Assembly: GCA_035653615.1 (NCBI GenBank)
Contig: DASRBN010000009.1
Location: forward strand, 1-64,000
DNA length: 64,000 bases
Source of the DNA: Ktedonobacteraceae bacterium
Lineage (GTDB): Bacteria; Chloroflexota; Ktedonobacteria; Ktedonobacterales; Ktedonobacteraceae
Direction of reading: 5' to 3'
Every line of letters begins with the position of its first letter. The first letter of the stretch is position 1. The notes below the pieces were generated by a model. That model saw only the letters and a program-made list of their open reading frames with translations, was not told the origin of the DNA and did no database searches. Positions 1 to 64,000 of the stretch are shown here, one piece after another. The position numbers and the translations under genes are program-made.

Positions 1-398
1 CAATCTCGCGATCACTTTGATCCACCGCTCTGGTTCCTGCCACATTCGGCAGACCCGGCGCCATTTCGCCTCCTGTCCTCAACAAGCGCTTGCTCTCCTC
101 ACTTCTCTCAAAGGAGGCCAGCAATCATTCACAAGCCCTGCGCAATCGGTACCGTAACCACTAGACACAGCCATGCCTTTCTGGTAATATGTAGCAAAGA
201 GCAGAAAATGTAGAAGGATTAGCAGGGAAATTTGCAAAATCCTGGCTTTTAAACAACGCTGAAGTTATTACTGGGGTGCATCTAGATGAAGATGCGAGAA
301 AAAAGTTTTTCTTCTTCTATTGGGTCATCAGGTTAGTAGCCTTTGAATATATATTTACTGTAAAAGGTAGTCCTATCCAGGGGAGAAGCGCTCATAAG
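1..398. other. Upstream region without a recognised gene
   Basis: I see no supported coding region, RNA gene or repeat here. The reading frame of the next gene stays open back to 276, but the residues before 399 are low-complexity and lack a ribosome site, so this part is read as 5-prime untranslated sequence. No convincing promoter was found by eye. Confidence 0.5.
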
Positions 399-2852
399 AT
401 GGAACCGATAAAAGAAGCTGCCGGGAACATCCCACATGCAGCATCCTTTCCGGTCTACCTGACACGCTTTGTGGGGCGGGAGGACGAGCTTGCCACGCTC
501 ACCTCTTTGCTCACAAACAAACGCCTGCTGACCCTCGTAGGAGCTGGCGGAGTAGGTAAAACGCGCCTGGCGTTGCAGGTTGCGACGAAATTGAGCGGCT
601 CCTTCGATGATGGTATGTATTTGATTGAATTAGCCCCGCTCTCTGATCCGCAACTGGCTCCACAGGCCATCGCTTCCGCCCTCAATATGCGAACTGATCG
701 CGATAGCTCGCTGATCGCATTGCTCAAATCCGAACTGGCGGAGCGGAATGTTTTGTTGCTGCTGGACAACTGCGAGCATGTTGTAAGTGAATGCGCTACA
801 CTGGTGGAGGCCCTATTGCAAGCCTGCCCCAGGCTGCATGTCCTCGCAACAAGCCGGGAGCCGCTAAGAGTCGCTGGAGAAGTGACCTGGCGGGTAACGC
901 CGCTGTCAATACCCGACCCCAACCAGCATCTTGCTATCGAAAAGTTGATGTGTTACGAAGCTGTACAGCTTTTCTACGAGCGGGCAATGGAGAGCAATCC
1001 GCGTTTTCTGCTCACGCCACAGAATGCCGCGCCGGTGGCGCGTATCTGCGCGCACCTGGATGGGCTGCCATTGGCGCTGGAGCTGGCAGCGGCGCTGCTG
1101 CCGATGTATTCGGTGGATCAACTGGCAGCGCGGGTGGACGAGCGTTTTAAGCTATTAAGGTATGGCAAAAGAACCGCGGAGGCGAGACACCATTCGCTGG
1201 AGGCAGCGCTGGACTGGAGCTTTGCGCTGCTTACTCCCAACGAGCAAGCCCTGTTCCTTCGCCTGGCAGTCTTTGCGGGTAGCTGGAATGTTGAGGCGAT
1301 GGAGCATGTCTGCGCCTCGAATGACCTGGCACCGTCGCTGATCGTTGAAACGCTGGTCTATCTCGTGAATAAGTCGCTGATCGTAGCAGAGGAACAAGAG
1401 GGAGCGGAGAAAGATACGGTAGAAGTTCGCTACCGGCTGCTTGATACGATGCGACAGTATGCGTTGGAAAAGTTACGACAGGGTGATGATTTCCAGCAAA
1501 TGATGGAGCAGCACTATGCCTGGTACCTGCATCTCGCGAAAGAGGCGAATACGCACATCTACGGTATGGAGCAGGCACAGTGGCTCCAACGCCTTGAGAT
1601 GGAAACGCCTGATCTGCGAGCTGCGCTGTCACGCGCGCTGGCAGGCAGGCGGCTCGATGCAGCAGTACGCCTTGCCGACGCGCTGCGCCGTTTCTGGATC
1701 ATACACAATTATTTTAGCGAAGGGCGATACTGGTTCGATGCGCTGCTGGCGGCAGATAACCAGGAAGCGAGCAGGCTCAAAGGTACGGCGGGCGAGCATC
1801 AGGGGATAGAGGACAGGCACAATGGTATGGCGGGCGACCACCGGGGTACGCCCCTACAGGCGGGGTTGAAGGCGCGGGCGCTGTTTGGGGCAGCAGAATT
1901 TGCGCGCTACCAGGGAGCATATGATCGCACATGCGCGCTGCTCATAGAGGAGATTGCGCTGCTGGAGAAGCTGGAAGATAGACCGGCACAGGCGGAAGCT
2001 CAGGTCTACCTGGGCTTGACAATGGGTTTGCAAGGCAAGTATGAGCAGGGTATGGCGCTCTGCAAGACTGGACTCAGTTTCTATCGCAGCATTGGAGAGC
2101 AGCAGGGAACAGGGATTGCCCTGGCAACCCTGGCATTTATTACCCTCGCACAAGGGGACGCTCGGGAGGCAATGGCTTTGAGCGAAGAAGCTTGCCAATT
2201 GCTGCGCGAAAGCGGAAATCATGTTCACCTGCTGTATGCATTGTTCACGCAGGCGCAGGCGGCCCTGTTTTTGAAAGCGATAAAAGAGGCTCGCGACGCC
2301 TGCCGGAAAGCACTGCGGCTGGCACAAGCTCAACGGCAATCCTACGGCATCGCCGCAAGCCTGGGACTGATCGGAGGCATGGCGGGAATAGAAGAACGCT
2401 ATGCACAGGCAGCGCGATTGTTCGGCGCGGCACAGGCGTTACAAGAGCGCATCCAGGCTCCTCACCCTCCGGCGGGGCGTGCTCTGCTGGAACGTATGGT
2501 ACTCTCTATTATTACCAGCTTTGGTCAGGAAAATTTTTTGCGCCACTTTGCGGAGGGAAAGTCCAGTTCACTCGAAGACATCCTGATCGAGGCAGAGGCA
2601 ATACTTGAAACGCCTCCCGCCTCACGTACAGGGGGGTCGCCGGCTGCCGCAACTGAAGTGGCCGGATTGAGTCCGCGGGAGCTTGAGGTTCTTGTGCTGG
2701 TAGCGAAAGGCCTGACAGATGCTCAAGTTGCCAGATACCTGTTTCTCAGTACGCGAACAGTGAGCAAGCACTTGCAGTCCATCTATGCCAGGCTCGGCGT
2801 CAATTCACGCAGCGCTGCCACTCGTTTCGCATTTGAGCATGGCCTGGTTTAA
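399..2852 (+). CDS. LuxR-family regulator with NB-ARC-like ATPase and TPR-like repeats
   Basis: An 817-residue cytoplasmic regulator. A P-loop GAGGVGKT lies at about residues 48-55, a Walker B LLLLDN near 119-124 and an ATSREPLR sensor motif soon after. The middle is helical and TPR-like, and the last 60 residues form a LuxR-type helix-turn-helix (LSPRELEVL at its start). This is the layout of STAND ATPase regulators (COG3903-like), in which nucleotide and an effector control DNA binding; the effector here is unknown. The ATG at 399 is chosen because AGGGGAGAAG lies just upstream, although the frame is open from 276. Oddity: between the ATPase and TPR regions, 1782-1862 holds two degenerate 42-bp direct repeats resembling the dispersed GGGCGACC-type repeats, translated as two 14-residue units. 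The gene stands alone, with no obvious target beside it. Confidence 0.88.
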   Translation: MEPIKEAAGNIPHAASFPVYLTRFVGREDELATLTSLLTNKRLLTLVGAGGVGKTRLALQVATKLSGSFDDGMYLIELAPLSDPQLAPQAIASALNMRTDRDSSLIALLKSELAERNVLLLLDNCEHVVSECATLVEALLQACPRLHVLATSREPLRVAGEVTWRVTPLSIPDPNQHLAIEKLMCYEAVQLFYERAMESNPRFLLTPQNAAPVARICAHLDGLPLALELAAALLPMYSVDQLAARVDERFKLLRYGKRTAEARHHSLEAALDWSFALLTPNEQALFLRLAVFAGSWNVEAMEHVCASNDLAPSLIVETLVYLVNKSLIVAEEQEGAEKDTVEVRYRLLDTMRQYALEKLRQGDDFQQMMEQHYAWYLHLAKEANTHIYGMEQAQWLQRLEMETPDLRAALSRALAGRRLDAAVRLADALRRFWIIHNYFSEGRYWFDALLAADNQEASRLKGTAGEHQGIEDRHNGMAGDHRGTPLQAGLKARALFGAAEFARYQGAYDRTCALLIEEIALLEKLEDRPAQAEAQVYLGLTMGLQGKYEQGMALCKTGLSFYRSIGEQQGTGIALATLAFITLAQGDAREAMALSEEACQLLRESGNHVHLLYALFTQAQAALFLKAIKEARDACRKALRLAQAQRQSYGIAASLGLIGGMAGIEERYAQAARLFGAAQALQERIQAPHPPAGRALLERMVLSIITSFGQENFLRHFAEGKSSSLEDILIEAEAILETPPASRTGGSPAAATEVAGLSPRELEVLVLVAKGLTDAQVARYLFLSTRTVSKHLQSIYARLGVNSRSAATRFAFEHGLV
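1782..1862 (+). repeat. Dispersed repeat-like insert inside the LuxR regulator
   Basis: GGTACGGCGGGCGAGCATC (from 1782) recurs 42 bp later as GGTATGGCGGGCGACCACC (from 1824) and continues into GGGTACGCCCCTAC. The second copy resembles the intergenic GGGCGACC(G/A)CAAGG...CGCCC elements elsewhere in this window. The period is a multiple of three, so the frame is kept and the insert becomes a Gly/His/Arg-rich linker. Confidence 0.55.
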
Positions 2853-3078
2853 GTAACAGTAGAGCAATTACGTAGTCTGATTACGCAATTTTTACCTTGT
2901 GTATTGCTCACGTTACCTGTATATTACTCATCAAGACATATTGGAGGAGCAGAGATGTGGGGGGGACCGGCATCACTGTAATTTTTAAGGGTGCTGGACG
3001 AAACATCCTGTCACCTCCATATAGATGTCTTGTGCGAGCAGTTTCCCTCTAAAGAAAGGGAAAGGAAAGGTTGAAGGT

Positions 3079-3600
3079 ATGTCGTCATCCCTGACACCCG
3101 ACCAGCGCAAAGCACTGGTACGGGAGTATCTTGAACATGCCTGGAATACTCAAGAAGGCGATGAAAGGGACTATGCGGCGGAGAGTAGGAAACGGCAGGA
3201 TGTGACCGGGGATACGGATGCTAAGTATTCACCCGCCACCGTCTATCTCGGTGGTGAGCGGCTGTGTATACCCCTGGCCCAATTGCGCAATGTTGTTCGC
3301 GCTACCTTTCCTGATATACGCCTGACGGTCAGCGATCTCGTCGTTGATGGGGAAAAAGTGGTGGTGCGCTGGACCTTGCAGGGAACTGATCTGGGTGGAT
3401 ATGAGGGACACGCGCCAACCGGCAGGCCCATGCAAATGACAGGCATTACTATCATACGCATGGAACAAGAAACTATCGTAGAGGAGTGGAATGAGGTCGA
3501 TATCGCAGGGATGCTGCGTCAACTTGGATTCGTTTATGTGCCTCAACCCCCCAGGATTACCATGAGACGACCAGGGCCGGCAAAAACATCTCTATCATGA
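3079..3600 (+). CDS. SnoaL-like polyketide cyclase / ester cyclase family protein
   Basis: A 173-residue soluble protein of the NTF2-like alpha+beta barrel fold. Family marks are visible: RATFPDIRLTV, a GD/GE-type turn before VVVRWTLQGT, APTGRPMQMTGI, and IVEEWNEVDIAGMLRQLG at the end. SnoaL-type proteins cyclise polyketides or bind small hydrophobic ligands, but most bacterial members have no known substrate, and no polyketide genes lie nearby. The ATG at 3079 is preferred over an upstream GTG/TTG in the same frame because AAAGGAAAGG sits 8 bases before it. An insertion of charged residues around residues 25-45 is longer than usual. Confidence 0.75.
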   Translation: MSSSLTPDQRKALVREYLEHAWNTQEGDERDYAAESRKRQDVTGDTDAKYSPATVYLGGERLCIPLAQLRNVVRATFPDIRLTVSDLVVDGEKVVVRWTLQGTDLGGYEGHAPTGRPMQMTGITIIRMEQETIVEEWNEVDIAGMLRQLGFVYVPQPPRITMRRPGPAKTSLS

Positions 3601-3676
3601 AGACTCGCTCTACTCCTTATCAGCATGCTTGCAAGGGTCTTGCAAGCATTGCACAACCTTTTTAGGAGGCCCCCTT

Positions 3677-3871
3677 ATGGCAAATCAACTGGCAAATCAA
3701 GTTGAAGAATTATTGACGGTGCAGGAGGTCGCCAGCATTCTGCGAGTAGATCAGACGACGGTACGGCGCTGGATCAAAGAGGGTACGTTGCCCTCGATCA
3801 GGCTTCCCCATCGCGGGAAACGCGAGATATACCGCGTTCGCCGGTCCACTTTGAATGAGATACTCAGCTAG
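3677..3871 (+). CDS. Small excisionase-type helix-turn-helix protein
   Basis: A 64-residue protein that is almost entirely one winged helix domain of the MerR/excisionase class (HTH_17): LLTVQEVASILRVDQTTVRRW is followed by an IRLPHRGKREIYRV wing. Such proteins bind DNA, sometimes as phage or plasmid excisionases and often as stand-alone regulators. No integrase, attachment site or phage gene lies nearby, so a regulatory role is more likely. The start at 3677 follows a strong TTTAGGAGG site. A second protein of the same class lies at 38090-38311. Confidence 0.8.
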   Translation: MANQLANQVEELLTVQEVASILRVDQTTVRRWIKEGTLPSIRLPHRGKREIYRVRRSTLNEILS

Positions 3872-4227
3872 CCTGGTCTGATCGCAGGTTGCGGGATACA
3901 TACGAATCTAGTGGTGGCAGGCGACCACAAGGCTGGAGTGCGCTCTGCTCTCACCGGTTGCTACACAACTTCCCCCAGTAGCAATCCCACTCCTTATTTC
4001 CCGTCCCTGGAACAGGGTAGCGGTTAATCTTGCTCTACGTTCTATCCTACAAGCAAGGTGCGCAGTATCATCCTGGCATATCGAGAGATAACGTGAGTAT
4101 AATGTGTGCAGTCAACATCATTTGAGATGGAGGAGCGACTGTAGAAACAGGGTAATCGCACGGGTAGCCATGGATGAGGCTTGCCAGGTACGCGACGGCC
4201 CGCGTCAACTTGCCAGGAAATAGTATC
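3872..4227. other. Intergenic region
   Basis: There is no supported gene here. A short GCGACCACAAGG stretch near 3920 resembles the dispersed GGGCGACC repeat family. A TATAAT hexamer at 4098-4103 could be a -10 box for the channel gene, but no convincing -35 box is found at the right distance. Confidence 0.3.
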
Positions 4228-5325
4228 ATGCTAATGGAGAGAAGTATTTCGGTCCTCGCGGGCCTCTGTGCTATATTATTGATTTTCTTTGTGTTGTGGG
4301 ATGTCTTCGAAGTAATAATTCTGCCGCGCCGCGTGTCGCGGCGCCTGCGTTTGACGGTGCTGATCTATCTGATTACCTGGAAGCCCTGGTCGGCGCTAGC
4401 GCGGCGCATGCATAACGATGGCAGGCGAGAAGTATTCCTGAGCTTTTATGGGCCGCTTTCGTTGATACTGCTGCTGGTTGTATGGATGGTGGGTCTGATT
4501 GTCGGCTACGCCCTGTTGCAATGGTCGCTGGGGTCGGCGGTATCAGGAATAGGGGAAGCAAGTGGCTTCCCTACTGATCTCTATATGAGCGGCACGACAT
4601 TTATTACGCTGGGACTGGGAGATGTGATACCTCGCACCGGCCTGGCGCGGCTGGTGACGGTGATAGAAGCTGCCACGGGTTTCGGCCTGCTGGCGGTGGT
4701 AATTGGCTATTTACCCGTGCTGTACCAGGCATTTTCGCGGCGCGAGGCCGATATCACGCTGCTGGACGCGCGCGCCGGTTCTCCGCCGAGCGCGATAGAG
4801 ATGCTGCGCCGCTACGCGCAGGACCGGGACATCAATGCGCTCAACACGTTCTTGCGGGAGTGGGAACGCTGGGGAGCCGAACTATTGGAAAGCCACCTGT
4901 CCTATCCCTCGCTGGCCTATTTTCGCTCGCAGCACGATAACCAATCCTGGCTGGCAGCGCTCACCGTGATCCTGGACGTGTGCGCGCTTGTACTGGTAGG
5001 TATCGATGACCTGCCAACGCACCAGGCTCGCCTGACCTTCGCTATCGCGCGTCACGCGGCAGTTGATCTGAGCCAGGTCCTCAACTTGCCCCCACCCAGG
5101 TATGAGACCAGATTAACGCGCAGGTATAATCTGGCGAAAATACGCAGGCTGCTCAAAGAGGCCGGTATACCGATGCGCGAAGGTGAGGCGGCCGATGAAC
5201 AATTATCTAAGATGCGGGGCATGTATGAATCGTATGTCAACACGTTATCCGACCGCCTGCTGATGCCGCTGCCGCCCTGGATTCCACCGGAGGACTCTCA
5301 AGACGACTGGCTCTCCACCGCTTAG
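4228..5325 (+). CDS. Potassium-channel-like (Ion_trans_2) membrane protein
   Basis: A 365-residue membrane protein. The first 190 residues hold three hydrophobic segments with a pore loop, SGTTFITLGLGDVIPRTG, between the second and third. This matches two-pore-helix potassium channels, but the selectivity filter reads TLGLGD instead of TVGYGD. The C-terminal part (about 170 residues) is soluble, contains a short helical region with several Trp residues, and shows no RCK nucleotide-binding glycine motif. The start at 4228 has AGGAAA 8 bases upstream; the earlier in-frame ATG at 4174 has no ribosome site. It is probably an ion channel in the cytoplasmic membrane; potassium selectivity is inferred only. 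No neighbour suggests a partner. Confidence 0.75.
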   Translation: MLMERSISVLAGLCAILLIFFVLWDVFEVIILPRRVSRRLRLTVLIYLITWKPWSALARRMHNDGRREVFLSFYGPLSLILLLVVWMVGLIVGYALLQWSLGSAVSGIGEASGFPTDLYMSGTTFITLGLGDVIPRTGLARLVTVIEAATGFGLLAVVIGYLPVLYQAFSRREADITLLDARAGSPPSAIEMLRRYAQDRDINALNTFLREWERWGAELLESHLSYPSLAYFRSQHDNQSWLAALTVILDVCALVLVGIDDLPTHQARLTFAIARHAAVDLSQVLNLPPPRYETRLTRRYNLAKIRRLLKEAGIPMREGEAADEQLSKMRGMYESYVNTLSDRLLMPLPPWIPPEDSQDDWLSTA

Positions 5326-5656
5326 CCTCCGCGCCATAAGCAATCGGTATGCAATAAACTAAATCTATACTCGTCTATTCTTTAGGAGATCTCTCGCATC
5401 CGTTGGGGGGGTGCTGGAAAGACCCTGTTCCTGCAGCATTTTTGAAGTGTCTTCGTAAGCTACCTCGTATTCAGTTCTCTGTATGGCCACAAATCCACGC
5501 AGGCCGCCTGTTACTTACTGCTTTTTCCAGGATGAGTTTGAACAAATAAGTCCAACTACCCCATGGGCCGATCAATCGGCCCACGACGAAGCCGTAGGGC
5601 CGATTGCTGGACTATTTTGTGAAAGTTCATGACAGAATATATAAGGAGGACGAGGC
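5326..5656. other. Intergenic region with a dispersed palindromic element
   Basis: No gene is supported. It holds the GGGCCGAT palindrome at 5565-5606 and, after it, a GGACT...TTTGTGAAA...TCATGAC tail (5609-5635) that recurs at 30502-30528. AAGGAGG at 5642-5648 is the ribosome site of the next gene. Confidence 0.5.
5565..5635. repeat. GGGCCGAT-type dispersed palindrome with downstream tail
   Basis: GGGCCGAT-CA-ATCGGCCC (5565-5582) is a perfect 8-bp stem with a 2-nt loop. It is followed by GACGAAGCCGTAGGGCCGATTG and then by a tail that matches 30502-30528 at 22 of 27 bases by hand alignment. Relatives lie at 15073, 16580, 22100-22239, 28570, 30471 and 55245. Confidence 0.7.
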
Positions 5657-6649
5657 ATGCAACGCCGTCTCTTTTCCCGGCTGGTAGGCGTTTTTCTTGT
5701 CGTGATGGTCGCGCAGTTGCTTCAATTGAGCATGAACATGACGATACAGGCCGCGAATGCTCAGTCAAGCAACACTGCGCTTATCCAGGCACAATTAACG
5801 CCTAGTAGTTACACATTTTACGGCTCAAATCACTCCTGGATGCTTACTGCTACCAGTGATTGGTACCAGCATCAAGGCAACTGGTGCGGTATAGCGAATA
5901 TCCGTGCCATTCAGGTCTACGATTGGCTCTATTATGATGGTAAGGCCCCTGGCTGGGATAACTCACAGGAGGCCATCCACAACCGGCTCAACTCGTATAG
6001 CAGTCCCTGGGGATACGGATCGGGAGGCTACGTCTACTCGGATATCGCAGCCGACGGTGGAACTGACCCCCATTCGATTGCCTATGGGGCCTGGTACGAT
6101 ACGCCTCCCAGCAGCCAGAATCAACCCTACTGGTTCCACAACTGGATTTACCGCACCAGCAGCACGACCGCGACCTACGACTTCGGCACCGACTTCGGCA
6201 AGAATACCGTCTCGCATAATGACCCGATCAGTGTAACCATCGATGGCGGCTATCACTCCTTCGTCGTTGATGGAGTTTGGGCGACCAGCGATCCATCCTA
6301 TCCTGGAACGACGATTGGCTCAATCGATACCTGGGACCCCTGGCTCAACCACGCCAACCAGTCGATGGATGGCACCCACCCATTTAATCAGACCGAGAAC
6401 CAGGTATGGTCGCTGACGGACTGGACAACGAATCGTGTGATGTGGGGGCAGGGCTACAACACGCACAACGGCTACGATCCCGACCCTGATACGTCCAATC
6501 ACTATTACGTCCCACCGTTCAATAGCTATGGCGTTCCCTATCACTGGAACACCTACTTTATCACTATTGAACAGGATCGCATCAACAACGATTACACCTC
6601 GTTTGATTATGCCATTGATCAGAATGGCCATTTAGCTCCACATAATTGA
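5657..6649 (+). CDS. Secreted C39-like (papain-fold) cysteine peptidase candidate
   Basis: A 330-residue protein with a classical signal peptide: RRLFSR, then a hydrophobic core to about residue 27 and a probable AANAQS cleavage region. The mature part has the order expected of a papain-like fold: a Cys in GNWCGIANIRA near residue 80, a His in the GGYHSFVVDGVW strand near residue 195, and an Asp in SIDTWDPW near residue 220. The Cys, His and Asp order matches peptidase C39-like proteins, and WCGxA is typical for the catalytic Cys. The rest is rich in Trp, Tyr, Asn and Gly, as in exoenzymes. AAGGAGG precedes the start. It probably forms a pair with the following gene. The substrate is unknown; a non-peptidase member of the fold cannot be excluded. 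Confidence 0.65.
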   Translation: MQRRLFSRLVGVFLVVMVAQLLQLSMNMTIQAANAQSSNTALIQAQLTPSSYTFYGSNHSWMLTATSDWYQHQGNWCGIANIRAIQVYDWLYYDGKAPGWDNSQEAIHNRLNSYSSPWGYGSGGYVYSDIAADGGTDPHSIAYGAWYDTPPSSQNQPYWFHNWIYRTSSTTATYDFGTDFGKNTVSHNDPISVTIDGGYHSFVVDGVWATSDPSYPGTTIGSIDTWDPWLNHANQSMDGTHPFNQTENQVWSLTDWTTNRVMWGQGYNTHNGYDPDPDTSNHYYVPPFNSYGVPYHWNTYFITIEQDRINNDYTSFDYAIDQNGHLAPHN

Positions 6650-6736
6650 TGAGCTGGATAACGCCGTTCTTTCGTTATTAGAAACTCCGGTCAATGCATG
6701 TAGCTCTGACCGGATGAGCAGAGAGAGGAAAAAATC

Positions 6737-7633
6737 ATGGCGCGCACGAAAAGGCGGGTCGCTCGCAGGAGTACTTCTCAAAGATATCCCGTCACGAAAT
6801 ATAGGAGTAGGCAGATAAAAGGTGAACAATCCAGGCTGCCCGGTGGTACGATCATCGCTTTAGGCGCTGCCTTTGGGATGGTCGCACTATGCGTACTCGG
6901 TTTTGCGCTGCTGGTCACCGTTGGACGCGGAAGTAGTGTTGCCAGCGCATCAGGCGGGCCGGTTTCGCACGTGCCCGCCGGTTACGGCTCCCTGAATCAC
7001 GCTAAAGGGCAGTGTGGCAACGCGGGACAGGTAGCCTGCCCCACCGAGCCTGGTTGGTTTGCCGTGCCGTCCGCTTCGCCGGCCAGTATTGCGGCAGCGA
7101 TTGCCGGTAGTCCCGATTATGCAGCCATGCAGGGTCACTATGGCTATGTTGCGCTCGATACGCCGGCCCTTGTGCATGCCTACGACGCGCATACCGGTTA
7201 TGACTATTACGATGACGATCACTGGGTCGTCTCTGTTCGCAATGCCGCCGGATTGCGCTGTGGCATCTTCGATTTCGTCTACGACCGGGCGCGCGGGCGG
7301 ATGCGCTTCTCCTCGTATGGCGTAATAACTCCCCAGGATGTCCATACGAGGCAGGCGTTTCCCTACATCTCACCGGCGACAGCCATCACGCAATTGCAAC
7401 ACCAGCGCGGCCTCACTCTACTGCCAGGCACACAGCCGGAATTGATCTTTTTTCCCATCGACCCCAGCTTTCCCTACCTTACTTCGCCGGTGCATAACTG
7501 GCGAGGAGGAGGAAACTCCGCTATGAACCCCATGTGGCACATCATTGGGTCGGATGGGCATGATTACTTCGTAGGCGCTGACCTGAATGTGCATGTAGCA
7601 ACGGACCTGCCAGTTGCTAAAGGGCAACCATAG
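6737..7633 (+). CDS. Membrane-anchored extracytoplasmic protein of unknown function
   Basis: A 298-residue protein: a basic cytoplasmic tail (RRVARRSTSQRYPVTKYRSR), one membrane helix at about residues 35-60, then an exported domain of about 235 residues. The exported part has three Cys residues, an aromatic YDYYDDDHW stretch and conserved-looking hydrophobic strands. I do not recognise the family. It follows the cysteine peptidase candidate by 87 bases in the same direction and ends in a strong terminator at 7634-7694, so the two are probably co-transcribed. A role as a membrane partner, substrate or inhibitor of the peptidase is only a guess. The start is set by GAGAGAGGAAAAA upstream. Confidence 0.65.
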   Translation: MARTKRRVARRSTSQRYPVTKYRSRQIKGEQSRLPGGTIIALGAAFGMVALCVLGFALLVTVGRGSSVASASGGPVSHVPAGYGSLNHAKGQCGNAGQVACPTEPGWFAVPSASPASIAAAIAGSPDYAAMQGHYGYVALDTPALVHAYDAHTGYDYYDDDHWVVSVRNAAGLRCGIFDFVYDRARGRMRFSSYGVITPQDVHTRQAFPYISPATAITQLQHQRGLTLLPGTQPELIFFPIDPSFPYLTSPVHNWRGGGNSAMNPMWHIIGSDGHDYFVGADLNVHVATDLPVAKGQP

Positions 7634-7694
7634 AAAAAAGACCAGAAAAACATCCCCATGACACTGGCGCAGGGATGTTTTTCTGGTCTTTTTT
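7634..7694 (+). terminator. Rho-independent terminator
   Basis: A very long, near-perfect hairpin starting one base after the stop codon: AAAAAAGACCAGAAAAACA... pairs with ...TGTTTTTCTGGTCTTTTTT, with a stem of about 23 bp and a 14-base loop, ending in six T. It should also work on the opposite strand. Confidence 0.93.
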
Positions 7695-7825
7695 AGTTGG
7701 GAATAGAATGAGCAGGATAACTTGTTAGAGTGATATAAATATGGTACTGTTATGCTAAGTCCTGGTATTTGTGCCAATCCGACCGGTCAGCGCTCCATTG
7801 ATATTTTTAGTAAGGAGATGCGCCC

Positions 7826-8317
7826 ATGGAAACTCCTTTGACCGCCCCAGCTACTTCGCCGCGCGTCGATACGCACCTTGGCAAGTTTTCGCAGGCAGGC
7901 ACTGTTGTGCTGGCCGCTCTAGCCTTTCTTCTCAGCCAGCCAATCATTGTGTTGATCACCGCGCTTATCCTGGCGATTTCCGCGCTCGCGCCCTCGGTAA
8001 GCCCTTACCGGCTGCTCTATCGCTACGTTGTGTTGCCCCTGCACTTGTGGCGACCGCGTATCGTAGAGGATGACCCGAATCCACATCGTTTCGCGCAGGG
8101 AGTTGGCGCAATATTCCTCATCGCGTCAAGCATTTTGCTGTTCCTGACACCAGCAACTGTGGCCGGTTGGACGCTCGATCTTATCGTTTTCGCGCTGGCC
8201 GCCATCAATTTGACGGTTGGCTTCTGTGCCGGTTGCTTTGTTTACTATCACCTTGGGCGATGGGGCCTGCTACCCCGCGTGCGTTACCAGGGTGGTTTCC
8301 ATTGGCGTGGAGTGTAA
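7826..8317 (+). CDS. DUF4395-like membrane protein
   Basis: A 163-residue protein with four hydrophobic segments arranged as two hairpins. The marks of DUF4395 are visible: a first hairpin ending in SPYRLLYR, the DPNPHRFAQGVGA linker, and GFCAGCFVYY near the end with a C-x-x-C pair at the membrane face. Proteins of this family often sit beside thioredoxin-like or sulfur-handling proteins, and the gene is followed 3 bases later by a membrane-anchored thioredoxin. A role in thiol or sulfur chemistry is inferred from that coupling and from the Cys pair. AAGGAG lies before the ATG. Confidence 0.8.
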   Translation: METPLTAPATSPRVDTHLGKFSQAGTVVLAALAFLLSQPIIVLITALILAISALAPSVSPYRLLYRYVVLPLHLWRPRIVEDDPNPHRFAQGVGAIFLIASSILLFLTPATVAGWTLDLIVFALAAINLTVGFCAGCFVYYHLGRWGLLPRVRYQGGFHWRGV

Positions 8318-8320
8318 GCG

Positions 8321-8788
8321 ATGTCCGATGGTATGGTGCGACTCGTTGTATTTATCCTGATCGTCGTGCTGCTGTGGATAGTTACATGGGCGGGGCGCCG
8401 CTTCGTCGAGATGCGCCGCCGGCAAGCTCTGACGGCGGCTCCATTGGACGTTATGGCAAATGGTCACAGCCCTGAAGCCAGCAGCATTTTCGGCACGAAT
8501 TCAGGCGCAACACAGGTACGTATTCTGGCCTTTCAAAGCGATGACTGCCACCAGTGCCACACATTACAGGCTCCCGCCCTGCAACGGGTACTTGAGGCAT
8601 GCGGCGATAGCGTATCTGTGATGGAGATCGACGCTCCTGGCACGCCAGAATTAACGCAGCGTTACCGCGTGCTGACGCTGCCAACTACTGTCGTACTTGA
8701 CGCCAACGGTAACGCGCGGGCCGTCAATTATGGCTTCGCGCCCACGCAGCGCCTGTTAGAGCAGGTGCAGGCGATACTGGCGCAGTAG
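8321..8788 (+). CDS. Membrane-anchored thioredoxin-like protein
   Basis: A 155-residue protein with a membrane helix at about residues 5-25 followed by a basic stretch, then a thioredoxin fold. The active site is C-H-Q-C at residues 76-79 (FQSDDCHQCHTLQAPALQ), and the cis-Pro loop reads VLTLPTTVVLDANG, both as in functional thioredoxins. The anchor orientation suggests a cytoplasmic domain by the positive-inside rule (RRFVEMRRRQ follows the helix), but this is not certain. It starts 3 bases after the DUF4395 gene, so translation is probably coupled. It likely reduces disulfides or transfers sulfur for its partner. It converges with the next minus-strand gene. Confidence 0.85.
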   Translation: MSDGMVRLVVFILIVVLLWIVTWAGRRFVEMRRRQALTAAPLDVMANGHSPEASSIFGTNSGATQVRILAFQSDDCHQCHTLQAPALQRVLEACGDSVSVMEIDAPGTPELTQRYRVLTLPTTVVLDANGNARAVNYGFAPTQRLLEQVQAILAQ

Positions 8789-8805
8789 GTGTTTGCGGTC
8801 GCACT

Positions 8806-10491
8806 TTACGCTTTTGCAGGCACTGCCTGTACTGCCAGCGCATCCTCGCCTTCCGTCTGCACTTTCATGGCGGTCGAGAGCTTCAAGCCCAGGGCGCTGA
8901 GGCAGACCATACCTGAAACGGTCATCAACAGCGCCGCCCAGGGATGCGAGAAGACAAACATGGCCGTAACCTGTTCTTTTTGCAGGTGCAGCAGGCCATA
9001 GAAGACCAGCAGGCCCACGGCTTCATTGCTGCCAACCTGTCCAGGGGGTGTGGGCAGGATGTAGAACATATTGTAGACGGTATAGCCGAAAATAGCGGTG
9101 CCAAAAGAGATGTAGTAGCCAATCGTCCAGAAGGCGAGCATGGCGAAGAGGCCATCGAAGATGATCGCTACACAGGTGAGCAGCACAGCCGGAATGAAGA
9201 TCTTCGGCTGGCTGGCGGCCGCGAGCAGCGAATCGACAAAGCCGGTCGCGAATCCTTCGATCTTGCTGCCGATAGCCTTAGGCAACAGACCCGTCATTTT
9301 TTGCAGCAGGTTGATGGCGGCGGCGCGTTTCCAGGCAGCAAGCGCTACGAAGAAGATCAGACAGATGAGCAGCCCACCAACGGTCGCCAGCACGAGCCAC
9401 AGCTTGATATCCATTGAGATGCCCAGAAACGGTACGATTGCCATGATGAAGAGCGCGGGCAGCAAGTCCAGGGCCTTATCCATGGCCACGGTTGGCAGCG
9501 ATTTGCTGATCGGAATATTGGCAGTGCGTTTGAGCATCAGACTTTTGGCGACCTCACCACCACGGATCGGCAGCAGGAAGTTCAGGAAGATACCGACAAG
9601 GAAGAGCTGGATGGCTTTGAAGGTGCTGACTTTACCAATAGGATTGAGGAAGAGCTTCCAACGCATGCCGCGAATAGAGAAGGCCATCAAGAAGGCGACG
9701 CCTGATAGCAGGGCAAACAGGATGCCGCGCGGCGTCGTCAGATGTTGTCTCAACACCTGAATAGTGGTTGGCAAATCGACGAAACGCGAGACGAGAAATA
9801 ACAGGCCGCCGCCTACCAGCAGGCCAAGCGCCACTTTTACTGCCGGAGTATTAAGCAACTGCTTCCATTTCGGCATCTGCTTCTCCTCTGCTGGCGCGAC
9901 CGGCGTCGCGACGGCCGCGAGTGGCAGCGTGCGCCCAAAAGGCTCGCTTCCATAGAGGTTTACCACCGGAAATGGCCCGGTTTGCTGGATTCCATGGGGC
10001 CAGTATCCCTCCTCAAGGTCTGCGACAGGCGCCTGCACCTGATTTCCATTTGCGCCTTTCTGGCGAACGCGAACCGCCGGCATCATGCCACTAAGTCGCA
10101 TCAGATGCAACGTACTCTGTGTGCTTATATCGTCCTCTGGAATGCCTGGGTAACTATGTGGATGAGGCGGAACATGAGCAAGTTGCGGGGACTGAAATTG
10201 CGAATGGCTATTCTGCCTGGCAGGTGCTGAGGGACGCGCGTCGCCCTGTGCCGGCCTGGAGTAGCCACTCCCCTGGCTTTCCAGGTATGTCGGCGTATCC
10301 GGTGAAGCTACAGATTGCATAGTGACCGTAGGCTGCATGGCAATATCATTACCAGGCGCATGATTCGCGTTTATCTGCTCTTGTTTATCATGATGTCCAT
10401 GCGCCATACCTACCAGCCTTGTCCTATTTGGACGCTGGCGCATTGATAGCATCGGCGGTATAGATGGCAAAGAATTTGGATCGTTTTGCAT
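8806..10491 (-). CDS. Flippase-like / LPG-synthase transmembrane-region family protein
   Basis: A 561-residue protein. Residues 1-215 are disordered, Pro- and Gln-rich and cytoplasmic; the rest has about eight hydrophobic segments. The family mark is the conserved loop NFLLPIRGGEVAKSLMLKR followed by a DKALDLLP helix, as in the UPF0104/AglD2-type flippase-like domain found alone or as the membrane part of lysylphosphatidylglycerol synthases. The soluble aminoacyl-transferase part is absent. Such stand-alone members are linked to lipid or glycolipid flipping. It lies at the downstream end of a minus-strand glycosyltransferase and epimerase set, which fits. The frame is open to 10542, but the ATG at 10491 with CGAGG upstream is preferred. 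Confidence 0.75.
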   Translation of the reverse strand: MQNDPNSLPSIPPMLSMRQRPNRTRLVGMAHGHHDKQEQINANHAPGNDIAMQPTVTMQSVASPDTPTYLESQGSGYSRPAQGDARPSAPARQNSHSQFQSPQLAHVPPHPHSYPGIPEDDISTQSTLHLMRLSGMMPAVRVRQKGANGNQVQAPVADLEEGYWPHGIQQTGPFPVVNLYGSEPFGRTLPLAAVATPVAPAEEKQMPKWKQLLNTPAVKVALGLLVGGGLLFLVSRFVDLPTTIQVLRQHLTTPRGILFALLSGVAFLMAFSIRGMRWKLFLNPIGKVSTFKAIQLFLVGIFLNFLLPIRGGEVAKSLMLKRTANIPISKSLPTVAMDKALDLLPALFIMAIVPFLGISMDIKLWLVLATVGGLLICLIFFVALAAWKRAAAINLLQKMTGLLPKAIGSKIEGFATGFVDSLLAAASQPKIFIPAVLLTCVAIIFDGLFAMLAFWTIGYYISFGTAIFGYTVYNMFYILPTPPGQVGSNEAVGLLVFYGLLHLQKEQVTAMFVFSHPWAALLMTVSGMVCLSALGLKLSTAMKVQTEGEDALAVQAVPAKA

Positions 10492-10589
10492 GCAAACCTC
10501 GGAAATTTTATAAAGATGGAGCCGCAGACCCCTACATATCAATCAACGCATTGACATATAAACATTAACAGCGGATGAGAAAATTTCTG

Positions 10590-11573
10590 CTACAAATACT
10601 TATGCTTGCGATACCACTCGGCTGTCCGCCTCATACCTTCCTCTAACTGTACCCGCGGCGAGAAGCCAAGTTCATTTCTCGCCCGGCTGGTATCATACAC
10701 GCGGCTACGCGTGAGGAATTTGACGCGACTGCGCGTCAGCGGTGCTTTTTCGCCCTGCATGCCCGGCACCAGAGCAAAGATATCCGATGCCAGGTTTGCC
10801 AGCCACAGCGGGATACTGCCCCCCGGCAATTCCTTGTCCAGCGCGTGGGCAATGGCCGTCGCAAGTTCGCGAATGGTCACCGGATGATCATCGGCAAAAT
10901 TATAGCTACGTCCGATGGCTTCCGGCCTTCCGGCGCAGAGCAGGAAAGCCGCCGTCATATCATCGATATAAATAGGATGCAGGAGAGCCTTTCCGCCGTC
11001 AATGACGCGAAAGAGACCCTTATTGATCGATGAGAAGAAGCCAAGCAAATGCAGGTCGCCGGGGCCATAGACAAGTCCTGGCCGGGCGACGCTGACCGGC
11101 AGCCCATCTTCCTTCCAGGCGCGCAGGGCCAGCACTTCTGCTTCTAGCTTGGTCACTTCATAGGGATTGGTAGGCGCGAACGGGGCATCTTCGGCGGCAG
11201 GCGTTTTACCCGTTTCGCCATGCACGCCCGTCGTACTACAATGTACGATGCGCCGCAACTGGCTCTGCCCCTTGCAGGCATTAAGCAGCGTGCGCGTGCC
11301 TTCGACGTGCGTGCGGTAGTACAATTCGGCGGGCGTACTGGGATGATAGAGCCGCCCAACCAGGTGGTAGATGATGTTCGTGCCATCCACAGCGCGCCGT
11401 ACCTGCTCTTCATCATTGATATCACCCACAATGATATCTACCGCGTCGCCAAATTGAGCGCGTGCCTTCTGCGCATCACGCGCCAGGATGCGCACTGGTT
11501 GCTTTTGTCTCACCAGTTCCATAACCAGCGCCGAGCCTAGAAAGCCGGTAGCTCCCGTTACCAGATTCGTCAT
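10590..11573 (-). CDS. NAD-dependent epimerase/dehydratase (extended SDR)
   Basis: A 327-residue Rossmann protein. NLVTGATGFLGSALV at residues 3-17 is the TGxxGxxG nucleotide site, GDI/ND follows at the second strand, and the catalytic pair is Y-x-x-x-K in NPYEVTKLEAE (about residue 140), with the Thr/Ser of HCSTTGVHG before it. The pattern fits the 3-beta-HSD-like and NAD-dependent epimerase branch. The substrate is probably a nucleotide sugar or a lipid-linked group, given the neighbouring glycosyltransferases, but hopanoid- or isoprenoid-type substrates are also possible for this branch. Its ATG follows the stop codon of the DUF362 gene with no gap, so the two are translationally coupled. 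Confidence 0.85.
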   Translation of the reverse strand: MTNLVTGATGFLGSALVMELVRQKQPVRILARDAQKARAQFGDAVDIIVGDINDEEQVRRAVDGTNIIYHLVGRLYHPSTPAELYYRTHVEGTRTLLNACKGQSQLRRIVHCSTTGVHGETGKTPAAEDAPFAPTNPYEVTKLEAEVLALRAWKEDGLPVSVARPGLVYGPGDLHLLGFFSSINKGLFRVIDGGKALLHPIYIDDMTAAFLLCAGRPEAIGRSYNFADDHPVTIRELATAIAHALDKELPGGSIPLWLANLASDIFALVPGMQGEKAPLTRSRVKFLTRSRVYDTSRARNELGFSPRVQLEEGMRRTAEWYRKHKYL

Positions 11574-12737
11574 TTATGACCTCGCTCCTGAATAGCCCTT
11601 GACGCTGATGGCATTTTCTGGGCAGGCCTCGTAACAGAGCAGGCAGCGCTGGCAGGTCGCGTAGTTGACCTTCAGCGTTTTAAGGTCAATCACGTTTGGC
11701 AGCGGGCAGGCTTCGACACAGACACCGCAGCGCGTGCAGCTCTCTTCTTTGATCTTTGGGCGCGTGCCCACCAGGCCGGTACTATAGAGCGTGGTGCAAA
11801 GATGCTTGCCGCGCTCGGCAACCCAGGTGTAGGGATAGTCCAGCGGGTACATCAGCCAGAAGATGAAGCGATAGAGGCCTTTCTGCTGCGGCAGGCGAAA
11901 CTTTTTAATCACGCTGACTTCTTCCCCGACAGTTGTCCAGGATGGCTTGCCCATCTGCTCCAGGGCCAGCTTGAGATGGGGAATATCGCGCGGTTTCACG
12001 CCGACGAGCTGGCAGCAGACCAGGTCAACTGCAAGGCTCTCGCGGCCCGCGACCAGCACCTGCAAATCGGCTTTATCGCCGTAGAGCGGCCCTTCGCCGT
12101 CCTGTCCCACGCTGCCATCAACGATGGTCAGGTCGGGTCGGATGCCCAGGTTCATGTCCACGATGGACTGGTCGATGCCAAAGGTGTGCATCGAGCGGCG
12201 GTCGGGACGCGGCAAGAGGCCCATAGGATTTTTCATGCCCAGCGTCATCATTGAAACAACATGCGTCTTGAGGACAGGCAGGTTGATTAAACGCGCCTCG
12301 TTCAGAATGCGCGGAATGCGGAAGGCGCGCAGCCGCTTTGCCCCCTTCGGGCGCAATTCAATCCAATCCTCTTCGCCGCCCTCCGGGTCTACACGCAGGA
12401 TGCGGATGCCATTGTCCTCACAGAATTTTTCGACGCCCAGGATGGTATACGTGGCTTCGCGGTCAAATTCGGTACCGGGCGTTTCGCACAGCACCGGCTC
12501 CGCTCCGCAGGCACGTACCTCCTCAGCGACCGCTTTGAGTAAGGCAAAACTGGTGGTTGAACCCGTCTCGGCGTTACGGCCCGCCACGAAATTGGGCTTC
12601 AAAATAGCGATTTTAGCGCCGCGCATGACCGATTCCATGCCGCCTATCTGCTCAATCACGCGGTGCGCGGCAGCTTCAATGCCGTCGAATGTGCGCGTGA
12701 TCGCAATCGTATCAGTATCGGGTCTTGTTGCTAGCAT
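11574..12737 (-). CDS. DUF362 protein with two 4Fe-4S ferredoxin motifs
   Basis: A 387-residue protein. The first 300 residues match DUF362 (ILKPNFVAGRN, CETPGTEFD, INLPVLKTHVV, GMKNPMGLLPR). The last 55 residues carry two ferredoxin clusters: CTRCGVCVEACPLP and CQRCLLCYEACP, each giving C-x2-C-x2-C-x3-C. DUF362 proteins are iron-sulfur proteins of mostly unknown reaction, proposed as electron carriers or reductases. It is immediately followed by, and coupled to, an epimerase and sits in a glycosyltransferase locus, so a redox step on a lipid or sugar intermediate is possible; this is inference. GAAGGAT precedes the ATG. Confidence 0.88.
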   Translation of the reverse strand: MLATRPDTDTIAITRTFDGIEAAAHRVIEQIGGMESVMRGAKIAILKPNFVAGRNAETGSTTSFALLKAVAEEVRACGAEPVLCETPGTEFDREATYTILGVEKFCEDNGIRILRVDPEGGEEDWIELRPKGAKRLRAFRIPRILNEARLINLPVLKTHVVSMMTLGMKNPMGLLPRPDRRSMHTFGIDQSIVDMNLGIRPDLTIVDGSVGQDGEGPLYGDKADLQVLVAGRESLAVDLVCCQLVGVKPRDIPHLKLALEQMGKPSWTTVGEEVSVIKKFRLPQQKGLYRFIFWLMYPLDYPYTWVAERGKHLCTTLYSTGLVGTRPKIKEESCTRCGVCVEACPLPNVIDLKTLKVNYATCQRCLLCYEACPENAISVKGYSGARS

Positions 12738-12752
12738 TGTATTGTATCCTTC

Positions 12753-15161
12753 TCAGGTTAATTTCCTTTGTTCAGCCCACACTTCCGATCCACCGGGCGG
12801 AGGGCTGGTGATACCAGGCAGTGTTGCCGGATTTACGCCCGAATCCACTACCGGTTGAGGATTTTTATGGATGACCTGGTAGACCTGTACCACGATTTGC
12901 AGGTTGTGGTCATCGCTACGAAAATCGGCCCGCAGGACGGAATGCTTCAACGCGGTTAAGATCAGGTCCATACCGCTACCGGGTTGCGCGCCATAGTTTT
13001 GTATATCGCTGAGCATCTCGGAATCGGCTACGATATAGTCGATCCGGTCCCAGTTTTTCTCCAGGGCCTGGACCTGTAGCTCCGGGTCGTAGGCCACGTT
13101 CCAGTACACCTCGGCATGAGGGAAAGGAGCGCCATCACCAACCCCGGTTCCTTGAGGCACACGCAGGTCCATGTAGAGGTAGCTGTTTACCACGATAAAC
13201 GAGTTGTGGGGCACGTGGTCGCGCACCCAGACCATAGCCTCGTCCTGCGCCGACGTAGGATGCTGGTAGAAACGGAAGCCGGTCTCCTGGAGATCGTAAG
13301 GCAGGACGACCGCCAGCACAATCAAGAGCAGGACGACGCGCACCGGGTCAAAACGTACCACTTTGCCAACCCAGCCAAGTAGTGTGTTCAGGGCTACACC
13401 GGTATTGATGGCGGTCGTCGCTATCAGCGGAATAATATAGAATGACAGTACCTGGCCACCACGAATGAGGAGCAGCCAGAAGCAAATCGACAGCAAGGCC
13501 AGCATCAGGTGTTTGCGATTCCACCAGCCATAGATGAGATTAAACGCCGGAATAGCAATGCTGATCGCAATAAAGAATGGATCGTTATCGAGCCAGGTAA
13601 TCCAGCTTGCGATGAAGCTGCCGCCTTCCTGACTGCGCTCGGCCTGCCCGATCAAGGTATCCAGGATGCTCAAGTGCGGTTGATTATCCCAGGGCAAATG
13701 CCAGGCGTAAGGGAATAATTCATTTTTCAATACGGCCAGCAACACAAAGGTCGAGCAGAGCGCGATAATCGCGTAGATGAAGGAGACAAGGCTAAATTTG
13801 CGCTGGAATTTCGTTGTGTACAACCAGGCCGCGTAAATCATACCCGGCAACGCTATCAGGAACACCTCTTTCGAGAGGAAGCAGAGGCCGAATGCGATGC
13901 CCGCCAGCACAATATACAACAGGCGGCTGCGACTGATTACCAGGAAGTAGATCGAGAGCAGCATCCAGAACGTCGCGATGTTATCCAGGAATATTTGCCG
14001 CTGGTAGGTGATGCTCAAAGGCGAGAAGGAGAAGATGACCAGCGCCAGCACTCCGGCTACGCGGCTGCCGGTCATGCGTCTCACTATCAGGTAGACGAGC
14101 AGCGCTGAGGCAACGGCGTAGAGCAGCATGAGAACACGGCCACTGTTGAGCGCGTTGCCAAAGGTGAAGAAGCCGCCCGTAAGTTGTATCCAACCCGCGA
14201 TTTGTATCCAGCCCACCGGCGGGTGACCATAGCCATAGGGATAAGGTGAAAGCGCCCCCTGCGTAATGGCCCAGGCATTCGAAATATAAGTGCCTTCATC
14301 CAGTTCGTAGCGCGGGAAATTGAACATATTGTACGCGTGCGCCACAGATGTTGCGGCCAGGGCGACGAAAACGATGATTGCCTCTAACCACGCGGGCAAG
14401 GGAGTAGAACTCTTTTGTGGCTTGTTCTCCAGCGTGACGTTGGGCATCATGCGCGTTTCGCTTACCGCAACCTGCTGTTCCTGCTGCGGCATCACTTTTG
14501 GCGTGATCGCGGTATAGCCGGTCGGTTTGCGCAAGGGATGTACCTTTTGACCGGTCCTGTTGACAGTTCGCACAATGAAGTTAGGCGCGCGATAGATGAT
14601 GATGTTGCCATTTGGAATTCCCGGCTGCGGCTGCACGGCAGGGATGGAAGCGGCCTGCGTTTGCAATCCGGCACCACTGGGAGGATTGGGCAATGGAGTA
14701 TGGGAAGGGCCGGAAACGGCTCCAACCATGGCTGGCTGCCGCGCCTGCCTCGCGCTGCCGCCGGGTCCATTTGGAGACCATGCCTGAGGTGCAGGGCCAT
14801 TTGTTGCGGGCGCATTGCCTGGAGGAGGCGGTAATTGGGGTCCCGGATGATTGCTTTGCGGATTATAACCGCTGGCAAGGGGCGCAGGCGTTCCTGGTTG
14901 GGAGGGCGAAAGCGGCGTCACCGGCGCTGCGTTTATGGCTCCCCCCTGCGCTCCAGGAGCAGGCACCTGACCACCCAGGTTCCAGGGCGGAGTCTGTGGC
15001 ACACTTCCGGGCCGAACCGATTGCGGCAGCCTCATTGGAGAGCCGGTTGGATTTCCAGGATTTTGGCCTGGAGGGGCCGATAAATCGGCATTGGGCGCGA
15101 TGAATTGGCCCCTACGGTCTTCATCTTGAGGTTCTGGTATCGAATTGCGAGAAATTGTCAT
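12753..15161 (-). CDS. GT39/ArnT-like membrane glycosyltransferase with Pro-rich N-terminal tail
   Basis: An 802-residue protein. Residues 1-250 are Pro-, Gly- and Gln-rich and probably disordered in the cytoplasm; about 11 membrane helices follow, then a C-terminal extracytoplasmic region. The first external loop has YELDEGTYISNAWA, the acidic D-E motif of dolichyl- or polyprenyl-phosphate-dependent transferases (PMT/ArnT clan), and GHPPVGW is the usual follow-up. It should transfer a sugar from a lipid phosphate donor to an acceptor outside the membrane. The upstream GT2 gene, 20 bases away, may work with it. Oddity: residues 16-31 are encoded by a copy of the dispersed GGGGCCGAT element (15073-15117). 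The ribosome site is weak (GAGGG, distant), so the start is less certain. Confidence 0.8.
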   Translation of the reverse strand: MTISRNSIPEPQDEDRRGQFIAPNADLSAPPGQNPGNPTGSPMRLPQSVRPGSVPQTPPWNLGGQVPAPGAQGGAINAAPVTPLSPSQPGTPAPLASGYNPQSNHPGPQLPPPPGNAPATNGPAPQAWSPNGPGGSARQARQPAMVGAVSGPSHTPLPNPPSGAGLQTQAASIPAVQPQPGIPNGNIIIYRAPNFIVRTVNRTGQKVHPLRKPTGYTAITPKVMPQQEQQVAVSETRMMPNVTLENKPQKSSTPLPAWLEAIIVFVALAATSVAHAYNMFNFPRYELDEGTYISNAWAITQGALSPYPYGYGHPPVGWIQIAGWIQLTGGFFTFGNALNSGRVLMLLYAVASALLVYLIVRRMTGSRVAGVLALVIFSFSPLSITYQRQIFLDNIATFWMLLSIYFLVISRSRLLYIVLAGIAFGLCFLSKEVFLIALPGMIYAAWLYTTKFQRKFSLVSFIYAIIALCSTFVLLAVLKNELFPYAWHLPWDNQPHLSILDTLIGQAERSQEGGSFIASWITWLDNDPFFIAISIAIPAFNLIYGWWNRKHLMLALLSICFWLLLIRGGQVLSFYIIPLIATTAINTGVALNTLLGWVGKVVRFDPVRVVLLLIVLAVVLPYDLQETGFRFYQHPTSAQDEAMVWVRDHVPHNSFIVVNSYLYMDLRVPQGTGVGDGAPFPHAEVYWNVAYDPELQVQALEKNWDRIDYIVADSEMLSDIQNYGAQPGSGMDLILTALKHSVLRADFRSDDHNLQIVVQVYQVIHKNPQPVVDSGVNPATLPGITSPPPGGSEVWAEQRKLT
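15073..15117. repeat. Dispersed GGGGCCGAT element inside the GT39 gene
   Basis: A 45-bp copy that begins GGGGCCGATAAATCGGC and ends ATTGGCCCCTACGG. It has the same length and order of blocks as the intergenic copies at 16580-16624 and 22196-22239. It encodes part of the disordered N-terminal tail of the glycosyltransferase. Confidence 0.75.
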
Positions 15162-15181
15162 AGTTTTAGATTTCTACCCTC

Positions 15182-16516
15182 TTACCGCATCCGGTTGCCG
15201 CCGGATGCGAAAGAATTGAAACTGGATGGCCCTGGTTGTATGGGAGTTCCTGTACGATGCTGCCCGACATGAGCAGTTTTCTCCCAGTTTGAAGCCCCCC
15301 GCATTGCACGATAGACCGCTCGCAAGGCTCCAACACTCAAGACATATTGATATGGGAAAAAGAAAATCATCAAAATGAAAGCCTCGCGCCATCTCCATTT
15401 CCGCTGGTGTGCTTTCAGAAACTCATGCAGGCCTGCCAGGTCGATGAAGATCGCCAGCATAAAGCAGTAGAGCGGCAGGAACGTGAAAAAGGTGAGCCAG
15501 AGCGGGAATTTGACAAGAAAGATCATGATGATTGCGATTGGCAGCATCACGGCAAAGAATGCCTGCATCTCTGGCAAAATGAGTACATAGAAAGCCAGCA
15601 GGCGCTGGGATAATTTCCTCATCTTGAGCCATTCGCCCTTGAGCAAGATCTGAATGAAGCCCTGATTCCAGCGCGTGCGCTGTTTGATAAACTGGCCGAT
15701 GGAATTTGGCGTCTCTTCCCGCGTGACAAACTCATCCTCATAGATGATTCGGATGCGCGCATGCGCAAGACTGAGGCGAATGCCCAGGTCAGCATCTTCG
15801 GTCAGGCAATACTCATCCCAGCCGCCAAGCTGCTCCATGAGTTCGCGCCGCACGAAGACGGTATTGCCGCCGAGCGGCGTCATGCCGATGCGCGCAAAGA
15901 AATGCATCGACGATTTGAACCAGAAGAAGTATTCCAGCACGTTCATGAAACAGAACCAGCGCGTGTTGTGATTCATTAACTGCACGCCGCTCTGGATGGC
16001 GTCCACATCTTCATCGAGCATGGCCGTATTGATGATATTGAGAATATCGGGGTGTGGCTCATCCTCGGCATCGAAGATGGTCACAACATCTCCACGCGCC
16101 ACCTGCAAGCCCAGGTTCAGGCTGTGCGGCTTGCTGATCGGCGTATCATTGAAAATGAGCAATTGAACGTTCGGGTCGCCCAACTCGTCGATCTTGGCCT
16201 GAGCGACGGCAATCGTGCCCGGATCATCGTCGCGGCAGATTGCAATAATTTGCATCAGTTCTTTTGGATAATTGAGATCATAGACTTTTTGTATGGTTTC
16301 ACGAAACACGGCTTCTTCATGCCTGGCCGGTAAGAGAATAGAGAAAGAAAGGCACGGATCGCGGTAAACGGTGGGAGCGCGGTTCAGGAATGCATTCTCC
16401 GGCGCTTCCCAGATAAAGAGGCGCAGGCGTATATTGAAAACAGCCTGGATCGACATGATCAGGATGATAAGCATATAAAGTATTAGAAAGACGAGACCAA
16501 GAACGTTGAAAAACAC
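15182..16516 (-). CDS. Membrane-bound family 2 glycosyltransferase (cellulose-synthase-like)
   Basis: A 444-residue protein: an N-terminal membrane helix, a GT-A catalytic domain at about 50-300, then three to four membrane helices. Motifs in order: SILLPARHEEAVFRETIQ, the DAEDEPHPD (D-x-D), TEDADLGIRL (third Asp), and QRTRWNQGF (Q-x-x-R-W). These are the four parts of processive and related GT2 enzymes such as BcsA or NdvB-like proteins. No PilZ domain is present. It probably polymerises or adds sugars from nucleotide donors to a lipid or glycan at the membrane. It starts with GTG after AAGGAGCG. It lies 20 bases upstream of the GT39 gene. Confidence 0.88.
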   Translation of the reverse strand: MFFNVLGLVFLILYMLIILIMSIQAVFNIRLRLFIWEAPENAFLNRAPTVYRDPCLSFSILLPARHEEAVFRETIQKVYDLNYPKELMQIIAICRDDDPGTIAVAQAKIDELGDPNVQLLIFNDTPISKPHSLNLGLQVARGDVVTIFDAEDEPHPDILNIINTAMLDEDVDAIQSGVQLMNHNTRWFCFMNVLEYFFWFKSSMHFFARIGMTPLGGNTVFVRRELMEQLGGWDEYCLTEDADLGIRLSLAHARIRIIYEDEFVTREETPNSIGQFIKQRTRWNQGFIQILLKGEWLKMRKLSQRLLAFYVLILPEMQAFFAVMLPIAIIMIFLVKFPLWLTFFTFLPLYCFMLAIFIDLAGLHEFLKAHQRKWRWREAFILMIFFFPYQYVLSVGALRAVYRAMRGASNWEKTAHVGQHRTGTPIQPGPSSFNSFASGGNRMR

Positions 16517-16579
16517 AACCGCTCCTTATTTGTTTCCTCTGGATCGCTAATGAACTTAACAAATTCACCCGACCATCCT

Positions 16580-16763
16580 GGGGCCGATGAATCGGCGGTG
16601 CCCACGATAAATCGGGGCCTACGGGCATCTCCCTTCATCGACCTCTACGAGCATCCCCTTTCATCGGGTGGAAGATGCACAGTTACCGGCAAAAAATCGA
16701 AATACCCTTCATCAACTCCTATGGGCATCTCCCTTCATCGACCCCTACTCTCCGTCACCTTCG
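16580..16763. repeat. Dispersed element followed by local direct repeats
   Basis: The 45-bp GGGGCCGATGAATCGGC...GGGGCCTACGG element (16580-16624) is followed by a GGGCATCTCCCTTCATCGACC unit (from 16623), a diverged middle copy, and a second near-identical unit (from 16719). The array lies between the stop of the GH-A gene and the start of the GT2 gene, so it would form part of a joint transcript if the two are co-transcribed. Confidence 0.7.
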
Positions 16764-18476
16764 CTAGCAAGGCACGTTATATGCCAGGGGGTCGCCCTTA
16801 TTGCCACAAGTAACGTGCTGCAAAGGACTGATGGTAGACTGGTCGATAGTTGGCACATCAAAGTACCAGGCATCTGCGCCGCCACCGTGATGTAGCGTGA
16901 CCAGGACCATACTGTTGCCCGCGATGCTGATCTGCAGGCTTTGCCATGGACTGGCGCCGAAAACCGTACTGGCTGGTTCCACGGTCGCAAGTTCATTGTT
17001 GGCCGATTTATTAACGAACAGGAGGCTGACCGCCGAGTGGTCGTCATCCTGCGTGGCATAGACACTGATCGGCTCTCGCTGCACCCCCAATGGGATCAGG
17101 TTGTTCTGGAGATGCGTGAACATTTGCATGACGCGGTACATCGCCGTCTGTGAGTAGTTAGTGCTGCTGAACAGCGGATACGGTGTATCGACGCCTTCGG
17201 CAGAGAAGTACGCGGCATATTCCACCTGCTGGTTCATCATCTCGCCCAGCGTGTCGGCCCACCAGAGCGCGGCCTGCCCGCGCGAGGGACTCGCACCGGC
17301 TGATGAGGTAGTGTTGATCTCCGTCACGGCTATAGGCACATCACGCCCCAGGTCTTGCCGGATGAGCTGGCGCAAGGGCGGCAGCAGATAGTTCCATTCC
17401 TCAGTGCTGCTTAGAAGCAGTGAGGGGGATGGAGGCTGACTTGCATTGCCGAATGGATAGAAATGGAAGGAGACGCCGTCGAGCAAGGTCACATTATTTT
17501 TCTGTTCGTACTGGCCGACCCCTTTCAGGAAATCATCCATCCACAGGTAGCCCTGGGAATCTTTTGGCCCCATGCCGACACCATTGAACTGGCTGATCTC
17601 AGGTCCGAAGACCTTGATATTCGGATTGTTCTTATGCATCTGAATCGAATAGGCAATAAATGCATCGACATATTCGGCGACGGTGTAAGGCTTATTCGTA
17701 TCAGGATTGATGAGCCGATCCGGCTCGTTGCCTACAGACCAGAATTTCACGGGATGTCTGGGCTGCTGCGAGTACCTGGCATCGGGTCCAGCACAGAATG
17801 TGCTTTTGGGATTGCTCATATAATCCACCCAGCGGCCTGCCAGGTTGGCGCGCTGCTGCAGGCTCGCCGGTTGACCGCTGGCATCGATGGGACTGGAAAG
17901 ACGCGCCTGGATCATGCCATCGGCGCCCGTCTGGTAGAGCAACTGGCTGAAGTCATACAACTGCTGGCACGAAAGAATGTGATTCTGGCCTGTCTCATTC
18001 TCGCCCCAGCTACCGCCAGGGAAGCGTAAGAGTTCGACATCGGCATTTTTTAGCCCGCTTACAATCGACGGCCCATAGGACATGAAACCGGTAAAATTAT
18101 TATTCTTCGAGTCCACTGAGAGCGTGCCCTGTTCTGGAAAGACATTGGCGCCAAAGAGATAGGGGCTGATCGGCTCGCTCTGGCGCAGATCAATCAGCGC
18201 CTGCTGCTGGCTGCCAAGTTGTAACAGTAGCTGGTCGTTGCTGTCGCTGGCAACCGCGGCTACACGGACACCGGCGAAAATCACCATGACGAGCAGGATC
18301 AGGCTGGTGATGATGATGACGCGGCGACGGCCTCTCCCTTTTGGGTTGCGCTGCGGTGGAGCATCCAGCGAAAGGTCTTTCCAACCGCCAGATGTTATGG
18401 CTTGCGAACCACCTGGTCGCCCCGAAATCATCGCTCCCCCTCTATTTACGCCGTTGCCTGAATTATTGACCGACAT
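16764..18476 (-). CDS. Membrane-anchored clan GH-A glycoside hydrolase-like protein
   Basis: A 570-residue protein with a cytoplasmic tail of about 50 residues, a basic GRGRRR stop, one membrane helix (about 52-72) and an exported (beta/alpha)8-type domain. Catalytic motifs: VELLRFPGGSWGEN, KFWSVGNEPD near residue 254 (acid/base Glu after Asn), and IAVTEINTTSS near residue 390 (nucleophile Glu). The N-E and T-E-I pair on strands 4 and 7 is the sign of clan GH-A, with families such as GH39, GH44, GH51 or GH79 as candidates. A C-terminal beta-sandwich seems present. It probably trims or remodels cell-surface glycan made by the adjacent transferases. A GGGAGCAGGGA site precedes the ATG. Confidence 0.75.
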   Translation of the reverse strand: MSVNNSGNGVNRGGAMISGRPGGSQAITSGGWKDLSLDAPPQRNPKGRGRRRVIIITSLILLVMVIFAGVRVAAVASDSNDQLLLQLGSQQQALIDLRQSEPISPYLFGANVFPEQGTLSVDSKNNNFTGFMSYGPSIVSGLKNADVELLRFPGGSWGENETGQNHILSCQQLYDFSQLLYQTGADGMIQARLSSPIDASGQPASLQQRANLAGRWVDYMSNPKSTFCAGPDARYSQQPRHPVKFWSVGNEPDRLINPDTNKPYTVAEYVDAFIAYSIQMHKNNPNIKVFGPEISQFNGVGMGPKDSQGYLWMDDFLKGVGQYEQKNNVTLLDGVSFHFYPFGNASQPPSPSLLLSSTEEWNYLLPPLRQLIRQDLGRDVPIAVTEINTTSSAGASPSRGQAALWWADTLGEMMNQQVEYAAYFSAEGVDTPYPLFSSTNYSQTAMYRVMQMFTHLQNNLIPLGVQREPISVYATQDDDHSAVSLLFVNKSANNELATVEPASTVFGASPWQSLQISIAGNSMVLVTLHHGGGADAWYFDVPTIDQSTISPLQHVTCGNKGDPLAYNVPC

Positions 18477-18954
18477 TATTCCCTGCTCCCTGCGTCACGG
18501 CATATCCTCATGATGCCTGATACGCTCTCTGTTCAAGTGTGTATCGATATATCTATCTTTTGGAACGCGCGAATATACGTAACTGCACAATATTGTCCTG
18601 TCCATAGGACAATTGTCACCTGTTACGCATTCTTTACTATCGGCTGATCATCTTTTTTCGTGATGGTAATTCCTCACAAAGCCGCCTGCACTGACCCACC
18701 TATGGGCAAGCAGCGACTCTGCTGCGGGAAAAAAAGATCATAAAACGCCCCCTAATGCCAGGATATAGGGTAACAAAGGAGGGATTTTTCTGGAAGGCAC
18801 AATGGTATCTGTTTGGGGAGACGATGGTATCAAGCAAACTATTGACTTAAACACCTATATAAGGTACTGTACAAATGTACAAGTCTGTTTGCTTGCAAAA
18901 ACGAAGAATTCCTAATAGATAGCACAAAAGCAGGAATGACCAGGAGGAGGTCAA
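18477..18954. other. Divergent intergenic region
   Basis: This region separates the GH gene (minus) from the DivIC/FtsL-like gene (plus). It is AT-richer than its surroundings. The right part has a good promoter (18842-18870) overlapped by a TGTACA-AA-TGTACA palindrome. A 37-codon frame at 18802-18915 spans that promoter and is not accepted as a gene. Nothing else was recognised. Confidence 0.45.
18842..18881 (+). promoter_or_regulatory. Promoter and overlapping palindrome upstream of the DivIC/FtsL-like gene
   Basis: TTGACT (18842-18847), a 17-base spacer, and TACTGT (18865-18870). The palindrome TGTACA-AA-TGTACA (18868-18881) overlaps the -10 box and start site, as a repressor operator would. 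The assignment is by eye. Confidence 0.45.
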
Positions 18955-19434
18955 ATGCAAGAATCGAGACGCAAGCTGCCATCTCCGGCGCGAGCCGCGA
19001 ATAGCCGGCCATACATTACTTCGGCGGTTGGTATGGAGGATACGGTTGGGCGCATGCGTGCCAGGCGCAGTTCTTTATTTACCCGCACCGTCATCTGGGT
19101 CACGGGCGTGATCTGCCTGGCCTTCCTGCTCGGCTCGCTGGCGCAGGCGTGGACCAACAGCCAGCTGGCGCAAAAGGTACAGCAAGCGCAGCAGCAGACG
19201 CAGCAACTACAGGCCTACCACGACCACCTGGCGCAGCTACAACAACACTATGCCAATTCCTTTGTCATCGAAAAGGAGGCCCGCGAGCAGTTCGGCTATG
19301 TGCGCGCAGGCGAGCATCCCGTTGTTATTATCAGCGCCCCTGATCAGCAACCACAGCGCTCCTCTCATCCCGCGAACCCGCCGGCGTCGCAAAATTTCTG
19401 GCAGGCATGGTGGAACATCTTCTTCGGGCAATGA
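18955..19434 (+). CDS. DivIC/FtsL-like septum formation initiator
   Basis: A 159-residue single-pass membrane protein: a basic cytoplasmic tail of 45 residues, a membrane helix at about 48-66 (VIWVTGVICLAFLLGSLAQA), a Gln-rich coiled coil (about 70-105), then the family mark EKEAREQFGYVRAGEHPVVI. This matches FtsB/DivIC proteins, which form the FtsQLB-type divisome scaffold outside the membrane. It ends in a Pro-rich and Trp-rich tail. It stands alone, without ftsQ or enolase beside it. AGGAGGAGG precedes the start. A promoter with a palindrome lies about 90 bases upstream. Confidence 0.85.
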   Translation: MQESRRKLPSPARAANSRPYITSAVGMEDTVGRMRARRSSLFTRTVIWVTGVICLAFLLGSLAQAWTNSQLAQKVQQAQQQTQQLQAYHDHLAQLQQHYANSFVIEKEAREQFGYVRAGEHPVVIISAPDQQPQRSSHPANPPASQNFWQAWWNIFFGQ

Positions 19435-19449
19435 AGGCTGGAACAAGTT

Positions 19450-21132
19450 TTACTGGGACGTTCCGGTCTTCGATGAACTCCGCAAATCCTTGGGATTGTA
19501 CCAGCAATGGCTGCATTTCGTGCGAATGGCCTGTACATGACCATTGCCGGATTCCTTTTCCTGCGCGCCATTAGAGGCTTCAACCACTTCTGCCGGCATT
19601 TCCTCTTTCGTAATGGGCTGCGCGTAGAGCGGGTGGCCCTCGGAGGTCAGGCAGCGCCCGGTTGCGAGCTCAAATTGCCAGCCATGCATCGTGCAGGTCA
19701 GGATGCCATCTTCGATTCTGGCGAAGCGGGTGAGATCGGCCTTCAGGTGGGGACAGCGCTTCTGGATGCGATAGCCGTGGCTCTCCCATAGCTGGTGGAC
19801 GGCAGTCTTCTCGGCGTAGTAGCCCTCGGCATATTGCAGGCGTTCCGGTGAAAGGCACTTGAAAAAATTGTAGATGTACTCGTTATAGGGTCCTTTGCGC
19901 TGAGCCTCGAAGCGGCAGGAAAGGAAAATCTGATTGATCCAGTCCTCTTCGTGATGCACGATGCAGTATTCGATCATTGCCGGATCGATGTGGAAGCGGT
20001 AATCCCATTCCTCGCCGTCCCAGGCATAGACGCGGCGCGAGTGAAAGTCAAGCACGATCTGCTGCACATCGCAGTCGATCAACACGCGCCCATTGACGCC
20101 GACGCAGGTCAGGTCGGCCTGCTCCAGAAGGGGCTCAAACCAGTCATGCAGTGAAGAGAGGATATCGACCTGCCCGCGCGGCCAGGATGCCTTGAGCGCG
20201 TCGATCAAGGGCTGCTTACGAGCTTTGTAGGCTTCCAGGTAGGCGCGCTTATCCGTAAAAATGGCCTGCACCTGCTCTTCGGGTATGGGGTGTGCCACCT
20301 CGCAAGACTGCTTCGTAAGTGTGGCTACGCTGCCAGGAATCATCAGGCGGCCATTGTCCAGCCCGTTTGCTTGCAGGTATTCGATGAATACCGCCTGGTC
20401 TGGAAAGGTATTCGTGGGGTCGCGGTCGAAATCGTTGAAGTTGAACAAGGGATCATCCAGAAAGCAGGGCGGACCGGCGGACGGAACCACGAAGGTGGCG
20501 TTGAGCTCGCGGATATAGCGCAGGGCACGCGCCATCTCATTTTCGCGCTTCTTGCGTCCTAACGCCTGCATCATCTTTTCTGGGAACTGGTAGACCATGG
20601 GATACCAGATCGCGCCCGAAAACTGCAAGAAATGGGCGTCATATGGGCCAAAACTGTTCAGCACGTCGATATCCATGGGACGCGAATCGTTCTGGTTGAA
20701 GATGCGCGTCTCGCCATCATCCACCATCAGACCGGAATCGCCAATTGGCCCATCGATGGGCGCCACCATTGCCATAATCATGAAGCGCAGCCCATCGACC
20801 TCGACGGCCTGGGCATTCTTTGTATAGATAAATTTGGTAAAGCCGAGATCACGCAAGCGGCGCTCAAGCAAATTCAACGGATAGTCGGGTAGCAGGACGG
20901 TCGCCTCTTTCCAGACATGCTCGCTCAGGAACTGTGGATCGAAGTGGTCATGATGCAGGTGCGAGACATACAGGTACGTCGGGCGACTGATTTTCTCCAG
21001 GTCCACATCCTCGTTGCTGGGGAAAGGGAACCAGGAGGCGAAATAGGCTGGATTGAACCAGGGGTCGCAGAGAATACTTCCATGGCGGGTTTCAATAAAC
21101 AGGCCAGCCTGGCCGAGGAACGTAATCTCCAC
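19450..21132 (-). CDS. Metallo-beta-lactamase / Rieske fusion protein (CMAH-like)
   Basis: A 560-residue protein. The N-terminal 300 residues form a metallo-beta-lactamase fold with H-L-H-H-D-H in YVSHLHHDHFDP and a UlaG-like start (EITFLGQAGLFIETRHGSIL). The C-terminal part has a Rieske site: CPH in QKRCPHLKADLT and C-T-M-H in ILTCTMHGWQFEL, giving C-x-H and C-x2-H. The two folds occur together in CMP-N-acetylneuraminate hydroxylase and its bacterial relatives, where the metal site is the oxygenase and the Rieske cluster supplies electrons. A sialic acid substrate cannot be assumed, as no sialic acid genes are nearby. GTG start after AAGGAG. It converges with the DivIC-like gene. Confidence 0.85.
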   Translation of the reverse strand: MEITFLGQAGLFIETRHGSILCDPWFNPAYFASWFPFPSNEDVDLEKISRPTYLYVSHLHHDHFDPQFLSEHVWKEATVLLPDYPLNLLERRLRDLGFTKFIYTKNAQAVEVDGLRFMIMAMVAPIDGPIGDSGLMVDDGETRIFNQNDSRPMDIDVLNSFGPYDAHFLQFSGAIWYPMVYQFPEKMMQALGRKKRENEMARALRYIRELNATFVVPSAGPPCFLDDPLFNFNDFDRDPTNTFPDQAVFIEYLQANGLDNGRLMIPGSVATLTKQSCEVAHPIPEEQVQAIFTDKRAYLEAYKARKQPLIDALKASWPRGQVDILSSLHDWFEPLLEQADLTCVGVNGRVLIDCDVQQIVLDFHSRRVYAWDGEEWDYRFHIDPAMIEYCIVHHEEDWINQIFLSCRFEAQRKGPYNEYIYNFFKCLSPERLQYAEGYYAEKTAVHQLWESHGYRIQKRCPHLKADLTRFARIEDGILTCTMHGWQFELATGRCLTSEGHPLYAQPITKEEMPAEVVEASNGAQEKESGNGHVQAIRTKCSHCWYNPKDLRSSSKTGTSQ

Positions 21133-21502
21133 TAAGCATCTCCTTTATTTAAATGAGAACGAGAGAGCGAGCAACATAGGGTGAGAGGGCGCCCTCCAGT
21201 TAATTTACTCATACTCATATTTTATCACGCTAATCCCCCTGGTGCATTTGCCCTTGACATAATCGGGTTTGATCACTATACCCTCTCAACAGAGAGGCGG
21301 CAGGAACCGGACCTTTTCCCGACTTCCCGCCGGGGCTTGAAACCAGGGACGACAAAGCAAGGCTCATCACCATCTTGTAATTAGAACGAAGCAGCCTCTT
21401 TCTTTGTTACTCACATTCTCATCACATGCCAATGGGCACATTCTGGTCATATGCCAGGGCACCCCTTGTGGTCGCACTGGAAGTCTTCAGAGGGTTTTTT
21501 GA
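21133..21502. other. Intergenic region with a promoter but no gene
   Basis: It holds a plus-strand promoter at 21254-21282, a small hairpin CTCTC-AACA-GAGAG (21283-21296) at the expected start site and a T6 run at 21493-21498. No plus-strand coding region of useful length follows. See the matching finding for a possible small RNA. Confidence 0.4.
21254..21296 (+). promoter_or_regulatory. Consensus-like sigma70 promoter with no downstream gene
   Basis: TTGACA (21254-21259), a spacer of exactly 17 bases, and TATACC (21277-21282), followed by a 5-bp hairpin at 21283-21296. The only gene downstream lies on the other strand. Confidence 0.55.
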
Positions 21503-21925
21503 TCAGCTTCTCTGTCTCTGCCACAACCAGACGCCTGCCGCCGCGGCCCCTGCCACGGCGAAACGGCGCATATTGGTGCGCCCCTGGCCCTGCCAACCGC
21601 CGCTTTCCTCTGAGCCTTCCTGCATTGGCTCGAAAAGATTGCCTGGCGTAGGCGATGCGGAGACACCTTGCTGGAAATCTGTCTTATCGACCTGGCGGGC
21701 GAGTTCCTGTACGGCTATTTCATCCGCGACATTGGTGGGAATGGCCAGCGCTTCCTGACCGCTGATCTGCTTGCATTTAGCCGCTACCTCTCGCAGTAGC
21801 GCTTCCCGGCGCGCCGCGACTACTACATTAGCACCTCGACGAGCAAATTCTAAGGCAGTAGCACGCCCAATTCCACTTGATGCACCCGTAATGACAACAA
21901 CGGTATGCTCTATTCTCCTTGCCAT
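21503..21925 (-). pseudogene. SDR oxidoreductase with the catalytic core deleted
   Basis: The 140 codons begin as a normal short-chain dehydrogenase: VVVITGASSGIGRATALEFA (TGxxxGxG), ARREALL, and NVADEIAVQEL at the position of the N-x-D loop. After residue about 80 the sequence jumps to KTDFQQGVSASPTPGNLFEPMQEG and ends in a short hydrophobic AAAAAGVWLW tail, which is the C-terminal end of long SDRs of about 330 residues. The N-A-G strand, catalytic Ser and Y-x-x-x-K, some 190 residues, are missing with no frameshift. An in-frame deletion of a former SDR is the simplest reading. It keeps a good GGAGG site and may still be translated, but cannot be an active dehydrogenase. The junction position is estimated. 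Confidence 0.75.
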
Positions 21926-22289
21926 ACACGGCCTCCGGTTTCCAGATACGCAATCGTTCCAATTTTGACAGTAGAGATGAGAAGTTGAGAAAGCTAACGG
22001 CCTTTCGCAAGCTTAATGTGATTACGCAAAGCGGCGGGAGAAAGTGACAGGTATGAATTTCATGTAATGGGCGAGGGCAATTAATGCGACGAGGGCACAG
22101 GCCGATCAATCGGCGGTGTGTACGATATGCCTGTCCCCAGACAGGACTGCCCGGCCCCTACGGCTTCGCCGGACAATGCATCCCCCACGGCGAAGCCGTA
22201 GGCCCCGATTTATCGCGGGCAGCGCCGATTTATCGGCCCAACGGGAATAATTTGTTAAAACCCATTATTGGCTCGCTAGCTTCTTCGTT
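21926..22289. other. Intergenic region rich in dispersed repeats
   Basis: No gene is supported. It contains the repeat cluster at 22100-22239. The left end carries the ribosome site of the SDR remnant. The right end lies downstream of the M20 gene. Confidence 0.5.
22100..22239. repeat. Cluster of dispersed palindromic elements
   Basis: GGCCGATCAATCGGC (22100-22114) begins the cluster. CCTACGGCTTCGCCG (22157-22171) and CGGCGAAGCCGTAGG (22188-22202) form a perfect 15-bp inverted pair. A 44-bp element in reverse orientation, CCGTAGGCCCCGATT...ATCGGCCC (22196-22239), closes it. Confidence 0.8.
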
Positions 22290-23483
22290 CTATGAATTCA
22301 AAAACTCCATCGCGGCTCGCGCCAGCACCTCTACACCAACGGACATGGCATCCTCGTCGATATTGAAGCGGGGATGGTGATGTGGGTATTTCGCGCCTTT
22401 CTCCTCATTGTGAACGCCAACGATGAAGTAGCAGCCGGGAACGGCGTTGAGGAAGTAGGCCATGTCATCGCTAAACGGCAACATGACCTCTTCACTTTCA
22501 CCCACATTCTTCTCGCCTACTGCCGCGAGAGCCGCCTTGCGCACCACCGCGGTCATAGCAGGGTCGTTGATACAGGGCGGACAGCCGTCGAAAACCTCAA
22601 CAGCGCAGGTGCCACCCATGGCGAGCGCGATACCGGAGGCCACTTCTCCGATGCGGCGTATCAATTTTTCGCGATGTTCGGGCGTATAAGCGCGCATGGT
22701 ACCCTGCATTTCCGCAGTTTCTGGAATAATGTTGAAGGCGGTGCCGGCGGAAATTTTGCCGATAGTAATAACCGCCGGGCTGAACGGGGATGTTTCGCGG
22801 CTGATCAGCGTTTGCAGGGCCGTGATGATCTGGGCAGAGATGACGATTGGATCGACGGTCGTATCCGGCATGGCGGCGTGCCCGCCCTTGCCCTGCACGC
22901 TCAAAACGAACTTATCCGCGCTGGCAAAAACGGGGCCAGAGCGCACACCCACACGCCCCAGGGGATAGTTGCTGATGAGATGCAGGCCGATCACGCCATC
23001 CACGCCCTGCATGGCGCCCTCCTTCACCATCGGCTCCGCCCCACCGATGACCTCTTCGGCAGGTTGAAACACGAATTTGACATTGCCGGGAAGGTCCGCG
23101 CGGCGCTTCGTTAAAATATCGGCCACCGCCAGCAGCATCGAGGTATGCCCATCGTGCCCGCAGGCATGCATCTTGCCGTCAATGGTGGAGCGATACTCGA
23201 TCTCGTTCAATTCATATATGGGGAGCGCGTCCATATCGGCGCGAATGGCGATGGTTTTTGCTCCTGGCCCGCTCGCACTCCCGCGCAGCAGCCCGACGAC
23301 GCCTGTTTTAGCAACACCCGTTTGCACCTCCAATCCCAGGACGCGCAAGCGCTGCGCCACAATGCCGGAGGTGCGCACCTCCTCAAAGGCGAGTTCTGGA
23401 TGTTCGTGCAGGTCGCGACGCATCGCCACCATATCGGGAACGAGCTCATCGATTTCGGATTTCAACTGATCGGTCTGGGACAT
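22290..23483 (-). CDS. M20-family amidohydrolase / carboxypeptidase
   Basis: A 397-residue cytoplasmic metallopeptidase-fold enzyme. Visible marks: RRDLHEHPELAFEE at the start, MHACGHDGHTSML (metal Cys/His), VFQPAEEVIGGAEPMVKEG (catalytic Glu pair), IGLHLISN and HHPRFNIDEDAM near the end with the last His. This is the M20D/IAA-amino-acid hydrolase and N-acyl-amino-acid amidohydrolase branch, which cleaves acyl or acetyl groups from amino acids or opens related amides; the exact substrate is unclear. AGGAGG lies 5 bases before the ATG. It stands alone; the dispersed repeats lie downstream and a GGAGGGC palindrome upstream (23538-23569). Confidence 0.9.
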   Translation of the reverse strand: MSQTDQLKSEIDELVPDMVAMRRDLHEHPELAFEEVRTSGIVAQRLRVLGLEVQTGVAKTGVVGLLRGSASGPGAKTIAIRADMDALPIYELNEIEYRSTIDGKMHACGHDGHTSMLLAVADILTKRRADLPGNVKFVFQPAEEVIGGAEPMVKEGAMQGVDGVIGLHLISNYPLGRVGVRSGPVFASADKFVLSVQGKGGHAAMPDTTVDPIVISAQIITALQTLISRETSPFSPAVITIGKISAGTAFNIIPETAEMQGTMRAYTPEHREKLIRRIGEVASGIALAMGGTCAVEVFDGCPPCINDPAMTAVVRKAALAAVGEKNVGESEEVMLPFSDDMAYFLNAVPGCYFIVGVHNEEKGAKYPHHHPRFNIDEDAMSVGVEVLARAAMEFLNS

Positions 23484-23537
23484 GAAGCCTCCTGGTTACT
23501 AGCAACGCAGCAATTCTGGCAAAAAATATAATACCTC

Positions 23538-23569
23538 GTGGAGGGCGACCAAAAAGGTATGCCCTCCAC
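23538..23569. repeat. GGGCGACC-type dispersed palindrome
   Basis: GTGGAGGGC (23538-23546) and GCCCTCCAC (23561-23569) form a perfect 9-bp stem, with GACC and GGT pairing partly inside. The core GGGCGACCAAAAAGGT...GCCC fits the family seen at 31485, 46925 and 59846. Confidence 0.65.
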
Positions 23570-23602
23570 CGGGAGCCGGACGTACTCACTTCGACAGAAA
23601 GT

Positions 23603-23628
23603 GCCAGGGAGAGATGATTTCTCCTGGC
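23603..23628. terminator. Hairpin after the PIG-V-like gene
   Basis: GCCAGGGAGA and TCTCCTGGC form a stem of about nine pairs with one bulge. It lies 24 bases beyond the stop of the PIG-V-like gene. The T-rich side (CTTTATT) is on the plus strand, so as a minus-strand terminator it is weak. Confidence 0.35.
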
Positions 23629-23651
23629 TTTATTGTAACATGTTCAGGGCT

Positions 23652-24887
23652 TCACACAATCCATCCGCCGGTCAGCCACTGTAAAACTATAAAACCTAGC
23701 AGTGGCAGGCAGATGGTCAGGTAATAGAGATTGAAGTTGCGCCTCTTTCCAATCGCGGCCGCAACGATGAAGGCAGGGAAGATTTCCAGCATGAAGCGTG
23801 ACAATGAAGACAGCGCGGCAGATCCCCCTTCAGGCGCGAGAATGACGAAGAGATAGAGGGCACAGGCGTAGAAAACATAACTCCATTGCTCCCTCGCAAA
23901 TTTCCATGGACCCCAGAAAGATAACACCAGCATGAGCAAAATAAAGAGAATCGCGCTAAGGTCCATTAATGTATGAATGGCAGTAAAGCTCAGGATAGGG
24001 TAGATGCGGATATTGCGATATGCCACCTGGAAAACCATCCAGGGAAAGGTGAGCTGGCGATCCCAGACCTTTTGCGCATGCATAAAGGCAAGAGCATCAT
24101 GAAACTTCAGGTATCCATACAGGCAGAAGATAAGGATTCCGCCGATAATTCCTACACCGCTCAAGACGCTAAAGTCAATCCTGCGCCACTGAAAATCGCG
24201 CTGCCGCATATATTCGTAAGCAAAAGGGATAAATAAGCAGATGGCAATCGAGCGGGTCAAACTGGCGAAAAGTGCCGCCAGTCCTGCCAGCCACCAGCGC
24301 CCTTTACGCATGTAGTAGAAGCTCAGTATTGAAAAGAATATGAATAAAGACTCGTTGTAGGCGGCTGCAAAAAAAAGGGCGGTGGGAAAGATGGCCAGGT
24401 AAAGGACACTGCGCCAGGCCCGGTCAGCGCCAAAGTCCTCTACGACCAGGCGATAAAATATCATGAACATGCCGAGTGTTGCCAGATTTGAAATAATCAG
24501 TCCGGCGATGAAAGGATCGTGTACTACCAGCGCCAGGATATGCTCCAATAATGGGAAGAGCGGGAAAAAGACCATACGATACGAGGCATCATACCCATAG
24601 ATGGCGATATGCGTAAATTGCGAGGTATCCCAACGATTCCAGGAAACCAGCAGCGTCTTCAACGGGAGCGAGTTGCTTGAGAAATTGGCCAGACTGAAGA
24701 GGGCAGCCAGGTAGGTCAACGCTAAGAATACGATATGGGTGGCAATATAAATCGGGGCAATCTGCTTTAATGCTTCCCACCAGCTTATAGAACCTTCAGG
24801 CCGGATGACCTCTACCTGCTCCCCAGGTTGATCGATTCGCGGAGAGGAAAGTGAACTTTCCTCCTTATCTGAAAGAGATGATTGCAT
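23652..24887 (-). CDS. PIG-V-like mannosyltransferase, multi-pass membrane protein
   Basis: A 411-residue protein with a cytoplasmic tail of about 35 residues and around nine to ten hydrophobic segments. The first external loop has VSWNRWDTSQFTHIAIYGYD, and FFPLFPLLEH follows. The W-x-x-W-D...IA-x-x-G-Y and FFPL motifs mark PIG-V (GPI mannosyltransferase 2) relatives, which in bacteria transfer mannose from a polyprenyl-phosphate donor to lipid or protein outside the membrane. AAYNESLFIFFSILSFY is also typical. The acceptor is unknown. It may serve the same surface glycan as the minus-strand glycosyltransferases at 12-16 kb. The ribosome site is modest (GAGG). Confidence 0.82.
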   Translation of the reverse strand: MQSSLSDKEESSLSSPRIDQPGEQVEVIRPEGSISWWEALKQIAPIYIATHIVFLALTYLAALFSLANFSSNSLPLKTLLVSWNRWDTSQFTHIAIYGYDASYRMVFFPLFPLLEHILALVVHDPFIAGLIISNLATLGMFMIFYRLVVEDFGADRAWRSVLYLAIFPTALFFAAAYNESLFIFFSILSFYYMRKGRWWLAGLAALFASLTRSIAICLFIPFAYEYMRQRDFQWRRIDFSVLSGVGIIGGILIFCLYGYLKFHDALAFMHAQKVWDRQLTFPWMVFQVAYRNIRIYPILSFTAIHTLMDLSAILFILLMLVLSFWGPWKFAREQWSYVFYACALYLFVILAPEGGSAALSSLSRFMLEIFPAFIVAAAIGKRRNFNLYYLTICLPLLGFIVLQWLTGGWIV

Positions 24888-25201
24888 AGTTACACCTCAA
24901 AAGATAGTAAAATGGAAGAATGAACCGGCGTATCCGTCTGGAATGCTAACAGAGAGCCTGAAATTTGTCAAATGATAATGACACTGGTGATTCCCCATAA
25001 GTAGGTTGGGTAATGGAAGCCCGAGCGGCTGCACGACTGCTGGCCAGAGATGCTTCGTGGCACTCAGCATGACATGCCGGGCCATGTCATGCTGAGTGCC
25101 ACGAAGCATCTCTGGCACACTTCTGGGAATCCGCAAAGTAGAGTGTCCCTACCTGTGGTTTCCCCGCTGTTGTATAATACTACCAATCCCAAACCCAACC
25201 C
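24888..25201. other. Intergenic region with a 34-bp perfect inverted repeat
   Basis: It lies between divergent genes (PIG-V-like, minus; PadR, plus). The only clear structure is the inverted repeat at 25043-25116. A TATAAT at 25173-25178 could be the -10 box of the PadR gene, but its -35 region is poor. Confidence 0.5.
25043..25116. repeat. 34-bp perfect inverted repeat
   Basis: Arms at 25043-25076 and 25083-25116 are fully complementary, with a 6-base CCGGGC loop. The arm contains ATGCTTCGTGGCACTCAGC, which has the look of a dispersed repeat. No T run follows, so it is probably not an intrinsic terminator; as RNA it would form a very stable hairpin. Confidence 0.9.
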
Positions 25202-25825
25202 ATGCTAGAGATAAATCAGATGTCGGAACAATTTGATACACTTGCAATGGATGCTGAAAACCACAACGGCAGCGCCTCACGAAATACCCTACGCTACATC
25301 ATCCTGGGATTGCTGGGCGCGCATCCTATGAGCGGCTACGATATCAAGCAGGCCTTTGATCGCGCCCTGGCCAGCTATTGGAATGCCGGCAACAGTCAAA
25401 TCTATACGACGTTAAAAGGCTTGAGCGATGCGGGACTCGTCGAATCAGAAATCATCGTGCAAACGACGCGCCCCAACCGCAAGGTCTATCGTCTCACCCC
25501 GGCCGGGCAGGAAGAGCTGGAGCGCTGGCTCCAGGAAGAGGTCCCGGAGCGCTTCACCAAAGATGAATTCCTCACCAAACTCTTCTTCTGTGGCGAAATC
25601 TCTGACGAAATCGCGCTCAATCACTTGCTGGAACACCGCGCCAGCTTGCTCAAACAGCTCGAACACATGGAATGGGCACGCCAGCAATATGCCGCGCGCC
25701 CAACACGCCGCCCGCGCCTGCTCGAATACCAGATGCTCGTGCGCGAGTATAAAGAGGCAACCTTGCGCGCCGGCCTGGAAGTGACCGAACGCGCGATTGA
25801 GAAGCTGAAAGCGCGTTCAGGCTAG
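25202..25825 (+). CDS. PadR-family transcriptional regulator
   Basis: A 207-residue regulator. A PadR winged helix (about residues 25-110) shows RYIILGLLGAHPMSGYDIKQAF, NAGNSQIYTTLKGLSDAGLVES and RKVYRLTPAGQEELERWL. The long C-terminal helical part (about 115-205) is the Vir_act_alpha_C-type dimerisation region. PadR proteins usually repress nearby genes in response to phenolics or drugs; the effector here is unknown. Start choice is open: ATG at 25202 or at 25220, neither with a strong ribosome site. It overlaps the convergent XRE gene by 4 bases. Confidence 0.88.
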   Translation: MLEINQMSEQFDTLAMDAENHNGSASRNTLRYIILGLLGAHPMSGYDIKQAFDRALASYWNAGNSQIYTTLKGLSDAGLVESEIIVQTTRPNRKVYRLTPAGQEELERWLQEEVPERFTKDEFLTKLFFCGEISDEIALNHLLEHRASLLKQLEHMEWARQQYAARPTRRPRLLEYQMLVREYKEATLRAGLEVTERAIEKLKARSG

Positions 25826-26628
25826 TCTGGTTGCCAGTTGTATTTCCTATATATTCCCAGCGTCTGCTGGTCTCCCGGAACATAGCTAACCATCGAATAG
25901 CTATTGATGCCCGTGAAAACGGTCGTCGCGGTGCGCAGTGTTACGCGGCCAAGCTCGGTGTGCTGTATCTGGAACACGAACGATGGGTCGGGGCGTCCTT
26001 CGGGATACGTTGCTGCGGCGATGCGACGAAACTCCGGCAAGGCGCGTAGTCGTTTCCATAGCGCTTTATATTCGGGCAGGTGGGTGATGGTGCGCGTATT
26101 ATATTGAAAGTCGCTCACCAGGCGGCGGGCCAGGTGTTCCCAGCCTTGAAACAGGCGGCGGCGATGCGTGTCAAAGACGAGTTCCAGCAGGTGCAATTTC
26201 TCACCGCGCATCACCTCTTCTACCTCTTGCTGCACCTCGAACAGCATAATCGCCGCATCGTTCCAGGAATGCAGGAACCACAGCCGGTCAAGCGAGTGCG
26301 CGGGGTACGAGGTATTGCGCACCAGTAACTGCGCCAGTTCGCCGAAATCCAGCAAGGCGCTCTCCGGCTGCGAATCCTCAACAAACTGACCGGTCAAGCG
26401 AGTGTAGGCATCATAGAGATAGCGCCGCTCCTCGCCTTTCAACTCCAGGGCGCGCGCGATATTGAGCGCGACATGCGGCGATGGATGGGTACGCATGCCC
26501 GCTTCCAGGTGATAGATGTAGGTGCGCGAGAGGCGCGTGGCCTGCGCCAGTTGCCCTTGCGACATGCCGCGCTGCTGCCGGTACCACGCCAGCAATTGCG
26601 CAAACTCGGATTGGTTAGTGACGGTCAT
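25822..26628 (-). CDS. XRE-family regulator with MmyB-like ligand-binding domain
   Basis: A 268-residue regulator. An N-terminal helix-turn-helix (about residues 8-65, RQQRGMSQGQLAQATRLSRT then YIYHLEAG) is followed by an MmyB-like domain: LLDFGELAQLLVRNTSYPAHSLDRLWF, a central W-x-x-LA-x-x-L-V-S-D-F, and the closing FVFQIQHTELGRVTLRT. MmyB-type domains are PAS-like and are thought to bind fatty-acid-like ligands. This fits its place divergent to a beta-oxidation operon. Two 10-bp direct repeats 32 bp apart lie in front of it. It is probably an autoregulator and a regulator of the operon (inference). Confidence 0.85.
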   Translation of the reverse strand: MTVTNQSEFAQLLAWYRQQRGMSQGQLAQATRLSRTYIYHLEAGMRTHPSPHVALNIARALELKGEERRYLYDAYTRLTGQFVEDSQPESALLDFGELAQLLVRNTSYPAHSLDRLWFLHSWNDAAIMLFEVQQEVEEVMRGEKLHLLELVFDTHRRRLFQGWEHLARRLVSDFQYNTRTITHLPEYKALWKRLRALPEFRRIAAATYPEGRPDPSFVFQIQHTELGRVTLRTATTVFTGINSYSMVSYVPGDQQTLGIYRKYNWQPD

Positions 26629-26649
26629 TTTTTATCCCTGGGAGCAAAC

Positions 26650-26691
26650 TTTGTTAGCTACGCATCTATTATGCACCAGAATTTGTTAGCT
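26650..26691. promoter_or_regulatory. Paired direct repeats between the XRE gene and the beta-oxidation operon
   Basis: TTTGTTAGCT occurs at 26650-26659 and again at 26682-26691, exactly 32 bp apart (three DNA turns). They lie in the divergent gap of the XRE regulator and the acyl-CoA ligase. This suggests an operator for a dimer or dimer pair. Confidence 0.5.
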
Positions 26692-26814
26692 GGCAACATG
26701 TTATTCTCAGAGATGGACGGATATAATTAAGAAAAAGGGCGGTTCTTGTCGTTTTTCTACTTTTTTACTTGCGTAAATGGGTTATGTATAGCTCAGAGAG
26801 GAGCTATTGAAGCG

Positions 26815-28575
26815 ATGTCCGATCAATCTTCTGTAGCACATGGTTCCCAGGCGGAGCAAAATGCCGCCGGCAATCCCGCACGTCCCTGGTTACGTCATTA
26901 TGAGCAAGGCGTTCCTGCCGAACTCGATATTCCTGATCGCCCATTGACCTGGCTGCTAGATCAGACGGTCAGCCATTATCCAGGCCATACTGCTTTTATC
27001 TACTATGGTACAAAGATCAGCTACGCCCAGTTTTCCTCGCTGGCGAATCGTTTTGCCACCGGCTTGCAGCGCCTGGGCGTAAAGAAAGGCGACCGTGTGG
27101 CGATTGCGCTTCCCAATATCCCGCAGTATGCCATTGCATTCTATGGAGCCTTGCGCGCCGGCGCGGTCGTTGTGCCCACTAATCCGTTGTATACTGAGCG
27201 CGAGATGCAGCATCAACTGGCGGATTCGGGGGCGCGAGCCATCGTAATGCTCGATATGTTCTATCCAGTCGTGCGAGCCATTCGCGCGAATACTCCCCTT
27301 GAGCATATCATCATCACCAGCCCGGCCGATTTTCTACCACCTGTCTTGCGCAGGCTCTATCCCCTCACGCAGCGCAAAGCGAAACATCCAGAACCCCGCC
27401 TGACCGAGAAAGAACTGCAAAGCGATAAGATGTTGCTCGCGATGAGCAGCATGCTCGCGCCACGTGCCAAAAGTGGTATCGAAGTCTTCAACCTGCCCGT
27501 GCCATCTTCCGGCGATGATCTTGCCGTTCTGCAATATACCGGTGGCACGACGGGACTCTCCAAGGGCGCCATGCTGACGCACCGCAACCTGCTGGCAAAT
27601 GCGCTGCAGACGCGCAGCTGGGAACCCAATGCGCAAGATGCCCATGAAATCACGCTGTGTGTTGCTCCATTCTTCCATTCATATGGCCTGACCGTTGGCA
27701 TGAACCTTTCGATTCGTGCCGCAGCCACCATGGTGCTGCTGCCAACATTCAAGGCAAAAGAGGTCGTCAAAACCATTCGCCGCTATCGTGCCACACAACT
27801 GCCCGGTATCCCGACTATGTATATCGCGATTATGCGCGAAGTCGGCAAAAATGCCGAGCAACTGCGTTCGATCAAATACTGTATCAGCGGCGCGTCCGCC
27901 CTGCCTGCTAAGGTGCGTAAAGATTTCGAGGCGATGACCGGCGGCAAGCTGGTTGAGGGCTATGGATTGAGCGAGGCCGCTCCGGTCACGCACTGCAATC
28001 CGCTCAATGGCGACATTCGTGAGGGCAGCGTGGGCCTTCCTTTGCCGGGCGTAGATGCCGCCATTATGAATCCTGAGACGGGCGAACTCCTGCCGGTGGG
28101 CGCAGAGGGCGAGATCGTGGTGAAAGGCCCGAACATCATGAAAGGCTACTGGAACCGCGAAGAGGAAACGACCGCCATTTTCAAGAATGGCTGGATGCGC
28201 ACCGGTGACATCGGCAAGATGGACGAAGAGGGCTACTTCTACATTCTGGATCGCGCCAAAGACCTGATTATCGCCAGTGGCTTCAATGTCTACCCACGCG
28301 AGGTCGAGGAAGTGCTGTTCATGCATCCCGCAGTGCAGGAAGCGGCAGTTATTGGCGTTCCCGATTCCTATCGTGGCGAAACGGTAGCGGCTTTCGTCGT
28401 ACTGAAGCCCGGATTCGAGCCATCCGATGCCACGAAACAGGATATCCTGGCATTCTGCAAGAAAGAACTGGCGGCATACAAAGTACCGAAAATCCTGGAA
28501 TTTCGCGATAGCTTGCCAAAAACCCTGGTCGGCAAAGTATTGCGAAGAGAATTACGCGGAACCATCAACCCGTAG
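26815..28575 (+). CDS. fadD: Long-chain fatty-acid--CoA ligase (FadD-like)
   Basis: A 586-residue ATP-dependent ligase that activates a fatty acid to acyl-CoA in two steps. Motifs in order: VLQYTGGTTGLSKGAMLTHR (P-loop), GYGLSEAAPVTHC (adenylate motif), GWMRTGDIGKMDEEGYFYIL, and DRAKDLIIASGFNVYPREVE with the catalytic lysine in SLPKTLVGKVLRREL at the end. It is close to the size of FadD/LcfA enzymes. ATG at 26815 follows AGAGAGGAGC; the frame is open from 26746. It opens a plus-strand operon of beta-oxidation genes. The stop codon TAG lies inside a CCGTAGGGGCCGAT dispersed repeat (28570-28593), so the gene's last codon and stop may come from that element. Confidence 0.92.
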   Translation: MSDQSSVAHGSQAEQNAAGNPARPWLRHYEQGVPAELDIPDRPLTWLLDQTVSHYPGHTAFIYYGTKISYAQFSSLANRFATGLQRLGVKKGDRVAIALPNIPQYAIAFYGALRAGAVVVPTNPLYTEREMQHQLADSGARAIVMLDMFYPVVRAIRANTPLEHIIITSPADFLPPVLRRLYPLTQRKAKHPEPRLTEKELQSDKMLLAMSSMLAPRAKSGIEVFNLPVPSSGDDLAVLQYTGGTTGLSKGAMLTHRNLLANALQTRSWEPNAQDAHEITLCVAPFFHSYGLTVGMNLSIRAAATMVLLPTFKAKEVVKTIRRYRATQLPGIPTMYIAIMREVGKNAEQLRSIKYCISGASALPAKVRKDFEAMTGGKLVEGYGLSEAAPVTHCNPLNGDIREGSVGLPLPGVDAAIMNPETGELLPVGAEGEIVVKGPNIMKGYWNREEETTAIFKNGWMRTGDIGKMDEEGYFYILDRAKDLIIASGFNVYPREVEEVLFMHPAVQEAAVIGVPDSYRGETVAAFVVLKPGFEPSDATKQDILAFCKKELAAYKVPKILEFRDSLPKTLVGKVLRRELRGTINP

Positions 28576-28642
28576 GGGCCGATTGATCGGCCCTGCCGGG
28601 TACAAGATTTATTCGCATTACAACCCATAATCTGGCCCCTAC
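28570..28642. repeat. GGGGCCGAT element between the ligase and dehydrogenase genes
   Basis: CCGTAGGGGCCGATTG (from 28570) with ATCGGCCC forms the palindrome core. GTAGGGGCC (28572-28580) is repeated inverted as GGCCCCTAC (28634-28642), bounding a 71-bp unit. The first bases overlap the stop codon of the acyl-CoA ligase gene. Confidence 0.75.
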
Positions 28643-28671
28643 AAATCAATCAAACAGGAGAAGATCACCAC

Positions 28672-30456
28672 ATGTCAACAACCATGAAACCAACCGAGGC
28701 GGGGACCGCCTTTCTGACCTCGCCGGTAAGCGAGAGCGCGGACAGAATCTTTACGCTGGAGCAGCGCGACGAGGAGCAGCGCTGGATAGAAGAATCCGCC
28801 GCGACCTTCGTAGCGCGCGAAGTGATGCCAAGGATCGAGGCCATTGACCACCAGGAACCGGGCCTGATGCCCAGTCTGCTGAAGAAGGCGGGTGAGCAGG
28901 GCCTGCTGAGCATCGATGTGCCCGAAGCCTATGGTGGTGTAGAACTCGGACTGCTGGCCAGCGCGCTGGTCGGCTCGCAACTGCGCGAAGGTTCGTTCAG
29001 CACAGCCATCGGCGCGCATACGACCATCGGCACACTGCCCATCGTCTTCTATGGCACAGAGGAACAGAAGCAGCGGTATTTGCCGAAACTGGCTACGGGA
29101 GAATGGATTGCCGCCTATGCGCTAACCGAGCCGGGTGTCGGTTCCGACGCCATGCACCTCTCCACGCGGGCGGAGCTTTCCGAGGACGGTAAATATTACA
29201 TCCTCAACGGCACCAAACAGTGGATCTCCAACGCCGGTTTCGCCGACGTGATGATTGCGTTCGCGCGCATCGGCAATGAGCGCCCCTCGGCTTTCATCGT
29301 CGAGACGAGCTGGCCGGGCGTCTCTACCGGGGCCGAAGAGCGTAAGATGGGCATCAAAGGCTCATCCACGCGCCAGGTCTACTTTGAGAACGCGAAGGTA
29401 CCGGTAGAAAACCTGCTAGGCGAGATTCACAAGGGCTACAAGATCGCCTTCAACATCCTCAACATCGGGCGTTTGAAACTGGGAGCCGGGGCCATCGGCG
29501 GTGCGCGCGCCGCATTAGGTCTGGCCGCGGCTTATACGACCGAGCGCAAGGCCTTCGGCAAGTTCATCTCGGAATTTGGCATGATTAAGGAGAAGCTGGC
29601 GCGCGTGGCGGCACAGACCTACGCGGGCGAGAGCGAAGTCTTCCGCACGGCAGCCAACATCGAAAACGCACGCCGCAGCGCCGGTGACAGCACCGAGGCA
29701 GCCTTCAAAGCTATCGAAGAATATGCAATCGAGGCCTCGATTGCCAAGGTACATGGCAGCGAAGTGCTGGCTTTCGCCGTCGACGAGGGCGTGCAGATCT
29801 TCGGTGGCTACGGCTTCATGCAGGAATATCCCATCGAGAAGGCCTACCGTGACGCCCGTATCCAGCGCATCTACGAAGGCACCAACGAGATCAACCGCCT
29901 GGTGGCCGCCGGAACATTGTTCCGCCGCGTGCTGGCCGGCAAAATTCCCCTGATGGCGCTCTATCCAGCTATTGAGGCGCGCATTACATCGGGCCAGCCG
30001 CTCAATAGCGCAGGCGAGGATATTCCTGCCGAACTGCGCGATGCCGTCAACGCTCTCGAACGCGCCAAGGACGCCACCATTTACCTGGGCATGAAGGTTG
30101 CCATGAAGTACATGCAGGCGCTCGAGCAGGAAGAAGAGTTCATCGAATACCTGGCGAATCTGTTGATCGACCTGTATGCCACCGATAGCGCCCTGGCTCG
30201 CGCTACGCAGGCCGTGCGCCGCGGCGATGCCAACAGCGACACCCATGTGAAGCTGGCACAACTCGCCACCTGGCTGGCTTTCACGCGCATCCGCACCAAC
30301 CTCGACCAGGTCATCATGACGAACCTGGATGAAGAGCAGGCGCAGCAAGAACTGACGCGCGTGCGAGCCTACGTTGGCGACTACGTGCTCAATGGTGTGA
30401 AATTGCAGCGCGAAATCGCGGACCTGGTAGTACAGAAGCAGGGGTATCCCTTATAG
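28672..30456 (+). CDS. Acyl-CoA dehydrogenase
   Basis: A 594-residue FAD enzyme, longer than the usual 380 residues because of a C-terminal helical extension of about 180 residues, as in long-chain dehydrogenases of this kind. Motifs: YALTEPGVGSDAMHLST (FAD site), GTKQWISNAGFADV, MGIKGSSTRQVYFENAKVP, QIFGGYGFMQEYPIEKAYRD and IYEGTNEINR, whose Glu is the catalytic base. It makes the trans-2-enoyl-CoA. It lies in the beta-oxidation operon after the ligase. Electrons would pass to ETF, not seen in this window. AGGAG precedes the start at 28672. Confidence 0.92.
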   Translation: MSTTMKPTEAGTAFLTSPVSESADRIFTLEQRDEEQRWIEESAATFVAREVMPRIEAIDHQEPGLMPSLLKKAGEQGLLSIDVPEAYGGVELGLLASALVGSQLREGSFSTAIGAHTTIGTLPIVFYGTEEQKQRYLPKLATGEWIAAYALTEPGVGSDAMHLSTRAELSEDGKYYILNGTKQWISNAGFADVMIAFARIGNERPSAFIVETSWPGVSTGAEERKMGIKGSSTRQVYFENAKVPVENLLGEIHKGYKIAFNILNIGRLKLGAGAIGGARAALGLAAAYTTERKAFGKFISEFGMIKEKLARVAAQTYAGESEVFRTAANIENARRSAGDSTEAAFKAIEEYAIEASIAKVHGSEVLAFAVDEGVQIFGGYGFMQEYPIEKAYRDARIQRIYEGTNEINRLVAAGTLFRRVLAGKIPLMALYPAIEARITSGQPLNSAGEDIPAELRDAVNALERAKDATIYLGMKVAMKYMQALEQEEEFIEYLANLLIDLYATDSALARATQAVRRGDANSDTHVKLAQLATWLAFTRIRTNLDQVIMTNLDEEQAQQELTRVRAYVGDYVLNGVKLQREIADLVVQKQGYPL

Positions 30457-30470
30457 GCGACGGGGCGTGA

Positions 30471-30528
30471 GGGGCCGATTGATCGGACTGCGCCTGTTGC
30501 CGGACTCGTTTGTGAAAACTCATGACCG
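30471..30528. repeat. GGGGCCGAT element with tail
   Basis: GGGGCCGATTGATCGG (30471-30486) is followed at 30502-30528 by a tail nearly identical to 5609-5635. It sits between the dehydrogenase and MaoC-like genes. Confidence 0.65.
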
Positions 30529-30592
30529 GCTTTCTGGGCATCGTGTGAATCCATCATCAACCCTTGTCTGTATAAAAACGGAGTGAAAACAC

Positions 30593-30967
30593 ATGCAAGT
30601 CGGAGACACTACCGCGTGGGAACGCACCTTCACCGAAGACGATGTCCTCCAGTTTGGCCGCTTGACCGGCGACCAGGGCATCCATCACGTGGAACGCGAT
30701 GAGCAGGGAAGGCTGCTGGTGCAGGGACTGTTAACGGCCTCGCTGCCCACAAAATTAGGCGGCGATATGAACTACATTGCGCGCGAGATGAGCTTCGAGT
30801 TCCTGCGCCCCGTATTCACAGGTGATACAATTCGCTGTGAAGTGGTCATATCGCATCTCGAAAAGGTAGAGAGCCGCGTCAATATGGTAGCTGACGGCAT
30901 ATGTCGCAATCAGCACGGCAAAGAGGTGCTGAGGTTTCACACGCGGGGTATTATTCGCGGCAGCTGA
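30593..30967 (+). CDS. MaoC-like hotdog-fold dehydratase/thioesterase-type protein
   Basis: A 124-residue single hotdog domain. ERTFTEDDVLQFGRLTGDQG, QGLLTASLPTKLGG and FLRPVFTGDTIRCEV are typical of MaoC/R-hydratase proteins, which hydrate enoyl-CoA. The usual catalytic motif D-x-N-P-x-H is changed to TGDQGIHHV: Asp and His stay, but the N-P pair is lost. It may have reduced or altered hydratase activity. It sits in the operon between the dehydrogenase and a broken START-like gene. The ribosome site is weak (GGAG at a distance). Confidence 0.78.
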   Translation: MQVGDTTAWERTFTEDDVLQFGRLTGDQGIHHVERDEQGRLLVQGLLTASLPTKLGGDMNYIAREMSFEFLRPVFTGDTIRCEVVISHLEKVESRVNMVADGICRNQHGKEVLRFHTRGIIRGS

Positions 30968-30999
30968 ATGGTTTTAATGTAAAGGACAGGGTGATCGTC

Positions 31000-31482
31000 A
31001 TGGTCGTCAGCGTTTGTCCGGCAGATATCGTCGCCGCCCCGGTTGAGGTTGCCTGGGAATTGCTCAACCAGCCTGCTCACTATGGCGAATGGGTTGATGC
31101 CCGTGTTGAACGTGTGGAACCCGAAGGGCCGGCTACCCCCGGCCAGCGCATTTATATGACCAGTCCCGCTTTTGGCAAACGCTGGAATGTGAATGCTGAG
31201 GTCAAAGCGATTAACCCGGCCAGGCACCAGGTACAGATCGATGTAATGCTTCCCCTGGGACTTATCGATCATGCCACCATCACCTGCACAGCCATCGATG
31301 CCACATCGTGCCGCGTGCAATTTGGCTGAGACTTCACCCTCCCGCCAGGATGGTTGGGCTGGTTGATCGAAAAATTCGGAGCGCGTCCGCTCCACAAAGG
31401 CGTCGCAGACTCATTAGCACGCCTGAAACGCGCCGCAGAAGCAGCATACAAGCAGAAGCAAATTGTAAACCGGACATCATAG
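31000..31482 (+). pseudogene. SRPBCC/START-like protein interrupted by in-frame TGA
   Basis: Reading from ATG 31000, an SRPBCC (polyketide cyclase/START-like) domain runs 109 codons to a TGA at 31327-31329 (CRVQFG-stop). The same frame continues for 51 more codons with conserved features: DFTLPPGWLGWLIEKFG, then DSLARLKRAAEAAYKQK, and TAG at 31480. Both halves look like one family, so a single-base change to TGA (nonsense mutation or sequence error) is the simplest explanation. SRPBCC proteins bind hydrophobic ligands, which suits a lipid-handling operon. The ribosome site is AAAGGACAGG. A GTG at 30991 could also start it. The first 109 residues alone would lack the C-terminal helix that closes the ligand pocket. 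Confidence 0.72.
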
Positions 31483-31484
31483 TA

Positions 31485-31508
31485 AGGGCGTACCCTTGCG
31501 GTCGCCCT
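31485..31508. repeat. GGGCGACC-type dispersed palindrome
   Basis: AGGGCG (31485-31490) and CGCCCT (31503-31508) frame a TACCCTTGCGGT core. It starts 2 bases after the stop codon of the broken START-like gene. Confidence 0.6.
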
Positions 31509-31563
31509 CCAGCTCGATTATTGGGCCAGGTCAACCCCGACAATTCAAAGGAGAAACAAACCT

Positions 31564-32760
31564 ATGGCAGAAGCAGTTATTGTCAGCGCGGTACGCACAC
31601 CAATCGGACGCGCAAACAAGGGCGCACTCAAGGATGTGCGCGCGGATGATCTTGCAGCCATCGCCGTCAGGGGCGCGCTTGAGCGCGTTCCAAAGCTTGA
31701 TCGTTCATTGATAGAAGACGTGATTATTGGCTGCGCCTTTCCAGAGGGCGAGCAGGGCATGAACGTGGCACGCCTGGTAGGGGCGCTGGCCGGCCTGCCG
31801 GAGACGGCCGCGGGTGTCACAGTCAACCGTTTCTGTGCCTCCAGCCTGCAGGCGTTCAACATGGCCGCGCAGAATATTATGCTCGGCTATGGCGATGCCT
31901 ACGTCGCGGGCGGCATTGAAAGCATGTCGCGCGTGCCTATGGGCGGATTCAATCCCAGCTTCAATCCGCGCCTGGTCAAGCCGCGCGACGGTGAAGAGGA
32001 AAAGATGCCCTATCCTCCCTGCGAACTGGAATATGGCTATTCCAGCTACATTCCGATGGGCATAACAGCTGAAAATCTGGCGCGCGAGTACCACATCAGC
32101 CGCGAGGCTCAGGATGCATTCGCGCTGCGCAGCCATCGTCGAGCCATTGCGGCCACCGATAACGGTATCTTCAAACGCGAGATCGTCCCTGTACGCTTGC
32201 CCGATGGCAGGCTGATGGAGATCGACGAGGGGCCGCGCCGCGACACTTCGCTTGAGAAGCTGGCCAGCCTCGAACCCGCCTTCATCAAGGGTGGCACAGT
32301 TACCGCCGGCAATTCCAGCCCGCTCAACGATGGCGCCTCCGCGGTTATATTGATGTCGGCTGAGAAGGCGCGAGAGCTGGGCATCCAGCCGCTGGCGCGC
32401 GTGATTACAATGGCCGTTGCCGGTGTGCGACCGGATATCATGGGCATCGGCCCCGTTCCGGCGATGAAGAAGGCGTTGCAGCGCGCTGGCATGCAATTGA
32501 GCGATATCGATATCATCGAACTCAACGAGGCGTTCGCAGCGCAGTCGCTGGCCGTGGTGCAGGCGATGGGCATCGACGAGGAGAAGTTGAACCCCCATGG
32601 CGGCGCGATTGCGCTTGGTCACCCCCTGGGATGCTCCGGCGCGCGCCTGATCGCCACGCTGGTCAATGATTTGCAGACCGAGGATAAGACGACCGGGCTG
32701 GCCACGCTCTGCGTTGGCGGTGGTCAGGGCGTAGCGACCATCATTGAAAGGATAGCGTAG
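31564..32760 (+). CDS. fadA: Acetyl-CoA acyltransferase (thiolase)
   Basis: A 398-residue thiolase that cleaves 3-ketoacyl-CoA. Catalytic Cys in [17 protein letters not shown] (near residue 90), His in [19 protein letters not shown] (near 350) and the second Cys in [14 protein letters not shown] (near 385) are all present. [11 protein letters not shown] at the start is typical. Length is normal. It ends 2 bases before the HAD-ECH gene, and the fadA-fadB-like pair acts in one complex in other bacteria. The ribosome site is AAAGGAG. Confidence 0.93.
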
Positions 32761-32762
32761 CC

Positions 32763-35159
32763 ATGCCATACCAGATTCGCAGGGCGGCAGTGCTGGGCGC
32801 GGGCGTGATGGGGGCAGCGATTGCCGCTCATCTCGCCAACGTTGGCATCCCCAGCCTGCTGCTCGATATCGTGCCACGTGACGCCGGCAAAGATCGCGAC
32901 AAAATAGCCCGCCTGGGTCTGGAGAGAGCCATCAACGCGCGGCCTGCCGCATTTTACAGCAAGAAAGCCGCCAGGCTCGTTACGGTTGGCAATATCGAAG
33001 ACGATCTCGAGGAACTCGCCGACGTGGATTGGATCATCGAAGCCGTTGTAGAGCGCCTGGATATCAAACACAACCTCTACGTCCAGATCGAACAGGTGCT
33101 GGCTCCCGGCACCATTATCTCTTCCAATACATCCGGCCTGCCCGCTCACCTGCTGACCGAAGGGCGCAGCGAGGACTTCCGGCGCAATTTCCTGATTACG
33201 CACTTTTTCAATCCCGTGCGCTACATGCGCCTGCTGGAGCTGGTTCCCGATGTCGATACGTCCCCGGAATTGATGAAATTCATGCAGCGTTTCGGCACCG
33301 AAGTACTCGGCAAAGGCGTCGTGATCTGCAAAGATACGCCCAATTTCATCGCCAACCGCATCGGTATTTACGGCTTCATGTCCGTGCTGAAGCGCGCTTT
33401 GAACGAGGGCTATTCCGTGGGCGAGATCGATACTATTCTGGGGCCGGCGATGGGACGCCCGAAATCCGCCGTCTTCCGCACCGCCGACCTGTCGGGATTG
33501 GATACGACCGTTCACGTCGCCGACAACCTCTATCAGAACGCGCCCAATGATGATCAGCGCGATATCTTCTTGATGCCGGAAGTAGTGCGCGAAATGGTGC
33601 GGCGTGGGTGGCTCGGCGAGAAGAGCGGCCAGGGCTTCTACAAGCGTGTCAAGAATCCGGGCGGCGAATCGACGATCCTGGAATTGAACCTGAACACGTT
33701 GGAGTATGAGCCACAGCAGAAGGTGCGTTATCCATCCATCGGTGACGCCCGCAACATCGAAGACCCGGCAAAGCGCATGCTGGCCGTACTGAATGGCGAT
33801 GACCGCGCCGCGCAACTGGCCCGTGAGACGACTGCCGACGCGCTGGTCTATGCTGCCAATCGCGCCCAGGAGATTGCCAATAGTATCGTCGCCATTGACG
33901 AGGCCATGCGTTGGGGCTTCAATTTCGACCTGGGCAGCTTCGAGGTCTGGGATGCGCTCCTGCATCACCCGGAGACGCTGGAGAAGGTCATGCAGGCTGG
34001 CGGTTATACAGAACTGCCCGCGCTCGTGCGCCGCGTCCAGACCGAGGGCCAGGGCACATTCTATATAGGCGCGCCTGGAAATCGCCAGTACTTCGATTTC
34101 TCCGGTACGTACAAGCCCGTTCCCACGCCGCAGGGTGCTATCTCGCTTGCCGCTGCCAGAGCCACGAATAAGGTGCTGCGCGATAATGGGTCAGCGTCGC
34201 TGATCGATCTGGGCGATAGCATCGCCTGCATCGAGTTCCACACGAAAATGAACACCATCGACGAGGGCATCATCGATATGCTGCGCTACGCGGTCGAGGA
34301 GGGTCAGAAGCAGTTCCGCGCCCTGGTGATCAACAACGATGCCCCCGACTTCTCGGCAGGCGCCAATGTCTTGCTGGTACTGATGGGAGCGCGGCAAGGC
34401 GAGTGGAAGATGCTGGAGGGCGCGATTAATGGTCTCCAACAGGCCCACCAGATGCTCAAATATAGTCCCATTCCGGTCGTGGCCGCGCCAACGGGACGCG
34501 CCCTGGGCGGCGGAGCCGAGATTGTGATGCATGCCAACCATGTCCGTGCCTGCGCCGAGACCTATATCGGCCTGGTTGAGGTCGGCGTGGGGCTGGTGCC
34601 GGCAGGCGGCGGCTGCAAGGAAATGCTGCTGCGCCATGGGGCAAGCCTGGCCGACCAGCTTGCCAAAAAGACTGGCGGGCCGTTCACGCCCTCGCGCCGC
34701 GCCTTCGAGATCATCTCCCTGGCCACCGTCTCTACCAGCGCGGCGGAGGCGCAGGAGCTGCGTTTCTTGCGCAAGAGTGATGCCATCACGGTCAACCGCG
34801 ACCTGCTGCTGCGCGATGCCAAAGCGGACGCGCTGCGATTGGCGGAAGCGCGCGAAGAGGGCAAGTGGCAGCCACCGGAAGCTCCCATGCTGCTTTTGCC
34901 AGGACCGGGAGCGCGCCTGGTCTTAGAGCAGCAGATCGAAAATCTGCTTATCACAGGCAAGATCAGCGAACACGACGCGGTTATCGGCAATCACCTGGCG
35001 CGCGTCCTGACGGGAGGCGATTGCTCGCCGGTTACGCCTGTCACGGAACAATATATGCTTGACCTGGAGCGTGAGGCGTTCCTGAGCCTGGCCGGAATGG
35101 AAAAGACCCAGGAACGCATGCAGGCCATTTTGATGACCGGCAAGCCGCTCAGAAATTAA
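32763..35159 (+). CDS. 3-hydroxyacyl-CoA dehydrogenase / enoyl-CoA hydratase fusion
   Basis: A 798-residue two-domain enzyme. The N-terminal half is a hydroxyacyl-CoA dehydrogenase: RAAVLGAGVMGAAIAAHLA (NAD site), ITHFFNPVRYMRLLELV (catalytic His), DTPNFIANRIG. The C-terminal half is a hydratase/isomerase: GRALGGGAEIVMHAN (oxyanion Gly) and VEVGVGLVPAGGG. The HAD-then-ECH order is that of FadN-type enzymes; it is the reverse of E. coli FadB. It hydrates enoyl-CoA and oxidises the 3-hydroxy product. ATG follows the thiolase stop by 2 bases (translational coupling). A perfect 19-bp hairpin follows the stop. Confidence 0.92.
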   Translation: MPYQIRRAAVLGAGVMGAAIAAHLANVGIPSLLLDIVPRDAGKDRDKIARLGLERAINARPAAFYSKKAARLVTVGNIEDDLEELADVDWIIEAVVERLDIKHNLYVQIEQVLAPGTIISSNTSGLPAHLLTEGRSEDFRRNFLITHFFNPVRYMRLLELVPDVDTSPELMKFMQRFGTEVLGKGVVICKDTPNFIANRIGIYGFMSVLKRALNEGYSVGEIDTILGPAMGRPKSAVFRTADLSGLDTTVHVADNLYQNAPNDDQRDIFLMPEVVREMVRRGWLGEKSGQGFYKRVKNPGGESTILELNLNTLEYEPQQKVRYPSIGDARNIEDPAKRMLAVLNGDDRAAQLARETTADALVYAANRAQEIANSIVAIDEAMRWGFNFDLGSFEVWDALLHHPETLEKVMQAGGYTELPALVRRVQTEGQGTFYIGAPGNRQYFDFSGTYKPVPTPQGAISLAAARATNKVLRDNGSASLIDLGDSIACIEFHTKMNTIDEGIIDMLRYAVEEGQKQFRALVINNDAPDFSAGANVLLVLMGARQGEWKMLEGAINGLQQAHQMLKYSPIPVVAAPTGRALGGGAEIVMHANHVRACAETYIGLVEVGVGLVPAGGGCKEMLLRHGASLADQLAKKTGGPFTPSRRAFEIISLATVSTSAAEAQELRFLRKSDAITVNRDLLLRDAKADALRLAEAREEGKWQPPEAPMLLLPGPGARLVLEQQIENLLITGKISEHDAVIGNHLARVLTGGDCSPVTPVTEQYMLDLEREAFLSLAGMEKTQERMQAILMTGKPLRN

Positions 35160-35472
35160 TGGTAACGAAAATGATCGCAGGCGATTGAGGTCTATGCGCT
35201 TGCGATCATTTTCGTTACCATCTCAATCACCATTTTTTCTCCTCAAGTGCCTGAAAAATACCCTGAAGGATCAATCTGGATGTGAAAACTGAAAGATTCC
35301 CAAAAAAAGCCAGCAAAACACTAGACAAACAGATATATTTTCATGCATACTATATGTGTGTATAGCTTAGGGGGTTTGTCGTAACAAGTTATATACATTG
35401 TAATACATTTCGCAACGTTCTTGATTACTGAGGACAGCTCGCAACCACCAGAAACGAATAGGGAGGGAAGCT
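35160..35472. other. Intergenic region
   Basis: Apart from the terminator at 35161-35219, no gene is seen. The right part is AT-rich and holds TAGACA near 35324 and CATACT-like hexamers that may be a promoter for the small downstream gene; the match is weak. Confidence 0.3.
35161..35219 (+). terminator. Strong hairpin terminator of the beta-oxidation operon
   Basis: GGTAACGAAAATGATCGCA (35161-35179) pairs perfectly with TGCGATCATTTTCGTTACC (35201-35219), a 19-bp stem. It starts just after the stop codon. There is no T run directly after it; TTTTTT follows about 15 bases later. Confidence 0.8.
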
Positions 35473-35703
35473 ATGAACAGAGCCAACGAGCATGGAAGCG
35501 AAGTGGCACGCCTGCTCAATCAGATTAGCGCGGAGTATGAAGCAGCCCAACGGGGTCTTTCAGGCCTCGCCTACGGAATGTCGCAGCACGAGTTTATCAC
35601 AGCGCGCATGGAGAACATGGGGCAACTTCATAATCAGCTGCGATCTATCGTAGGTGATGATGCCATCGCACTCGTCGCTGAGGCGCTGAACACTCTTCCA
35701 TAA
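35473..35703 (+). CDS. Small conserved-looking helical protein of unknown function
   Basis: A 76-residue acidic, helix-prone protein with no membrane segment or known motif. It has GGAGGGAAGC before its ATG and its own terminator (35733-35778), so it is expressed alone. I do not recognise a family; the amphipathic helices suggest a small structural or regulatory protein. Confidence 0.6.
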   Translation: MNRANEHGSEVARLLNQISAEYEAAQRGLSGLAYGMSQHEFITARMENMGQLHNQLRSIVGDDAIALVAEALNTLP

Positions 35704-35732
35704 TATTTTCTGCGATCCCTTCAGATTCGCTA

Positions 35733-35778
35733 CAAAAACGCCGTTCTCGAATCTTTCGATCTGAGAGCGGCGTTTTTG
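35733..35778 (+). terminator. Rho-independent terminator
   Basis: CAAAAACGCCG...TCTC pairs with GAGA...CGGCGTTTTTG, with one mismatch and a 14-base loop. T5 follows within the arm. It can also serve the convergent methyltransferase gene. Confidence 0.85.
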
Positions 35779-35808
35779 CGTACTGTCAGGAGGTGGAGTG
35801 TTTGTTTG

Positions 35809-36729
35809 TTATATGGCCATGGCCTCGAGCGGCTGCGCCTGCATGTCAAAGTAGCGCAGGGAAGCGCTCCTGGATTGTTGCCAGACGCCTGTTACCACAA
35901 ATTCAGTCTCTTCGCTGGTGAATGTATTTGAATCGAGGATACAGCGTTTCTCGTCAAAGAAACATTCTAGCCACCTGTTACGATCTTCTTCAGCGAGCAG
36001 CGGGCCCCCCTCTGATACGAACCACTCGGCGATGCCCTGGAGGTAGAAGCGGAAATCTGGTGAAAGTGGGAAGCGGCGCACAATGCGATAGCGTCTCTCC
36101 TGCACATTTTCATAGCCGGCGGCCCGCAGGTAGCCTGCGAGCTTTGAACCAACCCAGCTATCCTCGAAGGTATAGCCCTGTGCTACGCGCAACTGCTCCC
36201 ACCGCTCGCGCGCTCGCAAGACGCGAGCCTGCAAGCCTGCATCGATATTAGAGAAGCGCATCGTGCCGAAATCGATATCCTTGACGGCAAGCCGGCCACC
36301 GGGAGCAAGGCAGCGCCCCATGGCAGCAAACGTTGAAACGGGATCGGGCAGGTACTGGCTGACATTGGCGCTGAATATCAACTGCAAACTTCCAGGCTCA
36401 AGCGGCAATTGCTCCAACGTACCTCGCTTGAGGCGTAATTGCGAGGCGTACCATTTATCCTGGCTGCGGCGATGAGCAGTGACCAGAGCCTCGATGGAAA
36501 TATCGACGCCGGTAATGAGACCCTCGGGGCCGACAGCCTGTGCCAGCATCGGTGTCCAGAGGCCAGGCCCACAACCGGCATCTACCACATGGCTACCCCG
36601 TTCGATATGCAGGTCGCGAACCATACGCGTACGTTCGGGCGCTTTGCTACGATGATGAATCTCGAGCCACTCAATAGAGTTGAGAGGCAAACCACACTCA
36701 TTCTCGTAGATGAGTTTGTTTACTGCCAT
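35809..36729 (-). CDS. SAM-dependent methyltransferase
   Basis: A 306-residue class I methyltransferase. SAM motif I is HVVDAGCGPGLWTPMLAQ (about residues 50-65), motif II GLITGVDIS, then FSANVSQYLPDP and a conserved LAPGGRLAVKDIDFG. The C-terminal 120 residues are family-specific and contain several Trp and Arg residues. The substrate is unknown; the fold is like small-molecule (UbiE/COQ5-type) methyltransferases. The start at 36729 is set by GAGGGAGTAGA; the frame is open from 36765. A good promoter (36788-36816) lies just upstream. Confidence 0.85.
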   Translation of the reverse strand: MAVNKLIYENECGLPLNSIEWLEIHHRSKAPERTRMVRDLHIERGSHVVDAGCGPGLWTPMLAQAVGPEGLITGVDISIEALVTAHRRSQDKWYASQLRLKRGTLEQLPLEPGSLQLIFSANVSQYLPDPVSTFAAMGRCLAPGGRLAVKDIDFGTMRFSNIDAGLQARVLRARERWEQLRVAQGYTFEDSWVGSKLAGYLRAAGYENVQERRYRIVRRFPLSPDFRFYLQGIAEWFVSEGGPLLAEEDRNRWLECFFDEKRCILDSNTFTSEETEFVVTGVWQQSRSASLRYFDMQAQPLEAMAI

Positions 36730-36787
36730 TCTACTCCCTCGTCCTTCGTGCTTAGGTAGCAACAAAGGTATTTTTTAGTATGTTGGT

Positions 36788-36816
36788 AGTATAACATATG
36801 CATACATCAAGTACAA
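36788..36816 (-). promoter_or_regulatory. Promoter of the methyltransferase gene
   Basis: On the minus strand: TTGTAC, 17-base spacer, TATACT, with TATGT directly before the -10 (extended -10). The -10 region shares TATGTTATACTACCAACA with the region before the KAS III gene at 47041. Confidence 0.6.
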
Positions 36817-37023
36817 CATGTGCGCACAAATGTGGTACTTTCTTCATGACAATGTATAGTAATATGTGAGAAATTGTAATAGCGAGCGCAGGGATAACAG
36901 CATCCCGATCGCATTTGCAATTGGCTTGCATCCGCTTGCCTGAATCGATATACTCTATGCAAACAAAATGTGAGATACTGTCCCAGGGGCGAGAATGCCT
37001 CTGTATAAGGGAGCTTTAAGCCA

Positions 37024-37908
37024 ATGCAATCTTTTAATCAGCAGCCCGAAGAAGAATATAAGCAGGAAACAGGAGAGGAATTGAAAAGCAATGATGAGAT
37101 GGAATCCCCTCCCCTTTACGAATTTCAAGCGGATGCCGCCTCATATGAACCATTAGAAGTCCCTTACTCTTCCCTGGAGACACAGGCTCCGACAGGTGAG
37201 CCGGAGAAACAACAGCATTCCGAGGAGGATATTCGGAACGGCCTGGTCTATCCGCCGCCGCCTTCTTACTATCAAAACATGCAAATTCCCCTGGACAGGC
37301 CTCCTTTGCCTCAAGCGCCTTTCGTCAATGGTCCCGCGCCGTTCGTGCCTGGCAGCTATGGCCCTCAACAATTTGGACCGCCCATCGCTATGCCGGTGCA
37401 GGGTACGCAGGTAACGCAAGCGCCACCATTCCCTGGCATGCTACCTCCAGCGCAGCCTCCCGTAAAGCAGTCGCGCAAGTGGCTCTGGATTCTGCTCTCG
37501 ATATTCGCCGTTGTTTTTCTCGTTTCGTGCGGACTCTGTAGCTGGGCTTTTTATAACCTCTTCAACACTACCTTCCAGCAGGTATCGGGGGCTATGAATG
37601 TCGCGCAAGACTATTACAAAGATCTACAAAATCAGGATTACGTCGACGCCTATAATTACTTGCAGGTTAACAACCTGACGCTGGCCGATTTTACACAACA
37701 GGCGCAGGCCAGTGATACACAGAATGGTGCGATCCAGTCCTTCACCGTCGAGCAGCCGTCTTTTGCCAATAATCCCAGCACCGGGCCGGACCTCTCGCAA
37801 TGGAGAGCAACTGTCGATGTGACGCGCGCGCATGCTTCCTACCCGGTCTTGCTCACAATTCAGCAATTCGGCAACGCGTGGAAGATCACCTACTTCGATA
37901 AGATTTAG
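37024..37908 (+). CDS. Membrane-anchored protein with Pro-rich tail (DUF4878/NTF2-like)
   Basis: A 294-residue protein. Residues 1-150 are acidic then Pro-rich and presumably disordered inside the cell. One membrane helix follows (about 155-178, WLWILLSIFAVVFLVSCGLC). The exported 115 residues read VAQDYYKDLQNQDYVDAYNYL...WKITYFDKI, the pattern of DUF4878/NTF2-like exported domains. No function is known. A similar Pro-rich cytoplasmic plan is seen in the flippase-like and GT39 proteins. It stands alone; the hairpin after it acts on the other strand. Confidence 0.6.
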   Translation: MQSFNQQPEEEYKQETGEELKSNDEMESPPLYEFQADAASYEPLEVPYSSLETQAPTGEPEKQQHSEEDIRNGLVYPPPPSYYQNMQIPLDRPPLPQAPFVNGPAPFVPGSYGPQQFGPPIAMPVQGTQVTQAPPFPGMLPPAQPPVKQSRKWLWILLSIFAVVFLVSCGLCSWAFYNLFNTTFQQVSGAMNVAQDYYKDLQNQDYVDAYNYLQVNNLTLADFTQQAQASDTQNGAIQSFTVEQPSFANNPSTGPDLSQWRATVDVTRAHASYPVLLTIQQFGNAWKITYFDKI

Positions 37909-37932
37909 TTGCCATCCCTCTGACATAAAAAA

Positions 37933-37973
37933 GCAAGACGACCACGATGTTGTGAGCCTCGCGGTCGTCTTGC
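37933..37973 (-). terminator. Terminator for the excisionase-type gene
   Basis: GCAAGACGACC pairs with GGTCGTCTTGC (37933-37973, 11-bp stem). The T run lies on the minus-strand side (AAAAAA at 37927-37932 on the plus strand), so it works for leftward transcription. Confidence 0.75.
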
Positions 37974-38089
37974 CAACGATCATAAACTCTGCTGTAAATC
38001 AGAGATCAAATTATTTTATATTAGGATAGAGATAATGGCATATCATTCAAGCAGGAAAAAGTGGGCGCATCATCCTGCTGCACGGCGGC

Positions 38090-38311
38090 TTATCCTATGG
38101 CAACAGGCGTCTGCAGTGAATGCATAGGAGTCTCACGGCCAACGCAGGCCCGCAGGTCTTCGCGGTAGAAGCGCCAGGTGCTGCCTACTTTATGGCCAGT
38201 AAGTTGTCCGGACCACATCAGACGATAGAGAGTAGAGCGGCTCACGCGGAGGTAGCTCATCGCCTCTTTGAACGTTAGAAGAACATCATCCTGGATCATT
38301 TGCGTAACCAT
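38090..38311 (-). CDS. Excisionase-type helix-turn-helix protein
   Basis: A 73-residue protein dominated by one HTH_17 domain: LLTFKEAMSYLRVSRSTLYRL then GHKVGSTWRFYREDLR. It binds DNA and is of the same kind as the protein at 3677. The start at 38311 has GAGGGGG upstream; an upstream extension lacks a ribosome site. No mobile element is beside it, and its own terminator lies downstream. Confidence 0.8.
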   Translation of the reverse strand: MVTQMIQDDVLLTFKEAMSYLRVSRSTLYRLMWSGQLTGHKVGSTWRFYREDLRACVGRETPMHSLQTPVAIG

Positions 38312-38593
38312 GTGTTGTGTTTCCCCCTCTGATGCAAGATCAGAAAACCAGACTAGAGCGTACTGAAAAAAAAGGGATGAATAATTGTATCGACTGATAC
38401 AAATGTTTGTCTCATCGCATATTATAGTAACCAATGCTGACACGCTTTTGTGTTGAGGATTAGTTATGATCTGGTTAAATTTAGCTCTTCCTCGGTTAGG
38501 TATTCATCACTAGTGATCAATACAGCAGAAATAGCCCATATGATGAAAAATGATCAGAAAAATGATCCGTGGTGATCTTCTTTGATTTCTTTC

Positions 38594-39574
38594 CTACCAT
38601 CCATTGGTAAGCAGCGTCTCCAGCGCCCTGGTTTCGCACGACACGGGGAAAATCGTCATGCCGGTAACTTCTCGTAGCCGCTCGATGGCGTGCATGTTGG
38701 AGGGGTGGGCCATAGCCACGGTCAGGCGGTTGTGATCGCGGCCAACGGGGGCGCAGCGAAGTTCTAGCGCGAGCTCATAGGGGATCAGCTGTTTCAGGCG
38801 TTGCGGCAGGCGGCTCGGCAACTGCATGAATGGGATGCCGTTCGCGCGCGCATGGTTTGCCGGAGTATGTTCGTCATCCTCAAACTGGCGGTTGTATGGC
38901 AGTTCCTCTACGACGCCGGACGGTTTAACACCGCGCAATTGCGCCGTTACGGAGGGCCGCAACCTCAACCGGCGAGCAATCAGATCAGCATGATAAAGGA
39001 ACTCTTCTAATGAAGCTCCTGGCTTAGGATATGATCCCATGCCCATCAGAATATCGGTCTCGCGTTTCAACTGCGGAATAAAGGTTTCCGGCTGCAGGAG
39101 ATTGATGCTGTGATAGATGCGCTCTAGAATCGAGTGCGCGCCTTCCGCGTCCACATCGGGGAAAATGATAGCGATGCCGGTGCCATCGTGGATCAGCACC
39201 TGGTCGCTATAGCGGATACAGCGGCGGACGTTCAGTAATACCTGCTCAAGAAAGCTGGCGGGCGCGTGGAAGCGATGCCGCCTGTGCAACACAGCTGATT
39301 TTGGGGCAATATGCAGGTGTTCGAGCTGCGCGATATGCAGCAGGAACAGGCTGAGGGGAGCAATGCGCGGGAAAAAATCTTGCAGTGCAGAACGAATACC
39401 GGCATTTAATTCCGCGGTGACCGGAACGACCTGCAAACTCTCTTCCAGGTCTTCTTGCTCGCTCCAGGCTACCGGATGCAACGCAGAGAGAGGCATGCAG
39501 CTGCAACGCTCAGCCGCGGGCGTATCGATATAGATGAGCGACCGGGTAGATACCCCGGTTTCTTCCTGTCTCAT
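38594..39574 (-). CDS. Degenerate GGDEF-like protein with GspE/MshEN-like end
   Basis: A 326-residue soluble protein. The middle (about 115-190) reads VRRCIRYSDQVLIHDGTGIAI then IFPDVDAEGAHSILERIY, which resembles a GGDEF domain but lacks the G-G-D/E-E-F loop and any P-loop. The end (about 240-326) matches the T2SSE_N/MshEN fold: IPFMQLPSRLPQRLKQLIPY, VAMAHPSNMHAIERLREVTG, and a closing ALETLL. MshEN domains bind cyclic di-GMP through R-L-G-x-x-L motifs; those motifs are not seen here. It may be a sensor or adaptor in motility, pili or c-di-GMP signalling; this is inference. An orphan OmpR-type regulator follows upstream (39851-40549). Confidence 0.6.
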   Translation of the reverse strand: MRQEETGVSTRSLIYIDTPAAERCSCMPLSALHPVAWSEQEDLEESLQVVPVTAELNAGIRSALQDFFPRIAPLSLFLLHIAQLEHLHIAPKSAVLHRRHRFHAPASFLEQVLLNVRRCIRYSDQVLIHDGTGIAIIFPDVDAEGAHSILERIYHSINLLQPETFIPQLKRETDILMGMGSYPKPGASLEEFLYHADLIARRLRLRPSVTAQLRGVKPSGVVEELPYNRQFEDDEHTPANHARANGIPFMQLPSRLPQRLKQLIPYELALELRCAPVGRDHNRLTVAMAHPSNMHAIERLREVTGMTIFPVSCETRALETLLTNGW

Positions 39575-39735
39575 AGGTTATTGCCACACCCCTGAAATGT
39601 CTTGAGTTAGAGATTGTGGGCAGTATAGCGCATGATAGCCGGGGTAATGATGTAGAGTGCGTTGCGTTATGGTTAAGAATAGACAGAAGCGGTTAAGAAG
39701 AGAGGAGAAACAAAATAGGCAGGTACAGGGCTAGA

Positions 39736-39783
39736 GCGTGGCCTTGTGCGATTGGCGTGATAAGAGGCCACGCCCTGGTCCTG
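39736..39783 (-). terminator. Hairpin downstream of the response regulator
   Basis: GCGTGGCC (39736-39743) pairs with GGCCACGC (39776-39783) over a long loop. On the minus strand a T-rich TATTTTGTTT follows after a gap. It is a weak intrinsic terminator. Confidence 0.4.
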
Positions 39784-39850
39784 TAAGAAATAGGCCCGTT
39801 TTTGGTATATAAGTCGCAATAATCACTATCGAGGCATGACCCCGGGCAGC

Positions 39851-40549
39851 TTACGACTCGATAGTAATGGGTGCCGTAAAAGTATAGCCAACGCCTGGCA
39901 CCGTCATGATATATTGCGGATTGTTCGGATCAGGCTCAACTTTCTGACGGAGATGGCGGATATGGGTCTTCACCAGGCCGGAGTCGCCGGCCTCATCGTA
40001 GCCCCAGACACGCTCGATAATCATATCGGTCGTCAAGACCTGTCCTGTATGGGTAATCAGCAGGTGAAGCAGGCGGCTCTCGGTGGGAGTCAATCTCACT
40101 TTGACGCCGTCGCGCGTCACCTCGTGACGCATTGCATCCAATGTAACCGGTCCAACGGTGATCGCCGATGAACCCGAAGAGCCTTTCGCGCTCGAAGAAC
40201 GCCGCATAACGGCCTTGATGCGAGCAAGTAATTGCCGTGGACTGAACGGTTTGCGCAGATAATCGTCGGCCCCCATCTCCAACCCACGTATCTCATCATC
40301 TTCACGATCATGCGCGGTAAGAATTAAGACCATCGAATTGGTTTCGCTGCGCATCTGGCGACAGACCTCGAAGCCATCCAGCTTGGGCATCTGTACATCA
40401 AGAATGACAAGGTCTGGCAATGTCTCACGCCAGCGTTTGATGGCCTGTTCGCCATCAAACGCCCGAACGACATCGTATCCATGACCCTTGAGCCAATAGC
40501 TCAGCATATCAACCATGTCGCGGTCGTCATCCGCCACCATGATTTTCAC
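39851..40549 (-). CDS. OmpR/PhoB-type response regulator, orphan
   Basis: A 232-residue regulator. The receiver (1-120) has ADDD at residues 6-9, the phosphate-acceptor Asp51 in LVILDVQMPKLDG, Thr in LILTAH and the conserved Lys in DDYLRKPF. A winged-helix Trans_reg_C (about 130-225) contains LTPTESRLLHLLITHTGQVL and VKTHIRHLRQKVE. It controls transcription upon phosphorylation. No histidine kinase lies beside it, so it is an orphan. Confidence 0.92.
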   Translation of the reverse strand: MKIMVADDDRDMVDMLSYWLKGHGYDVVRAFDGEQAIKRWRETLPDLVILDVQMPKLDGFEVCRQMRSETNSMVLILTAHDREDDEIRGLEMGADDYLRKPFSPRQLLARIKAVMRRSSSAKGSSGSSAITVGPVTLDAMRHEVTRDGVKVRLTPTESRLLHLLITHTGQVLTTDMIIERVWGYDEAGDSGLVKTHIRHLRQKVEPDPNNPQYIMTVPGVGYTFTAPITIES

Positions 40550-40840
40550 TCGAAATCCTCCTACAGACCTGTATACAATTCCAGTAGTCCAGGGTACATA
40601 CCTACCTTTTCTAAAAGACAGGCCCTATATTGATAAAGTTGCTCTCACTGCTACTAACGCGATGCATACAGGGCAGTAACATCATGGTACAATTTGGTCT
40701 ATGAACAGTCATGCGGTCATAGATGGAAGCATCTCTTGACGTTGCCAAACTGAACAACATACACTACTGACTATAAACGTACTATCGGCCATATCTCGTC
40801 CATACAATAGGGATGAGTACTAATAGATAAGGAGCATTTC

Positions 40841-41236
40841 GTGATACCACGTGAGGAACTCTTAGCCCTGGCTCGCGAGACAGCCCGGCGCGCCCATTGC
40901 CGCTACTCGCATTTTCGTGTCGGCGCCGCCATAGTCGCGGGTGGAAAGACATACGTAGGCGTCAACGTCGAAATTTCCAGCTACGGCCTGACCCTCTGCG
41001 CCGAACGCGCGGCCCTGGCGGCAGCTATCACAGACGGGGCCGGTCCAATTACCCAGGTGGCAGTTGCCTGCATCGACGCCCCGCAAGAGGCTCCCTTGAA
41101 TGAGCGCACACCCTGCGGCGCCTGTCGCCAGTGGCTGGCCGACCTCGCTCCCAACGCCGTCATCTATATTGATGGGTCAGCACAGGATTTCACGGTCAGA
41201 GATCTGATGCCTTATGCCTTTGGGCTACCAGAATAA
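40841..41236 (+). CDS. cdd: Cytidine deaminase
   Basis: A 131-residue homotetrameric-type cytidine deaminase, normal length. Zinc site: C-A-E at residues 53-55 (TLCAERAALA), Cys91 and Cys94 in TPCGACRQWL, with the catalytic Glu in C-A-E. It converts cytidine and deoxycytidine to uridine forms for pyrimidine salvage. NVEISSYGL is a small variation of the usual N-x-E-N-A-S-Y motif. GTG start after AAGGAGC. A terminator follows at 41301-41340. Confidence 0.95.
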   Translation: MIPREELLALARETARRAHCRYSHFRVGAAIVAGGKTYVGVNVEISSYGLTLCAERAALAAAITDGAGPITQVAVACIDAPQEAPLNERTPCGACRQWLADLAPNAVIYIDGSAQDFTVRDLMPYAFGLPE

Positions 41237-41300
41237 GCGGAAAGTTAAAAGAGCTCTTTCTCCTTCTCTTCCTACGGCAAAAGCGCGAAAGTAGTGACAT

Positions 41301-41340
41301 AATGCCCTGTTAGCCGAAAAGCTGGCAGGGCATTTATTTT
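41301..41340 (+). terminator. Rho-independent terminator
   Basis: AATGCCCTG...TAGC pairs with GCT...CAGGGCATT, followed by TATTTT. It lies about 65 bases after the cdd stop. Confidence 0.75.
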
Positions 41341-41464
41341 GCCTCGCTAACCCCTTGACAAATTATCCCTCGCTTGTGTACGCTATGATTCCCAGAATAT
41401 TTTTCCCGGGCAATGAAGCGCCTGATAGTGCAAAGATGCAGCATATTCACATAAAGGAGCCTTT

Positions 41465-41593
41465 GTGCTTGCCCTGGCTGCCACAACCTACCAAATCGTC
41501 TTGAACGAACGCGTCAAACTGATATCCGCCTCGTATTGCGCCTGTTTCCATTCCAGACACCCTGATCTTCGTCCCGTATCTGCCGTGATGTAG
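41465..41593 (+). CDS. Possible 42-residue leader or small protein
   Basis: GTG at 41465 follows AAAGGAGCC at good distance and opens 42 codons to TAG at 41591. The product has two Cys residues and no known motif. It lies 67 bases before the GCS2-type ATG. It may be a small protein or a leader, or a chance frame; coding support is thin. Confidence 0.25.
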   Translation: MLALAATTYQIVLNERVKLISASYCACFHSRHPDLRPVSAVM

Positions 41594-41660
41594 CGTAACC
41601 AATCCTTTTAAGTCCTGTATCACCACCATCAACGTACATCCTTGAAAAGGAGCACAAGGT

Positions 41661-42797
41661 ATGCCGACACCGACACGTTTTACAATCGGCATTGAGGAAG
41701 AGTTTCAAATTGTAGATCAGCGCACGGGCCAGTTATCCCCTCAAATCTATACTATCCTCAACAAAGGTACTCCCATGTTAGGGGAGAAAATCAAACCAGA
41801 AATGCTGCAATCGACGATTGAAGTGACCTCCGATGTCTTACCTGATATCGCTACCGCTCGTACCGCAATGCAACAATTGCGCGCGCAGGTGGCGCAACTG
41901 GCACACGAGGAAGGGCTCGCGCTTGTCAGCGCCGGAACCCATCCTTCCGCTTTATGGGTCAATGAAAAGCGCTCGCTTTCTGAGCGTTACGAGGAGATAG
42001 AGGAGGAGTACCAGGATGTAGCGCGAGCGGTTTCTATCTTTGGCCTGCATGTGCATATCGGCATCGATGATGCCGACATGGCCATATCGCTCGTAAATCA
42101 ACTACGCACCTGGATGCCACATTTGCTGGCCCTTTCGGCTAACTCGCCTTTCTGGTGCGGGCGCTTCACGGGCATCAAATCATATCGCTCAGTAGTATGG
42201 AAGTCTTTCCCGCGCAGTGGCATCTCTGACACGTTCTCTTCATGGAGCGACTTCGACCGTTACGTGCAACACCTGGTCAGGATGGGAAGTATAGACAATG
42301 GCAAGAAAATCTGGTGGGATGTTCGCCCCCATGTTTTCTTCAACACGATTGAGTTCCGCGTATGCGATATGCCGGCCACGTTTGAAGATATGATCGCGCT
42401 CGTCGCTCTTTGCCAGGCGCTGGTTGCCCGCCTCAGCTGGCTTTACAGGCATAATATGGCGACGCATGTGCTGCCGCGCCATTTCATTGAGGAGAACAAG
42501 TGGCGCGCCATGCGTTACGGGCTGGATGCCGGGGTGATTGATTTTGTACAGGGACGCCGCCTGAATATGCGCGAGGCCATCTCCGAATTGCTGGATTTCG
42601 TTGGCGAGGTCGCAGGTGACCTGGGCAGCAACCGCGAGATGGAATACCTGCGCAACCTGCTCGCGGACCCCCGCGGTACCGGTGCCGAGCGCCAGATCGA
42701 GGTCTACCAGCAAACGGGCAGCCTCTCAGCCGTAATCGAACTCTTGATGCGCCAGACAATGGAGGGAATCATGGAGGCGGATAACATCATGCGGTGA
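41661..42797 (+). CDS. Carboxylate-amine ligase (GCS2/YbdK family)
   Basis: A 378-residue ATP-dependent ligase. FTIGIEEEFQIVD is the family start; IKPEMLQSTIEVTSDV, SAGTHPSALW, GLHVHIGIDD and the MEYLRNLL-ending helix also match. Members form glutamate-cysteine ligase-type peptide bonds, with glutathione-like thiols or unknown substrates; the exact product is not defined. AAGGAGC precedes its ATG. It is followed by a transglutaminase-like gene in the same direction. Confidence 0.9.
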   Translation: MPTPTRFTIGIEEEFQIVDQRTGQLSPQIYTILNKGTPMLGEKIKPEMLQSTIEVTSDVLPDIATARTAMQQLRAQVAQLAHEEGLALVSAGTHPSALWVNEKRSLSERYEEIEEEYQDVARAVSIFGLHVHIGIDDADMAISLVNQLRTWMPHLLALSANSPFWCGRFTGIKSYRSVVWKSFPRSGISDTFSSWSDFDRYVQHLVRMGSIDNGKKIWWDVRPHVFFNTIEFRVCDMPATFEDMIALVALCQALVARLSWLYRHNMATHVLPRHFIEENKWRAMRYGLDAGVIDFVQGRRLNMREAISELLDFVGEVAGDLGSNREMEYLRNLLADPRGTGAERQIEVYQQTGSLSAVIELLMRQTMEGIMEADNIMR

Positions 42798-42902
42798 AAG
42801 CCCACAAGTCCCATAGAATTGCCCATCATGATACAACATGATATAATCCCATCGGCATATATCCTCGTTTGACAAGAGTGCCAGGGTGAAATCGACGTGC
42901 AT

Positions 42903-43973
42903 ATGGGCAGAAAAGTTATCGTGCTGATTCTCGCAATGATTGTCTTGATCGGGCTTTCCGCGGCATATATTGTGGGAGGTATACAGGCGTATTCCCGCTA
43001 TCTGGTGGATAACCAGGAACATTGCGGAGGGCAGGCGCCTGTGCATATCTGCGTGCAGGCGCCCTCGTCCATATTCAGCGCTTTTTACCCATCTTATGTT
43101 TCTAGCAATGTTCCTCTCATCAGTGTCAAGTATAGCAGCGGTAGCCCGATCACTTTGATCATAAGCGCCAGCATACTTAACTTTAGCCAGCAAGAGACTG
43201 CTACTGTTAATGCCAGCGCCAACTCACAAACGGTGAGCTTCATCCCCCCATTGCTCAATAGCAACGTGCTGCGCCAGCTCACCAACAATATGAACACGTC
43301 GCTTCAGGTACGTGTCATGGATACGCACAATACGCTCTATTATGTCGATGATAGCCCGCTGCTGCTCCATTCGCGCTGGTTGATGGAGTGGGTAGCGGCG
43401 AACCGCCTGAAGATCGCGGCGTGGGTAACGCCGGATGACCCGGCCGTAGCCCAACTGGTGAAAAAGGCCATCTCTCATTTACAGGCACAGCCTCCTCCGG
43501 CTCCTACGACTATGGCCGGGTACGATTCCGCCGGTACCAGGGCGATTAAAGACCAGGTAGACGCAATCTTCGATGCCATGCGGCTCGATTACCACATTCG
43601 TTATGTGCAGGCAAGCGTTCCCTATGGCGGCCCGGGCGATACGAATGTAGCGCTGCAAGATATTCACTTGCCGTTCGAGGTTTTGCAGCAGCGGAGTGGC
43701 ATGTGCGTTGAACTGACCGCGCTGCTGGCGTCCGCGGTCGAACACATCGGCCTGCATGCCGAGATTGTCGTTGTCCCCGGCCATGCATTCCTGGGGGTTG
43801 CCGTCAAATCCGATGATTCGCAATTTGAATACTGGGATGCTGTGGAAGTGAATAATAATGTCGCGGGCGATTCTGCCAATATTTTCGCGGATCACGAGTA
43901 TAAGCAGCAGCACATCATCGATACTATTTTGATCAGCGATGCGCGCGATCAGGGCATCGGCCCGATGATTTAA
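42903..43973 (+). CDS. Membrane-anchored transglutaminase-like protein
   Basis: A 356-residue protein with an N-terminal membrane helix (about residues 4-25, VIVLILAMIVLIGLSAAYIV), an extracytoplasmic region, and a transglutaminase-like core: the Cys in QRSGMCVELTALLASAVEHI, the His in VVVPGHAFLGV and the Asp in YWDAVEVNN. Such domains cut or form amide bonds, often on cell-wall peptides. No substrate is known. The start may be GTG at 42897 or ATG at 42903; AGGGTGA lies before it. It is followed by a double-FHA protein with a membrane segment. Confidence 0.78.
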   Translation: MGRKVIVLILAMIVLIGLSAAYIVGGIQAYSRYLVDNQEHCGGQAPVHICVQAPSSIFSAFYPSYVSSNVPLISVKYSSGSPITLIISASILNFSQQETATVNASANSQTVSFIPPLLNSNVLRQLTNNMNTSLQVRVMDTHNTLYYVDDSPLLLHSRWLMEWVAANRLKIAAWVTPDDPAVAQLVKKAISHLQAQPPPAPTTMAGYDSAGTRAIKDQVDAIFDAMRLDYHIRYVQASVPYGGPGDTNVALQDIHLPFEVLQQRSGMCVELTALLASAVEHIGLHAEIVVVPGHAFLGVAVKSDDSQFEYWDAVEVNNNVAGDSANIFADHEYKQQHIIDTILISDARDQGIGPMI

Positions 43974-44056
43974 ATGAAATAATATAACGAAAGAGGATTG
44001 CAGCTACGAGCGGTATAGATTTTCCGACATGGTTTAGTTATGGCTGTTACGGTGGA

Positions 44057-45433
44057 TTGGCGTTGTGCATGTTCGCCATCGCCATAAATGCCCTCTATAC
44101 GACGGTGCGCAAGCGCGGCACCACGCGGCAACTCGCGGGTGCTATCGTCGCCTGCGTGCTTTCTGCTTTGTTGCTCATTCCCGCGATTGTCTGGTTTAAT
44201 ACGCGCTTTGACTCCGAGCAAGGTGCGCTTGCTGTGACGGAAATTAGCGGAGCGCTGGTATATACTACGGTGTGGGGCTGGCTGGTACCGCTGAGCTCCA
44301 CGATTGCCTATTGCCTTTTTGCGCTGCCGCGCGATTCCTATACAGCGGCACGCATTCCCAGCCAGCAGAAACGCACCACACGCGCCAATACGACCGCCGG
44401 CGCGGTCGTGCCGCCTAAACGCCAGCCCGGCATGCCCGTGCCTTTTGTCTATGGCGAGGGTACGCCGTGGGGATGGCTTGAGCATCGCGCAGGACGCTTC
44501 CAGGGCCAGAAACTGGCATTGACACGCGCTATTGTCTCCATGGGGCGCGAAGTGGATAACGATATCTGGATTGACGATGATACGGCCTCGCGCTACCATG
44601 CTGAATTAGCCTGGAGCGAAGGTCAGGCCTATCTTACCGACAACAACAGCCTGAATGGTGTGCTCCTCAATGGCAGGCGCATTCGCGGCACGCTGATCGT
44701 GAAGAGCGGAGATATGCTGGAGATCGGCTCGTACCGCTTCCTGTTCGAGCTTGCCGAACCTCCCGGCACGCTGGCCGAGCAAGATGATCCGCTGCTGTAT
44801 CATATCCCGCACTCCTCCTTTGACCCGGAGAATAATTTCGAGGAGCAGCGCGAGTCACCTGCGCGTCCAGGTAGAGCTTTGGAGCCGCCGAAAAGCGCCG
44901 GCGAGTTTGCTCCCCCTATAAAACCGTTAGAGCAAGAAACGCGGCAGGAGATGGGGCAGGAAAGCTTTGAAGCCCTGCAAGAGACGCTGGCCCTTGAGCC
45001 GCCACCAGCAGGTTCATCCGATCAGCCACGGGCCGGCAGCCGGGATAGTTTGCTCGTGATTTGTAATGGCGAATTGGAGGGCAAGAGCTTTCTGCTGGAT
45101 CGTCCGGTGATAACGATTGGACGTGGCTCCGAAAGCGATATCATTATTCATGATGCCTCCATATCGCGCCGGCACGCGCAATTTTTACAGCAGGCCGATG
45201 GCGACTACGTGCAGGACCTGGCCAGCCGTAACGGCACGAAGGTGAATGGCGAACTGCTCTATGCTCCACGCAAGTTAGAAAAGGGGGATCGCATCTGCCT
45301 GGGAACGATCTGCCTGGAGTATACTTTTGTGCCGGAAGCGCACACGACGCCGCTGCCTCCCTTGCCTGCGCCTCCTCTTTCTCGCCCGATAAGCGGCCCT
45401 ACGCCTTTGCGATTACCCAGCAAACCCAAATGA
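44057..45433 (+). CDS. Membrane-associated protein with two FHA domains
   Basis: A protein of up to 458 residues. Residues 1-95 hold two or more hydrophobic segments, then a linker. The first FHA domain (about 150-235) has SMGREVDNDIW then ASRYHAELAW and TDNNSLNGVLLNGRRI; the second (about 335-425) has ITIGRGSESDIII, SISRRHAQF and DLASRNGTKVNGE. FHA domains bind phosphothreonine, so a role next to a Ser/Thr kinase pathway or an export complex is likely, although none is in the window. The start is uncertain: TTG at 44057 is the first usual start, but the open frame extends upstream to a stop at 43985-43987 with a hydrophobic-looking stretch, and AAAGAGG sits before an ATT. Confidence 0.82.
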   Translation: MALCMFAIAINALYTTVRKRGTTRQLAGAIVACVLSALLLIPAIVWFNTRFDSEQGALAVTEISGALVYTTVWGWLVPLSSTIAYCLFALPRDSYTAARIPSQQKRTTRANTTAGAVVPPKRQPGMPVPFVYGEGTPWGWLEHRAGRFQGQKLALTRAIVSMGREVDNDIWIDDDTASRYHAELAWSEGQAYLTDNNSLNGVLLNGRRIRGTLIVKSGDMLEIGSYRFLFELAEPPGTLAEQDDPLLYHIPHSSFDPENNFEEQRESPARPGRALEPPKSAGEFAPPIKPLEQETRQEMGQESFEALQETLALEPPPAGSSDQPRAGSRDSLLVICNGELEGKSFLLDRPVITIGRGSESDIIIHDASISRRHAQFLQQADGDYVQDLASRNGTKVNGELLYAPRKLEKGDRICLGTICLEYTFVPEAHTTPLPPLPAPPLSRPISGPTPLRLPSKPK

Positions 45434-45443
45434 TGCGAGCAAT

Positions 45444-46223
45444 TCATTCAACCCGAATTGACCTTATAGCTTGCCTGGCCAGAATCTGCCTGCCGTGGCC
45501 GGGATAGAGGTAGTGAACTTTCAGGTCGCGTAATACCTGCAAGGTTTGTTCCTGTTGCCAGCGATTGCGGCCCGCGCGTAGCAGCATTGAAGCGCGCTCC
45601 TGAGGATTGAAACCTGCCCCGCTTCGTTCTGTAGCAATGATGGTATCCCCGCTCAGAAGCTCATAGCTGAAAGGATTGTACAGGCACAGGCTCTCGGGTG
45701 TCAAACCTGGACTGGCGATGACGCGCCAATCAAGATGATTGGGCAGGCCGGCGACATCTTCCAACCAGATATCAACCAGCTGAACCTGCCGCGCGTAAGA
45801 CGCGGTGGATAGCTCAAGGGCATGGGTCATTGAAACGCGCTCTGCTTCATTGAGGGCATGAGGCGGGTAAATAAACGTTCTATTGCTCTCTTGCCACGGT
45901 TCTACCAGCTTGCGAGCCAGGATGGAAGCTGCTACGGGCGCGGAGCAGGCCTGGCGTAAGGATGTGATACCGCCTGTATGGTCAGGATGGAGAGAGGTAA
46001 GGACGATGAGGTCGATATCGGTGGCGGCGCGATGTAAGAAGTGTTGGAGATAGTCCAGTAGCAGGCGCGCGTTCAACACTGAACAGGGGTCAACCACTAC
46101 GATACGCTCATCATGAATAAGATAGGTATTCACCATTGAAAAGCGATCAGTGATGGTATGCACCCTGCGTGGTTGCTGGGCAATGGGTGGAAATTGTTGT
46201 TTATCCTCTATGGCTGTTTCCAA
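45444..46223 (-). CDS. Metallo-beta-lactamase fold protein with altered metal motif
   Basis: A 259-residue hydrolase-fold protein. TSLHPDHTGG is the metal motif; normally it reads H-x-H-x-D-H, but the first His is replaced by Ser. Other family marks are VVVDPCSVLNAR, DWRVIASPGLTPESLCLY and FSYELLSGDTIIA. Loss of the first His affects metal site 1, so catalysis may be altered or absent. It may still bind one metal through His/Asp/His. TTG at 46223 is chosen for its AGGAG ribosome site; a TTG at 46247 is possible. It converges with the FHA gene. Confidence 0.8.
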   Translation of the reverse strand: METAIEDKQQFPPIAQQPRRVHTITDRFSMVNTYLIHDERIVVVDPCSVLNARLLLDYLQHFLHRAATDIDLIVLTSLHPDHTGGITSLRQACSAPVAASILARKLVEPWQESNRTFIYPPHALNEAERVSMTHALELSTASYARQVQLVDIWLEDVAGLPNHLDWRVIASPGLTPESLCLYNPFSYELLSGDTIIATERSGAGFNPQERASMLLRAGRNRWQQEQTLQVLRDLKVHYLYPGHGRQILARQAIRSIRVE

Positions 46224-46490
46224 GGCGATGCTCCTGGAATATCCCAAAAATCCTCTATCTTTTTTGACAGGTATATGTTACAATGGATACGTGGTTCAGT
46301 ACAAGGTAAGTAGTCTCCCGGCCCCGGTTTCGCTCCGCCACCCGGTTTCTAGGAATTGGCTGCCGAGTAACCACCTTGAGATATTTCTTCTGTAGCGGCT
46401 ATACAAAGCATATCTCCTGCGCGTTTTCCATTTTTTCTGCATTGTCTTTGGTGGAGCGAACAAATATCTAAAGAAGGGGAAAGTTTACCC

Positions 46491-46904
46491 ATGATGTCCA
46501 ATGAAGGATACGAGGATCGTATCCTCACCTGCCGCGACTGCGGCGAGGATTTCGCCTTTACTGCTGGCGAACAGGAATTTTACGCCAGCAAGGGCCTTAC
46601 CAATGCCCCCGCTCGTTGTCCCTCCTGTCGTGCCGCCAGGCGTAATGGTCAGTCTGCGATGCCGCGTTCTTCTTCGCGCAGCAGCGAACACTATGAGACA
46701 ACCTGCGCCACCTGCGGGCGACCAACGTCTGTGCCATTCGTCCCACGCGAAGATCGTCCCGTCTATTGTAGTGATTGCTTCCAGGCGCAACGCGCCTCCC
46801 GCGGCTCTTACCGCGATGACTCACGCAGTTATAGCGGTAGTGGCAGTAGTTACGGCGGTGGTCGTGGCCGTGATCGACGTGACCGCCGCGATAATCGCTG
46901 GTAG
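46491..46904 (+). CDS. Zinc-ribbon protein with Gly/Arg-rich tail
   Basis: A 137-residue protein with two Cys4-type zinc ribbons: ILTCRDCGEDFAFTAGEQEF with ARCPSCRAARR, then CATCGRPTSVPFVPREDRPV with YCSDC. The first matches the PF13451 type (D-x-x-L-x-C-x-x-C-x-x-x-F-x-F-T-x-x-E-Q), the second a common C-x2-C VPFxP motif. The tail is rich in Ser, Gly, Arg and Asp, like nucleic-acid-binding tails. It may bind RNA or DNA; no partner is seen. Two ATG codons (46491, 46494) both follow AAGGGGAAAG. Confidence 0.8.
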   Translation: MMSNEGYEDRILTCRDCGEDFAFTAGEQEFYASKGLTNAPARCPSCRAARRNGQSAMPRSSSRSSEHYETTCATCGRPTSVPFVPREDRPVYCSDCFQAQRASRGSYRDDSRSYSGSGSSYGGGRGRDRRDRRDNRW

Positions 46905-46924
46905 GGATGCCTGGCAACCCCATC

Positions 46925-47012
46925 AATAGGGCGACCGCAAGGATGCGCGCCTACCCTGGACGGGACCATCCGTTCGTCCAGGGTAGGCGCGCATCCTTGC
47001 GGTCGCCCTATT
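46925..47012 (+). terminator. 38-bp perfect inverted repeat, terminator-like
   Basis: Arms 46925-46962 and 46975-47012 are complementary without a mismatch over 38 bp, with a 12-base loop, and the second arm is followed by a T run. The outer arm carries the dispersed GGGCGACCGCAAGG motif. It ends the zinc-ribbon gene and lies just before the KAS III promoter block. Confidence 0.88.
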
Positions 47013-47040
47013 TTTCCCTTTTCGCTCAACCCCCCAGTTA

Positions 47041-47060
47041 TGTTATACTACCAACAGATT
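47041..47060 (+). promoter_or_regulatory. Extended -10 promoter block before the KAS III gene
   Basis: TATACT at 47044-47049 within TATGTTATACTACCAACA. A TG one base before the -10 makes it an extended -10, and no good -35 is seen at 17 bases. The same 18 bases lie in front of the methyltransferase gene (minus strand, 36781-36800). Confidence 0.5.
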
Positions 47061-47167
47061 AATTTTTCGGGCGATTGCGATGGTTGCCCCTATCTCGCGA
47101 ACCATCGGCCTACCTACCGGTCTCATTAATAGTAGGGTCGCCTGGCTTTCCTGGAGGTTCAGATCGG

Positions 47168-48412
47168 ATGTCACATATGTATTCAGAGCAATGGCCTTCC
47201 TATGTCTATGTGGTGCCTCAAGTCTACACACGAGCAAAGGTACGCTTGATCGGCCTCGGCAACTATGCTCCCGCGGGTATTATCACCAACGATTTTTTTG
47301 CCTACATCTCCACTCGCCTGGGCGATCCTCGCAGCGCTGAAGACCTGGAACGTGTTACGGGACTGAGCACGCGGCATGTGCGCTCCAGCACGCTTGAACT
47401 CTGTCGCCGCATGGCGGGCAAAGATGCTCCCGGCCTGATTGATGGCCCCGACCCGGCCAAAGATGAATCGCTGGTGGATATGGCGTTGATCGCGGCACAA
47501 AGGGCGCTCGCCAGCGCGGGACGCGATGCCTCGGAGATCGATACGGTGATCGGCGCGTCCTCTTCGGACAACGATGCGTTTCCGACCATAGCCAGCCTGG
47601 TACAGATGCGCCTGGGACTGGGGCCTATTCGCTCGACGATGCTGAAGGGGGCCTGTGCCTGCCAGACGGAGGCGTTCCAGATGTGCGCGGAGGTGCTGGC
47701 GGCGAGTTCGGCCCGGCTGGTGCTGATGGTAACGGCGGAGGGATTGCTGCCCAATATCATGCACGTGCTGGACTGGAAGACAAGCTCGCTGTTCGGTGAG
47801 GGCGCGTCAGCGTTTCTGCTGGAGCGCGGGGACGAGGATACCTATGTGATTAACGGTTCGGACGCGAAGCAAGGCCCGTCGCTGTATTATCAAACGCCGC
47901 TGCGCAAGGATGTGATCGAGATGGCCGAGGTGGATTTGAAGATACAGCAACTGTATGAGGCGGGCAATGGCAAGGAACTGAACAAGGTGCTGTCGCAATA
48001 CCTGGTCGGCTATACGAAAATGAATGGGAAAGAGGTATACCGCGAGGCGCCGCGCGCGATGGCGGAGTGCGTAGACGCGCTCTGCCGCCATGCCGGACTG
48101 GATTATGAGGAACTGGCGCATATTGTGCCGCACCAGGCGAATTCGCGCATCACGCGGCGCATGGGGGAACTCTTGATTAATGACTACGGCTGGCCCCCTT
48201 CGACGATGGAGAAACTGGTCGACAATTTCCGCTACTACGGCAACCTGTCAAACGCGAGCATTGCGACGGCCCTGGTGGAGCTGCTGCGGCAAGGACGGCT
48301 GCACGAGGGGGACTGGATGGCGCTTCCTGCCGTTGGCGGCGGCATGAACTATGGCTGCTGGCTGCTGCGCTACCACGATCTGGAAAACCCCGACGCGGTA
48401 TTGAATCCATAA
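47168..48412 (+). CDS. 3-oxoacyl-ACP synthase III-type enzyme (FabH-like)
   Basis: A 414-residue condensing enzyme of the KAS III/thiolase-like fold. Catalytic triad: Cys in LKGACACQTEAF (near residue 160), His in HIVPHQANSR (near 320) and Asn in YGNLSNASIATAL (near 360). It is longer than FabH (about 320) because of an N-terminal extension and inserts, as in KAS III-like enzymes for modified fatty acids or polyketides. It condenses an acyl-CoA primer with malonyl-ACP or a related substrate; the exact one is unknown. The ATG at 47168 follows GGAGG. It does not sit with other fab genes. Confidence 0.88.
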   Translation: MSHMYSEQWPSYVYVVPQVYTRAKVRLIGLGNYAPAGIITNDFFAYISTRLGDPRSAEDLERVTGLSTRHVRSSTLELCRRMAGKDAPGLIDGPDPAKDESLVDMALIAAQRALASAGRDASEIDTVIGASSSDNDAFPTIASLVQMRLGLGPIRSTMLKGACACQTEAFQMCAEVLAASSARLVLMVTAEGLLPNIMHVLDWKTSSLFGEGASAFLLERGDEDTYVINGSDAKQGPSLYYQTPLRKDVIEMAEVDLKIQQLYEAGNGKELNKVLSQYLVGYTKMNGKEVYREAPRAMAECVDALCRHAGLDYEELAHIVPHQANSRITRRMGELLINDYGWPPSTMEKLVDNFRYYGNLSNASIATALVELLRQGRLHEGDWMALPAVGGGMNYGCWLLRYHDLENPDAVLNP

Positions 48413-48417
48413 TCTTT

Positions 48418-49743
48418 TCATTCCGTTCGTAGGGCGACTATCGGATCGAGGCGCGCCGCGCGCCTGGCGGGATAGTAGCCGAAGATGATGCCGACAATGG
48501 CAGCGAAGCCGAAGGCCAGCAACACTGCTAATGGCGATAGCACGAATGAGTTTTGCGTGAAGATGGCGTAGGCCAGCGCTCCACCGATACCCAGTGCTAT
48601 GCCCACGATTCCTCCCAGCGCGCTGAGCATGATGGCTTCGATCAGAAACTGCGTCAGGACATCGCGGGGGCGGGCGCCGATTGCCATACGGATGCCAATC
48701 TCACGCGTGCGTTCGGTGACCGAGACAAGCATGATGTTCATGATGCCGATTCCGCCCACGATAAGGGAGATCGAGGCCACGCCCACCAGCAAAACGGTGA
48801 GCGTCTGACTTGTTCCCTCCACGGTAGAGAGTATCGCAGACTGGTTCTGGATGGTAAAGTCGTCGTTCTGCGGGTTAGTGATGTGGTGGCGCTGCTCCAA
48901 AAGCTGTTCTACGGCAGCCTGTACATTGTTGACCTGCGCTGTGCCGGTAGCCGTGACATCGATGGAATTGACGTACTGGATATGTGAAAGACGCTGCTGG
49001 GCCGTGCTTAAGGGGACGTAGGCGACATCATCGGCATTGCCGAAGCCACCTGCCGCTCCTTTCGAGGCGAGCACGCCGACGACCGTAAACGGCACGTTGC
49101 CAATACGAATTTGCTGTCCCAGCGGGTCGACGCCCAGCGGCGTAAAGAGGTTTGTGACGGCGGTTTGACCAATCACGGCGACGGCAGCGGCATTCTGCTC
49201 ATCGGCGGAGGTGAAGAAATTGCCCTCCTGCACCTGCCAGCTGCCAATCTGCTGGTAGTCGGGATAGACGCCTTGCACAGCTGTTGCCCAGTTCTGGTCG
49301 CGGAAGACGACCTGCCCATTGACATTAATGACGGGGCTGACGGCTGCAACATTGGGCACCTGAGAGGCGATGGCATCGGCGTCAGCCTGGGTCAGCGTCT
49401 GCAAAGTGCCCCCGCCCTGGCGCACACCGCCGCTGCTGGCACTGCCGGGCCGGATGATGATCTCCGTTGGATTGAGGCCGGAGAGGCGCTGGTTTATAGA
49501 CGCTGCGCTGGCTTCGCCGATAGAGATCATGACGATGACGGCGCCTACGCCGATAATAATACCCAGCGATGTGAGCAGAGAACGCGTCTTGTTTGAACGC
49601 AGAGATTGCAAGGCGCTGATGCAACTCTGATAGATGCCGGATAATCCGCGCAGGCGCCGGTTGCGCCTGCGCGCGGCAGGCTTTTTGGGTGGCGCAGGAG
49701 AAGGATCAGCTACGGCTGGTACAGCGATACGAGATTCTGGCAT
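48418..49743 (-). CDS. ABC transporter permease, MacB/FtsX-type
   Basis: A 441-residue protein: a first membrane helix after RSNKTRSLLTSLGIIIGVGA, a large extracytoplasmic MacB_PCD domain, then three C-terminal membrane helices of the FtsX type. The core IMLVSVTERTREIGIRMAIG is a clear MacB/FtsX mark. It lacks the fused ATPase of E. coli MacB; this is supplied by the gene 2 bases upstream. It probably couples ATP hydrolysis to export of peptides, lipids or drugs through the MacA-like adaptor. Last gene of a six-gene minus-strand unit. Confidence 0.93.
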   Translation of the reverse strand: MPESRIAVPAVADPSPAPPKKPAARRRNRRLRGLSGIYQSCISALQSLRSNKTRSLLTSLGIIIGVGAVIVMISIGEASAASINQRLSGLNPTEIIIRPGSASSGGVRQGGGTLQTLTQADADAIASQVPNVAAVSPVINVNGQVVFRDQNWATAVQGVYPDYQQIGSWQVQEGNFFTSADEQNAAAVAVIGQTAVTNLFTPLGVDPLGQQIRIGNVPFTVVGVLASKGAAGGFGNADDVAYVPLSTAQQRLSHIQYVNSIDVTATGTAQVNNVQAAVEQLLEQRHHITNPQNDDFTIQNQSAILSTVEGTSQTLTVLLVGVASISLIVGGIGIMNIMLVSVTERTREIGIRMAIGARPRDVLTQFLIEAIMLSALGGIVGIALGIGGALAYAIFTQNSFVLSPLAVLLAFGFAAIVGIIFGYYPARRAARLDPIVALRTE

Positions 49744-49745
49744 CT

Positions 49746-50567
49746 TCAGAGCCTCCTTTCACTTGCCTGTTGCGAAAGTAGTTCCTGCGCTTTGAGGGGG
49801 GTAACATTGACCGTATCTTCGATCACCTTTCCATCGCGGAAGTGAATCTGCCGCCGGCAATAACTGGCGATGGTGGGATCGTGGGTGACGAGGACAATGG
49901 TAATACCCCGTTCATTGAGCTTTTGCAGGATCATCATTACTTCGAGACCTGTACGGCTATCGAGGTTGCCGGTGGGTTCGTCGGCCAGGATAATGGAGGG
50001 CCGCGTAACCAGCGCGCGGGCGATGGCCACGCGCTGCTGCTGCCCACCGGAAAGTTCCGCCGGGCGATGATTGGCTCTCGCGCTCAGGCCTACGACCGCC
50101 AATGCCTGCCGCGCCCGTTCGCGACGCTCCAGCGCCGGCGCCCCGCTGTAGACGAGCGGGAGTTCGACGTTGGCAAGGGCTGTCATGCGCGGCAAGAGGT
50201 TGAAGCCCTGAAAGATGAAGCCGATTTTTTGATTGCGAATGGCCGCTAATTCGTTCACGCTCATCTGGCTGGCGGGCACGCCATCCAGGATGTAGGTACC
50301 GGCAGTGGGGCGATCCAGGCACCCCAGCAGGTTCATTAAGGTTGACTTGCCGGAGCCTGAGGGACCCATGACGGCGACAAACTCGCCGCGAGCTATGTCT
50401 ATATCGACGTTACGCAGGGCGGGTACGACGTTCTTCCCCAGGTAATAATTCTTGCTGAGCTTGCGCACCTGGATGATGAGCGGCCTTGCGGCAGTGGGAT
50501 GTCGCGGCGCGGGCACTCCGGTCACACGCGCGTTCCTACCATTCTCCGCGAATTGCTGCAATTCCAC
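49746..50567 (-). CDS. ABC transporter ATPase, MacB/LolD-type
   Basis: A 273-residue ATPase. Walker [17 protein letters not shown]-loop [12 protein letters not shown], signature [15 protein letters not shown], Walker [13 protein letters not shown] and the switch His in VLVTHDPTI are all present. The first 30 residues are an extra tail. It powers the neighbouring permease. It lies 5 bases after the adaptor gene and 2 bases before the permease gene. Confidence 0.95.
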
Positions 50568-50572
50568 CGGGC

Positions 50573-52141
50573 TTACCCTCCATTTCCAGTTCCGCCGCCA
50601 CCTGCGCCTCCGCGACCACCACCTCCACCAAATCCCCCGCCACCAAATCCGCCGAAGCCTCCACTTCTGATTCCACCGCTTGTTCCGCTACTCGTCGTGG
50701 TAGTGCCACCCGTTTGACTGATGACGACCTTGTCGCCAGGATTGAGGCCGGAGAGAATTTCGGTATATTGCCCGTTGCTGAGGCCGGTAGTTACGAGTAC
50801 GGGAACTAATTTGCCGTTCTTCAACTCTACGACGATACCGCGACTGCCCCCTGCACTGGCGGAGCCAGAAGAGGAAGCGCCCGCGACCAGGGCACGAATT
50901 TGAGCGGCGGTAAGTTCGCCGTTTTGTATGGCGGTGGTTGAGAAGGAAAGAGCTGCCGCCGGCACGAGCAGCGTTCCGATGCGCTCAGCGGTGGTAATAT
51001 CGACGGTTGCGGTCATACCAGGGTAGATATGAGCGTTATTGAGGCTCTGATTATCAACTGCGAGCGTGACCGGGTAGGTGACGACGCTGGAAGTCGTCTG
51101 CCCTTGAATGTCGATGCTGGCGACACTGGCGCGAAAGGTCTGTGATGGATAAGCCGCGACGGTAAAGACGGCCGGCTGGCCAACCTGCACGCCTGCGATA
51201 TCGGCCTCGTTAACCTGCACGGTGATACTGAGACTGCTCATATCCAGCAAGACGATGAAGGCCGATGAACTGCTGGAACTGCTGGAACTACCCGATCCGC
51301 CACTGCCCGCCTGTTCGCCGACCATGCCGTTGATGGCGGCAATGATACCGGCATGGGGAGCGGTGAGCGTGGCGGCCTGCAAGTTATCCTGCGCTGTTTT
51401 CAATGCTGCCTCGGCGTTGCTCACCTGGTTCTCTGCCGAAGTGACCTGGTTGGCCGCGGAAGATTCGGCGGCATAAGCTGAATACCTGGCCTGCTGGTAT
51501 TGATCCTCCGCCAGCTGCTGGCAATTGGCAGGAGGGTTTTTCTCTGTCGTGCAGGTATTGAGAGCGTTCTGCTCATTGTCGTAGGCGATGGCAAGGGCTA
51601 TTGATTGCTGGGCATCGGTATTGCCCTCACTTGTCTCCGCCGAACTCAGCGACGCCTCCGCTGCATTGAGAGAAGCCTGGGCCTGGCTGACGGCATCCTG
51701 CAACGAAGTGCTGCTGAGTTGCGCAAGTTTTTGCCCCTGTTTCACCTGCTCGCCGACATGGACATAGATGGCCTGTATCTGGCCGGATGCCGTGAAATTC
51801 ATATTATAGATGGCGCTGGGCTGCACCTGGCCGGCGCCCGAGACGGTCTGGGCGATATTGCCGATAGTCGCTGCGGCCTGTGTGTACTGCACTGCCGGAG
51901 GGCGAGTAAATTGCAGATAGGCAAATACGCCGCTCCCTGCCAGCAAGATAATCAGGATGATGACCAGTGGTATGAGCCAGACCCGTCGACGGCGCGTTGC
52001 GGGGCCGGGCTTGAGCGGAATCTCGAAATCTTCGGTATCATCATCGATAAGCGGCGCGAAATTTATAGGTATTTCGGATGTATTCACCTCGGTATCGACT
52101 GTTTTTGGTTCTAGTGTAGACATGTCCTCGGTATCGGGCAT
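50573..52141 (-). CDS. MacA/HlyD-like efflux adaptor
   Basis: A 522-residue adaptor with a cytoplasmic tail (1-60), one membrane helix (about 62-85, [20 protein letters not shown]), then HlyD parts: a lipoyl-like half ([20 protein letters not shown]), an alpha-hairpin of coiled-coil character, and a beta-barrel with [13 protein letters not shown]. The C-terminus is a Gly-rich tail ([13 protein letters not shown]). Such adaptors form the periplasm or wall-side link of MacAB-type pumps. A monoderm-like envelope needs no outer-membrane channel. The ATG at 52141 fits GAGGAGGG best. Confidence 0.88.
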
Positions 52142-52242
52142 ATTCATTCCCTCCTCATAAAACGGTTCCGGCAACGATGGGGGTGATCCCTGCGATAAAT
52201 CTGGTTCCTACCCCGGCGCATAGAACGTTTACAAATTGCCCG

Positions 52243-53052
52243 CTACTGTGTTTGCGTCGAAGCGGGCAATTTCAACAGAATAGTCACGGTACGCGCCGCA
52301 ATCTCGCCATTGCTGCCCGGCGAGCCGCTTACCGTAACCGCCGCGCCGGTTTTTAAGGCCGCCGGAGTGACAGTGGTCGTCTCCAGGACCTGCGTCTGGG
52401 GAGTGATTGTGACGCTGAAGGTGCCCCCGGATGTGTCGGTGATGACCAGGGTAGAAGACGTTACCTGGCTGACGGTGCCGATCAGCCCACGAAAGTTTGT
52501 TGTCGCGGTTCCGGTTCCCGGGCCAGGAGTTCCGGTCTGCCCGCGGCTGAAGCAAGGATTATTGGCTCGCCCGGCCCCAGGAGTGCCCCTGGCCCCAGGA
52601 AACCTGCCATTACCAAAACCACCAGCGCCGCCGATGCCGGTACCACTAGTTACGGTTATTCTTGTAGCAGTGTAGGTACTGCCAGAGCTGGCAACGGCAA
52701 CGGTTACGAACGTGCCTTCCTTCAGGGAGGTAACCGGGACAGTATCTTCACGCGTGAAACGCGTTGTAGTTGAGTAGGTGACGGTTACATTGCCGCTCCT
52801 CGTCGTGGCGACGACAAACGACGAGCCTTGAATGCTGCTGATCGTGCCGGTTGCCGTCTTAAAGTTGCCACGAGCTTGCGCGCAGGCTGTAGCAGTAGCA
52901 GCTGCGGATGTAGTGGAAGTATTGGAGGAGCCGGTGCTAGAAGACGAGTTACTGCCACAACCGGCGAGCAGGAATAGCGCCAGGGGTAGAAATACGCAGC
53001 CGACCAGCATTTTTCCAGGTGAGATTCTCCCCCATATTCGCGGTACATTCAT
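52243..53052 (-). CDS. Lipoprotein with two DUF5666-like domains
   Basis: A 269-residue lipoprotein with a lipobox (FLLAGC) at about residues 28-33 and a Ser/Thr-rich linker. Two repeated beta domains follow: GTISSIQGSSFVVATTRSGN... and GTVSQVTSSTLVITDTSGGT..., the DUF5666 pattern. The region between holds Gly- and Pro-rich sequence. DUF5666 domains occur in surface or wall proteins of unknown role. It lies between the two-component genes and the MacA-like gene, so it may act as a sensor or carrier for the exporter. Confidence 0.85.
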   Translation of the reverse strand: MNVPRIWGRISPGKMLVGCVFLPLALFLLAGCGSNSSSSTGSSNTSTTSAAATATACAQARGNFKTATGTISSIQGSSFVVATTRSGNVTVTYSTTTRFTREDTVPVTSLKEGTFVTVAVASSGSTYTATRITVTSGTGIGGAGGFGNGRFPGARGTPGAGRANNPCFSRGQTGTPGPGTGTATTNFRGLIGTVSQVTSSTLVITDTSGGTFSVTITPQTQVLETTTVTPAALKTGAAVTVSGSPGSNGEIAARTVTILLKLPASTQTQ

Positions 53053-53221
53053 AGAGCACGATCCTTTCTCGCATCATCTGTTCGTTTGCCAGGAACCCCA
53101 GACGAGGACAGGCACAAGGCGCTGTCCCTACCGGTATGCGCAAGCATTATTTCCTGGCAGCACTTGCCGGCTATAGTGTAGCAAAGCCCATATAAAGCCA
53201 GTGTTAAGTGCCGGAGCGCTT

Positions 53222-54442
53222 TTAAGACGATGTAGAAGTAATCAGATTCTGGGCGAGTGGCAGCAGGATGGTAAAGGTGCTGCCAACATCGGGAGTGCTT
53301 TCTACCTGGATACGGCCGCCATGATGCTGCACAATGGCCGAGACAATCGAGAGACCAAGGCCAGCTCCCCCTTTGTGACGAGAACGCGAGGAATCGGCGC
53401 GGTAAAAGCGGTCGAAAATGCGGGACTGCTTGTCGAAAGGAATGCCGATGCCTGTATCGGCGACGACGACGACGGCCCAACGATCCTTACGGTTGAAAGA
53501 GATGGTGACCTTGCCACCGGGACGGTTGTAATAAATCGCATTCTCGATCAGATTGCTGAAGGCGCGTGCCAGCAGCGGGCCATTGCCGCGCACGACGCCC
53601 TCGCCATCACTCTCAAGTTGTAGCTCTATCTGCCGCATGCTGGCGATGTACTCCAGGTCGCAGACGACCTCTTCCAACAATGAGGCCAATGTTATTAGCT
53701 CGCCGGTAGATTGTTGTTCCGCGGTTGCCAGGATGAGCAGATCGGCGACGAGGCATTCGAGACGGGTTAATGCGCGTTCCTGCGTCGCGATCATGGCGCG
53801 GAAATCTTCCAGGTTGGCCTGGGGATCGCCGGCGACCACTTCGAGGTTGGTGCGCAGGGAGGCAAGGGGAGTACGCAGTTCGTGGGCGACATCGGCGACA
53901 AAACGCTTCTGTAGCTCAAACGTGCTTTGCAAGCGTGCTAACATGGCATCAAAGGTGTCGGCCAACTCCTTGACCTCGTCGGATGGGCCATCCAGCGCCA
54001 GGCGGGTATTGAGCGTGTTTGCCTCAATGCGCCTGGCGGCGGCGCTAACTTTTCTCACCGGGCGCAAAGCCATGCCCGCGAGCCAGTAGGCGCCAATACC
54101 TCCTAGCACAGTGATGGCAGCCAGGCCGATCAGGGAGATGTTGCGCAATTCAAGCAAGAGGGCAAATTCGAGTGGATTGGCTGCTCTCCGGTAGATGTCA
54201 CCGGCAGCAGGCCTGGTGAAAGAACCCGCGGGTAGCGGGCCGCTTTGCTGCGTCCTGGTAGGCGTAAGGATATGGTAGCGAATAATATTGGGGAAGCGCT
54301 CGAGGGCCGTGGTGTTTATGAAGAGCAGCAGGGCAAAGCTGAGAACGAATACCAGCGTGGCAGAGCCAAGCGCCAGTCGTATTCGTAAAGGAAGGCGTCG
54401 CTTTTTCCACAGGCGGAAAGGGTTGAGCTGCCGCATTCTCAT
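53222..54442 (-). CDS. Sensor histidine kinase
   Basis: A 406-residue kinase: membrane helices at about 20-40 and 100-125 enclosing a short sensor loop, HAMP, HisKA with the phospho-acceptor His in DVAHELRTPLASL, N box in NLIENAIYYNRPGG, and GxG motifs VVVADTGIGIP and GGAGLGLSIV. It passes phosphate to the response regulator whose stop codon overlaps its start by 4 bases. The short sensor loop suggests it senses a membrane or wall signal, perhaps together with the lipoprotein. It likely controls the exporter. Confidence 0.95.
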   Translation of the reverse strand: MRMRQLNPFRLWKKRRLPLRIRLALGSATLVFVLSFALLLFINTTALERFPNIIRYHILTPTRTQQSGPLPAGSFTRPAAGDIYRRAANPLEFALLLELRNISLIGLAAITVLGGIGAYWLAGMALRPVRKVSAAARRIEANTLNTRLALDGPSDEVKELADTFDAMLARLQSTFELQKRFVADVAHELRTPLASLRTNLEVVAGDPQANLEDFRAMIATQERALTRLECLVADLLILATAEQQSTGELITLASLLEEVVCDLEYIASMRQIELQLESDGEGVVRGNGPLLARAFSNLIENAIYYNRPGGKVTISFNRKDRWAVVVVADTGIGIPFDKQSRIFDRFYRADSSRSRHKGGAGLGLSIVSAIVQHHGGRIQVESTPDVGSTFTILLPLAQNLITSTSS

Positions 54443-55152
54443 AATGATGCCTCCACGAGTTGCTGCGTACCGGGGGAAGCAGGCGAGCCAACGCGATAGC
54501 CCTGACCGACAATGGTTTCGATGTAACGCGGGGTTTCGGCGATATCTTCGAGCTTGCGGCGCAACGAATTGATATGGACGCGCACGGTATTTGTAAGCGG
54601 GTTGGCCTGCATATCCCAGACATGCTCCAACAACATCTCCTGGCTGACGATTTCACCCTGGTGGCGCAGCAGGTATTCAAGAATGCCGAACTCCTTGGAG
54701 GTCAGTTCCAATCGCCGATTGCCCTGCCAGACGACGCGCGTTGTAGGGTCCAGCTTCAGGTCTTGATATTGCAACAAAGGAGAGCGCACACGCCTATCGC
54801 GGCGCAGCAAGGCGCGCACGCGCGCGGTGAGTTCGCCGAAATGGAAAGGCTTGACGAGGTAATCGTCGGCGCCGAGATCGAGGCCGGTGATACGTTCATC
54901 GGGTTGATCGCGGGCGGTGAGGATAAGAATGAGCAGGGAAGACCTGGCGGCCCGCAGGCAGCGGCAGACTTCGAGGCCATCCATTTCGGGCAGGTTGAGG
55001 TCGAGAATAGCGAGATCGTAGTCGTTGACCATGGCAAACTCAAGCCCCTGCATACCATCGAAGGCCAGGTCTACGGCGTACCCCTGCTGGCGCAGACCTC
55101 TAGCCAATGCATGGGCCAGGTCGGCTTCATCGTCAACGACTAGCAATCTCAT
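54439..55152 (-). CDS. OmpR-type response regulator of the export locus
   Basis: A 237-residue regulator: receiver with VVDDE at residues 5-9, phospho-acceptor Asp51 (LAILDLNLPEMDG), Lys in DDYLVKPFHF, then a winged helix (LTSKEFGILEYLLRHQGEI, NTVRVHINSLRRKLED). ATG at 55152 after GAGGGA; the frame is open from 55191. It opens the minus-strand unit of regulator, kinase, lipoprotein, adaptor, ATPase and permease, and so is likely its own regulator. Confidence 0.95.
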   Translation of the reverse strand: MRLLVVDDEADLAHALARGLRQQGYAVDLAFDGMQGLEFAMVNDYDLAILDLNLPEMDGLEVCRCLRAARSSLLILILTARDQPDERITGLDLGADDYLVKPFHFGELTARVRALLRRDRRVRSPLLQYQDLKLDPTTRVVWQGNRRLELTSKEFGILEYLLRHQGEIVSQEMLLEHVWDMQANPLTNTVRVHINSLRRKLEDIAETPRYIETIVGQGYRVGSPASPGTQQLVEASL

Positions 55153-55244
55153 AGATTCCCTCGCTTTTTGATCTCGGCCAAAGTATAGCAAGCGGTTTTC
55201 AGGAAATTTACAGGGATTTGTAAAAAGATTGTAAAGTGAGGGAC

Positions 55245-55353
55245 AAAGGGCCGATCATGCATTTTACCAAAGCATTCCAGCAAGGGATAAAGGGCCGATC
55301 ATGCATTTTACCAAAGTATTCCAACAAGGGATAAAGGGCCGATTGATCGGCCC
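55245..55353. repeat. 44-bp tandem repeat with GGGCCGAT core
   Basis: Two copies of a 44-bp unit (55245-55288 and 55289-55332; AAAGGGCCGATCATGC at the start) differ at two or three bases and are followed by a shortened third copy ending in GGGCCGATTGATCGGCCC (55336-55353). It lies between the response regulator start and the DUF4012 stop. Confidence 0.85.
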
Positions 55354-55365
55354 GGTGTTGGTAAT

Positions 55366-58300
55366 TTATTTCTTTTTGAGGATGGGGAGGGCGAAAACCC
55401 TGTCGGCGACCAGCGCGCCATTGAAATTATAAGGCTTGAGGCCCTTGATGGCGCTGGTGTCGATGCTGATCTGGATGGTTGGGATATAGCCGCCCTGCTT
55501 CTGCACGAGCAACTGGTATGGAGACTGACCAGGAGTATGCTTGACGACATGCGGAACATACCACGAGAGGGTGATGTACGAGATGCAGTTTTTGGGCGTG
55601 ACGGTTAAACCACCCCACATGGCCCTTCCAGGCATATCGCTGGTAAGCTCCGTAGGAGCGCCAACGCCGTCGATAGGCCAGCTGGTGAAGCCCTTGCCGG
55701 GAACATAGGCGTTCTGACCAAGCGCGTAATCGCCATCGGGACAATAACGCTCGTTGCCGGGAAACATGGTGAGATACTGCTGGCAACCAGGCGGCACTCC
55801 ACCATTGCCGTTGCCATTACCTTTTCCGGTACCGCCGTTGCCACCACCGGGCGTCCCACCAGTACCACCACCAGGAGTGCCGCCCGTACCTCCGGGAGAG
55901 CCGGGTCCGCAGAGTGGTTTGCCGGTATCAAAGCCGTCGCCATACAGCAACTGCGCGTCTTGCGGCGCGTAGACGCGGATATAGTCGGCATACGTATCGT
56001 AGCCGTAGACGGGACCGGTTTGCTGGTAGTTGAGGGTGATGGTAAGAGTATGCGTCGCTCCACCCTGCGCGTCGAGTACGACGTTGTCTTGCTCGGTGGT
56101 ATGGACGTACTGGCTGGCCTTGCTGATGCTGATATTTGCCTGCACGACCATGAAGCCATCCTGCCGGGTAAAGGTAGACATGCCGCCGGCATAGCCATGG
56201 GCGACAAGCCATGCCTCGGCCTGCGGATCTGAGAAGTAGATTTCGAGGTCGTGGGATTGAATGTCCTTCACGGCCTTCTGCATAACGGTCATGAGTTGTT
56301 TGATGGAGAGGTGGCGCACTTTGTCGAGCAGGATTTTGCCGAGCAGGGATGTGAAGGCCTTGCGGGTAGCGGCATTGTTGGTGCCGGTTTTCTCTCGCTG
56401 CAACTGGATGGCCTGCTGGTTTTGCTGGTAATAGTGCAGCTTGTCCTCGAGATTCTGGGCGGTAATCGTCTCATGGTATTCCGGGACCTGGATAGGGCCG
56501 GTCACCTCGAGCACATGCGAGATGAGAGTGGGCGTGAACGAGATATCGCCATCTACGGGGCCACCGCCTTCCTCCTGGAAAACCTGCATGGCCAGTTTCG
56601 CGGAGGTGGGATAGTCGCCGGAGAGATTGGCATCGCGCAGGCCCCAGTTGCCGAAGTTCATCCAGCTGCGATATTGCGGTGGGGCGGGTCTACCCAGTTC
56701 GGTGCCGTTGCCCGCGTAGTCGAGTTCGGTGACATCTTGCAGCGTGAAAGGCGCCATGCGGCCATTGGAGATGGTGAGGATGCCATATTGGCCGGTAAAG
56801 CCTCCGCTGGGGCGCAGTTCGGCGTTATCCATGGTCTGGACCAGGAAGCGGCGTGGATGGCCTATGCCGAGCAGCCATGAGACGATGCCCGTAACTCCCT
56901 GCGCCTGGGTAATGAGGCTTTGCGCCTTCGGCATCAGGGCAAGGACAGAAGTAAGCTCTGTTTTCTGCTTATCGCTGATGGGCAGGTCCTGTATGGAGAC
57001 CTGGCTCATTTGAGTCTGTATGTCATTGATGTAATACTGGGCATGCACAAGAGCGCCCTCGGCATCAGAGACATCGGCTGCTGTGATGAGCGGTGCATTG
57101 GAACCACTTGAGAGCGGCGAGCCGTGCAGGATATTGGCTCCGAGCAGGGCCACGCCCAGCAACTCGTTGCCCATATGAGAGACATCGAGACCGACCTGCA
57201 CGAGATGACGAGCCATGCCGAGCTGGTTACTGTATTGAGGCGCAACGTCATCGACGAGAGAGGCGATATCGGAACGATTGACCAGTTGCTGCAATTCAAG
57301 AAAGTCGCTCCCGGCCTGTGTGAGATCTTTCTGGGCCTGGTGCAATTTAGCGGCATTGAGCGCGGCTGTGGGATCGCTTTTTGAGATGGGAAGAAGGTCC
57401 TTGACGGCAAGAAGGTTGTTCACGCCATCCAGAGCAACACCGCGAATATGCGCGTAGGTACTGTACGCGGCAAGTCCTGTGCCCACGGGTATCAAGAGAA
57501 CCATCAGCATGGCAGCCGCGACGGCCCCACTGAGGATGGCGGCTTGCCGTCGTCGCACGCGCTGGAGTCGTTCGCTGCGCATCCTTCGTTTGCGTATCCT
57601 GCGATCCTTATGGACCATGCGAACAGGGGCGCGATAGAGCGAGGTTGGGCGATAGGGTTGAAGCGCCATCCGCTCTGGAAAGTGAAGGGATGGGGCTTCC
57701 CCACTCCCGTCGGCCATGCTGGGATCACTTACGCTTGCAGGTGCCGGTTCGGCCTGGGCGGAGCAAGCTCCCCCTTCCCCCTCCACCACAGCCCCGGTCC
57801 CTACTTCCTGCTCCTCTTCGCCAGGTAAATCATCGATGGATGTCGCATCCGTTTCGTTCGCTTGCTTGCCAGTATCCAGGCATCGCCGGTCTATTTTGTC
57901 CGTCTCATCCGGATCGACTTCAGTGGGGAGAGGGATAGAGCATGGTGCAGAAGTTAGCCGGTCTATTTTGTCCGTCTCATCCGGATCGATCTCAACCGGG
58001 GTATCATTCGCGTCGATTACGGCAGGCTCAGCATGTAATGCGGCTCCGGCAGCTATTTTTCCGGTTACAGGCTCTTCCCCGGTTATTCTTTCCTCTTGTT
58101 GTTCTTGCAATTGAGCAGGAGGAATGGGTGTGACTGGCAATGCTGTAGCTGTTTGAGTTTTTTTGATCGCTCCGCGCTCGGCAGTATCTTCTTCATCGCC
58201 ATCGTGTTCATTGTTGGGGGTAGCGGCGCCATTACCGGAAACAGGCGCGGGTGTGTGGTCAATAACGGTGATGCCGGGAACGAGGGCGCGATACCCCCAT

Positions 58301-58554
58301 GGCGTTCCATCCTCATGCCGCATCAGGCACTTTTTAATCAGTCTCTTGAGGGTTCTGGGCGAAAGGTGATACTGGTAGGCTATTTCATTGAGAGGCTGCT
58401 GCGATGTCAGGTAGGCATGTACAGCGGCTTTGCGTTTCGCGAAGTATTTTCTTTCGCGCGCGCTGAGTTCAGCAATATTTACCTCTGCCCACGAGGTAAT
58501 ATCGGGCCTGTCCCTGTCTACTGTAGGGAAATCTACCAGGGGTACAGAAGACAC
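55366..58554 (-). CDS. DUF4012 membrane protein with N-terminal helix-turn-helix
   Basis: A 1062-residue protein. Residues 20-100 resemble a helix-turn-helix of the transposase/Mu-C type (KRKAAVHAYLTSQQPLNEIA and YHLSPRTLKRLIKK). A charged linker (100-330) follows, with a DPDETDKIDR unit repeated 24 codons apart, encoded by an exact 33-bp direct repeat (57885-57917, 57957-57989). After a basic stretch comes one membrane helix (about 345-370), then DUF4012: RFLVQTMDNAELRPSGGFTG and YGILTISNGRMAPFTLQDV. A Gly-rich spacer and a beta domain end it. DUF4012 proteins are exported and tied to surface polymers. The DNA-binding-like part on the same chain is unusual. Confidence 0.82.
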   Translation of the reverse strand: MSSVPLVDFPTVDRDRPDITSWAEVNIAELSARERKYFAKRKAAVHAYLTSQQPLNEIAYQYHLSPRTLKRLIKKCLMRHEDGTPWGYRALVPGITVIDHTPAPVSGNGAATPNNEHDGDEEDTAERGAIKKTQTATALPVTPIPPAQLQEQQEERITGEEPVTGKIAAGAALHAEPAVIDANDTPVEIDPDETDKIDRLTSAPCSIPLPTEVDPDETDKIDRRCLDTGKQANETDATSIDDLPGEEEQEVGTGAVVEGEGGACSAQAEPAPASVSDPSMADGSGEAPSLHFPERMALQPYRPTSLYRAPVRMVHKDRRIRKRRMRSERLQRVRRRQAAILSGAVAAAMLMVLLIPVGTGLAAYSTYAHIRGVALDGVNNLLAVKDLLPISKSDPTAALNAAKLHQAQKDLTQAGSDFLELQQLVNRSDIASLVDDVAPQYSNQLGMARHLVQVGLDVSHMGNELLGVALLGANILHGSPLSSGSNAPLITAADVSDAEGALVHAQYYINDIQTQMSQVSIQDLPISDKQKTELTSVLALMPKAQSLITQAQGVTGIVSWLLGIGHPRRFLVQTMDNAELRPSGGFTGQYGILTISNGRMAPFTLQDVTELDYAGNGTELGRPAPPQYRSWMNFGNWGLRDANLSGDYPTSAKLAMQVFQEEGGGPVDGDISFTPTLISHVLEVTGPIQVPEYHETITAQNLEDKLHYYQQNQQAIQLQREKTGTNNAATRKAFTSLLGKILLDKVRHLSIKQLMTVMQKAVKDIQSHDLEIYFSDPQAEAWLVAHGYAGGMSTFTRQDGFMVVQANISISKASQYVHTTEQDNVVLDAQGGATHTLTITLNYQQTGPVYGYDTYADYIRVYAPQDAQLLYGDGFDTGKPLCGPGSPGGTGGTPGGGTGGTPGGGNGGTGKGNGNGNGGVPPGCQQYLTMFPGNERYCPDGDYALGQNAYVPGKGFTSWPIDGVGAPTELTSDMPGRAMWGGLTVTPKNCISYITLSWYVPHVVKHTPGQSPYQLLVQKQGGYIPTIQISIDTSAIKGLKPYNFNGALVADRVFALPILKKK

Positions 58555-58920
58555 GGCTCACCTCCGTTAACAAAAACATTCCGGTTGTGCGAACAGCAGG
58601 ACGATCACAAGGATACGCCCCCACACGAAGTACAGAGGCGACCTCACAGCTTCCCACAGGTACGCCGCTGCTCTACCAACAGTGGATTCTGAGCTGCGCT
58701 CAGAATCCACTGACCATCTCAAAGATACACCCTACCCTGGTGGATGAAATACGAGGGCGATCACAGTGCTTCCCTGCCCTGTACAAAACACCAGAGCCAT
58801 GACGAGGACACATAACGCAGGGTAACGAATTGCTCTCTGTCCTATAATACAAGACGCAGCAAACAGCGAAAGTGTTGCAAATTTTTCGATATAGTGCCCA
58901 TTTCTACCCGGCAGGCCTGC
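58555..58920. other. Intergenic region with a perfect hairpin
   Basis: No gene is seen between the DUF4012 start and the galU stop (both minus). It holds weak matches to the GGGCGACC-type repeat family (GGACGATCACAAGGATACGCC near 58600) and the hairpin at 58680-58712. Confidence 0.45.
58680..58712. terminator. 15-bp perfect hairpin downstream of galU
   Basis: CAGTGGATTCTGAGC and GCTCAGAATCCACTG pair perfectly over 15 bp with a 3-base loop. No T run follows on either strand, so it may be an RNA stability or attenuation element and not a classic terminator. Confidence 0.5.
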
Positions 58921-59793
58921 TTATCCCTCTTCCTTCAGCGCCTGCCGCATGTATTCTTTTAGCGCCGGAGCGATATCGGGGCGCTTGAGGGCGTAGGCAA
59001 TCGAGGTGGTAAGCAGTCCGAGGGGATTGCCGGTATCGTAGCGCAGGCCGGTGAAGCGCAGGCCATAGCAATGGCCCGTCCTGGCCTGCATCTCTATAGC
59101 ATCGGTGACCTGAATCTCGCCGCCCGCGCCAGGAGGAGTTTTTTCCAGCAGCGCAAAGATATCGGGCGTCAGAATGTAACGGCCCGCGACGCCAAGATTG
59201 GAGGGCGCCTCTTCGGGCCTGGGTTTTTCGACCAGGTGCGTGACCTTGACGACGTTATCGCCCAGGTCCTCAACGGCTGCTATGCCATAAGAAGATACCT
59301 GTTCAGGCGGTGAAATAAATAGCGAGAGTACAGAACCGCCATAGCGTTCGTGAATCTTCATCATGTCGGGCAGAATGGGAGTTTCTGGCGCGACCAGTTC
59401 ATCTCCCAGCATGACGATAAATGGTTCGTCGCCCACCAGCTCTTTGGCGCGCAGGACGGCATGGCCCAATCCAAGGGGTTCGAGTTGCCTCACCGCGGCA
59501 TAGGTAGCCATCGTCTGCACGTGACGCAGCGCTTCCAACTCCTTGCGTTTCCCCTTGCGTTCGAGGGCTGCTTCCAGTTCGGGAAACGCATCGAAATGGT
59601 CTTCGATGCTGCGCTTGCTGCGGCTGGTCACGAAAATAATCTCCTCGACCCCAGCTGCGACGGCTTCTTCCACGATATATTGCAACGTTGGTTTATCAAC
59701 GAGTGGCAGCAACTCTTTCGGCACGACTTTGCTGGCCGGCAACACCCTGGTGCCAAGCCCGGCGACGGGCAGCACCGCCTTACGAATACGCAT
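58921..59793 (-). CDS. galU: UTP--glucose-1-phosphate uridylyltransferase
   Basis: A 290-residue nucleotidyltransferase. AVLPVAGLGTRVLPASKVVPKELLPLVDKP is the activator-binding start, with FVTSRSKRSIEDHFD, VMLGDELV (metal site), VEKPRPEEAPS and GLRYDTGNPLG all in place. It makes UDP-glucose from UTP and glucose-1-phosphate, which feeds cell-wall glycans and the glycosyltransferases at 12-16 kb. Length is as expected. GAGGTGG lies before the ATG. The CRISPR leader lies directly upstream on the other strand. Confidence 0.96.
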   Translation of the reverse strand: MRIRKAVLPVAGLGTRVLPASKVVPKELLPLVDKPTLQYIVEEAVAAGVEEIIFVTSRSKRSIEDHFDAFPELEAALERKGKRKELEALRHVQTMATYAAVRQLEPLGLGHAVLRAKELVGDEPFIVMLGDELVAPETPILPDMMKIHERYGGSVLSLFISPPEQVSSYGIAAVEDLGDNVVKVTHLVEKPRPEEAPSNLGVAGRYILTPDIFALLEKTPPGAGGEIQVTDAIEMQARTGHCYGLRFTGLRYDTGNPLGLLTTSIAYALKRPDIAPALKEYMRQALKEEG

Positions 59794-59845
59794 GCATCCA
59801 CCTCATTTATTTTTAAGTTCAGCTCGCGAATAGCCACGATCCTTC

Positions 59846-59878
59846 AGGGCGGCCGCAAGGTTCACAGGTAGCGCCCTT
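59846..59878. repeat. GGGCGACC-type dispersed palindrome
   Basis: AGGGCGGCCGCAAGG (59846-59860) and GCGCCCTTA enclose a short loop. It is a diverged copy of the family, placed at the left end of the CRISPR leader. Confidence 0.55.
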
Positions 59879-60140
59879 ACAGCTATTGTAGGAGATTGCG
59901 AGGTGCAGGTCAAATCAGGGACCTCTCCCAGCACTTTTTTCGCCGGAGTTGAAATTCCCTAATTGCGAGGGAAGGAAATGTATCTCATTCATATAAGCTC
60001 AGCCGCGAGAGTCGTAGTGACGGATTCTCCACGCTCGATGCCTCGCATCACTTCCCAGGCGGGTTTAAGGCAAAACGCCCCAAAAATGATCGCTTTTTTG
60101 GTCGCTTCAGTGGCCCAAAAAACGCGTGCCTCGCAAACGC

Positions 60141-60169
60141 TTGCATCAAACGGCTTCCTATGCTATACT
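60141..60169 (+). promoter_or_regulatory. CRISPR array promoter
   Basis: TTGCAT (60141-60146), 17-base spacer, TATACT (60164-60169), with TATGC before the -10 (extended -10). The start site would fall at about 60176, only a few bases before repeat 1 (60182). The direction agrees with the array. Confidence 0.65.
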
Positions 60170-60181
60170 ACGGGGGTAGCA

Positions 60182-63100
60182 GGCTAAATAGCCTGGGACG
60201 CCCGTTGGGGATTGAAACCGTTCTTAATGCAGACGCGCCAATTAAACATTTTACGGCTAAATAGCCTGGGACGCCCGTTGGGGATTGAAACACTAAAAAC
60301 TACATCGAAAAAATGCCAGCATACTATGGCTAAATAGCCTGGGACGCCCGTTGGGGATTGAAACTAAAGAATGTAGCAGGGTTCTCACTCTGTATTGTAA
60401 TCGGCTAAATAGCCTGGGACGCCCGTTGGGGATTGAAACTAGGCGTAGCCAATTCCCCCCTCCTTGTTAATACGTAGGGCTAAATAGCCTGGGACGCCCG
60501 TTGGGGATTGAAACTCATACTTTCTTAGAACAGCTTTTTATGTAAGCCTTGGCTAAATAGCCTGGGACGCCCGTTGGGGATTGAAACGACGCGCTTTCAT
60601 GATGCCCATAACAGGGTAAGCATCGGCTAAATAGCCTGGGACGCCCGTTGGGGATTGAAACATAGTTACTTATCAAATGAATTTAGTAAATGGAGGTTGG
60701 CTAAATAGCCTGGGACGCCCGTTGGGGATTGAAACTGCCCTTAGCTTGCCCTACAGCGCCGCTAAGCCCGGGGCTAAATAGCCTGGGACGCCCGTTGGGG
60801 ATTGAAACAATCTCTACGGCTGCCAGCAGCAGCGTATCGGTCATCGGCTAAATAGCCTGGGACGCCCGTTGGGGATTGAAACTGCACGTCTTCTTCCACA
60901 TCGCCCTCCATCCATCCATCCGGCTAAATAGCCTGGGACGCCCGTTGGGGATTGAAACTATCGTGCTGCACGCCCTGTGGGAGCGCAAGGACGAAGGCTA
61001 AATAGCCTGGGACGCCCGTTGGGGATTGAAACGCCGGTCAAAACACCAGCAGGCGCGGTCAACACCAATGGGCTAAATAGCCTGGGACGCCCGTTGGGGA
61101 TTGAAACGAGCAAGATAGCGACCTATCGCACGTTCCATCACGAGGGCTAAATAGCCTGGGACGCCCGTTGGGGATTGAAACATACCCCTTGGAGTTCAGA
61201 TCATTGGCCAGTTGCTGGGGCTAAATAGCCTGGGACGCCCGTTGGGGATTGAAACGCCGCGAGGGCCGAGGTACCAAAGTTGACCCAATTTTGGCTAAAT
61301 AGCCTGGGACGCCCGTTGGGGATTGAAACTGTCCCCTCGAGCAGGGCTCCGGCGAAGCTGGCCCCGGCTAAATAGCCTGGGACGCCCGTTGGGGATTGAA
61401 ACGCGCGTCCACGGCACGGGCGGCATGAGGGCGAAACTCGGCTAAATAGCCTGGGACGCCCGTTGGGGATTGAAACGATGCCGCTGTAGCGACAGATCAG
61501 GCCGGCTGCATCACGGCTAAATAGCCTGGGACGCCCGTTGGGGATTGAAACTCCTTTTCATCTTCATCCAATGCAATCGACTTGTATCGGCTAAATAGCC
61601 TGGGACGCCCGTTGGGGATTGAAACCTATGAAAGGAAGTGCTGTTCTTCCAATGAAGAACCGGCTAAATAGCCTGGGACGCCCGTTGGGGATTGAAACTG
61701 CACATCAAATCCTGCCTCAAACAGAGTTTTCATATAGGCTAAATAGCCTGGGACGCCCGTTGGGGATTGAAACTCATTGTTCTTTCCTTTCCGGGACCTT
61801 GTCCCTGGGGGCTAAATAGCCTGGGACGCCCGTTGGGGATTGAAACGATACCGGAACCTCTACGAAGCAATTAACCGATGGCATGGCTAAATAGCCTGGG
61901 ACGCCCGTTGGGGATTGAAACACTCGAAGACGGTGAGTCCCTGAGATTGTGCGTAGGGGGCTAAATAGCCTGGGACGCCCGTTGGGGATTGAAACGGCAA
62001 GACATACCCGCGACCCCTGCCAGAGGAACTTCAGGCTAAATAGCCTGGGACGCCCGTTGGGGATTGAAACTGCACCCAGCCGTCAGCGACAAGCTGGTCT
62101 ACATTCTGGCTAAATAGCCTGGGACGCCCGTTGGGGATTGAAACTTTCTTGATCCATGTGAAAGCCCACTTGCCGTTGCCGGCTAAATAGCCTGGGACGC
62201 CCGTTGGGGATTGAAACTAACGCCTATTCTCAAATGTGGGTTGTTCGTCCCTATGGGGCTAAATAGCCTGGGACGCCCGTTGGGGATTGAAACGCAACAG
62301 CCCAATTGGAGCCGCTTGACGCCGGACTCCGGCTAAATAGCCTGGGACGCCCGTTGGGGATTGAAACTCAGCACGCCCAGTGGGAACGCTACCCCGACGA
62401 AATCGGCTAAATAGCCTGGGACGCCCGTTGGGGATTGAAACCATACGGACACGGTGTACACACAAGTCCAAGTGGACTGGCTAAATAGCCTGGGACGCCC
62501 GTTGGGGATTGAAACCTCTTTGCGCAACTCGGCAATCATGCGCTCGTAGTCGGCTAAATAGCCTGGGACGCCCGTTGGGGATTGAAACCAACACCTCTGA
62601 GTCCTCTGTTCGCAGATGGATTCATGGCTAAATAGCCTGGGACGCCCGTTGGGGATTGAAACAAAATTGAGCGAGCCGGACAGATCGCCGTGCGCTTGGC
62701 TAAATAGCCTGGGACGCCCGTTGGGGATTGAAACCTTGAGTTTGAACTCGAGGACCCCATTATTCCAATCCGGCTAAATAGCCTGGGACGCCCGTTGGGG
62801 ATTGAAACCCCTCGTTGGATGCGACCGCAATCGTGCCAGTGCCGGCTAAATAGCCTGGGACGCCCGTTGGGGATTGAAACTACATCGCCTCGGTCGGCAT
62901 GGTCTCTGTTGCCAGTGGCTAAATAGCCTGGGACGCCCGTTGGGGATTGAAACGGTCAGAAAAATCGACTTGCTCAATCAGCATGGTCGTGGGCTAAATA
63001 GCCTGGGACGCCCGTTGGGGATTGAAACCGTGATGAAGCTGGTTTGTAGGCGCGCCAGGGCAGGCGCGGGCTAAATAGCCTGGGACGCCCGTTGGGGATT

Positions 63101-63989
63101 GAAACAATCACAAGTCGATTGGCCATACCCTGCGTGCCGCCGGCTAAATAGCCTGGGACGCCCGTTGGGGATTGAAACCTGGCCATACGGTGAGTCGGCA
63201 GCCGGGCTCTCCTGGTAGGCTAAATAGCCTGGGACGCCCGTTGGGGATTGAAACGCCAGGAGAACCTGTGGCTGCCCGCCGGCGCGCGGGGGCTAAATAG
63301 CCTGGGACGCCCGTTGGGGATTGAAACGAGCAAGGAAAATCACTATCGATGAGTTTATGCATGGGGCTAAATAGCCTGGGACGCCCGTTGGGGATTGAAA
63401 CTTGGAACAATCGCACCATAGGTTAAGGAAACGTCCCGGCTAAATAGCCTGGGACGCCCGTTGGGGATTGAAACTTAGCAATCGGGGACTCCGGTATCAG
63501 TCAACTAAACCGGCTAAATAGCCTGGGACGCCCGTTGGGGATTGAAACCGCTTATATCGCCAATTCGCAGCGCTGTTTTCACAAAGGCTAAATAGCCTGG
63601 GACGCCCGTTGGGGATTGAAACTGGATTAATTTCTTTTCCAGACGTGGCATAGGAACTTTGGCTAAATAGCCTGGGACGCCCGTTGGGGATTGAAACCAC
63701 CACACAGCCGACCACGCCCGGCATGGCGCTGAGGCTAAATAGCCTGGGACGCCCGTTGGGGATTGAAACAAAGCTGCACCATCAACAATGGAGTGACCCG
63801 GAAAGCGGCTAAATAGCCTGGGACGCCCGTTGGGGATTGAAACAAATTGAAGTAGGAGCAACCGACCATCTATTTTAAGGGCTAAATAGCCTGGGACGCC
63901 CGTTGGGGATTGAAACAGATTTTGACCCCTCTATCCTTGCCGGTCAGGTAGGGGCTAAATAGCCTGGGACGCCCGTTGGGGATTGAAAC
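60182..63989 (+). CRISPR. CRISPR array, 52 repeats in view, open at the right edge
   Basis: A 37-bp repeat beginning GGCTAAATAGCC and ending GGGGATTGAAAC is present 52 times at 60182, 60255, 60328 and so on to 63953, with no mismatch noticed by eye. Spacers are 35-40 nt (mostly 36-38) and all look different. The last 8 bases, ATTGAAAC, are the classic crRNA 5-prime tag of Cas6-processed type I and III systems, so the array reads on the plus strand with its leader to the left. The array continues past 64000. No cas gene is in the window; the type cannot be fixed. The repeat can fold in two ways: GGCTA/TAGCC at its start, or GGG/CCC and CCC/GGG further in. Confidence 0.97.
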
Positions 63990-64000
63990 TTCGCCCTACT

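What the first reader, a model, noticed from the sequence alone, without database searches (positions are those of the whole stretch)
60182..63989. Very large, apparently uniform CRISPR array with no cas gene in the window
There are at least 52 repeats and 51 complete spacers, all repeats look identical to the eye, and the array goes past the window edge. Long arrays with no visible repeat decay at either side usually mean recent, active spacer uptake. The partner cas genes must lie beyond 64000 or at another locus, or they are missing. The repeat starts with a near-perfect palindrome (GGCTAAATAGCC), unusual next to the usual ATTGAAAC tail, and offers alternative hairpins that may affect Cas6 choice.
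Basis: partly seen in the sequence, partly recalled or inferred. Interest (0 to 1): 0.75.

Follow-up and report, generated by a model that had tools for sequence, protein, structure and literature searches.

The report
CRISPR array invaded by array-targeting transposon
The long CRISPR array is an ordinary type I-D immune memory whose cas genes sit elsewhere in the genome, but just past the window it is cut by a jumping gene that, in this bacterium and three related genera, sits exactly 9 bases after a CRISPR repeat, which suggests a transposon that homes into CRISPR arrays.

Summary
The window holds 52 identical 37-nt repeats and 51 unique spacers (60182-63989). The contig continues to 72 repeats and 71 spacers (to 65472). 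The array is not cas-less in any interesting sense. The genome has a complete type I-D operon plus a second cas1/cas4 and a III-D module on other contigs, and four long arrays with sister repeats and homologous leaders.

The unexpected part lies 1.5 kb beyond the window. Nine bases into spacer 72 the contig ends in a 140-nt transposon end with inverted repeat CACTACAGTTGCACTT. That inverted repeat occurs exactly six times in the genome, always at a contig end inside a type I-D array, always in one orientation. Intact elements with the same inverted repeat in relatives are IS701-family transposons carrying an extra helix-turn-helix protein. Three relatives from other genera carry one subfamily of that protein, and all three copies sit exactly 9 nt after a CRISPR or CRISPR-like repeat. 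The other 16 copies, from other subfamilies, are not in arrays. Most likely this is an IS701-like lineage that targets CRISPR repeats. That the extra protein is the target selector is inferred. The element's interior is not assembled in this genome.

The parts
59992..60181 (+). CRISPR leader, homologous to the leaders of three other arrays in the genome (two of them next to cas genes)
   Evidence: MAFFT alignment, about 190 nt highly conserved up to the first repeat
60141..60169 (+). Sigma-70-like promoter TTGCAT-17-TATACT at the leader end, inferred start of pre-crRNA transcription
   Evidence: Read from sequence; both hexamers invariant in the four leaders; transcription not tested
60182..64000 (+). 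CRISPR array: 52 identical 37-nt repeats and 51 unique spacers to 63989, then the start of spacer 52. Beyond the window (contig C9, same numbering) it runs to 65472 (72 repeats in all); 65473-65481 is the first 9 nt of spacer 72; 65482-65621 is the passenger-side end of the IS701-like transposon, where the contig stops
   Evidence: Exact search; extension and transposon end
58921..59793 (-). Neighbouring nucleotidyltransferase gene (GalU-like, NTP_transferase), not part of the system
   Evidence: Pfam PF00483, 5e-25

Best explanation
The array is one of four long type I-D arrays of this genome, filled by Cas1/Cas2/Cas4 and processed by Cas6 encoded on other contigs. Each of the four has been entered by the same IS701-family transposon. 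The element carries a transposase and a second gene whose product has an N-terminal helix-turn-helix. The transposition machinery recognises the 3' part of a CRISPR repeat and inserts at one fixed place, with the passenger-side end 9 nt after the repeat; given the family's 5-bp target duplication this is spacer nt 5-9. Orientation is always the same, so the spacers beyond the element are cut off from the leader. SHOWN: position, orientation, restriction to arrays in this genome, recurrence in three other genera, a single clade of passengers at CRISPR repeats. INFERRED: that this genome's unassembled interior codes for the same two proteins; that targeting acts through the repeat; that the passenger rather than the transposase reads the repeat; that trailer-proximal position reflects selection or later array growth.
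For: cas genes: complete I-D set cas6, csc1, csc2, cas10d, cas3', cas2, cas1d, cas4 on C24; homologous leaders. Transposon: all six exact copies of the inverted repeat in 6.59 Mb are inside arrays, at contig ends; arrays are about 0.25% of the genome. Distance from repeat to passenger-side end is 9 nt in 5 of 5 junctions: own C9 and C4, G016, G010, G018, next to different repeat sequences in the four genera; the transposase-side end leaves 32-36 nt to the next repeat in 5 of 5. The relatives' copies were found by passenger homology, not by looking in arrays. CRISPR-sited passengers form a 100/100-supported group; 3 of 3 of that group are at repeats, 0 of 16 of the others. The own element end matches that group best (64-75% over 24-25 aa). 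Transposases of intact relatives are IS701 (NF033540, 8e-120). Five copies in G007 share one palindromic type of target and one orientation, so the wider family is target-selective too.
Against: The interior of the element is missing from this assembly, so transposase and passenger of the own copy are inferred from the ends. No CRISPR copy shows a matching 5-bp duplication between its two flanks; in G016 the two flanks carry different repeat variants, which fits recombination between copies but weakens simple insertion. The G018 repeat is a lone copy in that genome. All cases come from one bacterial family. Nothing shows DNA binding by the passenger.
Confidence: 0.8

Rival explanations
1. Ordinary, unselective IS that happens to survive in arrays because insertions there are harmless (safe-haven effect), as in the many transposon-broken CRISPRs already catalogued.
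For: Transposon-split arrays are common (59 curated cases, PMC4852346); all own insertions have 10 or fewer repeats on the trailer side, where damage is least.
Against: A safe haven does not explain the exact 9-nt offset and single orientation in all five passenger-side junctions, nor the clustering of array-sited copies in one passenger clade.
Confidence: 0.08
2. Assembly artefact: a repeated sequence glued to array ends by the metagenome assembler.
For: All six own junctions are at contig ends, each with 140-141 nt of shared sequence, as expected of a k-mer graph breaking at a repeat.
Against: Breaking at a repeat is what a true multi-copy element gives. The same arrangement with the same 9-nt offset is internal to Mb-size contigs in G016 and G018.
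Confidence: 0.05
3. Integration by the CRISPR adaptation machinery (Cas1-Cas2), the element being taken up like a giant spacer, or a casposon.
For: It sits next to a CRISPR repeat, where Cas1-Cas2 acts.
Against: The ends are 9 and 32-36 nt inside spacers, not at repeat borders; relatives of the element code for an IS701 DDE transposase and make 5-bp duplications elsewhere.
Confidence: 0.02
4. Array targeting is real, but the transposase alone (or a DNA hairpin formed by the repeat) gives the specificity, and the passenger does something else, such as regulation.
For: Transposase and passenger travel together, so the data do not separate them; G007 targets are hairpins with insertion in the loop; an unrelated IS family (ISAjo2/IS1202) reaches pdif sites with a transposase only (PMC10132070).
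Against: The passenger is a predicted DNA-binding protein whose CRISPR-sited members form their own clade.
Confidence: 0.4

Closest known systems
Type I-D CRISPR-Cas arrays
   Same: 37-nt repeats ending ATTGAAAC, 35-40-nt spacers, leader with promoter, I-D operon with cas10d/csc3, csc2, csc1, cas3', cas6, cas1, cas2, cas4 in the genome
   Different: Four separate arrays with repeat variants; this one is not next to cas genes; each is broken by the same transposon
IS701-family insertion sequences (NF033540)
   Same: Same inverted repeat CACTACAGTTGCACTT as an intact IS701-type element in G016; relatives have the IS701 transposase
   Different: Carries a second gene with a helix-turn-helix protein; fixed target beside CRISPR repeats; 5-bp duplication in the intact relatives measured here
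ISAjo2 / IS1202 family that hunts pdif sites (PMC10132070)
   Same: IS found in one orientation at a fixed short distance (5 bp there, 9 nt here) from a recurring short DNA element; 5-bp duplication
   Different: Other transposase family, other target (XerC/dif site), no passenger gene
Transposon-split CRISPRs (PMC4852346) and IS insertions in cas genes (PMC10359306)
   Same: Mobile elements interrupting CRISPR loci
   Different: Described there as incidental insertions, some inside the repeat itself; no element with fixed offset and orientation beside repeats was described in the passages read

Membership tests
Type I-D CRISPR array | Array of identical repeats and unique spacers of regular size | tested here: met
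   52 of 52 identical in the window, 72 of 72 on the contig, 71 unique spacers
Type I-D CRISPR array | Type I-D effector and adaptation genes in the genome | tested here: met
   Csc1, Csc2, Cas10d/Csc3, Cas3' and Cas1d all above NCBIfam cut-offs on C24; Cas6 present but below cut-off
Type I-D CRISPR array | This array is served by that machinery | tested here: inconclusive
   Repeats differ by 2 nt from the operon-adjacent array, leaders homologous; expression and interference not testable here
IS701 family | IS701-type DDE transposase inside the own element | tested here: inconclusive
   Interior not in the assembly; intact relatives with the same inverted repeat have it (L088 400 bits)
IS701 family | Terminal inverted repeats | tested here: met
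   16-nt perfect inverted repeat at both own ends, same 16 nt in G016 C1
IS701 family | Short target duplication at intact insertions | tested here: inconclusive
   No match between any pair of own flanks (true partner ends unknown) nor in G016 L139, where the two flanks come from different repeat variants; 12 of 14 non-CRISPR relatives show 5 bp
Site-specific IS (as ISAjo2/pdif) | Same orientation and fixed distance to the target in independent copies | tested here: met
   9 nt in 5 of 5 passenger-side junctions in four genera
Casposon | Cas1 homologue inside the element | tested here: not met
   CRISPR-sited relative L139 codes for an IS701-like transposase and a HTH passenger; no Cas1 among its identified ORFs. 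Own interior unseen

The most novel reading that the evidence does not exclude
A transposon lineage that homes into CRISPR arrays by a dedicated repeat-reading accessory protein, placing itself 9 nt into a spacer. The offset leaves host sequence in the crRNA seed, so chimeric crRNAs made from the broken array would not target other copies of the transposon. The lineage uses the immune memory as its landing pad and trims the oldest memories.
Probability: 0.45. Interest if true: 0.78.

Novelty: new variant of a known kind. Interest (0 to 1): 0.62.

Why it matters
Mobile elements are usually seen as targets of CRISPR arrays, or as accidental disruptors of them. An element that uses the CRISPR repeat itself as its address would have a landing site present in tens to hundreds of copies in any CRISPR-bearing host, and would erode immune memory in a directed way. 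It would also be a compact natural system (one transposase, one small DNA-binding protein) for insertion at a defined distance from a short motif. The comparison across subfamilies with different targets makes the question of which protein picks the target directly testable.

Tried and rejected
DNA search of the own left end in 29 family genomes found no close copy. Phylum-wide pattern search with ATTGAAAC found only the own genome; it missed G016 because the bordering repeat there reads CTTGAAAC. Plasmid and viral-contig searches with the passenger found nothing. Leader-side spacers (27) had no match in the phage collection. PDB and Pfam profile searches gave only weak helix-turn-helix hits for the passenger. 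A first tree put the G018 passenger wrongly because of an off-by-one reading frame on my side; corrected. Structure prediction was not requested, because the passengers come from loci outside the sources that tool lists. Considered and rejected: relic array (uniform repeats, intact leader, intact cas genes); Cas1-driven uptake of the element; spread of one insertion between arrays by recombination (the 9-nt flanks differ).

Full report
WHAT IS IN THE WINDOW. The array is real and as described: 52 identical 37-nt repeats at 60182-63989 with 51 unique spacers of 35-40 nt. The window is positions 1-64000 of contig C9 of a 6.59-Mb, 44-contig genome. The array continues to 65472, giving 72 identical repeats and 71 spacers. 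The repeat 3' end (CCC-GTT-GGG hairpin, then ATTGAAAC) is the usual Cas6 arrangement. The 5' palindrome GGCTAAATAGCC folds as a second small hairpin that is kept in all four repeat types of the genome. The leader, about 59992-60181, ends in a good sigma-70-like promoter (TTGCAT-17-TATACT) and is homologous to the leaders of three other arrays.

CAS GENES. They are elsewhere in the genome. Contig C24 carries cas6, csc1, csc2, cas10d/csc3, cas3', a possible regulator, cas2, cas1d and cas4, next to an array of 22 repeats differing by two bases from the window repeat. Contig C44 carries a second cas1d and cas4 with a neighbouring reverse transcriptase, another 39-repeat array, and further along a III-D module. 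The simple reading is in-trans service of several arrays by one or two I-D adaptation modules. Nothing in this is unusual.

HOW THE ARRAY ENDS. Nine bases into spacer 72 the contig turns into non-CRISPR sequence and stops 140 nt later. The first 16 of these, CACTACAGTTGCACTT, occur exactly six times in the genome, all six at contig ends and all six inside arrays: C4, C9, C11, C27, C28 and C44. Two are one end of the element (C4, C9; identical 140 nt). Four are the other end (C11, C27, C28, C44; identical 140-141 nt). Repeat types pair the ends by array: C9 with C28 (type a), C4 with C11 (type d), C27 with the type-c array of C44, and the far end of C44 with the type-b array of C24. This pairing is inferred from repeat sequence, not from joined contigs. 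The partner contigs on the far side hold 3 to 10 repeats and then degenerate terminal repeats, so each of the four arrays is broken near its old end. Arrays are about 0.25% of the genome; four independent random insertions all falling in them would have a probability near 4e-11.

WHAT THE ELEMENT IS. Its interior is missing from this assembly, as expected for a multi-copy element in a short-read assembly. The same 16-nt inverted repeat bounds an intact 2403-bp element in relative G016 (L088:5203-7605), which codes for an IS701-family transposase (NF033540, 8e-120) and a second protein. The own end contains the last 21 codons of an ORF, TQELTSAVLEQVAAALEAQLN, that match the C-terminus of such second proteins. 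I call this protein the passenger. It has an N-terminal helix-turn-helix (HTH_17, 4e-4, below Pfam's cut-off), a probable coiled-coil middle and a conserved C-terminal domain, and no family name.

RELATIVES. Passenger homologues were sought in 47 genomes of the order without regard to CRISPR. One subfamily, 59-67% identical among themselves, has exactly three members, in three different genera. All three are at a CRISPR or CRISPR-like repeat. G016 (L139) has arrays on both sides. G010 (L140) has eight repeats on one side. G018 (L141) is a decayed element beside a single repeat-like sequence found nowhere else in that genome. In all three, and in the own C9 and C4, the passenger-side end is exactly 9 nt after the repeat's 3' end. 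For G010 this assumes the repeat strand ending in GAAAG is the crRNA sense; the terminal degenerate repeat there leaves some doubt. The transposase-side end lies 34, 34, 36, 34 (own) and 32 nt (G016) before the next repeat. The four hosts' repeats differ in sequence but share a hairpin followed by an 8-nt tag ending TGAAAC or TGAAAG. An independent pattern scan allowing 1-30 nt between TTGAAAC and the element end gave four hits with 9 nt, all of them these elements, and only scattered hits at other spacings. The CRISPR-sited passengers form one group with 100/100 support. The other 16 copies are not in arrays. Of the non-CRISPR copies measured, 12 of 14 carry a clear 5-bp duplication, and five of them in G007 share one type of hairpin target and one orientation. 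A sample of 400 genomes of the phylum showed no homologue outside this family.

MECHANISM. With a 5-bp duplication the insertion covers spacer positions 5-9, so the machinery must measure from the repeat. I favour recognition of the repeat 3' half by the passenger, by analogy with target-selector proteins, at about 0.5; the transposase alone is the main alternative. No CRISPR copy has matching duplications. In G016 the two flanks carry different repeat variants, so recombination between copies in different arrays is the likely reason; the own pairs may have lost intervening array in the same way, or short array pieces between copies may be unbinned. An inference worth testing: array transcription runs into the passenger-side end, so the last crRNA would carry a seed of host spacer (9 nt) followed by transposon sequence, which would not target other copies.

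COMPARISON WITH THE LITERATURE. Transposon-split CRISPRs are known (PMC4852346), as are IS insertions in cas genes (PMC10359306). Site-hunting IS at a fixed distance from a recurring motif are known for pdif sites (PMC10132070). Eight searches of the open-access library found no report of an IS with fixed offset beside CRISPR repeats, nor of this passenger family; subscription papers and ISfinder were not searched, so prior description is not excluded.

VERDICT. The array itself is ordinary. The transposon that ends it is probably a new, CRISPR-directed variant of the IS701 family.

Noticed in passing
C44:1-28186 (L038, L040): Second defence island: 39-repeat array, cas1d, cas4, a group-II-type reverse transcriptase beside them, E1/JAB and E2-like proteins, a Csx14-like protein with a LuxR-type HTH, a CARF-PDDEXK nuclease, Cas6 and a III-D effector set (Cas10, Cas5, multi-Cas7).
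   Followed up: partly
C9 spacer 38 (about 62954-62991) and C44 array spacer 37: Two different spacers in two arrays overlap by 17 nt on the same strand, so both arrays sampled the same invader locus independently.
   Followed up: partly
L124-L128 (G007): Five copies of a sister IS701+passenger element inserted in the same orientation in the loop of a hairpin flanked by C runs; one copy has different hairpin arms but the same architecture, hinting at structure-based targeting.
   Followed up: partly
L134-L138 (G014): Sister elements sit in copies of a dispersed repeat around TTCACGCTGATTTCC, in both orientations, with 5-bp duplications.
   Followed up: no
L088:5203-7605 (G016 C1): Intact IS701+passenger copy inside a pentapeptide-repeat gene, itself 15-nt tandem-repeat DNA, duplication AAACG.
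   Followed up: partly
L139:6990-7714 (G016 C2): The array-sited element carries extra DNA at its transposase-side end, with an internal repeat of its terminal sequence and an apparent cargo ORF.
   Followed up: no
L090:5573-5699 (G027): 127-bp element with the same inverted repeats and a 6-bp flanking match CTCCCG, probably a MITE mobilised by these IS701 elements.
   Followed up: no
C24:2007-4430 (L032): 807-aa protein (DUF262-like by eye; PADLOC Orf5/HEC-06/SspE-like) lies between the I-D array leader and cas6.
   Followed up: no
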